NCBI RefSeq assembly: GCF_017313335.1
Contig: NZ_JAFLQW010000667.1
Location: forward strand, 1-38,662
DNA from: Phormidium pseudopriestleyi FRX01
Lineage (GTDB): Bacteria > Cyanobacteriota > Cyanobacteriia > Cyanobacteriales > Laspinemataceae
Length of the DNA stretch: 38,662 bases
Direction: 5' to 3'
Position numbers and translations under genes: made by a program. The notes under the pieces are model-generated. The model did not search any database. It had not been told where the DNA came from and saw only the letters and a program-made list of their open reading frames with translations. Shown one piece after another: positions 1 to 38,662 of this stretch (positions are counted from its first letter, which is position 1; each line of letters starts with the position of its first letter).

Positions 1-18
1 AAATCTAGGGGATGTATC

Positions 19-221
19 GTTGCTACCAAGAGGCTGCCGGAAGGGGTAGAAGCAGGTTCTATCTGCAGAGGGATAAACTTTGCCTTAGAGTTCGGGTACA
101 TTAAGAACATAAGAAACCGCACCGAGAATAGGTGCTGATAAGATAGGCCGTCAGGTCTTTTTAGTAAATTAAAATAACAGACAATCCCGCTAGAAGCCCT
201 CTGGCGGGATTGTTGATTTTT
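19..221 (+). ncRNA. Structured RNA, tandem copy 1
   Basis: No coding frame fits here, but this stretch and the one at 363-557 are diverged copies of one another. The copy opens with an imperfect hairpin (GCTACC at 21-26 against GGTAG at 45-49). A block at 53-81 follows that differs from the other copy by one base. Next come a hairpin GCACC/AGGTGC (loop differs between copies), a short stem AGGCC-GTCA-GGTCT followed by five T, and finally a strong terminator. Stems are kept while loops drift, as expected of a functional RNA. No target gene follows on this strand, so a trans-acting sRNA is more likely than a riboswitch. I do not recognise the family. The 5' end is not defined. Confidence 0.5.
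181..221 (+). terminator. Intrinsic terminator of RNA copy 1
   Basis: ACAATCCCGC (181-190) pairs perfectly with GCGGGATTGT (204-213) around a 13-nt loop, followed by a T-rich tract. The same ten-base stem closes copy 2, with an unrelated loop. Confidence 0.7.
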
Positions 222-362
222 ACCGATGGATTTCCCCAGTAATCAGAGTAAAAGCCGACAAATTCGAGGGGATAGCTACAGGAACGAAGGCCCCAACCCA
301 GACTGAAGAGAACAGGAACTTTAAAACAGTGAATGCCTGATTAAGGAGTGCCTGGAAGGGGA

Positions 363-557
363 GTTGCTTATCCCTAGAGGTAGCAACAGGTTCTATCTGT
401 AGAGGGATAAACTTTATCGGTCAATTCAGTTATATTAAAACCATAAGAAAGCGCACCGAGATTTAGGTGCTTATTAAGACAGGCCGTCAGGTCTTTTTAG
501 TAAAGCAAAATAATAGACAATCCCGCCCGTAGCAATACAGGCGGGATTGTTGGTTTT
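363..557 (+). ncRNA. Structured RNA, tandem copy 2
   Basis: Second copy of the RNA at 19-221, in direct orientation about 334 bp downstream. The first hairpin is here GTTGCT paired with AGCAAC (363-368 and 382-387). Its sequence differs from copy 1 but the pairing is preserved. The block at 387-415, the GCACC/AGGTGC hairpin and the AGGCC-GTCA-GGTCT stem with T-run follow in the same order and spacing. It ends nine bases before the convergent desaturase/SDR gene. Function unknown. Confidence 0.5.
517..557 (+). terminator. Intrinsic terminator of RNA copy 2
   Basis: Perfect 10-bp stem ACAATCCCGC (517-526) with GCGGGATTGT (541-550), then TGGTTTT. It could also limit read-through between the RNA and the convergent gene. 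Confidence 0.7.
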
Positions 558-566
558 GAGTCTGCG

Positions 567-1829
567 TTAGGGCAATGGGTGGTTTGTTTCCGAGGGTTGA
601 GTTCCCTGAATCCCGGGACGGCTAAATAGTTTAAAGTAAACTGAGTTCAACAGTTCTTTGATGGGAAAGGTAATGAAAGTCAGGGGATTAATGGTGACGA
701 TGATGTTCCGATTATCTGCTTTAGCTTGTTTGACAATTTGTTTGGCAACCCAATTGGCAGACATGACCCCAATGGGATTGAGATTACTTTTAAAGGGGCC
801 AAGAATTAATTTTCTAACGATGCAAGGTGCATCTAATCGCCGCAAGGTGACTAAATCACCGAGGGTGCGTTTGGTGAGTTCGTAGAGGGGACTAAAGGCA
901 GGATTTGCTTCAGCTTCGGAGGTGTTAACCCAGACTTCTTTGCGGGCGATGTCTTGATTGGTACGAACGGTGGTGAAAAACAGTTCCATCAAACGCCAGG
1001 AGGAAAAGGTATTGACTTGATAGGAATTAGCGATCGCCTCTGGGGTGCGATCGCCATGCACGTTCATGCCATGATTGAGGATGAGAATATCGACCTTTTC
1101 AAATAAGGCAGCTAAGTCATTTTCGTGACCGATTTGCCAGGTAACCGTGTTAATTTCCAGGGTTTCTGACTCTAGGGTTAAGGCGATCGCCTCGTTGCCA
1201 GAAGTCAGGGCAATAACTTTGGCCCCCGCTTCATGGAGATGTAACAACAGCGATCGCCCCAGGGTTCCAGAGGCCCCGGTAACCGCTACAGTTTTGCCTT
1301 TGAGGGAAAGTGCAGTACCCATAAGTTTGTCTATAAAGGTAAATGTCCCGCAAAAATAAGCATTTTGGTTATCAAAGTGATGTCGCCAGTGGTAGGGACG
1401 ATTCACAAACCATCGCGAGGGTGGCGTGGCAAAAGGACCCGGTTGGTGGGTGAGATCCGTTAAGCGATCGGCCCCCGGTATTCCCGAACCCCGGGCGATC
1501 GCACTCCCTAAAAAGCTCAGGGTATAAAGACACCCGATTCCAGCAACCCAGTGGTGACTCGGGAGAACCAGATATGCCCCTAACCACCACAACAGTCCGA
1601 ACCCCAACATAACCAGGGCCTCGGGTACGTCATTGCGCCAATGCGCTTGTTGATAAATCTCTTCACTCGCTGGGGTGAGATTCGGACGAAAAACGCGATG
1701 ATGCCAAACGTGCAAGCGATAGAGAGGTTGCCAAACATGGGCAAACGCATGATACAAATCTCGTACCAGTTCCGCCCAAAGAATGGAACCGAGTCCCCAA
1801 GCTACTGTTGCAATCCAAATTGGGAGCAT
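567..1829 (-). CDS. Bifunctional sterol desaturase/short-chain dehydrogenase
   Basis: A 420-residue fusion known from cyanobacteria. Residues 1 to about 175 are a membrane fatty-acid-hydroxylase-like domain with several hydrophobic segments and histidine clusters (HVWHH, HWRHHFD) of the kind that hold a di-iron centre. From about residue 177 there is a short-chain dehydrogenase with the nucleotide motif TGASGTLG, an NHG motif in place of NNAG, a serine in the VNTSE segment and the catalytic pair YELTK (YxxxK). The substrate is unknown; the fusion suggests hydroxylation or desaturation followed by oxidation or reduction of a lipid. The ATG start has no strong ribosome-binding site. Family assignment is firm; the reaction is inference. 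Confidence 0.88.
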   Translation of the reverse strand: MLPIWIATVAWGLGSILWAELVRDLYHAFAHVWQPLYRLHVWHHRVFRPNLTPASEEIYQQAHWRNDVPEALVMLGFGLLWWLGAYLVLPSHHWVAGIGCLYTLSFLGSAIARGSGIPGADRLTDLTHQPGPFATPPSRWFVNRPYHWRHHFDNQNAYFCGTFTFIDKLMGTALSLKGKTVAVTGASGTLGRSLLLHLHEAGAKVIALTSGNEAIALTLESETLEINTVTWQIGHENDLAALFEKVDILILNHGMNVHGDRTPEAIANSYQVNTFSSWRLMELFFTTVRTNQDIARKEVWVNTSEAEANPAFSPLYELTKRTLGDLVTLRRLDAPCIVRKLILGPFKSNLNPIGVMSANWVAKQIVKQAKADNRNIIVTINPLTFITFPIKELLNSVYFKLFSRPGIQGTQPSETNHPLP

Positions 1830-2169
1830 AGTTAGTTTAATACACCTTTTTTCCTTTAAATCTAAGGGAATGACCCCTTATCGCCAGAATCGTCAGGGCT
1901 AGTTTGATGCAGAACTCTACCGTGATGGGAGAGCACTCTGCGATCGGCGATCGCCTGCAAATGCCTAAGTTTGCTGTTACACAACTTTACCTGAAATTCT
2001 AATCAATTGACTCCGGATTTCCGAATCACGAGGGAGGAATTTGCCCAATTTCCGGAGAATTGTCGCTTCCATCTCTATCTGTGGGCGGTTTCAGAATCAC
2101 AGAACCGTCTCCTAAACTAAAGCAGAATTTAATACCCTCAAATATCCTTGCGCGTTGAGAGAATAGCCG
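1830..2169. other. Intergenic, divergent promoters presumed
   Basis: This gap lies between divergent genes and should hold both promoters. I see HIP1 octamers and an AT-rich stretch before the SDR (around 2127-2140), but no convincing box pair, repeat or small gene. Confidence 0.4.
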
Positions 2170-2979
2170 ATGAGTGGAAAAAGTTTAGAAAATCAAGTAG
2201 TTTTGGTAACCGGTTCGAGTTCGGGAATTGGGGCGGGGATTGCTGTTGGGATGGGAAATGCGGGTGCGAAAGTAGTCGTAAACTATCGTAGCAGTCTGGA
2301 AGGGGCTGAAAAAGTGGTTGCCGAAATTAAATCCCAAGGGGGTGAGGCGATCGCCATTCAAGGGGATATCAGCAAAGAAGAGGATGTGCAAAAAATGTTC
2401 TCTCAACTGTGTGAACAGTTGGGCACGATTGATATTTTAATCAATAATGCTGGGATTCAGCAAGACGCGAATCTCATTGACATGACCCTAAAACAATGGC
2501 AAAAAGTCATGGATGTCAACCTCACCGGCCAATTTCTTTGTACCCGAGAAGCGGTGAAAGAATTTATGCGGAGAGGAGTGGTTGAAGGGCGATCGCCCGC
2601 TGCCGGTAAAATTATCTTTATCAGTTCCGTTCATGAAATTATACCTTGGGCCGGTCACTCCAACTATGCCGCCTCTAAGGGTGGAATCAAACTGTTTATG
2701 CAAAGTATCGCCCAAGAAGTTGCCCACCACAAAATCCGCGTCAATGGCATTGCCCCCGGTGCCATTAAAACTCCCATTAATGAAGATGCCTGGGATACCC
2801 CCAAAGCCAAAGCCGAACTGCTCAAATTGATTCCCTACAAACGGATTGGCACTCCCGAAGATATCGCCAAAGTCGCCATCTGGTTGGCCTCCGATGAGTC
2901 AGACTATGTACATGGAGAAACCATCTTTGTTGATGGGGGTATGACATTATATCCCGCCTTTGCTGAGGGTCAAGGGTAA
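2170..2979 (+). CDS. Glucose-1-dehydrogenase-like SDR oxidoreductase
   Basis: A complete classical SDR of 269 residues. It has the Rossmann glycine motif TGSSSGIG near residue 15, the NNAG motif near residue 92, a catalytic serine in ISSVHE, and the YAASK motif with Tyr and Lys. The segment from the serine motif through APGAIKTPIN, and the C-terminal DGG motif, resemble the bacterial glucose 1-dehydrogenase group (NAD(P)+-dependent oxidation of beta-D-glucose to gluconolactone). Substrate specificity cannot be read from sequence, so another sugar or polyol is possible. The ATG follows a weak GAGAG. The TnpB element begins directly after the stop codon. Confidence 0.85.
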   Translation: MSGKSLENQVVLVTGSSSGIGAGIAVGMGNAGAKVVVNYRSSLEGAEKVVAEIKSQGGEAIAIQGDISKEEDVQKMFSQLCEQLGTIDILINNAGIQQDANLIDMTLKQWQKVMDVNLTGQFLCTREAVKEFMRRGVVEGRSPAAGKIIFISSVHEIIPWAGHSNYAASKGGIKLFMQSIAQEVAHHKIRVNGIAPGAIKTPINEDAWDTPKAKAELLKLIPYKRIGTPEDIAKVAIWLASDESDYVHGETIFVDGGMTLYPAFAEGQG

Positions 2980-2989
2980 ATCAACTCCA

Positions 2990-3160
2990 GTTTAACTCTG
3001 CTTCAGCGCTGAAACTAGGGATTTCTTTCCCTGTGGCCAGATTCCACAACATGAACTACCTCGCTAGCACGAGATTTTTGACGTTTCCTCGCCCCCAGTT
3101 GCCTCATGCTTCCGCAATCGGTAGCGCTGGATGGCTCCACGTCTAACGAGGTCAGTTCCT
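2990..3160 (-). ncRNA. Predicted TnpB guide RNA scaffold (omega RNA) and right end
   Basis: In IS200/IS605 elements the omega RNA overlaps the 3' end of tnpB and runs to the element's right end, with the guide taken from flanking DNA. Here the stop codon is followed on the same strand by a perfect palindrome TTCAGCGCTGAA (3002-3013), typical of an element end. The guide would then be read from the bases just left of about 2995, towards the end of the SDR gene. Boundaries are inferred from the family. Confidence 0.4.
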
Positions 3161-4295
3161 GACCCCGCGCCCAAATCTCACAGACTTGGGCCGCATTAAT
3201 ATCCCGATCCTCCCGATGACCACATTCTGGATTGGAGCAAACGTGAATCCTATCGCTCAACGTCTTGGGTGTAAGCTGCCAACACTTGGCACATCGTTGA
3301 GTCGGCTTCAGCTTCTGGGTGGGTGCTTCCATAAAAAAGCCTTCCCCCTCCACAAGCTTGTACTTGAGCGCCGATCGCCGCATTCCCATACCTACATCTA
3401 GGATGGAACGGTTAAGACCAGCTTTCTGCTTGTTCTGGCGTTTGCCCTTGCGGGTCATCCCCTGAAGATTGAGTTTCTCCGTAGCCACGATGCTATGACG
3501 GCAGGTGATTTCTGTGGCCGGTTGGTGAACCCAATTCTGACGTTGATTGGCAACTTTGCGCTTCTGTTTGCGGATGCGTTTCTGGGTTGCCAGCCAACGG
3601 CGATCGGCTTTAACTTTGCGTTTTTCAGGTTGGCGCTTCCGACGCAGCTTTTTAGCAAGATGGCGGATTTTGGGTTGAGCCTGGATGAGAAATTGGGGGG
3701 CTTTAATTATCTCCCCAGTGCTCAGGGCGATCGCCACCTTACATCCCAAATCCATGCCTACAATCCCGCTTCCTAATTCCCGTTTGGGTTCACAGGCTAC
3801 AGTGATGGATGCGTACCATTTATCCTGAGGATACACAATGGTGCAGGTGGTGGGATTGCCCCAAGTTCGGGCTTGTCCCCGCATCTGAATTCTGCCTAAG
3901 TTGGAGAGTTTCAGATAGCCATTCTTCCCATCTGTTTCGGCTTTCCACCCCGAGGGACAAGGATATGTCCAACCAGAGTAATGGCGAATGGATTTGAACT
4001 TAGGATATTTTGCCAATCCCTTGAAGAAACGCTGATAGGCAAAATCAACCCGCTTGAGAGTTGCTTGCAACGCATGGGAACCCAGTTCTTTGAATTTGGG
4101 CCAAACTTCTTTGAATTCGGGCAGACTATTTTGCTGCTCAAAATACGAGACAGAGTGACCCAATTGCTGATACTGGGTCTTCCGGTTCGATAGGGCTGCA
4201 TTGTAAAGATAGCAATGCAATCGCCGCCATTCAAACAGTTTGCTTTCTTGGTGGCGATTGGGATAGAGCCGTCCGGTGATGCGTCGGGTTTGCAT
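3015..4295 (-). CDS. tnpB: RNA-guided nuclease TnpB (IS200/IS605 OrfB), no TnpA partner
   Basis: Full-length TnpB of 426 residues. It has an N-terminal helix-turn-helix-like segment, a basic middle region, a split RuvC domain with Asp182 (GMDLG), Glu273 (ATEKLNL) and Asp365 (DRDINAA), and a zinc finger made by Cys335, Cys338, Cys353 and Cys358. All catalytic and zinc residues are present, so the nuclease looks functional. It would use its omega RNA to cut DNA next to a short adjacent motif, helping the element persist. No tnpA lies nearby, so this is a solo TnpB that depends on a transposase elsewhere or is immobile. Its C-terminal tail beyond residue 375 is longer than usual and probably overlaps omega RNA sequence. 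Confidence 0.93.
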   Translation of the reverse strand: MQTRRITGRLYPNRHQESKLFEWRRLHCYLYNAALSNRKTQYQQLGHSVSYFEQQNSLPEFKEVWPKFKELGSHALQATLKRVDFAYQRFFKGLAKYPKFKSIRHYSGWTYPCPSGWKAETDGKNGYLKLSNLGRIQMRGQARTWGNPTTCTIVYPQDKWYASITVACEPKRELGSGIVGMDLGCKVAIALSTGEIIKAPQFLIQAQPKIRHLAKKLRRKRQPEKRKVKADRRWLATQKRIRKQKRKVANQRQNWVHQPATEITCRHSIVATEKLNLQGMTRKGKRQNKQKAGLNRSILDVGMGMRRSALKYKLVEGEGFFMEAPTQKLKPTQRCAKCWQLTPKTLSDRIHVCSNPECGHREDRDINAAQVCEIWARGQELTSLDVEPSSATDCGSMRQLGARKRQKSRASEVVHVVESGHRERNP

Positions 4296-4301
4296 AGAGT
4301 G

Positions 4302-4307
4302 ATTATA
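4302..4307 (-). promoter_or_regulatory. -10 box of tnpB, possibly leaderless
   Basis: A perfect TATAAT lies only six bases before the tnpB ATG. Transcription would therefore start at or next to the start codon, giving a leaderless mRNA. No good -35 box is visible. Confidence 0.5.
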
Positions 4308-4422
4308 CCCTACGGCTAGGCAAAGAAAGCATAAACATCAGCAAGGAACCCTGACCCCATCTCTTTCATCCTTGAATTTCCACCCTAACAACCGCATTTC
4401 CTGAGCGATCGGGAGCCTCAAC

Positions 4423-4540
4423 GAGACATCAGATTGAACTTACCTCTACTCTATACGGTCATCACTCACAGGAAGAAGAACGAGACATCAGATTGAACTT
4501 ACCTCTACTCTATACGGTCATCACTCACAGGAAGAAGAGC
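4423..4540. repeat. 59-bp tandem duplication, two copies
   Basis: A unit beginning CGAGACATCAGATTGAAC occurs twice head to tail with a 59-bp period and near-perfect identity. Identity this high points to a recent duplication. The unit has no coding frame worth reporting, and two copies without a spacer are not a CRISPR array. Confidence 0.85.
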
Positions 4541-4603
4541 GAGCGATGTGCCGCAATCCAAGGTTTTTGGATATGGATCCATGAACCCACTAATTTAGGA
4601 CTG

Positions 4604-4712
4604 CTATAGCGGTTCTAAATGAATTTAGCAACTGGATCGGCTCCCCTCTCCCTTCAAGGGAGAGGGGTTGGGGGTGAGGGTCCATTCGCAAAATGATTTA
4701 GGTTGGCTATAG
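4604..4712. mobile_element. MITE-like palindromic element
   Basis: Imperfect 17-bp inverted repeats bound the element (4604-4620 starting CTATAGC, and 4696-4712 ending GCTATAG; about 13 of 17 match). They enclose a 25-nt near-perfect hairpin at 4643-4667 of the CCCCTCTCCC...GGGAGAGGGG type, which is common between cyanobacterial genes. It encodes nothing and resembles a non-autonomous element. It sits just downstream of the broken ubiquitin-like gene. Confidence 0.5.
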
Positions 4713-4726
4713 ATACAGGATTAGCA

Positions 4727-5824
4727 TCAGCCCGCCAACGAAGCCACCATAAACACAAGCGTATCGCCAGTGCATATGTGATTTTCGCTAACAGTTAAGT
4801 CATCTTTTAAGAGCTTGTTTTGTGTTCTGTTCATCATTACATAGTCTACCGACCAACCATTGGAAAATTCATTAGGAAGACCCAACTTCTGGACAAGAGA
4901 TATTTTCAATATCTTTAACAAGAGATCCTTTGGAACAGTGGTAGTCAATCTTTGGCCCGTGTTAAGGATGAGAACTGTAATCTCTATTTCCTCTACAGTA
5001 GATGACAGCGATATAGCGGTAATTGGGATAACTTGGGCTTATTGTTATTTACAAATTGTTGAAGCACTGCTCGTAATTCCCCTAATTCATCCCGCACAAG
5101 CTCCTCCATCCGTTGCAGCACCCGCTCCACATCTTCCCGGTGCGCCAATTTCGGCAAATACTGCTGAATTTCCTGAAGGTTCGCCAAAGTTGCCCCATGC
5201 AAATCCAACACCATCCCCGCAAACGCTTTCGGGTCATCCTTCAACACCTGTACACAAATACTTGCCAAAATTCGCCGCCAACTCCCCCGCCAACGCCGCC
5301 ACTACCTCCTTATACTTCGCCCTTTCCCCAGGCAACATCCCTCGCCGATAGCCCCACGCCACCAAATCCTCACTCAAATCCTGCCACTGGTCCACCTTCA
5401 AAACCTGGTAGTTGCTGAACCCTTCCGGAGCTTGGCTAAACAAGTCATGAAGCTGCTCCTCCTGCAAGGTTTCAAACACATTAATGCCCTGCACCCGCTC
5501 CAACCAATAGGCTTCCACCCCATCCGCCAACCCCTGCAATCCGGCGCGCAACTTCGGGAACTGGGGGATGATGCGCTCCTCTAAAGTTTTCCCCACCGTC
5601 CGTCCCGCCGCCTTCGCTCAATCCTCATTCCGCAACACCTCCCCATGATTGCGAAACCGCTCCCTCAACGCCCCTAAATGATTCGCCTCCATCCCCGCCA
5701 AAAAATTGCCCACCATCCCCCAAAGCGGCCCACCAGCGGCCACCGTCAGCATAGCCAGCAAACCCACCAGCGCCGTTTCCCCCAATAGGCTTTGATTCAC
5801 CTTGAGCCACTGCTTCGCATCCAT
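4727..5824 (-). pseudogene. Broken gene: hydrophobic N-terminus, helical middle, C-terminal ubiquitin-like domain
   Basis: Three open segments read as one gene of about 366 codons. The ATG at 5824 follows GGAGG. The first segment ends at an in-frame TGA (5618-5620) inside ...RNED-stop-AKAAGRTVGKT. The second continues in the same frame to about 5245, where a frameshift moves the sense reading into another frame (residues VLKDDPKAF onward). A second shift near 5040 returns it to the original frame. N-terminal features are a hydrophobic Gly/Ala-rich stretch (VGLLAMLTVAAGG) and then amphipathic helices. The last ~95 residues look ubiquitin-like (EsaB/YukD type): strand ITVLILNTGQ, strand TTTVPKD, a helix, and a final CTGDTLVFMV strand. 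The N-terminal half resembles those of cyanobacterial NB-ARC/TPR-type proteins as I remember them. Function unknown. Confidence 0.6.
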
Positions 5825-5997
5825 CCTCTGTACCTCCACCACTGCACCTATTTTACTGAAGGTTCCTCAACTTGGGGAGGATTTGTCAGCAAGAAGTGGG
5901 TACGAACAGCCCTATCCCGGTTCATGAATTTCACCGCAACGGACGGGAGCAATTAGAATAGAAACGTGAATCTTGCTTAACTGGAGTGTTTGACATA

Positions 5998-6210
5998 GTG
6001 TCATCGGAATTAATCTCGACCTTCAGAGCGCTGAGTCGTTCAGATAAGTTCTATATCATGCAGATTCTGCTCTCAGAATTAGCCCAGCAGGAAACCAGTC
6101 TGATTCAGTCTCAGCAATCTTACCCCCTGTGGTCGCCATATAGTGCAGATGAGGCAGCAGATACAATGTTAAAAGTGCTAGAGGCGTCTCAATCTCAAGA
6201 TCATGGGTAA
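5998..6210 (+). CDS. Small antitoxin-like protein, partner of a retropepsin-like gene
   Basis: About 70 residues, helical N-terminal half (LISTFRALSRSDKFYIMQILLSE) and a SYPLWSPY segment near the middle. As I remember it, small proteins of this type in cyanobacteria precede, and slightly overlap, a gene for a retropepsin-like aspartyl protease. The overlap is present here (ATG of the next frame inside the stop region). The GTG at 5998 has a GGAG 11 bases upstream; a GTG at 5986 is the alternative. The role is unproven; a regulatory or antitoxin-like function is inferred only from the two-gene layout. Confidence 0.6.
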   Translation: MSSELISTFRALSRSDKFYIMQILLSELAQQETSLIQSQQSYPLWSPYSADEAADTMLKVLEASQSQDHG

Positions 6211-6349
6211 CCCTGAACGATATCCATTTTTATCTGGTAATCCAGCATTAGGTGAAGCTAGTTTTCGTCCAGATCTGCCTTTGACTTTGGTTTACCAGGA
6301 GAGTTTCCCTCCACCCCGGATGGCACCTCCACCCGTGCCACCGCGCTAG
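6203..6349 (+). pseudogene. Truncated retropepsin-like aspartyl protease, N-terminus only
   Basis: The 48-codon frame overlaps the preceding stop by eight bases and opens with NPERYPFLSGNPALGEASF. I recognise this as the start of a family of cyanobacterial retropepsin-like proteins whose catalytic motif is DTGA. The frame departs after LPLTLVYQ into a proline-rich tail (PPPRMAPPPVPPR) with no DTG. The tail coincides with the start of the repeat shared with the region before tacA, so the gene was probably cut by that rearrangement. Recognition is from memory and not checked. Confidence 0.45.
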
Positions 6350-6380
6350 GGATACGCCCCCAGCCAGAACCCGTTCATGG

Positions 6381-6427
6381 TTGACATCCGGCAAATTAGC
6401 CCTATATCCTTAATTCATCGCTTTTAT
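6381..6427 (+). repeat. Repeated leader, copy A, upstream of the AIPR gene
   Basis: A ~47-bp sequence starting TTGACATCCGGCAAATT and ending CTTTTAT is repeated at 8285-8330 with few changes. It starts with a consensus -35 hexamer, and a TATATC lies 16 bp downstream (15 bp in copy B), so it may be a mobile or duplicated promoter. It ends 18 bases before the likely AIPR start. Weaker similarity extends upstream (about 6301-6380 against 8217-8284). Confidence 0.6.
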
Positions 6428-6445
6428 GTAACGACCTCTAAATAT

Positions 6446-8107
6446 ATGAATATCAATGCATCTATTATTGACCAACGTTTAGCATCAGTCGTTAACGAGA
6501 TTCAGGAAAAGTCGGGGGCAGAGTTAGGCATCAGAGATGAAGGCAGGCTCAAATCCGTAGCGTTTGTGTATTTATGTGTTAAAACCCTCTTGGATTTAGG
6601 GGATGACGACGCTTTTGATTGCTTAACCGAAGGGGGGGGTGATTTTGGAGTAGATGCCATCCACATTTCTGAGGAGTACGATGGTGAATTTACCGTAAGC
6701 TTATTTCAAGCAAGATATAGAAATAATCTAGACGGACAATCCAACTTCCCTGAACAAGGAATAGATAGTTTAATCAAGGCAATTCAATACTTATTTAACC
6801 CAGCATCTAGACTGGAACATATTAATCAACGACTACTCGCCAAAGTGGAAGAAGCTCGCAGTTTAATTCGTGATGGTTACATTCCACAAGTTAGAGCATT
6901 AGCTTGCAATAATGGCATCCGGTGGAATTCATCGGCTCAGGAAGCTATTAACCGCACGGGTTTTGGTGAGCAGGTGACATGGGAACATATTAATCACGAG
7001 CGATTAGTTAAAATCCTGCAATCGCCCAAACCCGTCAAAGATTCTTTGCAACTCAGTGGTAAGGCGATCATTGAGGATATGGAGTTTAGCCGCGTATTAG
7101 TCGGCAGAATTTCCGTTACTGAAATCGCTGCACTGATTCAGCGACATGGAGAACGATTATTAGAGCGTAATATCCGGCGTTACTTAGGCTTACAAGGAAA
7201 CCGGGTTAACGAGAGCATTAAACATACTTTGACTAGCGATGAGAAAAATAACTTTTATTTTTATAATAATGGAATCACTCTAATTTGTGATAACTTTTAT
7301 TATAACGGGCTACAAAATAGTGATTATCAGGTTCGGGTGGAAAACTTGCAAATTATTAACGGGGGACAAACCTGCATGACTATTTTTAAAACCTTGCAAG
7401 AACCCAGTTTGCTGAATCAAAATGCCCAAGCTTATGTTTTGGTGCGATTATATCAATTACCTCCAGATGACCAAGCTTTTGTTCAACGAATTACTTACGC
7501 CACTAATAGTCAAAATCCAGTGGATTTGAAAGATTTACGCGCTAATGATGAACGCCAGAAACAACTGGAAATGGATATTCAGGCTTTGGGATTCAATTAC
7601 CGACGTAAGCGTTCTGATACCAGCAACAGACAGACAGATATTACTTCAGGAGTAGCCGCTGAAGCTGTCCTATCTATTTGGAGAAAAAAGCCTCATCAAG
7701 CCAAATTCTTCTCTCGTGAGCATTTTGGGAAACTGTATGATTCAATATTTACCGATGACTTGAACGGTTCCCAAGTGGTTCTGGCTGTTCTGCTGTATAG
7801 AATTTCAGAAAATCGTCGCAAACGGCCAGAGCAAACAGACCCATCCTTCGTTCGTTATGGTTCATGCTTTATTGCCATGCAGATGGGACGGAGACTGCTG
7901 GCTGATATGAATATTAAAATTAAAGATATTAGCCATCAGAATTTCCAACGCTCCCAGCAGCTTATTCACCAAAAGAGTGAGGATTATTTTAATGGCTCAG
8001 TCCAGGATATTCAACGAGCCCTTGAGGCTCTTTATGGCCAACAAGAAATTTCCTTGCAGCAGCTATCTGCCACCTTTAGGCGCGGCGATTTAATTAGTAG
8101 ACTTTAA
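6446..8107 (+). CDS. AIPR family protein, abortive-infection phage resistance
   Basis: Recognised by the AIPR hallmarks NNFYFYNNGIT, IINGGQT and YATNSQNPVDLKDL in the central region. The N-terminal ~110 residues look like a restriction-endonuclease fold: GGGDFGVD, then about 18 residues on a strand with QAR, fitting the Asp...(Glu/Gln)-x-Lys pattern of Mrr-like nucleases but with Arg for Lys. AIPR proteins are linked to abortive infection, acting in the cytoplasm, probably on nucleic acid. I choose the ATG at 6446: the in-frame ATG at 6377 would make the first 17 codons out of the repeated leader, and the matching repeat before tacA is untranslated. Neighbours are TA and retropepsin remnants, consistent with a defence region. 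Length about 553 residues, apparently intact. Confidence 0.85.
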   Translation: MNINASIIDQRLASVVNEIQEKSGAELGIRDEGRLKSVAFVYLCVKTLLDLGDDDAFDCLTEGGGDFGVDAIHISEEYDGEFTVSLFQARYRNNLDGQSNFPEQGIDSLIKAIQYLFNPASRLEHINQRLLAKVEEARSLIRDGYIPQVRALACNNGIRWNSSAQEAINRTGFGEQVTWEHINHERLVKILQSPKPVKDSLQLSGKAIIEDMEFSRVLVGRISVTEIAALIQRHGERLLERNIRRYLGLQGNRVNESIKHTLTSDEKNNFYFYNNGITLICDNFYYNGLQNSDYQVRVENLQIINGGQTCMTIFKTLQEPSLLNQNAQAYVLVRLYQLPPDDQAFVQRITYATNSQNPVDLKDLRANDERQKQLEMDIQALGFNYRRKRSDTSNRQTDITSGVAAEAVLSIWRKKPHQAKFFSREHFGKLYDSIFTDDLNGSQVVLAVLLYRISENRRKRPEQTDPSFVRYGSCFIAMQMGRRLLADMNIKIKDISHQNFQRSQQLIHQKSEDYFNGSVQDIQRALEALYGQQEISLQQLSATFRRGDLISRL

Positions 8108-8284
8108 TCGGTACAACGTCAGCTAATGACTCGTGAATCCCAAGTTCATTTCTAGTCAATATAGCAATAGTATCCGCATCAATAATCAGCCCCCCTATGA
8201 GCCAACCGATCGCCGTCCCCTCTGTTTCCTTCCCCTCCTCCCGCGCCACTGCCCTGGGTATGCGGCCCCTGAACCGGCCCCGGA

Positions 8285-8330
8285 TTGACATCCGGCAAAT
8301 TGCCGTATATCCTTAATTTATAGCTTTTAT
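8285..8330 (+). repeat. Repeated leader, copy B, upstream of the TacA-like gene
   Basis: Partner of the repeat at 6381-6427: it shares the TTGACA start, the CCGGCAAATT block, TATATCCTTAATT and the CTTTTAT end, with one single-base deletion and a few substitutions. It ends 22 bases before the next start codon, so both copies stand in the same position relative to a gene. Confidence 0.6.
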
Positions 8331-8352
8331 CTCATATTATGGAGCAACCCCC

Positions 8353-8640
8353 ATGACTCCTCCAACTGATTCTAAATCCTCAGCGCGGCTAGAAGCTCGT
8401 CTCAGTCAGGAAACTAAGGCTCTTGTGCAGAAGGCTGCTGATTTACAAGGACGAACCCTGACAGATTTTGTGGTAGCTGCTGTTCAAGCAGAAGCCTACA
8501 AAGTGATTGAGCATCACCAAACTCTCAAGCTAAGTCGAGAAGACAGTGAAGCGTTTGTGGATGCGATTCTCAATCCTCCGAAACCTAATGATGCCTTAAA
8601 ATCAGCAGCTTTACGGTACAAACAGGTGATGTCGGTTTAA
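8353..8640 (+). CDS. DUF1778 (TacA-type) antitoxin, orphan
   Basis: A 95-residue ribbon-helix-helix protein: an N-terminal strand (ARLEARLSQETKALVQKAADLQG), then RTLTDFVVAAVQAEA, matching DUF1778 antitoxins. These bind DNA through the RHH dimer and neutralise a GNAT acetyltransferase toxin (TacT) with an acidic C-terminal tail, here around LSREDSEAFVDAILNPP. Family operons place the toxin directly downstream. The next 238 bases hold no GNAT frame, so the antitoxin is orphan or its toxin has been lost. A GGAG lies 9 bases before the ATG. The repeated leader just upstream may be its promoter. Confidence 0.85.
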   Translation: MTPPTDSKSSARLEARLSQETKALVQKAADLQGRTLTDFVVAAVQAEAYKVIEHHQTLKLSREDSEAFVDAILNPPKPNDALKSAALRYKQVMSV

Positions 8641-8718
8641 GGGTTGTTAAAATCAACCTGCTTGATCAGCTGTTGCCTGTCTAAATTGGAGGTTAGAAAA
8701 TCATGAAACCGTTGGAGT

Positions 8719-8735
8719 GCGAGCATCTTGCTCGC
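8719..8735. repeat. Short palindrome between the antitoxin genes
   Basis: GCGAGCATCTTGCTCGC forms a 6-bp stem with a 5-base loop. This resembles a dispersed hairpin I know from other cyanobacterial genomes. It lies where the TacT toxin would be expected. Confidence 0.45.
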
Positions 8736-8835
8736 TAGGATCATTCAGTTTAAATGCGTAAGCAGCTTAGTCGAACCCATATCGGCTCAAACTTTTACTG
8801 TGGAGAAGAAAGTTGAGAGACCTAAATCCCTAATC

Positions 8836-8844
8836 TGCTATAAT
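8836..8844 (+). promoter_or_regulatory. Extended -10 promoter of the addiction-module gene
   Basis: TGcTATAAT is a perfect extended -10 box 34 bases before the ATG. The best -35 candidate (TTGAGA at 8813-8818) is 20 bp away, too far, which fits an extended -10 promoter. Confidence 0.55.
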
Positions 8845-8878
8845 TTATATTTTAAAGTTCAATGTTCTGGCAAGAATT

Positions 8879-9109
8879 ATGCGGTCACTTGAGCAACTGA
8901 CTGAGGAAATATTATCCCTGCCTAGTGAGTTGAGAGCACTTCTGGCTGATAAGTTAGTGGAAAGTTTGGAGTTCAGTGCTGACTCAGCAATTCAGGCGGT
9001 TTGGGTGACTGAAGCCCAGCGCCGCAGAGATCAGGTCCGAAATGGCTCTGTTCAGCGCATTTCCGGTGAAGAGGCTTTAGCGGAAGTCAGAGGGCTGATT
9101 GAGTCATGA
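8879..9109 (+). CDS. Addiction module antitoxin (TIGR02574 type)
   Basis: A 76-residue protein with the family pattern: a helical N-terminus (LTEEILSLPSELRALLADKLVESLE) and a C-terminal RISGEEALAEVRGLIES. Members are antitoxins paired with a ParE/RelE-type toxin encoded immediately downstream, usually overlapping. The overlap survives here: the toxin ATG shares bases with this TGA stop. The toxin frame then stops after nine codons. The antitoxin reading frame itself is intact. Confidence 0.85.
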   Translation: MRSLEQLTEEILSLPSELRALLADKLVESLEFSADSAIQAVWVTEAQRRRDQVRNGSVQRISGEEALAEVRGLIES

Positions 9110-9135
9110 AGGATGTCTTTCATCCCATTTGCTGA
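9106..9135 (+). pseudogene. Stub of a ParE/RelE-type toxin
   Basis: The frame overlapping the antitoxin stop (ATGA) reads MKDVFHPIC and then stops. Toxins of this family commonly begin with a short strand ending in FHP followed by a helix, so this looks like the first codons of the toxin with the rest deleted or replaced by the following oxidoreductase fragment. Confidence 0.4.
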
Positions 9136-9159
9136 TATCATAGGCAAATCATGTCCTGA

Positions 9160-9939
9160 ATGTCTGATCCAGCAACTGTGACTCCTGTGTTTGAATCCTT
9201 TGAACCCACACCCTCCCCAGAAGAACTGACCGATATTGTGGTAATCGGGAGTGGAATTGGCGGATTGTGCTGTGCTGCACTGTTGGCACAGTATGGTTTT
9301 GCAGTAACGGTTTGTGAGAGTCCCAGCATAGCAGGCGGTGCATCTCATAGTTTTTCGAGAAATGGTTATACCTTTGATTCGGGTCCATCGTTGCATTCGG
9401 GTTTGTCTGACTCTCCCTCGGCTCACCCGCTTAAACAAGTTTTGGATGCCATTGGTGAGACGGTTCCTTGTCTGACTTATGATACTTGGGGTTGTTATCT
9501 TCCGGAAGGTGAGTTAAAGATTGCGGTAGGTGCAGACCCGTTTTGTGAGGTGCTGCAAGAGTTGCGAGGTAGGGGCGCGGTTCAGGAATGGCGGAAGCTG
9601 CAACAGGTGATGGAACCTTTAGCAGCAGCGGCGAAGGCGATCGCCTCGGCACGTTTTGCACCGGCTGCTATCGCTCACTTGGGGAACATCGTCAAACTCA
9701 CCGGGCCTTTTAGTCGAGTCATGGATGAGGTGATTCAGGACCCGTTTATCCGCAACTGGTTGGATTTACTCTGTTTTCTGCTCTCTGGACTGCCTGCATC
9801 GGGGACTAGCGCCGCAGAAATGGCCTTTATGTTTGCGCAATGGTATCGCCCGGGAGTGGTGCTAGAGTACCCGATCGCCGCCAATACAATCGCCCCCTTA
9901 AACAAGCATCTGGCAATGCTAAAAACAATCGGGTTTTAA
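9160..9939 (+). pseudogene. Truncated CrtISO/phytoene-desaturase-like FAD oxidoreductase
   Basis: The 259-residue frame starts with a clean FAD-binding motif (VVIGSGIGGLCCAALLAQYG, then AGGASHSFSRNGYTFDSGPSLHSG), characteristic of carotenoid cis-trans isomerase and phytoene desaturase relatives. Those proteins are about 500 residues. This one loses its sense after GVVLEYPI, where relatives continue with a glycine-rich segment, and ends in an unrelated tail. The whole C-terminal half, including the second FAD contact, is missing, so it is unlikely to be active. A palindromic repeat begins 21 bases after the stop. Confidence 0.75.
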
Positions 9940-9960
9940 AACACCAAAAACCCGATTATT

Positions 9961-10033
9961 CTTCAGTTCGTAGTAACGCCTTCAGGCGTTACTACGAACT
10001 GAAGAAATAACGCCTGAAGGCGTTACTACGAAC
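9961..10033. repeat. Palindromic repeat cluster between converging genes
   Basis: A perfect 44-nt palindrome (20-bp arms, loop TTCA) spans 9961-10004. A partial second copy follows (TAACGCC/GGCGTTA at 10008-10025, then CTACGAAC). It resembles a dispersed element of cyanobacterial genomes. It overlaps the 3' end of the next gene, whose last codons and stop come from the repeat, and could also work as a bidirectional terminator. Confidence 0.75.
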
Positions 10034-11078
10034 TTACAGAATGGGTTAAGATATCGCGATGGTGGGGTGACTGTAAGTTGGTGATAGTGGGTCCGGATGG
10101 GATAATTCCCCCGGGATTTAAGGGGAAGAGGTTGCCGTAATAGTCTCGTTTGATACTATCGAGGTCGCAGGTGTCGGATACTCCGGAGAGTTGATAAATG
10201 TCTCGGAGATATCCTCCTAGGTTTTGATAGTCCTGGATGCGGCGTCTATTGCATTTAAATAATCCGTAATAGACGATATCAAAGCGAAATAAGGTGGTAA
10301 ATAGCCGCACATCGGCTAAGGTTAATTGGTTTCCACATAAGTATCGGTTCGTTTCCAATACAGCGTCTATTTCATCTAGGGTTGTAAAGAGTTCAGTGCA
10401 GGCAGTATCATAAGCGGTTTGACTTTGGGCAAATCCGCAGCGATAGACGCCGTTGTTAATTGATGGATAAATTTTATCGTTCCAATATTCTATTTTTTCG
10501 CGTAAGGATTCGGGATATAAATTGAGTTCAGGGTGGGTGCTAAATTCATTAAATTCTGAATTGAGCATCATGATGATTTCAGCACTTTCATTGTTGACAA
10601 TAGTCTGGGTTTGGGTATCAAAGAGGACTGGAACGGTGCAGCGTCCTTGATATCCGGGACGGGCGATCGCATACAATTCTGGGAGGGTTTGACAGCCGTA
10701 TTCTGCTTGGTCAAGGACCCAGATTCCGGCATCGGGAGAGGGGGAGACGATCGCAACTGAAATGGCCGATTCTAATCCTTTGAGCGATCGCACCACGAGG
10801 GTCCTATGCGCCCAAGGACAGCCTAATCCCACATACAGGCGATACCGTTCCTTTGCCGGGGGATAAGGGTTTTCCGGTTGGGTTCCCACGGAATTTCTAA
10901 ACTCGCTGGTGGGACGAATATATCCCCCCGTCTGATTGCGCGGGGCGAGTTTTGACATCATCAGTTGCCAGAGGGTTGTCCAGACAAATTTGCCCAGTTT
11001 AATTATAACTTTTGAGGGCAATTTCTTCCCTTTGTTCGGGGAGATATCGGTTTTGACAGGTGGAGTTTCTAAAGACAT
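10026..11078 (-). CDS. Glutathionyl-hydroquinone reductase (Xi-class GST)
   Basis: A 350-residue protein with the family signature: catalytic Cys87 in GCPWAHRT, the segment NNGVYRCGFA, a C-terminal GST helical domain (YLCGNQLTLADVRLFTTL), and the closing KRDYYGNL...NPGGIIPSGP. These enzymes reduce glutathionyl-hydroquinones and similar adducts with glutathione in the cytosol, recycling quinones and detoxifying. The first ~50 residues form a basic extension. The final residues (GTAAGTTCGTAG) are encoded by the palindromic repeat, so the native C-terminus was probably altered. The family is firm. Confidence 0.92.
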   Translation of the reverse strand: MSLETPPVKTDISPNKGKKLPSKVIIKLGKFVWTTLWQLMMSKLAPRNQTGGYIRPTSEFRNSVGTQPENPYPPAKERYRLYVGLGCPWAHRTLVVRSLKGLESAISVAIVSPSPDAGIWVLDQAEYGCQTLPELYAIARPGYQGRCTVPVLFDTQTQTIVNNESAEIIMMLNSEFNEFSTHPELNLYPESLREKIEYWNDKIYPSINNGVYRCGFAQSQTAYDTACTELFTTLDEIDAVLETNRYLCGNQLTLADVRLFTTLFRFDIVYYGLFKCNRRRIQDYQNLGGYLRDIYQLSGVSDTCDLDSIKRDYYGNLFPLNPGGIIPSGPTITNLQSPHHRDILTHSVSS

Positions 11079-11165
11079 AATGAATGGTTTGAAGGGGATA
11101 AATTCAGGAAAACATTTCCAATATTACAATTCTCGATCCGTATGCACATCGGAGTGCCTGGTTAT

Positions 11166-11672
11166 TTACTCGGGTAATTGCTGTTTGAGGGAAGCAATCA
11201 TTTCAGCATCTAGTTTGAGTTTTACCTCGATTAATCGGGTTGTATCTCGTAAAATTAAGGTTTGATTGTCTTCTACAGAAATTTCGGCTTCTCTCAAGGT
11301 CAAGGTTTGATATTTCAAGGCAGCGACTCCCATCTGCATGACGAGGGTGGGTTGGGATTGGGGATAAATGTAGAGTTGCTGCCGTTTGGGGTCGAGTTGC
11401 AGTTGTCTGACGGTGGTATTACGTTCGTCTGACATTCCCGGTTTTTGCCAATAGAGGGTAATGCCGCGTATATCGGGGTTGGCGATCGCAAAGGTTTCGT
11501 CAAAGCGTTGGGGTTCCCAATCCAATTCTCGAACCTCGTCCTTTTCCGAGAGGATGCGTTGGCGCAAAATAATCTCTTTATGGTTGAGATTGCGCCACCA
11601 TTGCCGGATTATCTCGAAATTTTGGACCATCTCGGGATTGCTGTTGCCAGACTGCCAAGTGATAAATTGCAC
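11166..11672 (-). CDS. Conserved hypothetical protein
   Basis: A 168-residue soluble protein with no signal peptide or membrane segment. It starts WQSGNSNPEMVQNFEIIRQWWRNL, and the rest alternates short beta strands (EISVEDNQTLILRDTTRLIEVKLKL). I recognise no catalytic motif. Nothing around it suggests a job; it is separated from the GST-like gene by 87 bases on the same strand and is divergent from the deacetylase gene. Confidence 0.7.
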   Translation of the reverse strand: MQFITWQSGNSNPEMVQNFEIIRQWWRNLNHKEIILRQRILSEKDEVRELDWEPQRFDETFAIANPDIRGITLYWQKPGMSDERNTTVRQLQLDPKRQQLYIYPQSQPTLVMQMGVAALKYQTLTLREAEISVEDNQTLILRDTTRLIEVKLKLDAEMIASLKQQLPE

Positions 11673-11769
11673 GATCGCCCTCCTGTATTGCTATCAATTA
11701 TCCCCATTTTAGAGTTTAAATTAGATTTTAAAGTTGACTGCACACCGGCAACGCTAAACCTCCCCTGAC

Positions 11770-12687
11770 ATGGACTTACCCATCGTTTATCATCCTGACT
11801 ATGTGGCCCCTCTGCCCCCATCCCATCGGTTCCCGATGGAAAAGTTTCGGTTACTCTATGAAATGCTTGTAGGCGATCGCGTTGTCACTCCCGAACAGTG
11901 TCACACGCCAGAATTGCCACCCCAGGACTGGATTGAATCAGTCCATGACCCCGCTTATGTCCAGGCATATTGCCAAGGCACTCTCGACACCAAAGCACAG
12001 CGACGGATTGGATTACCCTGGAGTGAGGCGATCGCCCATCGCACTTGTATCTCCATTGGTGGGGCAATTTTGACCGCAAAACTGGCGTTAGAGCATGGAT
12101 TAGCTTGCAACACGGCAGGAGGAACCCATCATGCCTTTCCAGATTTTGGGTCAGGGTTTTGCATTTTCAATGATTTGGCGATCGCCTCGCGGATGATCCA
12201 AAAATTAGCGGGAATTCGCAAAGTCTTAATTGTAGATTTGGACGTGCACCAAGGGGATGGGACGGCGTTTATTTTTCAAAATGACCCCGATGTATTTACT
12301 TTTTCTCTACACTGTGAGGCCAATTTCCCCGGGCGAAAACAAACCAGTGATTTAGATGTCCCTTTACCCGTGGGAATGGAGGATGATGAATACTTACAAA
12401 CCGTCGCCGGTTATTTACCAGATTTACTCCGCCAATTCCAGCCCGATTTAGTCTTGTATGACGCTGGAGTGGATGTTCATGCAGGCGATCGCCTAGGTAA
12501 ATTATCCCTGAGTGATACAGGGATTTTTCGGCGGGATATGCAGGTATTAAGCACCTGTCTCGCTGCCAGATATCCCGTTGCCTGTGTGATTGGGGGCGGA
12601 TATTGCGAGGATATGCGAGGTTTGGTCTATCGCCATTCTCTCTTACATCGTGCCGCAGCTCAAGTCTATCGCCAGTATCGCCTTTAG
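11770..12687 (+). CDS. Histone deacetylase family protein
   Basis: A complete 305-residue HDAC/acetylpolyamine-amidohydrolase fold. Visible motifs: GGTHHAF with the His120-His121 charge-relay pair, DLDVHQGDGT with Asp158 and His160 as zinc ligands, DAGVDVHAGDRLG with Asp235 as third ligand, and the IGGGY motif with the catalytic tyrosine. Size and motifs fit the class IV-like bacterial branch. Such enzymes remove acyl groups from lysines or small amines; the natural substrate here is unknown. The next gene is convergent. Confidence 0.93.
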   Translation: MDLPIVYHPDYVAPLPPSHRFPMEKFRLLYEMLVGDRVVTPEQCHTPELPPQDWIESVHDPAYVQAYCQGTLDTKAQRRIGLPWSEAIAHRTCISIGGAILTAKLALEHGLACNTAGGTHHAFPDFGSGFCIFNDLAIASRMIQKLAGIRKVLIVDLDVHQGDGTAFIFQNDPDVFTFSLHCEANFPGRKQTSDLDVPLPVGMEDDEYLQTVAGYLPDLLRQFQPDLVLYDAGVDVHAGDRLGKLSLSDTGIFRRDMQVLSTCLAARYPVACVIGGGYCEDMRGLVYRHSLLHRAAAQVYRQYRL

Positions 12688-12719
12688 TTCGGAGATCTGT
12701 GCCGGACCTCTCTCCGACT

Positions 12720-12744
12720 CCCCCTTCCCTCGCAGGGAAGGGGG
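12720..12744. repeat. G/C hairpin repeat, possible bidirectional terminator
   Basis: CCCCCTTCCCT and AGGGAAGGGGG form an 11-bp stem around CGC, followed by TTGGGGGGTTAGG. This is the same class as the hairpin inside the MITE-like element at 4643-4667. It lies between two convergent genes. Confidence 0.6.
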
Positions 12745-12796
12745 TTGGGGGGTTAGGTCTCCCCGCAACCCAATCCCCCAAACAAAAACAGTCAAA

Positions 12797-14365
12797 CTAC
12801 TCCCGTTCCAAAATTCTGACCATGCCTTTGGCACTGCCACTGACGAGCAGTTGTCCATCGGGACTGTAAACTAAGGACATAACGGCCCCACTTTCTTCCG
12901 TTAAAGCACAGACTAATTTGCCCGTGGGTAAATGCCAAATTTTGACCGTCCCATCGGCGCTGCCTGTGGCAAAGCTGTTCCCATCTGGGGCGAGGGCGAC
13001 TGCGGTTACGGGTCCTAAATGGGCGCTTAGACTCCACAGCAGTTCTCCGGTTTCCAAATTCCAGAGTTGAATACTGCCGTCGCCACTGCCGCCAATGAGG
13101 AGTTGTTGGGGGGAGATGACGATCGCCTCGACTGCATCTAAGCTGCCATTGAGGACCGACATCGGTTGTTTGGTTTGGAACTGCCAGAGGGTAATAGTGC
13201 CATCACCACCGCCTCGGGCGAGAATCTGACCATCGGGGGAAATGGCGAGGGAAAAGATGGGTCCGGTATAGTCTGTGAGGGTATCGATTAATTCAGCAGT
13301 GGACAAATCCCACAACTTAATCGTCTCGTCAAAACTGCCACTGACTAGGGTTTTGCCATCCGGGGCGATCGCCAAGGCGCGGACGGAACCCTCATGTCCC
13401 GTGAGGGTTTCTTTGCAAATTCCCCCGGGGAGTTCCCAGAGTTTGATGGTTTTATCCCAACTGGCAGAGGCGAGGGTTTTGCCATCCGGGGCGATCGCAA
13501 TGGAAAAAACCCCGCGTTTGTGTTCGGCGAGGACTTGCAACAGTTCTCCGGTGGCGAGTTTCCAGAGTTTAATACTGGTATCAAAACTGCCCGTTGCCAG
13601 GATTTGACCATCGGGGGTAATTCCCAGCGATCGCACCCAGTCGGCATGGGCGGGCAAACTGTGCCGACAGATCCAATTCTGTGCCGTGGGTTCCGAGGGT
13701 CCCGTGAATGAGGGCAGGACGATTTTTGACGAGGGCGGTTTGGATTTAGCGGGTTGAGAAGGGGTTGTCGATGTCGCGGGTTCCGGCGTCGCGGGTTCCG
13801 GTTGTGGGCGAGGTGGGGGCGAGGGCACCACGATTTGCGAGGTCAATTGGGAAATTGCCTCCTCCACTCGTTCTAAGCGGTAGGCAAAGGATGAGCGATT
13901 CAGATAGGCGATCGCATTGCCCAGACTTTCATCCAACAGGGCATATTGCTCTTTCAATCCGGTGATTTCGCGCTGAATCTGGGAGAGGTCCACCGATTCT
14001 AACTTAGCCAATCGGGTTTGAAAGCGGGCGAGTTCATCCGGGGACCCCGTAGACGAAGGGGGGCGACTGCCTTCCTCCACTTCGACTTGGGGAACGGGAA
14101 GTTGCTTATGGGATTCCACCCGTTGGGTGAGCATATCGAGTTCTTCCGCCAATTGTCGATGCAGTCGATTCGTGGTTCCACTAACTCGGCGAGTTTGGTG
14201 TTCCAGGCGATACCGGGCGATCGCATTCAGAATCAGGGAACTGCAAATCAGCGGGGCGGCAACATAGATTGCCCAATTTAAAAAGACCGCCACTATCGAC
14301 GCCACCACTGACGCGAACAAGGAAGCATATTCTGCGGTTTCTAGCCAATGACGGTGATTTGACAT
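12797..14365 (-). CDS. Membrane-anchored WD40 repeat protein
   Basis: About 522 residues. The N-terminus has two hydrophobic segments (about residues 15-50), then a helical, probably coiled-coil stretch, a proline-rich linker (PSPPPRPQPEP and following), and seven WD40 repeats to the C-terminus. The blades end in LWKL, LWEL, LWDL, LWQF, LWNL, IWHL and a last degenerate one, giving one complete beta-propeller. It is probably a scaffold held at the membrane. A TTG at 14383 would extend it, but AAGGA four bases before the ATG at 14365 favours the shorter start. No enzymatic domain is seen. Confidence 0.88.
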   Translation of the reverse strand: MSNHRHWLETAEYASLFASVVASIVAVFLNWAIYVAAPLICSSLILNAIARYRLEHQTRRVSGTTNRLHRQLAEELDMLTQRVESHKQLPVPQVEVEEGSRPPSSTGSPDELARFQTRLAKLESVDLSQIQREITGLKEQYALLDESLGNAIAYLNRSSFAYRLERVEEAISQLTSQIVVPSPPPRPQPEPATPEPATSTTPSQPAKSKPPSSKIVLPSFTGPSEPTAQNWICRHSLPAHADWVRSLGITPDGQILATGSFDTSIKLWKLATGELLQVLAEHKRGVFSIAIAPDGKTLASASWDKTIKLWELPGGICKETLTGHEGSVRALAIAPDGKTLVSGSFDETIKLWDLSTAELIDTLTDYTGPIFSLAISPDGQILARGGGDGTITLWQFQTKQPMSVLNGSLDAVEAIVISPQQLLIGGSGDGSIQLWNLETGELLWSLSAHLGPVTAVALAPDGNSFATGSADGTVKIWHLPTGKLVCALTEESGAVMSLVYSPDGQLLVSGSAKGMVRILERE

Positions 14366-14409
14366 GGAGTCCTTACCCACCAACCGGAGCCTACATTACA
14401 ATTGCCATT

Positions 14410-15810
14410 TTACAATCCTAGAAACAGCTTGGCCAGATTAAAGTAAATTAGAACACCTAATACATCCACCGCAGTGGTAATAAACGGCGCTGACATCAGG
14501 GCGGGATCTAACTTGATGGCGCGGAATAAAAACGGTAGGGACGAACCCGCCACCGATGCCAAAATTGAAATTGCAATCAGAGAAACGCCCACACAGAAAG
14601 CCACCTGAATATTCACCTGCAAGAGGAAATAGGCCCAGATGGTGGCGAGGGTTCCCAAAATTGTCCCCAGTAATGCTCCAGCAATCCCCTCACGGAAGAT
14701 GACTTTCATCGGTCCGAGTAAGCGCAGTTCATCGGTATTCATCCCGCGAATCACCACGGTGGAAGACTGGGCACCGACATTCCCTCCAGTTCCCGTGAGT
14801 AGGGGGATAAAGGCGGTGAGGACGACGACTTGCTGCAATAGGTCTTTTTGGGAGTTAATAATGGATCCGGTGACGGTATTGGTGAGCAATAAGACGAACA
14901 GCCACACGACACGCCGTCGCGCCACCGTCCATAAACTCATTTCAAAATAATTATCCCCATCGGACTGGACCCCACCCAAGGCATAAATATCCTCGGTGGT
15001 TTCCTGTTCCATAATGTCGATCGCATCATCAATGGTGATGACCCCGACTAAGCGTTGCTCGCGATCGACCACGGGGATCGCCAGGAAATCATAGCGCTGA
15101 ATCAGGCGAGAGACTTCCTCTCCGTCGGTATCCGTATGGACGAACACCACGTCTTGAGTCATGATTTCACTAATTTTTTCCTCGGGGGAACTAATCACCA
15201 AGTCCCGCAGGGAAACGATTCCGGTTAACCGGCGATCGCTATCCATGACGTAGAGGTAATAAATAATTTCCGCGACAGGCGACAGGGTGCGAATTCGTTC
15301 TAGGGTTTGACTGACGCTCATGTTTTCCCGGACGGAAATATATTCCGGGGTCATGACTCTCCCAGCAGTTCCCGATTCGTAGCCCATCAGCAGGGCGGTG
15401 GACTGCCATTCCGTGGGAGACAGTTGCGCCCGCAATCGGCGCACGACTTTCGAGGGCAACTCATCCAGCAGTCGGGCGCGATCGTCCGGGGACATATTGC
15501 CGATGATATCGAGGACATCCTGGCGCTTGAAGTCTTCTAAAAGCACCTGTTGGACGCTGGTATCGAGATGTTCGTAAACTTCCGTTGCTTCCTGTTTGGA
15601 TAGCAAGCGAAAGGCGATCGCCTGCATCGCTTCGGGCATTCCTTCGATCGCTTCGGCGATATCCACAGGTTGAACCGGGACTAAAATCGCTTTAGCCCCC
15701 TGGAGGTCCCCTTGTTTGAGGAGGGCTTCCAGTTGCGATCGCACTAAGTCAGGTATTTCTCTCCGCGACAGGGTCCCGAGGGGAGAGGATATCGGTTGAG
15801 GTTCAGTCAC
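14410..15810 (-). CDS. mgtE: MgtE-type Mg2+ transporter, copy 2
   Basis: A 466-residue MgtE with the full domain order: N-terminal helical superhelix (to about residue 150), paired CBS domains (about 155-275), a plug helix and five membrane helices. The pore signature GTGGNVGAQSST and the DPALMSAPFITT segment with the conserved pore Asp are intact. MgtE is a Mg2+-gated channel that closes when the cytosolic domain binds Mg2+. The start is GTG with GGGAG six bases upstream. It lies downstream of a paralogue in the same direction, 115 bases apart, probably co-transcribed. Confidence 0.95.
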   Translation of the reverse strand: MTEPQPISSPLGTLSRREIPDLVRSQLEALLKQGDLQGAKAILVPVQPVDIAEAIEGMPEAMQAIAFRLLSKQEATEVYEHLDTSVQQVLLEDFKRQDVLDIIGNMSPDDRARLLDELPSKVVRRLRAQLSPTEWQSTALLMGYESGTAGRVMTPEYISVRENMSVSQTLERIRTLSPVAEIIYYLYVMDSDRRLTGIVSLRDLVISSPEEKISEIMTQDVVFVHTDTDGEEVSRLIQRYDFLAIPVVDREQRLVGVITIDDAIDIMEQETTEDIYALGGVQSDGDNYFEMSLWTVARRRVVWLFVLLLTNTVTGSIINSQKDLLQQVVVLTAFIPLLTGTGGNVGAQSSTVVIRGMNTDELRLLGPMKVIFREGIAGALLGTILGTLATIWAYFLLQVNIQVAFCVGVSLIAISILASVAGSSLPFLFRAIKLDPALMSAPFITTAVDVLGVLIYFNLAKLFLGL

Positions 15811-15925
15811 GTTTAACTCCCTGGATCCAGTCCGATCACTATTCTATACAATTTAAGGGGACGCGAACCCGTCACCCGAGGCAAAACAGGGCGCGTCGAA
15901 CAGGATATCTCCAGTGGTTTCCCAG

Positions 15926-17341
15926 TCACTGCGTACCTCCCAAAAGCTGCTGTGCCACCGTTAAATAAATTAGCACCCCCAGGACATCCACAGCGGTGGT
16001 AATAAAGGGCGCTGACATCAATGCTGGATCAAAACCCATTCGATAAAATAAAAACGGCAGGGCGGATCCAGCGAAGGATGCCAGGATGGTAATCGCCAGC
16101 AAACTCACGCCCACGGAAATGGCAACGAGCAGATTTCCTGCTAAGAAATAGGCCCAAACGGTGACGACAATGGACAGCATGATCCCTAACAGCCCCCCGG
16201 CGATCGTCTCCCGTCCAATAATTCTCCAGGCTTTTCCTTCCCGAATTGCATTGATATTTAACCCGCGAATCACCACGGTGGAGGACTGTGCACCGACGTT
16301 CCCCCCCGTATCAATGAGTAAGGGAATAAACGCTGCCAGTGCGACCACTTGTTGGAGAATATCTTCTCGGGCCCGAATCACTGCCGAGGTTGCTGTATTT
16401 GTAATTAATAAAATAAACAACCAAACTACACGCTTTCGCACCACGGTGAATAGGTTGGTTTGAAAATAGTTTTCTCCCCCACTTTCCACCCCACCGAGGG
16501 CATAAATATCTTCCGTGGTTTCGGCTTCCACCACATCCATGACATCATCCACGGTGATAATGCCCACGAGACGTTGTTCGCTATCGACCACAGGCAAGGC
16601 TAGAAAATCATAGCGTTGAATTAATCGCGCTGCTTCCTCGCGATCGGTTTCCGTGGAAACAAACACGGGTTCTCGCCGAGTAATTTCTGATAACAGTTGT
16701 TGCGGTTCCGAGACGACTAAATCCCGCAGAGAAATCGTGCCAATTAAGTGCCGAGAGGCATCGGTTACATACAGATAATAAATGATTTCACTGACATTGG
16801 CTAAATTTCTAATCCGGTCTAGGGCATTTCCTATGGTCATGTTTTCTTTGACCGCGATATACTCCGGGGTCATCATTCTCCCGGCGCTGTCTGGGGGATA
16901 ACCTAAGAGCAAGGAGGTGGTTTGACGTTCGTCGGGACTCAGTTGTTCTAGGATACGCTTGACCACTTTGGCTGGCAATTCATCAAACAACCGGGCGCGG
17001 TCATCCGGGGACATTTTATCAACAATGTCCAGCACGTCCTGGCGTTTAAATTCTTCGATTAAGGCATATTGAATACTGGAGTCCAGATATTCATAAACCT
17101 CGATTGCCTCTTCTTTGGATAATAACCGAAAGGCGATCGCTTGCATGGTTTGCGGTAATCCTTCAATCGCCTCAGCGATATCAGCCGGTTGGACTGGAAC
17201 CAGTAATGCTTTTGCTCCGGGTAGGTTATTTTGTTCGAGTAATGCCTGCAATTGCGATCGCACGAGTTGGCGTAATGCGTCTCGGGTCGTCGGCTGAACG
17301 GACGGGACTTCCGTAATATTATCGTTATTATTATCGTTCAT
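15926..17341 (-). CDS. mgtE: MgtE-type Mg2+ transporter, copy 1
   Basis: A 471-residue paralogue of the next gene, with the same N, CBS-CBS and five-helix pore domains. The pore motif reads LLIDTGGNVGAQ, so an Ile-Asp replaces the Thr-Gly before TGGN in its neighbour. Such a difference near the selectivity region could alter ion handling. The N-terminus starts with a low-complexity Asn/Asp run (MNDNNNDN). It has an unusually long upstream region with a promoter, small ORFs and hairpins, suggesting post-initiation control. The two copies may be an ancient tandem duplication with divided roles. Confidence 0.95.
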   Translation of the reverse strand: MNDNNNDNITEVPSVQPTTRDALRQLVRSQLQALLEQNNLPGAKALLVPVQPADIAEAIEGLPQTMQAIAFRLLSKEEAIEVYEYLDSSIQYALIEEFKRQDVLDIVDKMSPDDRARLFDELPAKVVKRILEQLSPDERQTTSLLLGYPPDSAGRMMTPEYIAVKENMTIGNALDRIRNLANVSEIIYYLYVTDASRHLIGTISLRDLVVSEPQQLLSEITRREPVFVSTETDREEAARLIQRYDFLALPVVDSEQRLVGIITVDDVMDVVEAETTEDIYALGGVESGGENYFQTNLFTVVRKRVVWLFILLITNTATSAVIRAREDILQQVVALAAFIPLLIDTGGNVGAQSSTVVIRGLNINAIREGKAWRIIGRETIAGGLLGIMLSIVVTVWAYFLAGNLLVAISVGVSLLAITILASFAGSALPFLFYRMGFDPALMSAPFITTAVDVLGVLIYLTVAQQLLGGTQ

Positions 17342-17628
17342 GCTCTACTCTCTCATTGATTCTACATTTTGGAGTGTGTTTTGGGGTTTGTTCCCCAATC
17401 TTCTATAGAGTCTAATGCAGGCGAAATCAGGCAACAGAATCTCAGGTTTGTTGCGATCGCTGTTGCAGAATTCCCCTTCATGATATTTCCAAGCGCATCC
17501 AGTTCGCGATGGACCAAGGATTTATTTCCATTGGCGATCGCGACCCAAAACGCTAACCAAAATTAGCAACAGGGGCTTTAATTTCTGATCCGGCATCCAG
17601 TTAGGCTAACTGTTTGCTGGCCTAACCC

Positions 17629-17667
17629 TCATCCGTCGTTTAAATCTTTAAGCTTTCTGTGATTCAT
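17629..17667 (-). CDS. Leader mini-ORF, 12 codons
   Basis: MNHRKLKDLNDG, preceded by a consensus GGAGG six bases before its ATG and sitting just below the 9-bp hairpin. The ribosome-binding site is stronger than that of mgtE itself. The ORF ends next to the competing GTTAGGC hairpins, so translation could decide which one forms. It may alternatively be chance. Confidence 0.35.
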   Translation of the reverse strand: MNHRKLKDLNDG

Positions 17668-17743
17668 GGTTTACCTCCATTCCTAACATGACCGCCCTCT
17701 TCCCGGGCGGTCACGAGATGAACCAGAAAACTCACAGGTGGAG

Positions 17744-17875
17744 TCACACTAGGTCATTTCTCTGACTAAACCGCCCAGTTGTGGGGAAACGCGGTCGAGG
17801 TTCGTCTAAAGGCTCGTCAGCCATTGAGTCTGCCTGAGTAATCGTTGGAATACAACTACTACCAGAGCTTTCCAC
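17744..17875 (-). CDS. Leader ORF, Asp/Glu-Pro then Pro/Arg-rich
   Basis: A 43-codon frame starting at GTG with AAGGA eight bases upstream, or 26 codons from an internal ATG at 17824. The centre reads MADEPLDEPRPRFP. An acidic-proline stretch followed by arginines resembles enterobacterial MgtL (MEPDPTPLPRRR), whose translation is destabilised at low Mg2+ and so induces a Mg2+ transporter. The match is of composition and context, not homology. It is the first ORF of the mgtE transcript. Confidence 0.4.
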   Translation of the reverse strand: MESSGSSCIPTITQADSMADEPLDEPRPRFPTTGRFSQRNDLV

Positions 17876-17946
17876 TTGAGTATTCCTTACTTGTTTAAGT
17901 TGCGTTTAAGATTGGGCAGTTCAGATGGTTCTGAAAGCCCTTTTTT

Positions 17947-17975
17947 CTTATACCACTCTTCAGAAAACAGGTCAA
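17947..17975 (-). promoter_or_regulatory. Sigma-70-type promoter for the mgtE leader
   Basis: TTGACC (-35) and TATAAG (-10) are separated by exactly 17 bp on the minus strand. This is among the best box pairs in the window. Transcription would start near 17940, about 600 nt before mgtE. Confidence 0.6.
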
Positions 17976-18022
17976 GCTTTTTTTTATTTTTTTACGAAAA
18001 AGGTTTTTCACTCTCCCCATCG

Positions 18023-18060
18023 GGTCAGAAGTTGGCTGGAGATTATCCATACTTCTGACC
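18023..18060 (-). terminator. Long-stem hairpin after the antiporter gene
   Basis: GGTCAGAAGT and ACTTCTGACC pair over 10 bp with an 18-nt loop, about 80 bases past the antiporter stop. There is no immediate T-run on the minus strand, so it could be a processing or stability hairpin rather than a true terminator. Confidence 0.35.
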
Positions 18061-18138
18061 GTTTGCTCAATTCTAAAACTCCGCCCTGAAAATCCCTCTA
18101 TCCCGTTTTCAAAGGGGAAATTTCAGAGAAAAATTGCT

Positions 18139-19785
18139 CTAGTTCTGAGCAGTTTCCACGGCGATATCCCCGGTTTGGACGACTAAAACAGGAACGCGAC
18201 TCCCCGCTAAAACCCCTTGAGAAACCGACCCCACTGCCGCCCCTTGTCGGTCTGGATTAGGGCGTTTCCCGACCACAATCGCCGTGACCGGATGGGCTTG
18301 CGACCAGGCCAAAATTGTATCCACAACTGGACCTTTTTCAGTCATAAACCGATGGCGAATATCCGCTAAAATTCCCTGGGTTATCTTCTGAATTGCTTGA
18401 ATTTCCTCCGGATTGTCTTCTGTGACTACATACAAAACAATCGCCTCTCCATGACTACGCCGAGCTAAATCTGCCGTTTGTTTCAAAACTTCCATTGCCC
18501 CCGGCGAACGATCCACTGCTGCCAAAAACAGAGTCCGAGCATTCACCGTCACTTTTGTTGGGTCTACTTCTCCTTTTTTTAGCAATTTTGGAGCAAAAGT
18601 TGGAATTGCCCAAGCCCCCAAAGGAGCAGTCACTAAAATTGCCAAGGCAGCAATGGCTAAAATAATTTCACCCCCTTCAATTCCATAAGCTAAAGGTAAC
18701 GCACCCAAGGCCGCCTGCACTGTTGCTTTTGCAGAATTTCCAGGTAACAAAAACAGTTTTTCTTGCCAATTCCAATTACTCCCTGCCGTAGAAAGTGTCC
18801 AACCCAGGGTTCGCCCGATTAATAAACCCACGGCTAAAATAGCAAGGCCGGGTAAGAACATCTCGCCCAAAACTTGGAGATGAATACTGGCTCCCATTAA
18901 CACAAATAAGACAATTTCCGCCACAATCCATAGGGTATTAAATCCATTGCGGAGTTGACGGGCCAGGGGTGCATCCAGTTCGATTAAAAAGAATCCCATT
19001 GACATGACCGCTAGATACCCCGAAAAATAAGGGAATTGGCGGGCGGCAATCACGGCAAATGCCGCCACAACTGCGGCGATTAAGACATCTTGAACCTGAT
19101 TTTTACTCCAGCTTTGGTGTTCGAGGAGAGAGACTAATAATTGGGCGGCTAAATAACCGGCAATGGTTCCTAAAATCACCTGCATAACTGCTTGGAGGGG
19201 AAGTAATAAGAGCGGATTTAATGAGAGTCTCCCGGGCAAAATGACTCGCTCCATTTCCCCTTGTTGGAGGAAATTTAACAGTAAACTGAAAACAAGTAAT
19301 AGCACAACATCAGAAAGGGCCGACCCGGTTAAAATGGCATCGGGAATACCTTTTTCGACGCCCCAACCCAAGCGTTTGAGACGCAACATTCCCGGGACAA
19401 TGACGGCGGGAGATTCGGCGGCAATAATGCAACCGAGGAGCAATCCAGTTAATAGGTCAAACTGGAAGAGAAACATCGCCGCAATGGCGATCGCAATTGC
19501 TTCTAAGATAGCGGGTAAAATGCCTAATCGTAGAGCTACGGTTCCCTGTTCCGCCAACTTTTCGCGATCGAGTCCGAGTCCCGCTTTCATCAGGATAATC
19601 ATCACCGCCACGGTTCTCAAATCATCCGCAGCCGCAAGAATTCCCGGTTCTAGGCGATTTCCCACCTCGGGACCGAGGATGATCCCCACCAAAATCATGC
19701 CAATGAGCGGGGGTGCACCGAGGCGACGGGCGAACTGACCCGCAAAAAAGCCCATCCCTAAGATCCAAATTGTACTGATTAACAT
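18139..19785 (-). CDS. Cation:proton antiporter with C-terminal universal-stress domain, fluoride-riboswitch controlled
   Basis: 548 residues: about twelve membrane helices of the CPA (NhaP/Kef-like) superfamily in residues 1-400, including LMKAGLGLD, AAESPAVIVPG and GNSAKATVQAALG, then a cytosolic UspA-type domain (about 415-545) ending GSVSQGVLAGSRVPVLVV, the usual nucleotide-binding pattern. The gene follows a fluoride aptamer. Antiporter genes are among those known to lie behind fluoride riboswitches, so the likely role is fluoride expulsion or the linked ion balance, rather than plain sodium export. AGGAG lies eight bases before the ATG and is part of a hairpin. Substrate is inference from the riboswitch. 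Confidence 0.93.
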   Translation of the reverse strand: MLISTIWILGMGFFAGQFARRLGAPPLIGMILVGIILGPEVGNRLEPGILAAADDLRTVAVMIILMKAGLGLDREKLAEQGTVALRLGILPAILEAIAIAIAAMFLFQFDLLTGLLLGCIIAAESPAVIVPGMLRLKRLGWGVEKGIPDAILTGSALSDVVLLLVFSLLLNFLQQGEMERVILPGRLSLNPLLLLPLQAVMQVILGTIAGYLAAQLLVSLLEHQSWSKNQVQDVLIAAVVAAFAVIAARQFPYFSGYLAVMSMGFFLIELDAPLARQLRNGFNTLWIVAEIVLFVLMGASIHLQVLGEMFLPGLAILAVGLLIGRTLGWTLSTAGSNWNWQEKLFLLPGNSAKATVQAALGALPLAYGIEGGEIILAIAALAILVTAPLGAWAIPTFAPKLLKKGEVDPTKVTVNARTLFLAAVDRSPGAMEVLKQTADLARRSHGEAIVLYVVTEDNPEEIQAIQKITQGILADIRHRFMTEKGPVVDTILAWSQAHPVTAIVVGKRPNPDRQGAAVGSVSQGVLAGSRVPVLVVQTGDIAVETAQN

Positions 19786-19793
19786 TGCTCATG

Positions 19794-19827
19794 CTCCTGA
19801 ACAGTTGTGCAGTGGCTGCTCCAGGAG
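19794..19827 (-). promoter_or_regulatory. Hairpin masking the antiporter ribosome-binding site
   Basis: CTCCTG pairs with CAGGAG, which contains the Shine-Dalgarno sequence AGGAG of the antiporter gene. It lies between the fluoride aptamer and the start codon, so translation is probably what the switch controls. Confidence 0.5.
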
Positions 19828-19845
19828 TGGATTGATGCGATCGCC

Positions 19846-19945
19846 CTACCTCCCGGCATTCAGCCAAGAAAGGTAGGAGCCATCAGCCGTTCAGCCCCCC
19901 ATCGGGATCGCTGAATTGGCGGTTATGGCGAGCTCCATCGCCTTC
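19846..19945 (-). promoter_or_regulatory. Fluoride riboswitch (crcB motif)
   Basis: On the minus strand from 19942: GGCGATGGAGCTCGCC, then ATAACCGCC, a variable hairpin (AATTCAGC...GCTGAA), then GGCTGATGGCTCCTACC ending at 19872. This matches the crcB/fluoride aptamer: a GGCGATGG...CGCC stem, the AACCGC segment and the nearly invariant CTGATGGCTCCTAC. Its 3' end (CCTACCT) can instead pair with AGGTAGG just downstream, giving an alternative stem that would serve as part of the expression platform. Fluoride binding stabilises the aptamer and turns the downstream gene on in known members. Confidence 0.93.
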
Positions 19946-20134
19946 AATCTTAAATCAGGACTTAATATAGCATGAATTTCCGCAACAATCCATCGATTGA
20001 CCCTTTTTTTGCTCGGACCGAATGACTCAAAAATCATCCCCCTGCTGGCAGAATCTCTTTCTGGAGGTAGAATCCACCGGAGGATTAAGTTTTGTAAAAT
20101 TCACAGCAAGCGGGAATTTAATAGGAGTTTTTTC

Positions 20135-21832
20135 ATGTCTCAGTACGATGTAATTATAATTGGAGCCGGTCATAACGGCTTAGTCTGTGCGGCTTACATT
20201 TTAAAAGCGGGTAAAAGTGTTTTAGTTTTAGAAAAACGCTCAGTTCCCGGGGGTGCAGCAACGACAGAAGAATCCTTGCCTGAAGAAGCACCGGGTTTTA
20301 AATTTAACCTCTGTGCGATCGACCATGAATTTATCCATCTCGGGCCAGTGGTGGAAGAATTAGAACTGAAAAAATATGGATTGGACTATCTGTATTGCGA
20401 CCCGGTACTGTTTTGTCCACAACCCGATGGAAAATATTTTCTCGGCCATAAATCCGTAGACCAAACCTGTCGTGAAATTGCCCGCTACAGTGAGCGCGAC
20501 GCCCAGAAATATGGTGAATTTGTCCAATATTGGCAGCGAGTTTTGAATGCGATCGCCCCGATATTCAACGCGCCGCCTAAATCGATTATCGATATCACTG
20601 GCAATTATAATTTCGATAAAATTAAAGACCTACTGTCTTTACTCGGAACCCCGGATAAAATCCTTGATTTTGCCCGAACCATGCTCAGTAGTCCTCAAGA
20701 TATGTTAGAGGAATGGTTTGATACCGAAGTTGTCAAAGCACCTTTAGCTAGACTCGCCGCAGAAATGAGCGTACCTCCCTCACAAAAAGGGATGTCTGTC
20801 GGTGCAATTATGATGGCAATGCGGCATAATCCCGGGATGGCGAGACCCCGAGGAGGAACCGGCGCACTCACCCAAGCATTAGTGAATCGAGTCACCAGTC
20901 TTGGGGGTGAAATTTTGTGCGATCGCGGCGTCGAAAAAATTTTAATCGATAATGGTCGTGCCGTCGGTGTCCGCGTTGACGGAGGACAAGAATACCGCGC
21001 CAAAGAAGGAGTTATTTCCAATATTGATGTCAAACGAGTCTTCTTAAATCTTGTTGATCCAGGGGATATTGATTCCCGCGATCCCAACTTACGCGAGCGG
21101 GTAGAACGCCGCATTGTGAACAACAATGAAAGTATTCTCAAACTGGATTGTGCCCTCTCGGAAATACCCAGATTTGAAGCCTACAATCATCAAGATGAGT
21201 ATTTAATTGGGTCCGTCGTTATTGCCGATTCCGTGCATCATGTAGAAACAGCTCATAGTCTCTGTCAACTTGGCATTGTTCCGGATGAAAATCCCTCCAT
21301 GTATGCCGTAGTTCCCACGGTTCTCGACCCATCAATGGCCCCGGAAGGAAAGCATACCCTCTGGGTGGAATTCTTCGCTCCCTATCAGATTTACGGCGCA
21401 GAAGGAACCGGACAAAAGGGCACTGGGTGGACCGACGAACTCAAAAACAAAGTGGCCGATCGCCTGATTGATAAACTCTCCGATTATGCACCTAATCTCA
21501 AAAATTCAATTATTGCGCGACGGGTAGAAAGTCCAGCGGAACTCAGCGATCGCCTTGGGTCTTATAAGGGAAATCACTACCATATTGACATGACCTTAGA
21601 CCAGATGATTTTCTTCCGCCCCCTCCCGGAAATTGCTAATTACAAAACGCCCATTGACGGGCTGTTTTTAACCGGCGCTGGAACTCATCCCGGCGGTTCG
21701 ATTTCGGGAATGCCCGGACGGAACTGTGCCCGGGTATTTTTATTCCAACAGCAACCCATGAGCCAAACTTTAAAAGATGTGACAAATTCAGTCAAATCAA
21801 TAGCAAATTCAGTGTTTAATTTGTCAAGTTGA
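20135..21832 (+). CDS. crtO: CrtO-type beta-carotene ketolase
   Basis: 565 residues of the CrtO family (Synechocystis slr0088-like), related to phytoene desaturase. The N-terminal FAD-binding motif is IIIGAGHNGLVCAAYILKAG, followed by EKRSVPGGAATTEE. Further hallmarks are NLCAIDHEFIHLGP, MARPRGGTGAL, and the C-terminal FLTGAGTHPGGSISGMPGRN. The enzyme introduces a keto group into beta-carotene giving echinenone, a pigment also used by orange carotenoid protein. The true start is the ATG at 20135 with AGGAG seven bases upstream; the upstream in-frame ATG at 19997 lies near the riboswitch and adds 46 implausible residues. It is transcribed divergently from the fluoride-regulated antiporter. Confidence 0.94.
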   Translation: MSQYDVIIIGAGHNGLVCAAYILKAGKSVLVLEKRSVPGGAATTEESLPEEAPGFKFNLCAIDHEFIHLGPVVEELELKKYGLDYLYCDPVLFCPQPDGKYFLGHKSVDQTCREIARYSERDAQKYGEFVQYWQRVLNAIAPIFNAPPKSIIDITGNYNFDKIKDLLSLLGTPDKILDFARTMLSSPQDMLEEWFDTEVVKAPLARLAAEMSVPPSQKGMSVGAIMMAMRHNPGMARPRGGTGALTQALVNRVTSLGGEILCDRGVEKILIDNGRAVGVRVDGGQEYRAKEGVISNIDVKRVFLNLVDPGDIDSRDPNLRERVERRIVNNNESILKLDCALSEIPRFEAYNHQDEYLIGSVVIADSVHHVETAHSLCQLGIVPDENPSMYAVVPTVLDPSMAPEGKHTLWVEFFAPYQIYGAEGTGQKGTGWTDELKNKVADRLIDKLSDYAPNLKNSIIARRVESPAELSDRLGSYKGNHYHIDMTLDQMIFFRPLPEIANYKTPIDGLFLTGAGTHPGGSISGMPGRNCARVFLFQQQPMSQTLKDVTNSVKSIANSVFNLSS

Positions 21833-21937
21833 TTTCGAGAATTAAAATTAGGATTCTCACGATGAATCAAAGACCTAACCCCCACCCCGCCTTACCCGTC
21901 TAAGTTTTTGAGAAAAAACTTGACTCAATCTCTGGTC

Positions 21938-21961
21938 CCCTCCCCTGTATCTTGGGGAGGG
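21938..21961. terminator. Hairpin repeat after crtO
   Basis: CCCTCCCC and GGGGAGGG pair over 8 bp around an 8-nt loop, about 105 bases past the crtO stop. A second small hairpin, AAGTTTTT/AAAAACTT (around 21902-21921), is closer. Neither has a classic T-run; both may stabilise or end the transcript. Confidence 0.4.
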
Positions 21962-22151
21962 TTATGGCATTTCATATCATAAAAAATCATAATCAACCGT
22001 AAGGTTAAGTTCCTTTTTGTAGCACCCGATTTAGCTTTCAAATCAAGAGCATAGCTTTCTGCATTATGGAGATGATTGTTTGTTTCAACCGTTGGCCAAT
22101 TACCCGAATTAGTTGTTTCTGTCATCAATTAATAAAAGAGGAGCGATCGCT

Positions 22152-23405
22152 TTGGTAGATATTTACATTCTCGATCTGCTGGCTATTGGCTTATTGCTGC
22201 TCTCGGTAACGGTGTTTTCGGGGTGGATTAAGCGGTTGCCGCTTTCGTATGCCTTGATTTATTTAGCCGTTGGTATTTTTATCGGTCCTTATGGGATAAG
22301 ATTAATTCTGGTGCGCCCCGAGGCGAACTTTTTGGAGCGATTAACTGAATTAGTCGTGATTATTTCGTTGTTTAGTGGCGGACTAAAAATGAATCGTCCG
22401 CTCAAGTTTTGGGCGTGGCAGACGACGGCCCGATTAATTGGATTTTTGATGCCAATTTCTATTGTAGCCCTGGCGGTTGTTGGGCGCTTATTTTTGGGCT
22501 TGGATTGGGGGGCGGCGATTTTACTCGGGGCGATTCTTGCGCCCACAGATCCGGTTTTGGCCTCAGAAGTTCAACTGGCTCATGTTGAGGATAAAGATGA
22601 ACTCCGCTTTGGCTTAACTTCCGAAGGGGGTTTAAATGATGCCTTGGCTTTTCCGTTTGTTTATTTTGGGTTATATGCGTTAAAAGATAGCAATTTCAAT
22701 AACTGGATTTATGAGTGGTTGGTGATTGATTTAATTTGGGCGATCGCCGCTGGTATTGGCATGGGGATTCTCGTCGCCTCGGCCATTATTTGGGTTAAAA
22801 AACAATTGCATCGCGTTCGTCCCGTGGATGAACTCATGCAAGATTTTATTGCATTGAGTACAATTTTAATGGCCTATTCCCTGACTGAAGTGATTAATGG
22901 ATATGGGTTTGTCGCAGTATTTGTCGCTGGCATGACGGTCCGCAGAAGCTACAGCAGTGATGCAGAACGAACCCATTCTCAACTAAGATTAACGGAACGG
23001 GTGGAAAAACTCCTAGAAGTAGGAACTATCTTGTTAATCGGTTCTCTGCTGAGAATAGAACCGAGTTTACGGTTTGCCGGAGATACTTTGATTGTGGCGG
23101 GATTTTTGTTGTTTATTATTCGTCCTCTGGGAACTTGGATTAGTACCATTGGCTCAAACCTTCATGCCTCAAAACGGTTATTAATGGGGTGGTTTGGAAT
23201 TCGGGGCGTGGGTTCGGTCTATTATCTCACTTATGCGATGGGCAAAGGATTAGAAGGAGAAACAGGGGAAAAACTTGCTTGGATTGTGTTTCTGACCCTG
23301 GTGATTTCGGTGATTCTGCATGGAATTAGTGCGACTCCGTTGATGAATTGGTATGAGTCGAATTTGGAGAAAAGAAGGGGAACCCTAAAAGGCGATCGCC
23401 CCTGA
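22152..23405 (+). CDS. NhaP-type Na+/H+ (cation:proton) antiporter, CPA1
   Basis: About 417 residues, nearly all membrane helices. CPA1 motifs include LSGG-like FSGGLKMN, LGAILAPTDPVLASEV and SEGGLNDALAFPFV, the last with the ion-binding Asp. It exchanges Na+ or K+ for protons across the plasma membrane. A TTG at 22152 with AGAGGAG eight bases upstream is the best start; the ATG at 22113 has no such site. There is no fluoride aptamer here, unlike the other antiporter. Its stop overlaps the start of the hydrolase remnant, indicating a former operon. Confidence 0.93.
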   Translation: MVDIYILDLLAIGLLLLSVTVFSGWIKRLPLSYALIYLAVGIFIGPYGIRLILVRPEANFLERLTELVVIISLFSGGLKMNRPLKFWAWQTTARLIGFLMPISIVALAVVGRLFLGLDWGAAILLGAILAPTDPVLASEVQLAHVEDKDELRFGLTSEGGLNDALAFPFVYFGLYALKDSNFNNWIYEWLVIDLIWAIAAGIGMGILVASAIIWVKKQLHRVRPVDELMQDFIALSTILMAYSLTEVINGYGFVAVFVAGMTVRRSYSSDAERTHSQLRLTERVEKLLEVGTILLIGSLLRIEPSLRFAGDTLIVAGFLLFIIRPLGTWISTIGSNLHASKRLLMGWFGIRGVGSVYYLTYAMGKGLEGETGEKLAWIVFLTLVISVILHGISATPLMNWYESNLEKRRGTLKGDRP

Positions 23406-23853
23406 TGATGCAAATCCCCCTCCCTTACCCATTTTCTCCGGGGAGTTTCTATTATAATAAGGGAAACGACCTGATGGGTTTGTGGGAAGGCTACAATGAG
23501 CGAATCACCGGACTTTATTTTATATGCTCAACAGGGGCGGATACCCCTCATCAAATTGCCAAACTTGCCCAGGCTTTAGAGACACCGAACTGCCGGATTA
23601 TTACGCCTAATTTGGGTTGGCTGCGGACCTTTTGGCGGATTGAACCGTTAATTCAAACCGTGGAAACTTTGGTAGCAGAAAACCGGGCTACCTATCCCAC
23701 CACTCCGATGCGAATTATCGGTCATTCAATGGGGGATTAATTGAGTTAGAAGTGCTGCATCCTCACCCGGAATGGCGATCGCCTATTCATTCCTTAGTCT
23801 TGCTGGCTTCGATGGTGGGAGGAGTAGATTTAGCCCGGATTTTAGATCCCTAA
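23405..23853 (+). pseudogene. Frameshifted, truncated alpha/beta hydrolase
   Basis: The frame starts overlapping the antiporter stop and reads an alpha/beta-hydrolase N-terminus up to the nucleophile elbow GHSMG. There it hits a stop. Adding one G to the GGGGG run (around 23731-23736) restores GHSMGGLIELEVLHPHPEW... and SLVLLASMVGGVDLARILDP, ending at a TAA at 23851. The elbow serine is present, but the catalytic acid and histidine are missing because the reading also ends early. A one-base error cannot be excluded for the frameshift, but the truncation would remain. Confidence 0.75.
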
Positions 23854-23928
23854 AAGTTTACGGTAATAACTCGGCAGGTTTTATTTCAATATTTGTTGAA
23901 GCGGGGAAAATCACTCTCAGGGACAATT

Positions 23929-26900
23929 ATGGACATGATTCAGGGTCAATATGAGCCAATTTTAGTCACCCTTTCCTTTATTATTGGGGCAGTTGCTTCT
24001 TACACGGCATTAGATTTAGCCGGACGGGTTAATCCCAACTCTTCGGTACGATCGCGCGTAATCTGGAGTGTGGCGGGTGCGGTGGCGATGGGAACGGGCA
24101 TCTGGTCTATGCATTTTATCGCCATCTTGGCGTTACAGTTACCCGTCCCCACGGCCTACAATATCCCTCTAACGCTGTTGTCTTGGGTGGATGCCATTGT
24201 CGCCTCAGCTTTGGCGATGTTGCTGTACAATCGTCAGCGGTTGAGGGTCCCTCTCCAGGTGGGAGGGGGAATTGTCATGGGATTGGCGATCGCTTCGATG
24301 CATTATCTGGGGATGACGGCAATCCAGGTCCCGGCAAGGGTTCATTACAATCTCTGGGGGGTTACCCTGTCGGTGGCAGTCGCCATTTTTGCCTCCACTG
24401 CTGCATTAGGGTTGGCGTTTCAGGTTCGCGACTCCCTCAGTCCTCATCGTTCATGGGTTAAACTGGGTAGCGCGGGAATTATGGGAGTAGCGATCGCCGG
24501 AATGCACTATACCGGAATGTGGGCCACCTGTTTTGCGGCAATTTCTAACCCAGAAGCCATTCTGATTGAAGGTGCGGACCAATCTTGGTTAGCGATGCAA
24601 ATCGGCCTGGGAACGCTGATTCTGCTGATTGTCACCCTGATTACTTCTTTAGTCGATCGCCGTTACCAATCCCACCTTTTGCGAGAACAGGCCCTCCAGG
24701 AAAGTGAAACTCGGTTCCGAACTCTGGTGGAAAATATGCCCGTTGGGGTATTACTTCTGGATGCAAAAGGCACTATCTTATTGAGTAACCCTCTGGCTAG
24801 TGAACTGCTGGATGTCTCGCAAGCGGAGTTACAGGGGAAAAATGCATTTGAGTTTAACTGGCAAGTTCTCTCCCTGGATGGCACGATTTCGATTCAAGAA
24901 CAGCATCCCCTTCAGATGGCGATCGCCCAGGGGCAAATTGTGCAAAATCAAGTCACGGGAATTTGTCGTTGGGGGAAAAGAGACACAGTATGGTTGCTGC
25001 TGAATATAGACCCCCAACTCGACTCATCCGGCAAAGTTGAACGAGTGGTTTGTACCCTTAGTAATATCAGCGATCGCCAGCAAAGTGAAGATGATATCCG
25101 TCTGCTGTTAGATACCAATCAATCCATTCGTCAGGCAACCGATTTAGAAACTGCATTAGCCTCGGTCTTACGCTCAATTTGTATTACCATTAACTGGGAT
25201 GTAGCCGAGGCTTGGCTTCCCGATGCCAATCACCAAATTCTCACCTATCGGCCCGGTTGGTATTACCCCGAACCCGGTGTGGAAGAATTCTGCCTGCAAC
25301 GGGAACCCCTAACTTATCGATTTGGGGAAGGACTTCCAGGACGAGTGTGGGAGTCTCAGCAACCGGAATGGATTGAAAATTTGACCGAGGAAACTGAACA
25401 GACTGCCGATGCTTTAACCGCGATAAAGCAGGGATTAAAAGCCTATTTTGCGGTACCCATTATCCGAGGCAATGGGATTTTAGCGGTTCTAACCTTCTTT
25501 AAACGCACAGAAAGTCCCCGAGATGAACGGGCGATCGCCTTGGTGGGGGCGGTTGCCACTCAGTTAGGTTCCTACATTGGACAAAAGGTGGCAGAAGTGG
25601 CCCTGAGTGAGAGTGAACGGCGGTTACAACTGGCCTTGGAAGGCAGTGATTTGGGCATCTGGGATTGGCAAATTCCCACGGGAACAACCTATTTTGACCC
25701 GCAATGGAAACGGATGCTGGGGTATGAAGTTCAGGACATTGGCAATCACCATCAAATCTGGGAAGAATTGTTACATCCAGAGGACCGCAAGCCGACCCTG
25801 CGGGCGTTACAAGACCATTTAGCGGGGATTCTCCTAGTGTATGAACGGGAATTACGGATGCGATCCAAGTCTGGGGAGTGGAAATGGATTCTCTCTCGCG
25901 GTAAAGTAGTAGAACGAGACCCATCTGGCATCCCCCTACGCATGAGCGGTATCCACAAAGATATTACGCCCCGAAAAGCTGCGGAAGCTGCCTTAGATGA
26001 GAGTCAGCGTCGGTATCAAACCCTGGCTGAAGCTTCTCCGGTTTGTATTTGTCATACGGATGCCCAGGGAAATTGTCTTTATGTTAACCAGCGTTGGAGT
26101 GAGTTAACGGGACTTTCTTTGGAACAGGCGATCGGCAAAAGTTGGATTGCGAATCTCCATCAAGATGACTTCAAACGGGTGCAATCGGAGTGGTTTTTAG
26201 CTGCTGAAACTCGGGTGCCGTTTAAGTCAGAATATCGGTTGGTGCGTCCTGATGGTACGGTAGTCTGGGCGATCGGGCAGGCGATCGCAGAAATAGGCAA
26301 TGATGGCCTAGTCAAAGGCTATCTTGGCACAATTACCGATATCAGCGAACGCAAACGGGCGGAAATTGCCTTACAACAACAGCTTAAAAGGGAACGCCTG
26401 GTGAGTTCGATTCAGGAACGGATTCGCTCCTCTCTCGACCTGGAAGAAGTCCTAGACACTGCCGTAAACGAAGTTCGGGGATTTTTAGCCACGGACCGAA
26501 TTTTAATTTACCGTTTTAACCCGGATTGGAGTGGGGTGATTGCCGTTGAATCTGTGGGTTCTGACTGGATGTCCGTCAAAGGGATTGAAATCGAAGATCG
26601 CTGTTTCATCGAAACTCACATTCCCCTGTATGCTGAAGGTCGAATTCGGACGATTGATAATATTCATAAGGCTGGACTCTCCGAATGCCATGTAGAGCTC
26701 CTCAGTCAGTTTGCGGTTCAAGCGAATCTGGTGGTTCCTCTGCGACAAGGGGAACAATTATGGGGATTGCTGATTGCTCATCACTGTAGCGGCGAAAGAC
26801 AATGGCATGAATCGGAAATTGAATCTCTGCGTCAGCTTTCGGTGCAATTATCGATCGCAATTCAACAATGTACCCTGTTTGAGCAAGCTAAAACTGAACT

Positions 26901-29415
26901 GCTGGAACGCAAACGGGCTGAAGAGGCCCTCCGCAAAAGTGAGGAACGGTTTAAATTAGCCGTATCCGGGACCAATGATGGGATTTGGGATTGGGATTTA
27001 AAAAATGACCAGATTTATTACTCCCCGGTCTGGATGCAAATTTTAGGGTATAAAGAGGGGGAATTACCCTATCGAGTTAGCACTTGGTTTAACAAGGTTC
27101 ATCCGGACGATTTGTCTGTGGCGATGCAAACCCTGCAAGACCATGTGCAACGGCAAAATCCACTTTACTATTATCATACTCACCGCATGGAACGGAAAGA
27201 TAAGAGTTGGATTTGGGTGGAAGTCAAGGGCAAATGTATCCGGAATGAAGCGGGGGAAGCTTACCGACTCACGGGAACTTTAACGGATATTACGGAACGC
27301 AAAAAAGCGGAAGAAGCGTTACAGGAAAGTGTCCAACGAGAACGCGCACTGTCCCAAGTGATTCAACGAATGCGCGAAACTCTGGATTTGGAAACGATTT
27401 TTTCGGCAACTACCCGGGAATTGCGTCAGGTGCTTAAGTGCGATCGCGTTTTAGTTCACCATTTTCATAACGACTGGCGAGGTGAGGTGGTAGCCGAATC
27501 CACGGGTCCAGAATGGATTTCTTTAATGGATAACATCCAGAATTTACCCGAAACTGCGGACAAACTAAACGGCAACGACTCTAATTTTCTAGGGTACAAG
27601 GAGGTGGCGCTGGCAGATTGCTATATGCAATCTGCCCGAACTGAAGCGTGGAATTTAGGCTTGACTTATTTGGCGGTTGAAGATGTTTACAAGGCGGGAT
27701 TTGATGAATCTTACCTCAATATCCTAGAGCAATTTCAAGCCAAAGCTTATATTATTGTTCCGATTTTTTCCGGGAATAAACTCTGGGGATTATTAGCCAG
27801 CTATCAAAATAGCGGTCCTCGCCACTGGAAGGAAGCGGAAATTAAGGTCGTGGTTCAAATTGGCAATCAGTTGGGAGTGGCCCTCCAGCAAGCGGAGTTA
27901 CTGGAAAAGACCCAGCGACAATCATACGCTCTCCAAAAAGCCGCCCTCGCTGCAGATTCGGCCAACCGTGCGAAAAGTGAGTTTCTTGCCAATATGAGCC
28001 ATGAACTGCGAACTCCCCTGAATGCGATTTTGGGGTTTACGCAAGTCATGGCCCGGGATTCCTCGCTCAACCCTGAAAATTATGAGCATTTAAAAATTAT
28101 TAATCGGGCAGGAGGTCATCTTTTGGCTTTGATTAATGATGTGTTGGAAATGTCCAAAATTGAAGCCGGAAGAACAAGCTTTAATCTGGTTAATTTTGAT
28201 TTGATTAATTTGCTGAAATCTTTAAATGATATGTTTCAGATTAGGGCGGAGTCGAAGCAACTCCAGATTATTTTTGAGGGCTGCGATACCCTTCCTCAGT
28301 TTGTGAAAACTGATGAGAGTAAATTGCGTCAGGTGCTGATTAATATTGTGGGTAATGCCCTCAAATTTACGGCTCAAGGTCACATCATCCTCCGGATTGA
28401 GGTGAAAGATGCCCGGATTGGGGCGAATCCTGGGGAGGGGGATTTTGCAGACCCAAATTCCCCGGATCAATTCTTATATTTTGAAATTGAGGATACGGGT
28501 CCAGGTATTGCCTCGGAGGAGATGGGAAAATTGTTTGAACCCTTTGGACAAACGGAAACAGGACGTAAATCTCAGCAAGGGACGGGCCTGGGTTTACCAA
28601 TTAGTCAAAAATTCGTACAATTGATGGGAGGCGATATTCAGGTCACTAGCACCGTGGGTCAAGGAACGGTATTTGCCTTTGCAGTGGCGATCGCACCGAG
28701 TAGCGAGGCAGAGGTTCAAACTCGCCAAATCAATCGTCGTGCCGTGGCGATCGCCCCCCAAGCTCAGGGGAATGAATTTCGCATCTTAGTCGTAGATGAT
28801 GCCTTTGAAAGTCGTCTGTTGTTAAAGACTATCTTGAAATCCCTGGGATTTCAAGTGCAAGAGGCAGAAAACGGCCAAGAGGCGATCGCGGTTTATCAAA
28901 GTTGGAAACCTCATTTAATTTTAATGGATATGCAAATGCCCGTCATGGATGGTTACGAAGCCACCCGACATATTAAAAGTACCGTTCAGGGTCAAAAAAC
29001 AACCATTGTAGCTTTAACTGCCAGTGCTTTTGAGGAAGAAAGAAAAATGATTTTAAATGCCGGTTGTGATGACTTCATTCGTAAGCCGTTTCAAGAAGGA
29101 TTTTTGCTGGAAACCATTGGCAAATATCTAAATATAGACTATATCTTTGAAGACATCTCCCCAGACCAGGACCGCCCACAACCCGATAATTCTAAACCCC
29201 AGTATTCCCTCTCTCCGGAGGCTTTAAAAGTTATGCCCGAAAGTTGGATTCAACAGCTTTCTAACGCAGCTATGCAATGCAGTGACGATTTGATTTTACA
29301 CTTACTTGAAGAGATTCCCCCGGATCTGGCTCCCTTATCCCAAGCCTTAGCGGAGTTAGCCCATAACTATCAGTTTGATATCATTGAGGAATTGATTCAA
29401 CAGGAGGGCCAATGA
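23929..29415 (+). CDS. MHYT-PAS-GAF hybrid histidine kinase with DXCF cyanobacteriochrome-like GAF
   Basis: 1828 residues. Order: a seven-helix MHYT sensor (residues 1-245; SMHFI, SMHYL, GMHYT), PAS (about 265-375), GAF1 (390-555), PAS2 (560-685), PAS3 (690-815), GAF2 (820-990), PAS4 (1000-1130), GAF3 (1140-1330), HisKA with His1358 (MSHELRTP), HATPase with NALKFT, DTGPGI and GTGLGLPIS, and a REC domain with Asp1667. GAF2 has DRCF (Cys892) and the bilin-anchoring pair Cys920-His921 (SECHVELL), the two cysteine sites of DXCF cyanobacteriochromes. GAF3 has Ser-Tyr in place of Cys-His and likely binds no bilin. GAF1 looks like an ordinary GAF. The start at 23929 has AGGGA upstream; an ATG at 23893 is less likely. 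Confidence 0.93.
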   Translation: MDMIQGQYEPILVTLSFIIGAVASYTALDLAGRVNPNSSVRSRVIWSVAGAVAMGTGIWSMHFIAILALQLPVPTAYNIPLTLLSWVDAIVASALAMLLYNRQRLRVPLQVGGGIVMGLAIASMHYLGMTAIQVPARVHYNLWGVTLSVAVAIFASTAALGLAFQVRDSLSPHRSWVKLGSAGIMGVAIAGMHYTGMWATCFAAISNPEAILIEGADQSWLAMQIGLGTLILLIVTLITSLVDRRYQSHLLREQALQESETRFRTLVENMPVGVLLLDAKGTILLSNPLASELLDVSQAELQGKNAFEFNWQVLSLDGTISIQEQHPLQMAIAQGQIVQNQVTGICRWGKRDTVWLLLNIDPQLDSSGKVERVVCTLSNISDRQQSEDDIRLLLDTNQSIRQATDLETALASVLRSICITINWDVAEAWLPDANHQILTYRPGWYYPEPGVEEFCLQREPLTYRFGEGLPGRVWESQQPEWIENLTEETEQTADALTAIKQGLKAYFAVPIIRGNGILAVLTFFKRTESPRDERAIALVGAVATQLGSYIGQKVAEVALSESERRLQLALEGSDLGIWDWQIPTGTTYFDPQWKRMLGYEVQDIGNHHQIWEELLHPEDRKPTLRALQDHLAGILLVYERELRMRSKSGEWKWILSRGKVVERDPSGIPLRMSGIHKDITPRKAAEAALDESQRRYQTLAEASPVCICHTDAQGNCLYVNQRWSELTGLSLEQAIGKSWIANLHQDDFKRVQSEWFLAAETRVPFKSEYRLVRPDGTVVWAIGQAIAEIGNDGLVKGYLGTITDISERKRAEIALQQQLKRERLVSSIQERIRSSLDLEEVLDTAVNEVRGFLATDRILIYRFNPDWSGVIAVESVGSDWMSVKGIEIEDRCFIETHIPLYAEGRIRTIDNIHKAGLSECHVELLSQFAVQANLVVPLRQGEQLWGLLIAHHCSGERQWHESEIESLRQLSVQLSIAIQQCTLFEQAKTELLERKRAEEALRKSEERFKLAVSGTNDGIWDWDLKNDQIYYSPVWMQILGYKEGELPYRVSTWFNKVHPDDLSVAMQTLQDHVQRQNPLYYYHTHRMERKDKSWIWVEVKGKCIRNEAGEAYRLTGTLTDITERKKAEEALQESVQRERALSQVIQRMRETLDLETIFSATTRELRQVLKCDRVLVHHFHNDWRGEVVAESTGPEWISLMDNIQNLPETADKLNGNDSNFLGYKEVALADCYMQSARTEAWNLGLTYLAVEDVYKAGFDESYLNILEQFQAKAYIIVPIFSGNKLWGLLASYQNSGPRHWKEAEIKVVVQIGNQLGVALQQAELLEKTQRQSYALQKAALAADSANRAKSEFLANMSHELRTPLNAILGFTQVMARDSSLNPENYEHLKIINRAGGHLLALINDVLEMSKIEAGRTSFNLVNFDLINLLKSLNDMFQIRAESKQLQIIFEGCDTLPQFVKTDESKLRQVLINIVGNALKFTAQGHIILRIEVKDARIGANPGEGDFADPNSPDQFLYFEIEDTGPGIASEEMGKLFEPFGQTETGRKSQQGTGLGLPISQKFVQLMGGDIQVTSTVGQGTVFAFAVAIAPSSEAEVQTRQINRRAVAIAPQAQGNEFRILVVDDAFESRLLLKTILKSLGFQVQEAENGQEAIAVYQSWKPHLILMDMQMPVMDGYEATRHIKSTVQGQKTTIVALTASAFEEERKMILNAGCDDFIRKPFQEGFLLETIGKYLNIDYIFEDISPDQDRPQPDNSKPQYSLSPEALKVMPESWIQQLSNAAMQCSDDLILHLLEEIPPDLAPLSQALAELAHNYQFDIIEELIQQEGQ

Positions 29416-31247
29416 ACGCCGAACCTGTTCCAATGCTCCAAAAAGATATTCTAATCGTGGATGATACCCAAGATAATCTCCGCTATTTAGCCACGATTTT
29501 AACCGAGGAAGGATATAAAGTTCGCAAAGCCTTAAACGGGCAAATGGCCCTAAAAGCCTGTCGCATTGTCGTCCCTGACCTGATTTTACTGGATATCATG
29601 ATGCCGGATATGAGCGGGTATCAAGTTTGCGAAATCTTAAAAGAAAATGAGGCCACTCGGGAAGTTCCGGTAATTTTTTTGAGTGCCTTAGATGATGCCT
29701 TTGATAAGGTCAAAGCCTTTAATGTCGGCGGGATTGATTATATTAGTAAACCCTTTCAATTGGAAGAGGTTTTAGCTCGCATTCAAACCCAACTTCAGCG
29801 ACGGGCCGCTGAATTAAAAATTCAGCAACTCAATGCGGAATTGGAAACTCGGGTCCAAGAACGAACGCTCCAGTTAGAACAGTCTAATCAAGAGCTGGTT
29901 CAGGAAATCAAGGAACGTAAGCAACTCCAAAAACGGTTACTCCATTTAGCCCTTCATGACCCCTTGACAAATTTACCCAATCGTGCATTATTTATGGAAC
30001 GATTGGACCAGGCGATCGCCTTCCGAAAAGCCAACCAGAACTATCAGTTTGCAGTCCTCTTTTTAGACTGCGATCGCTTTAAAGTCGTCAACGATTCTCT
30101 GGGTCATCTCGTCGGAGATGAGCTCCTGATTGCCATTGGCAAACGCCTCCAATCCGCCCTCCGACAAGAAGATACCTTAGCCCGATTAGGCGGTGATGAA
30201 TTTGCAATCCTCGTGGAAGAACTCCCCACCCTTGATCGGGCGCAAACCATCGCCGATCGCATCTTAGACTCTTTAACCGAACCATTTCACCTCGACCGCT
30301 ATGAAGTCTTTATTAATGCCAGTATCGGCATTACCCTAGGCAGTTTCTATCACGAAAAACCCGAATATCTCCTCCGGGATGCGGACACTGCCATGTACCG
30401 CGCCAAAGCCCTAGGGAAAGGCCAATATTACATTTTCGACCCGGCGATGCATGATGAGGCATTAAACCGTCTCCAGCTTGAAAACGACTTGCGAAGGGCC
30501 GTAGAACGACAGGAATTTAAAGTCTATTATCAGCCGATTATTTCCCTAACTACGGGCAGAATTTACGGCTTTGAAGCCCTCGTGCGCTGGCAACATCCCA
30601 CCCGGGGATTTATCTCTCCCATCGATTTTATCCCCATCGCCGAAGAAACAGGTTTAATCGCCAATATTGACCTGTGGGTATTACAAGAAACCGTCCGACA
30701 ACTCCAAGCGTGGCAACATCAAAATATCATCAATGACTCGGTGACTTGTAGTGTCAATTTATCAGCGCGGCATTTTCTACGATTTTCGTTTATCCAGCAT
30801 CTGCGGGAACTCCTGGAATCCACCCAAATTAATCCGCAAATGATTAAACTGGAAATTACCGAAAGTGCGATCGCCAATAAAAACCAAGCCACCCTAGACA
30901 TTCTCCACCAAATTCGCGACTGCCAGATTGAATTAAGCATTGATGACTTTGGCACCGGCTATTCTTCCTTAAGTTACCTGGAAGAATTCCCCGTCAATGT
31001 CCTAAAAATTGACCGCTCTTTTATCCAGCGCATCGATGATCCAGAACATCAGTGCGGATTGGTTCCTGGTATTATCGGCATCGCTCACACAATGGGCATG
31101 ATTGCGATCGCCGAAGGGGTGGAAACTCCCATTCAATTAGAAAAACTTCGAGAATTAGGCTGTGATTTTGCCCAAGGATATCTTTTTTCTAAACCCTTAG
31201 ATCCGGACTCAATCGCTGAATTATTAGCCCGTTCTCCCCATTGGTAA
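29412..31247 (+). CDS. REC-GGDEF-EAL response regulator (c-di-GMP turnover)
   Basis: 611 residues. A receiver domain with phospho-acceptor Asp61 (LLDIMMPDMSG), a coiled coil (135-175), a GGDEF domain with intact GGDEF at 260-264 and an RQED inhibitory site at 251-254, and an EAL domain with EAL (388-390), DDFGTGYSSL (511-520), Lys532 and the EGVET motif. All active-site residues appear present in both enzymatic domains, so it may both make and degrade c-di-GMP. The ATG overlaps the kinase stop (ATGA), so the two are translationally coupled and the kinase is the obvious phosphodonor. Confidence 0.94.
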   Translation: MNAEPVPMLQKDILIVDDTQDNLRYLATILTEEGYKVRKALNGQMALKACRIVVPDLILLDIMMPDMSGYQVCEILKENEATREVPVIFLSALDDAFDKVKAFNVGGIDYISKPFQLEEVLARIQTQLQRRAAELKIQQLNAELETRVQERTLQLEQSNQELVQEIKERKQLQKRLLHLALHDPLTNLPNRALFMERLDQAIAFRKANQNYQFAVLFLDCDRFKVVNDSLGHLVGDELLIAIGKRLQSALRQEDTLARLGGDEFAILVEELPTLDRAQTIADRILDSLTEPFHLDRYEVFINASIGITLGSFYHEKPEYLLRDADTAMYRAKALGKGQYYIFDPAMHDEALNRLQLENDLRRAVERQEFKVYYQPIISLTTGRIYGFEALVRWQHPTRGFISPIDFIPIAEETGLIANIDLWVLQETVRQLQAWQHQNIINDSVTCSVNLSARHFLRFSFIQHLRELLESTQINPQMIKLEITESAIANKNQATLDILHQIRDCQIELSIDDFGTGYSSLSYLEEFPVNVLKIDRSFIQRIDDPEHQCGLVPGIIGIAHTMGMIAIAEGVETPIQLEKLRELGCDFAQGYLFSKPLDPDSIAELLARSPHW

Positions 31248-31274
31248 ACCTAGTCCGGGGCACAGTTTTAGAGT

Positions 31275-31339
31275 CCAGAAACCTGGGTTTTGGCCCATTC
31301 TGGGTTGCTGATGGCGACAGATGTTCTCCAGAAACCCGG
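31275..31339. repeat. Dispersed CCAGAAACC-type repeat
   Basis: The motif CCAGAAACC(T/C)GG occurs twice here (31275-31287 and 31328-31339), with a related AAAGAAACCCGGTT near 38151-38164. This type of short repeat is common between cyanobacterial genes. No gene is present in the 150-bp gap. Confidence 0.4.
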
Positions 31340-31399
31340 TAGATCTTCTCCATACTCTGTACCCTAGATTCGGATACCCGACGACTGCCTGGGTCACCC

Positions 31400-31942
31400 T
31401 TAAATCTGCTGTAATTGCTTCAATAAGCGGCTCACTTGAGCATTGGGTTCTAAAAATGAAAACAGATGCTTAAACCGTAACTTACCCTCGATATCCAGTA
31501 GATACTGTGCAGGTAACGGTGCACCCAAGGCTTGTCCCGTCCCATAAGCCCGAAAAACTAAACAACTCGGGTCGCACAACACCGGCATTTTTAATCCCAA
31601 ATCTCGGATAACGATTTGAGTTTGACGTTGATCGGTACTGGTGATTAATAACACTTCCGCACCTGCTTCTACAAATTGCTCATAAGCCGTATTCATGGCT
31701 TTAATGTGAGGAAAACAGAAGGGACAATATTGTTTTTCCGTAAAAATGCGAGTAAAATAGAGAATGACAGGTTGTTTTTCTCGGTATTCAGAAAGGCGGA
31801 TAGAACCCTCACCATTGACATGAGGAAGTTGAAAGTCAGGTGGGCAAACTTCCGGGTAGAGTTTATTGAGGGCAGGAACCGGCAGAAAATTTTGGAAAAA
31901 GCGTTGATTGAGTAATCCTCTAAAATCCGTAGATGTCAACAT
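31400..31942 (-). CDS. Peroxiredoxin-like (AhpC/TSA-family) protein
   Basis: 180 residues with a thioredoxin fold: VCPPDFQLP near residue 33, SIRLSEY, then the active-site region TRIFTEKQYCPFC with Cys73 and Cys76, and late features GAPLPAQYLLDIEGKLRFKH. The usual peroxiredoxin P-x3-T-x2-C is replaced, and the CPFC pair resembles thioredoxins, so it may be a thiol oxidoreductase rather than a peroxidase. It lies 172 bases downstream of the 2-Cys peroxiredoxin in the same direction and may share its oxidative-stress role. Confidence 0.85.
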   Translation of the reverse strand: MLTSTDFRGLLNQRFFQNFLPVPALNKLYPEVCPPDFQLPHVNGEGSIRLSEYREKQPVILYFTRIFTEKQYCPFCFPHIKAMNTAYEQFVEAGAEVLLITSTDQRQTQIVIRDLGLKMPVLCDPSCLVFRAYGTGQALGAPLPAQYLLDIEGKLRFKHLFSFLEPNAQVSRLLKQLQQI

Positions 31943-32114
31943 GGTTTAAACCTCTTGATCCAATTCATTAAAGAAAATCATGCCTAAATTTTAAACCCAA
32001 CTCAATCCCTGCTGAAGTAGCTTGGGGAAAGAGTTGGGTTTCAAAGGGTGGAAAGGCGATCGCCGATCAAGTTTCCATCGCGATCGCCTCTTATGCCAAT
32101 CCCACAAATCGGAA

Positions 32115-32711
32115 TTAGATAGAGGCAAAGAATTCTTTAGACTTCTTGGGATCCGGGTTCATCGTCTTCCCACCGGGTTGCCAACCTGCCGGACAAACTT
32201 CATCGGGGTGAGTTTGAACGTGCTGGATGGCTTGCAGAATCCGTAGGGTTTCTTCGACATTACGGCCAAATGCCAGGTTATTGATAGTGGCGTGCTGGAT
32301 CACACCGTCTTTGTCGATGATAAAGAGTCCACGCAGGGCGATTCCCGCTTCAGGGTCGAGGACATTGTAAGCGCAACTAATTTCTTTCTTGATATCGGAA
32401 ACCAGAGGATAGTTCAAGTCGCCGAGACCCCCAGATTTGCGATCGGTTTGGATCCAAGCCAGGTGAGAAAATTCACTATCAACAGACACACCCAGCACTT
32501 CGGTTTTCAGTTGGCTGAATTTGCTATAACTGTCGCTAAATGCGGTAATTTCCGTCGGACAGACAAAGGTAAAGTCCAGGGGGTAGAAGAACAACACCAC
32601 ATATTTACCCCGGTAGTCCGAGAGTTTGATGGTTTTGAACTCTTGATCCACAACGGCGGTGGCGGTGAAGTCGGGGGCTTGTTGGCCGACGCGGATACAT
32701 CCTTCGGTCAT
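32115..32711 (-). CDS. 2-Cys peroxiredoxin
   Basis: 198 residues from the ATG at 32711, which has GGAG nine bases upstream; an in-frame ATG at 32726 adds five residues. Peroxidatic Cys51 lies in FTFVCPTE and resolving Cys173 in EVCPAGW. The GGLG motif (94-97) and the C-terminal aromatic pair (KEFFASI, FF for the usual YF) mark the overoxidation-sensitive eukaryote-like type found in cyanobacteria and chloroplasts. It reduces H2O2 and alkyl hydroperoxides with electrons from thioredoxin. A PerR/Fur-like palindrome lies about 100 bases upstream. Confidence 0.96.
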
Positions 32712-32824
32712 TGTTTGATTCTCCATGTTATGAGGGTTAACTGGCGCGAACAGGCTATGGCGTAGGCTTGGAAAGCACGCTCACGGCGATTAACGCGCCT
32801 GATTCTTTACGAACCGTTACAAGA

Positions 32825-32839
32825 ATATCATAATCATAA
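32825..32839 (-). promoter_or_regulatory. Candidate PerR/Fur-type operator
   Basis: TTATGATTATGATAT on the minus strand matches 11 of 14 specified positions of the PerR box TTATAATnATTATAA. It is placed about 110 bases upstream of the 2-Cys peroxiredoxin. A Fur site has a similar form. Confidence 0.35.
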
Positions 32840-33017
32840 CGATTTTGAGTAGAGTTACCCGGGGAAATCGGGAGAGGGGAGGATGTTCGGCGTCACGACT
32901 TGCTGTCGTTCTTCTCTATCTGGCGAGCGGTGAATCTAAAATCTATAATTAAGGTAAGGACAGAATCCCAGAATTAAGTCAGTGCAACCCACGGCGAATA
33001 AATTAGGGAGGGTTAAA

Positions 33018-33083
33018 TTGAGCGGGAATCCACCCGAGTTCCGTCGGGCGATCGGAACGGATGAAAATGCCGAGCGTCTGTAA
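33018..33083 (+). other. Leader ORF with competing hairpins or pseudoknot
   Basis: GGGAGGG stands five bases before a TTG that opens a 21-codon frame with PPEFRR near its start. Inside it CCCGA (33033-33037) pairs with TCGGG (33044-33048), while GTTCCG (33038-33043) pairs with CGGAAC (33053-33058), a compact H-type pseudoknot geometry. CGGG at 33023-33026 can compete for CCCG. It lies 50 bases before the secreted-protein gene. It may be a small regulatory leader or chance. Confidence 0.3.
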
Positions 33084-33133
33084 CTAACAGAGATTACCAA
33101 AAAAGTGTTTTAAACCCGAAGGGGAAATAATCT

Positions 33134-33562
33134 ATGCAACTACCCACTCGCCCCCTCATCGCCCCTTTGTTTGCGATCGCCTTAGCCGCGATCGCCCCCC
33201 ATCCACTTCATGCAGAAGTGGTCCAACTGCAACCCCAGTTCAATCCCGATCCGATTCAACTCCAAGGGACATCCGGTGGATTGCAAAAAAGTGACTGTGG
33301 CAGAATTTCTGAACAACCAAATCAAACCCTCGAAATCGGACAGCAGTTCCCCTATCTACGCTTGAGAGTTGAAAGTGCTGGAGAACCCACCTTATTAATT
33401 GAAAGTCCCACAGGACGGTTTTGTGTACTTGCCGATAGTACCGTAGGAGAACAGCCGGAAATGTCCGGGTTATGGACCGTTGGAACCTATCAAATCTATA
33501 TTGGCGACCTTGCCGGAGGACAGCATAGCTATACCCTCTCCATTACCCAAAATCCCAACTAG
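33134..33562 (+). CDS. Small secreted protein of unknown function
   Basis: 142 residues: a signal peptide (positively charged start, FAIALAAIAPHPLHA, cleavage near residue 27) and a mature domain of about 115 residues rich in beta strands. Two cysteines (in KSDCGR and RFCVL) could form a disulfide. The layout resembles small beta-sandwich (PPC-like) domains, but I cannot assign a family. The start follows GAAGGGGA. The gene runs convergently into the large kinase; the two stop codons share the sequence CTAG. Confidence 0.8.
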   Translation: MQLPTRPLIAPLFAIALAAIAPHPLHAEVVQLQPQFNPDPIQLQGTSGGLQKSDCGRISEQPNQTLEIGQQFPYLRLRVESAGEPTLLIESPTGRFCVLADSTVGEQPEMSGLWTVGTYQIYIGDLAGGQHSYTLSITQNPN

Positions 33563-36500
33563 CTGGATTCCCCATTTTCCAGTTCTCCGTAGAGTGCCGA
33601 CTTAACCCGTTCATACTCCATCATGAGTTGGGAGAAAATTTCCGTAACTTCCAAAGGAAGAGGAGAATTGGCTCTGTGATGCGATCGCCCGATGGTTTCG
33701 AGTTGCTGACTCAAATCCGCCAAAGTCAAGGCACCGACTGCCGCACTCGTTGACTTCAGCGAGTGCGCTGCTTCCTCCATTTCAAAACCATCATCCTGGG
33801 CGATCGCCACTGTGAGCAAATCAATCAGCTTCGGACACTCCTCTAAATAAATCTCAATCACCTCTTCAAGTGCCTCAATATCGCGTAATGACTCTAACGT
33901 GGCGGGATTCAGAACCGGGTCAGCGATCGCCTTGGACGGGGAACCCGGAGGATTTTGGGGGTCAGACCCTGATAATTCAGACCCTAGAGCATCCGAATCC
34001 CCTGGGGATAAAGTTGGAGTCAAATAAGGGGGGGAACCATCTGAATCTAGCGAACACAGGGCCAGCGCTTCCACCAATTCCGGCATTCGGATCGGCTTAC
34101 TGATATAGTCATCCATACCCGCATCCAGACAAACTTCGCGATCGCCCTGCATCGCATTTGCCGTCATCGCAATAATTCGCGGGCGGTGTAGGAGTTTACC
34201 GCCTATAACATCCTGACAAATTTGGCGAGTCGCCGCCAACCCGTCCATTTCCGGCATATGAACATCCATCAAAACCACATCATAATGTTGGCGGTCCAAA
34301 GCTTGCAACACCTCAATCCCATTCCCCGCCACATCAGCGCGATACCCCAACCGATTCAAAATTTGCAGCGCTACCTTTTGATTAACTAAATGATCCTCCG
34401 CCAGCAAAATGCGTAACGGTTTTTGTTGAGCCATCTGGGGGTCAATAGCCAGGGCATTCATAAGAACCGGACGAGAAAGAATCGTTACTCCCCCAAAGAT
34501 TCCCGCCAACACATTGTACAAATAAGATTGTTTAATCGGCTTATTCAGAAACGCCGCAAAGGGGACCTTACTCTGCAAATCCACTTCCTGTCTACCAATA
34601 TTCGTCAGCATCACCAAAGGGAATTCACGATTTTTGACAATTCCTCGGATGTATGAAGCTAAGGTAATCCCATCCATTTGAGGCATCTGCATATCCAGGA
34701 TGGCGATGTCAAAGGTTTCCGAATTTTGCAGCCAATCCAGGGCTTCCCGGGCCGAACTTGCTGCCTTCGGCTTCATCCCCCAAAACAAGACTTGACGGGT
34801 TAAAATTTGGCAGTTCGTGGCATTATCATCGACAATCAGCACCCGCTTACCCGCCAAAGATGGTTGAGTGCTATTCAGATCCACCGGCAAAGTATTGACC
34901 GCCGGGGTTGCCATCACGGTGAAATAGAATGTAGAGCCCGTGGGTGGCGTATCGGAATTAGCCGACTTGGCATCCGTCAAGGTAAAGATACTTTGCTCCT
35001 CGTCTGGAAGAGGGGAGAACATTTCAGGAATGGAGGGGGCGATCGGCCATTGAAATGCCGGGTCCGGGTCGCCACCGACTCCCTCACCACTAACCACCCA
35101 CATCCGACCCCCCATCAACTCGCTCAGACGCTTACTGATAGCCAAACCCAACCCCGTGCCACCATACTCGCGAGTCGTAGAAGAATCCACCTGGGAAAAG
35201 GACTTAAACAGTCGATTCATCCGTTCCGGGGGAATGCCGATACCCGTATCAGACACAGTAAATTGGATTTGATACAGGGAATGAGCCGCGCTTAGACCCT
35301 CGTCGAAGTGACCGTTCGTATTCTCGTCAGGTTTGAGAGTTAATACGTCATTCTCAATACCTACGGCTTTCTGCGCGGGAATAGCTGAGGCACTCACTGA
35401 CACCACCACCTCCCCTTTAGCGGTGAATTTCACCGCATTACTGAGCAAATTGACCAAGATTTGACGGACGCGGGTGATATCGCCGATAATCATTTCCGGA
35501 GTCGAGGGTTCGATTAGATAGGCCAACTCGACTTCTTTTTCAGCGGCGCGGGAGGCGAGTAAATCTAGGGAATCTTCAATACAAGAGCGCAGGTTAAAGG
35601 GTTGCTGTTCCAAGTCGAGTTTCCCAGACTCAATTTTGGAGAAGTCGAGGATATCGTTAATAATCGTGAGCAGGGCATCCCCACTGGCGCGGACGGTTTC
35701 GACAAAATCGCGCTGTTCGGGGTTGAGTTGAGTATCCAGGAGTAATCCGGTCATGCCAATTACGGCATTCATTGGGGTCCGGATTTCGTGGCTCATGGTG
35801 GCAAGAAATTCGCTTTTTGCACGAGTGGCAGCGAGGGCCTCGTCTCTAGCCCGGGCTAAATCCGCAGCAGCAGCCTGGCGCTCGATTTCACTGCCAATCC
35901 ATTGCGCCATGAGTTTGAGCAGTTCTTTATCAACAGCTTTAAACGGACGTTCTAGGGGGGTGCTACTGCTCAAGCTGAGGGTGCCATAGATTTTGCCCCC
36001 GACAATCACTCTTGTCCCGATATAGGCTTCTTGGGGGAAAGGGGTTTGGGTGGGTTTGTTATGCCAGCGGGTAACGCTGACGGATTCAAAATAGAGGGGT
36101 TCTTTCAGGCGGAGGGTTTCGCGACAGTAGGTTTGGCTCAAGGGGAAGCGATCGCCTCTTTTGAGGGTTTTGTCTGAGGATTCAACTGCGATGATTTCAT
36201 AGCGATCGCCTTTAATCCGGGATAAAATTGCCACATTTAATCCAAACCGCTGTTTTCCCATAATCAGCAACCGTTGCAACCGTTGCTCAAAGCTGAGTTT
36301 ACGGGAAGATGTGATTTTATAAAGTGCTCTAATCGAAGCTTCACTTTCCCGCAGTTCCTCATCGGTTTGATGTCGTTCCGTGATATCCCGGGAAATAGCG
36401 ACTAATTCTTCGACTTCATCCGTCTGGGGATGGCGAACCGTGCGACTGGTACTTTCAAACCACAGGTAATGTCCATATTTATGGCGGATCCGGTAGCTAA

Positions 36501-37863
36501 CGGTGTAACTGACTTGTCCCTTGACTATTGCCAAGTAGGATTTGGCGATCGTCTTGGCATCCTCGGGATGGAAAAATTCATAGAGGTTACAGCCGATGAG
36601 TTCGTCCGGTTCATATCCCAATAACGAATGACTTGCTGGGGAGACGTAAATAAACTTGCCTTTTGGAGTATGGCGGGAAATCATATCGGTGGAGTTTTCC
36701 GCCATCAATCGATAGCGTTCTTCACTTTCTTTGAGCTTATACTGGGATTCTTGTAGGGCTTTGAGCATCCCGTTGATGGTCACTCCTAAACTGGAGAGTT
36801 CATCGTGACCCGCAATTTTGACGCGCATGGATAGGTCCCCTTTGTCGCCAATGCGTTCGACTTTTCGGCTGAGGATTGTCAGTCGCGAGAGGACTAATTT
36901 TTCAAATAACAGCAGGGTTAGACTACTAAACCCCAGACTCACCCCTAACAGAGACCCGATAAAATAGCGGACGCTGGTTTTACCTTTGGTGTAAATCTCT
37001 CGATTATGGGTGATTTGGAGTAGTAAGGGGGTATTGCTGGCGATCGCCGGAATCGCGGTATAGGCAGCTATTTCCGTCTCGCTGAGGGCCTTGACCACAA
37101 TAGGCGACTGCCGCCGACGTTGCCTCAAATCCATCGGGATCAAGGGTGGAGAGGGAGTCGGGGATGGGGAAGACGCCTCTAACTCGGTTCTCACCGCGTC
37201 CACTGACGCTGGCAAAGCGCTCATCGGATAAACACTCAGGGATAATTGCGTCAGGTCCGCGAGGCGATCGATTTCCTGCTCATTCAGAAAGCGTCCCACC
37301 CATAAAGTCCCCCGGTACGGACCTTTTCCTCGACTGGTGAGAATGGATTGGGCGGCTATCAGGGCCGGTCCCTGGGGGAGAAGGACTATGCCACTGAGGG
37401 GGTGGTTGTGGTGTCCGGTTTCGGTAAATTTTTTCTCAATTTGTTCTTGATAAGCTTCGGCTATTTCTTGAATCACCCCAGGCATGGGAATTTCAGCCTT
37501 TTGCTGTAAATCAAAGGCTTTGCTAAAAACAGGTTTTCCTTGTTCGTCCAGCATCAGCAACAGATTCAGCTTTAATTGAACGAAGGTTTCGTTGCCAAAG
37601 TTGGAGTTAACGTAGTTGGGGTCTCCCGGGGTGATGAAGCTGTAGGTATCATCCCATTCGGCATGATATCGAGCGATGGATTCTAGTTCGTTAAGGGTTT
37701 CCTGGAGGGACTGCAAGCCTCGGATGGCATCTTGGCGGACAATTTTCTGTTCTAATTCTTTGAAGTCTCCCAGTAAAATAGTCGATGCTGTAGCGTACAG
37801 CACGACATTAAGACCTAACAGGGTCGCGCCGACTATAATCAGTATTTTCTTTCGCAATTTCAT
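33559..37863 (-). CDS. CHASE4-HAMP-PAS-GAF hybrid histidine kinase with two REC and HPt
   Basis: 1434 residues. A membrane helix (8-30), a periplasmic CHASE4 sensor (about 30-300, with AEWDDTYSF), a second helix (about 300-325), HAMP (to 375), PAS (about 380-500), GAF (510-670), HisKA with His692 (MSHEIRTP), HATPase with NAVKFT, DTGIGI and GTGLGLAIS, REC1 (IVDDN, ILDMQMP), REC2 (LAEDH, LMDVHMP) and an HPt domain with His1367 (AAHSLKST). The full His-Asp-His relay is in one chain, so it probably passes phosphate to a separate regulator. The external ligand is unknown. A coupled small ORF sits directly upstream. Confidence 0.94.
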   Translation of the reverse strand: MKLRKKILIIVGATLLGLNVVLYATASTILLGDFKELEQKIVRQDAIRGLQSLQETLNELESIARYHAEWDDTYSFITPGDPNYVNSNFGNETFVQLKLNLLLMLDEQGKPVFSKAFDLQQKAEIPMPGVIQEIAEAYQEQIEKKFTETGHHNHPLSGIVLLPQGPALIAAQSILTSRGKGPYRGTLWVGRFLNEQEIDRLADLTQLSLSVYPMSALPASVDAVRTELEASSPSPTPSPPLIPMDLRQRRRQSPIVVKALSETEIAAYTAIPAIASNTPLLLQITHNREIYTKGKTSVRYFIGSLLGVSLGFSSLTLLLFEKLVLSRLTILSRKVERIGDKGDLSMRVKIAGHDELSSLGVTINGMLKALQESQYKLKESEERYRLMAENSTDMISRHTPKGKFIYVSPASHSLLGYEPDELIGCNLYEFFHPEDAKTIAKSYLAIVKGQVSYTVSYRIRHKYGHYLWFESTSRTVRHPQTDEVEELVAISRDITERHQTDEELRESEASIRALYKITSSRKLSFEQRLQRLLIMGKQRFGLNVAILSRIKGDRYEIIAVESSDKTLKRGDRFPLSQTYCRETLRLKEPLYFESVSVTRWHNKPTQTPFPQEAYIGTRVIVGGKIYGTLSLSSSTPLERPFKAVDKELLKLMAQWIGSEIERQAAAADLARARDEALAATRAKSEFLATMSHEIRTPMNAVIGMTGLLLDTQLNPEQRDFVETVRASGDALLTIINDILDFSKIESGKLDLEQQPFNLRSCIEDSLDLLASRAAEKEVELAYLIEPSTPEMIIGDITRVRQILVNLLSNAVKFTAKGEVVVSVSASAIPAQKAVGIENDVLTLKPDENTNGHFDEGLSAAHSLYQIQFTVSDTGIGIPPERMNRLFKSFSQVDSSTTREYGGTGLGLAISKRLSELMGGRMWVVSGEGVGGDPDPAFQWPIAPSIPEMFSPLPDEEQSIFTLTDAKSANSDTPPTGSTFYFTVMATPAVNTLPVDLNSTQPSLAGKRVLIVDDNATNCQILTRQVLFWGMKPKAASSAREALDWLQNSETFDIAILDMQMPQMDGITLASYIRGIVKNREFPLVMLTNIGRQEVDLQSKVPFAAFLNKPIKQSYLYNVLAGIFGGVTILSRPVLMNALAIDPQMAQQKPLRILLAEDHLVNQKVALQILNRLGYRADVAGNGIEVLQALDRQHYDVVLMDVHMPEMDGLAATRQICQDVIGGKLLHRPRIIAMTANAMQGDREVCLDAGMDDYISKPIRMPELVEALALCSLDSDGSPPYLTPTLSPGDSDALGSELSGSDPQNPPGSPSKAIADPVLNPATLESLRDIEALEEVIEIYLEECPKLIDLLTVAIAQDDGFEMEEAAHSLKSTSAAVGALTLADLSQQLETIGRSHHRANSPLPLEVTEIFSQLMMEYERVKSALYGELENGESS

Positions 37864-37985
37864 AAAATGCTCACACCCTGATTTTCGTTAATCAACTGTT
37901 TCACTAAGACGGTGGTTTCGTCTAAGAAATGGTTGATGTTGGCACGATGTAACTGTATGGAATAAGAGTGGCGCGATCGCACCAT
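37860..37985 (-). CDS. Coupled 41-codon ORF upstream of the hybrid kinase
   Basis: The frame MVRSRHSYSIQLHRA... to ...VKQLINENQGVSIL ends in a TGA that overlaps the kinase ATG (ATGA), the classic coupling arrangement. The middle (NINHFLDETTVLVKQLINE) looks like an amphipathic helix. There is no clear ribosome-binding site for its ATG, and TATAGA lies just upstream, so it might be leaderless. It has no recognisable family. It is either a leader peptide that couples kinase translation, or a chance frame. Confidence 0.4.
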   Translation of the reverse strand: MVRSRHSYSIQLHRANINHFLDETTVLVKQLINENQGVSIL

Positions 37986-38662
37986 AATTCTATAGATCTA
38001 TGATCTGTTCGCTATCTGGCCTACTGCAAAAGCCTAGTTGGGAAGTGGCGGCATCCCCTACCCCCCTAGAGCGTCGGTTCCCGATTTTATAAACCGGACA
38101 AGAAACTCAGTTTCACAGTCCAAATTTGGTGCTAATGAGTAGAGATGCTTTAAAGAAACCCGGTTCTCTTCCCTCTACTATACCGATGCTTGATAGCCAG
38201 GTGTGATTACAAAAAAAGCAGCCTCATCCTTAAAATGGGTCGATCAGCGATCGCCTATCTTGCCCAGGGGCTTACCCCAGGGTTGAGCTCCTACTGATTC
38301 GGGGTGGGGTGCATCCGATGTTTGGACAGTCTGCCCTCATCCCCCACCAGCCCTATTCTCCCCCGGGGTGCCTTTGCCCAATCAATCATCCCGTTGCCGG
38401 ACAGGGGGAGCCTTCAGACCTATAATGCCCAATCCAACTCCCAAATCAGTATAATATGATTATCGCTTATGGGTCCAGGGCTGGAGACAGAGTTTAAATT
38501 TCTGATTAAAGCTGTTTAAAATTACTCATTTTTCATGCTATTATAAGGTTATGAGCAAGTTTAGGATTGCCGAAGTCGCAAAAATTATGGAGAGTGTCAC
38601 CATCTACATTGTTTTTAGCTAGTCTTTATGATAGCCTCCGTCACCAGAACAAAAAGATGGTT
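37986..38662. other. Intergenic, no gene recognised
   Basis: Promoter region of the upstream ORF and kinase on the left. A dispersed AGAAACCCGG-type repeat lies near 38151-38164, and a small G/C hairpin (GGGG-CTTA-CCCC) around 38265-38276. An extended -10-like TGcTATTAT (around 38535-38545) precedes a 23-codon frame that I do not trust. Any gene served by it would lie beyond the window. Confidence 0.4.

Follow-up and report, generated by a model that had tools for sequence, protein, structure and literature searches.

In many cyanobacteria, an NHA2-like cation/proton antiporter (CPA) seems to be the only recognised defense against fluoride. In the window (the whole 38.7 kb stretch of DNA that was analyzed), the gene for such a protein lies behind a fluoride riboswitch, and the protein probably acts as the fluoride-resistance protein of its lineage, standing in for the exporters CrcB and CLC-F and working most likely as a cation/H+ exchanger. 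We put the probability of this reading at about 0.6. It makes a clean, testable case, in which either fluoride resistance by proton antiport alone or a further family of exporters is at stake.

The riboswitch was first suspected from a nearly complete signature, and the strings quoted for it are all present in the window. The covariance model of the family (RF01734) agrees, with a full-length match (model positions 1-64; 51.6 bits, E 1.3e-11, cmscan of the whole window) above the gathering score of 34 bits. This is the only match to any Rfam family in the window and the only RF01734 match in the whole assembly (6.0 Mb, 92% complete). The aptamer (Table 1) lies 81 nt upstream of the antiporter gene, in the position of a 5′ leader, reaches 6 nt beyond the segment 18139-19945 delimited by the first-pass annotation, and is conserved across the Laspinema clade. 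The RNA upstream of the antiporter is thus confirmed as a genuine member of the fluoride riboswitch class, predicted from its sequence to bind Mg-fluoride; the class being already known, the RNA itself is mostly another member of it. A promoter scan of the minus strand found no consensus promoter site.

The regulated gene had been described as an antiporter-UspA fusion instead of crcB or a CLC-F gene, and the domain content bears this out. The protein carries a Na_H_Exchanger domain (Pfam PF00999, residues 14-390, E 7e-32) followed by a Usp domain (PF00582, residues 421-536, E 1e-13); matches are limited to these two, and no homology to CLC-F or CrcB was found. In the protein tree it groups with sequences from Laspinema and Oscillatoria. 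Some 0.8 kb downstream of the antiporter, and likewise on the minus strand, are two tandem mgtE magnesium-transporter genes (14410-15810 and 15926-17341), and the divergent neighbor at 20135-21832 (plus strand) is the beta-carotene ketolase gene crtO (NCBIfam equivalog, 1104 bits).

Table 1. Features of the antiporter locus and of the second antiporter, in window coordinates.
Feature	Position	Strand	Basis
TATATT, possible -10 element (weak)	19964..19969	-	unchanged in five relatives from the Laspinema clade
Fluoride riboswitch aptamer (RF01734, crcB motif)	19867..19951	-	cmscan 51.6 bits
CCTACCT, aptamer 3′ strand and 5′ strand of competing stem	19871..19877	-	sequence
AGGTAGG, switching strand	19845..19851	-	pairs CCTACCT in unconstrained fold
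CCACTCCTGGA, anti-Shine-Dalgarno segment (inferred)	19820..19830	-	predicted folds
AGGAG, Shine-Dalgarno	19794..19798	-	ATG (19785) follows after 8 nt
NHA2-like CPA antiporter with C-terminal Usp domain, 548 aa	18139..19785	-	PF00999 + PF00582
Second antiporter (ND-type), without riboswitch, control gene	22113..23405	+	PF00999

Whether the genome also has crcB was among the checks proposed in the first-pass annotation. Neither crcB nor a CLC-F-like gene was found in the 92% complete assembly, its two CLC matches being of other types. Across the phylum, one clean orthologue of the antiporter occurs in 59 of 386 genomes; in 25 of these the switch lies immediately upstream, and in 34 it is lacking. 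The aptamer is found upstream of 50 of the 80 named orthologues, where it stops some 86-110 nt short of the start codon, and is missing from the other 30. The antiporter is therefore not the exceptional riboswitch target that it had been taken for: these 50 share the switch, and Na+/H+ antiporters are given as the next commonest class associated with fluoride riboswitches after the exporters in the summary of Baker 2012 contained in PMC11139923.

On the protein tree, the presence of the switch requires 9 changes, at least 5 of them on well-supported branches. Switchless orthologues (L094, L100, L104, L105, L110, L116, L117, L118, L120, L122, L132, L134, L137, L142, L154, L157, L158) come mostly from Okeania, Moorena and Trichodesmium, which we take to be marine genera, and the fluoride content of seawater is constant. 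The idea that marine lineages have lost the switch was nevertheless set aside and is kept as a lead only, being suggested by the names, with an independent-pairs p of 0.5 and habitat labels that were not assigned blind. In Anabaena sp. UHCC 0204 (L090) the aptamer is gone and the part of the leader near the start codon is retained, while in Picosynechococcus sp. PCC 7117 (L141) a plasmid of 265 kb carries both switch and antiporter. A switch and antiporter of cyanobacterial type are also found in a genome labelled as a Methylobacter MAG (L153), which is probably a misbinned contig. In three non-photosynthetic members of the phylum (L048, L065, L066), the gene behind the fluoride riboswitch encodes another, shorter CPA antiporter with a T-D motif, NapA-like by match in L065, and no crcB or CLC-F matches were found in these genomes.

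The relation between the antiporter and the known exporters was tested in 129 Cyanobacteriia genomes with picocyanobacteria excluded (59 with the antiporter, 70 without), in which crcB was sought by Pfam PF02537 and CLC-F with the L035 protein as query; kinship was settled for most of the remaining genomes, with G369-G371 left unassigned. Neither exporter is present in 33 of the 59 antiporter genomes vs 5 of the 70 others (Fisher p 1e-9) and, counted by genus, in 20/32 with the antiporter vs 1/32 without (p 3.6e-7); the Fisher tests treat genomes as independent though they are related, a concern that is lessened, though not removed, by counting genera and by a control gene. Nearly all of the 33 exporter-less antiporter genomes are at least 99% complete, and no CLC match approaching CLC-F was found in them. 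The idea that a strict search had missed a divergent CLC-F was rejected: the best matches of 36 genomes are 24-32% identical, and the divergent CLCs that were inspected differ in their selectivity motifs (e.g., GPGLS/GPEGP or GSGI/GRQGP) or lack GNNL and GREGT.

The control gene is the second antiporter of the window, 2.3 kb away and from a different CPA branch, at which the cmscan of the window gave no Rfam match. It had been put forward as a natural control. It does lack the switch and is useful for comparison, but it is not a matched control because it belongs to a different family. Across these 129 genomes its presence is unrelated to exporter absence (odds ratio 0.94, p 1). The exporter-absence pattern could also be an accident of shared ancestry with no replacement behind it, as antiporter and exporter states are clustered by genus. 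This is improbable, given that the association holds when genera are counted, that the control antiporter shows none, and that in the eight genera with mixed antiporter states every antiporter-less genome has an exporter. We found no description of this exporter-replacement pattern in cyanobacteria in the open-licence literature.

The organization of the locus in relatives points in the same direction as the replacement pattern. The same riboswitch leader drives the antiporter followed by CLC-F in five loci (L035, L039, L052, L055, L057), the antiporter followed by crcB in two (L037, L062) and CLC-F alone in two others (L040, L044). In total, 12 of the 50 switch-bearing named orthologues have CLC-F or crcB on the same strand of the locus. 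These CLCs are called CLC-F from their riboswitch and from the motifs GNNL and GREGT, which we take to be the signature of fluoride-type CLCs. The antiporter also decays beside CLC-F: in L038 and L047 its ends are joined by internal deletions and in L041 it is truncated, CLC-F being retained in all three. Behind L061, the second riboswitch of genome G174, 23 residues from the start of the antiporter are left, followed by two crcB genes; G174 retains an intact copy of the antiporter elsewhere. Taken together, its control by the riboswitch, the operons it shares with exporters, its decay next to CLC-F and a distribution complementary to theirs suggest that the antiporter has a job overlapping that of the exporters, and it looks like a fluoride-resistance gene able to substitute for one. 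It may even be the main fluoride defense of the genomes that carry it, since both known exporters are often missing there.

Alternatively, the antiporter could be an accessory that balances pH or cations under fluoride stress, the export of fluoride being left to another, unrecognised protein. Such a role would fit its position next to CLC-F or crcB in some relatives and the published view, which assigns riboswitch-linked Na+/H+ antiporters to pH homeostasis (PMC11139923). It is doubtful in view of the 33 antiporter genomes, almost all of them near complete, with neither known exporter, and of the antiporter-less genomes, which almost always have one.

What the protein moves can be approached through its residues. 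The best match of the family profile among solved structures is the mammalian exchanger NHA2/SLC9B2 (7p1i; E 7e-42, hmmsearch, profile positions 24-406). In the profile alignment, the NHA2 residues E214, R431, K459 and D278, the last strictly conserved (PMC8850199), correspond to E95, R325, K353 and D159 of the antiporter. E95, the Glu of the NHA2-type Glu-Arg salt bridge, is kept in 81/81 orthologues, R325 and K353 in 80/81 each, and D159, the Asp of the cation site, in 79/81. The pair at the DD motif is S158-D159, the first Asp (D277 in NHA2) being Ser in 81/81 orthologues, so that the transport chemistry may differ; NHA2 W456 is replaced by N350. The ten CPA proteins of the window's genome have motif pairs that include QD, ND, DD, TD, TN and SD. 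An AlphaFold model of the antiporter was set aside (mean pLDDT 72 from 12 sequences, below 50 at residues 125-155).

It is possible that the antiporter carries fluoride itself, for example by F-/H+ or F-/cation exchange, in which case the antiporter-Usp protein would be an unrecognised fluoride-resistance transporter, replacing CrcB/CLC-F in many cyanobacteria and founding a further bacterial family of fluoride exporters. Control by the riboswitch, a distribution complementary to crcB and CLC-F, operons shared with exporters, decay where CLC-F is present and the invariant Ser at the first Asp would all suit this role. Yet retention of the cation-binding Asp, together with a Glu-Arg-Lys set of the NHA2 type that varies little or not at all, makes cation/H+ exchange likelier than a direct transport of fluoride. 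A Ser or Thr before the motif Asp was considered as a fluoride signature, Ser being fixed in the antiporter family and Thr occurring in the CPA proteins that follow a riboswitch in L048, L065 and L066. It was rejected because Thr is also found in antiporters without a switch, L164-L166, in the window's own genome, where the fluoride riboswitch occurs once. We thus regard fluoride transport by the antiporter as unlikely. As a cation/H+ exchanger, the protein would most likely exchange Na+ or K+ for H+ and may hold the cytoplasm at a lower pH than the alkaline surroundings, such that fluoride would leave as HF, an exit route that rests on weak-acid chemistry.

How would fluoride control the synthesis of the antiporter? 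The CCTACCT/AGGTAGG alternative stem proposed in the first-pass annotation is supported, in that both strands are present and pair in the unconstrained fold. Across 50 distinct platform segments, TCCTAC and GTAG are invariant; the TCCTAC part of the stem cannot covary because it also belongs to the aptamer. Elsewhere the stem does covary, with a score above all 500 shuffles, such scores being inflated by related sequences, and 89% of its cells are paired overall vs 47-65% when the partner is slid. Once the aptamer is forced, AGGTAGG is released in the predicted fold and its neighbors pair towards the anti-Shine-Dalgarno region. This segment, largely conserved in five close relatives, pairs with the Shine-Dalgarno sequence in the unconstrained fold and, when the aptamer is forced, with the switching strand that has been released; the GGGAGG region then shifts onto the CUCC segment that had covered the Shine-Dalgarno sequence.

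The hairpin thought to hide AGGAG behaves as expected in these predictions. In the window leader, the unpaired probability of AGGAG rises from about 0.1 in the unconstrained (OFF) fold to 0.95 in the aptamer-forced (ON) fold, and, when less 3′ sequence is folded, from 0.40 to 0.71; the size of the opening thus varies with the 3′ end chosen. Over 63 leaders, which are partly related and not independent, the start region opens by a mean of 0.085 vs 0.018 in platform-shuffled leaders (Wilcoxon p 2.5e-5), and the predicted opening of the Shine-Dalgarno sequence is small in most of them. Transcription termination was rejected as the mechanism, as no terminator-like site was found in 19700-20200. 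The burial and release of AGGAG, the comparison with shuffled leaders and the lack of a terminator make a translational ON switch the best reading of the leader, but not a proven one, as the predicted opening is absent in some close relatives (e.g., L081 and L082).

According to this model, fluoride entering the cell would turn on translation of the NHA2-like antiporter through the riboswitch. Without fluoride, the CCUACC strand of the aptamer would pair with the downstream AGGUAGG, and the CUCC segment that follows would cover the Shine-Dalgarno sequence. With Mg-fluoride bound, the aptamer would retain CUCCUACC and free the purine-rich switching strand, which could then capture the CUCC segment and expose the Shine-Dalgarno sequence.

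A further proposal, that nucleotide binding by the UspA domain gates transport, fares poorly. In 70/81 orthologues the Usp ATP motif G-x2-G-x9-G(S/T) is complete, whereas it has decayed in the window protein, where the second Gly is Pro509, and in its Laspinema relatives. ATP gating is therefore least likely in the window protein, and the case for nucleotide gating of the antiporter by Usp, judged from these motifs, is weak.

Compared with known systems, the leader resembles other members of the RF01734 class in its full match to the model, its 5′ position and the sharing of the aptamer 3′ strand with a competing stem. Many described crcB RNAs overlap terminators (PMC2864571), whereas the platform in the window looks translational and no terminator was found in it. 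As in the riboswitch-linked Na+/H+ antiporters that PMC11139923 summarizes from Baker 2012, a CPA antiporter lies directly under the switch; relative to the class as outlined there, the window protein is fused to Usp, is NHA2-like, has S-D in place of D-D and belongs to a genome without recognised exporters. The protein shares with NHA2/SLC9B2 (7p1i, 7b4l) the profile match and the equivalents of its Glu, Arg, Lys and Asp residues, but differs in S158 for D277, in N350 for W456, in its additional C-terminal Usp domain and in being bacterial. Finally, a universal stress protein is also found under a fluoride riboswitch in Enterobacter cloacae FRM (PMC5533749), where uspA is a separate gene of the operon, beside crcB, eno and ppaC, whereas in the window the Usp domain is fused to the antiporter itself.
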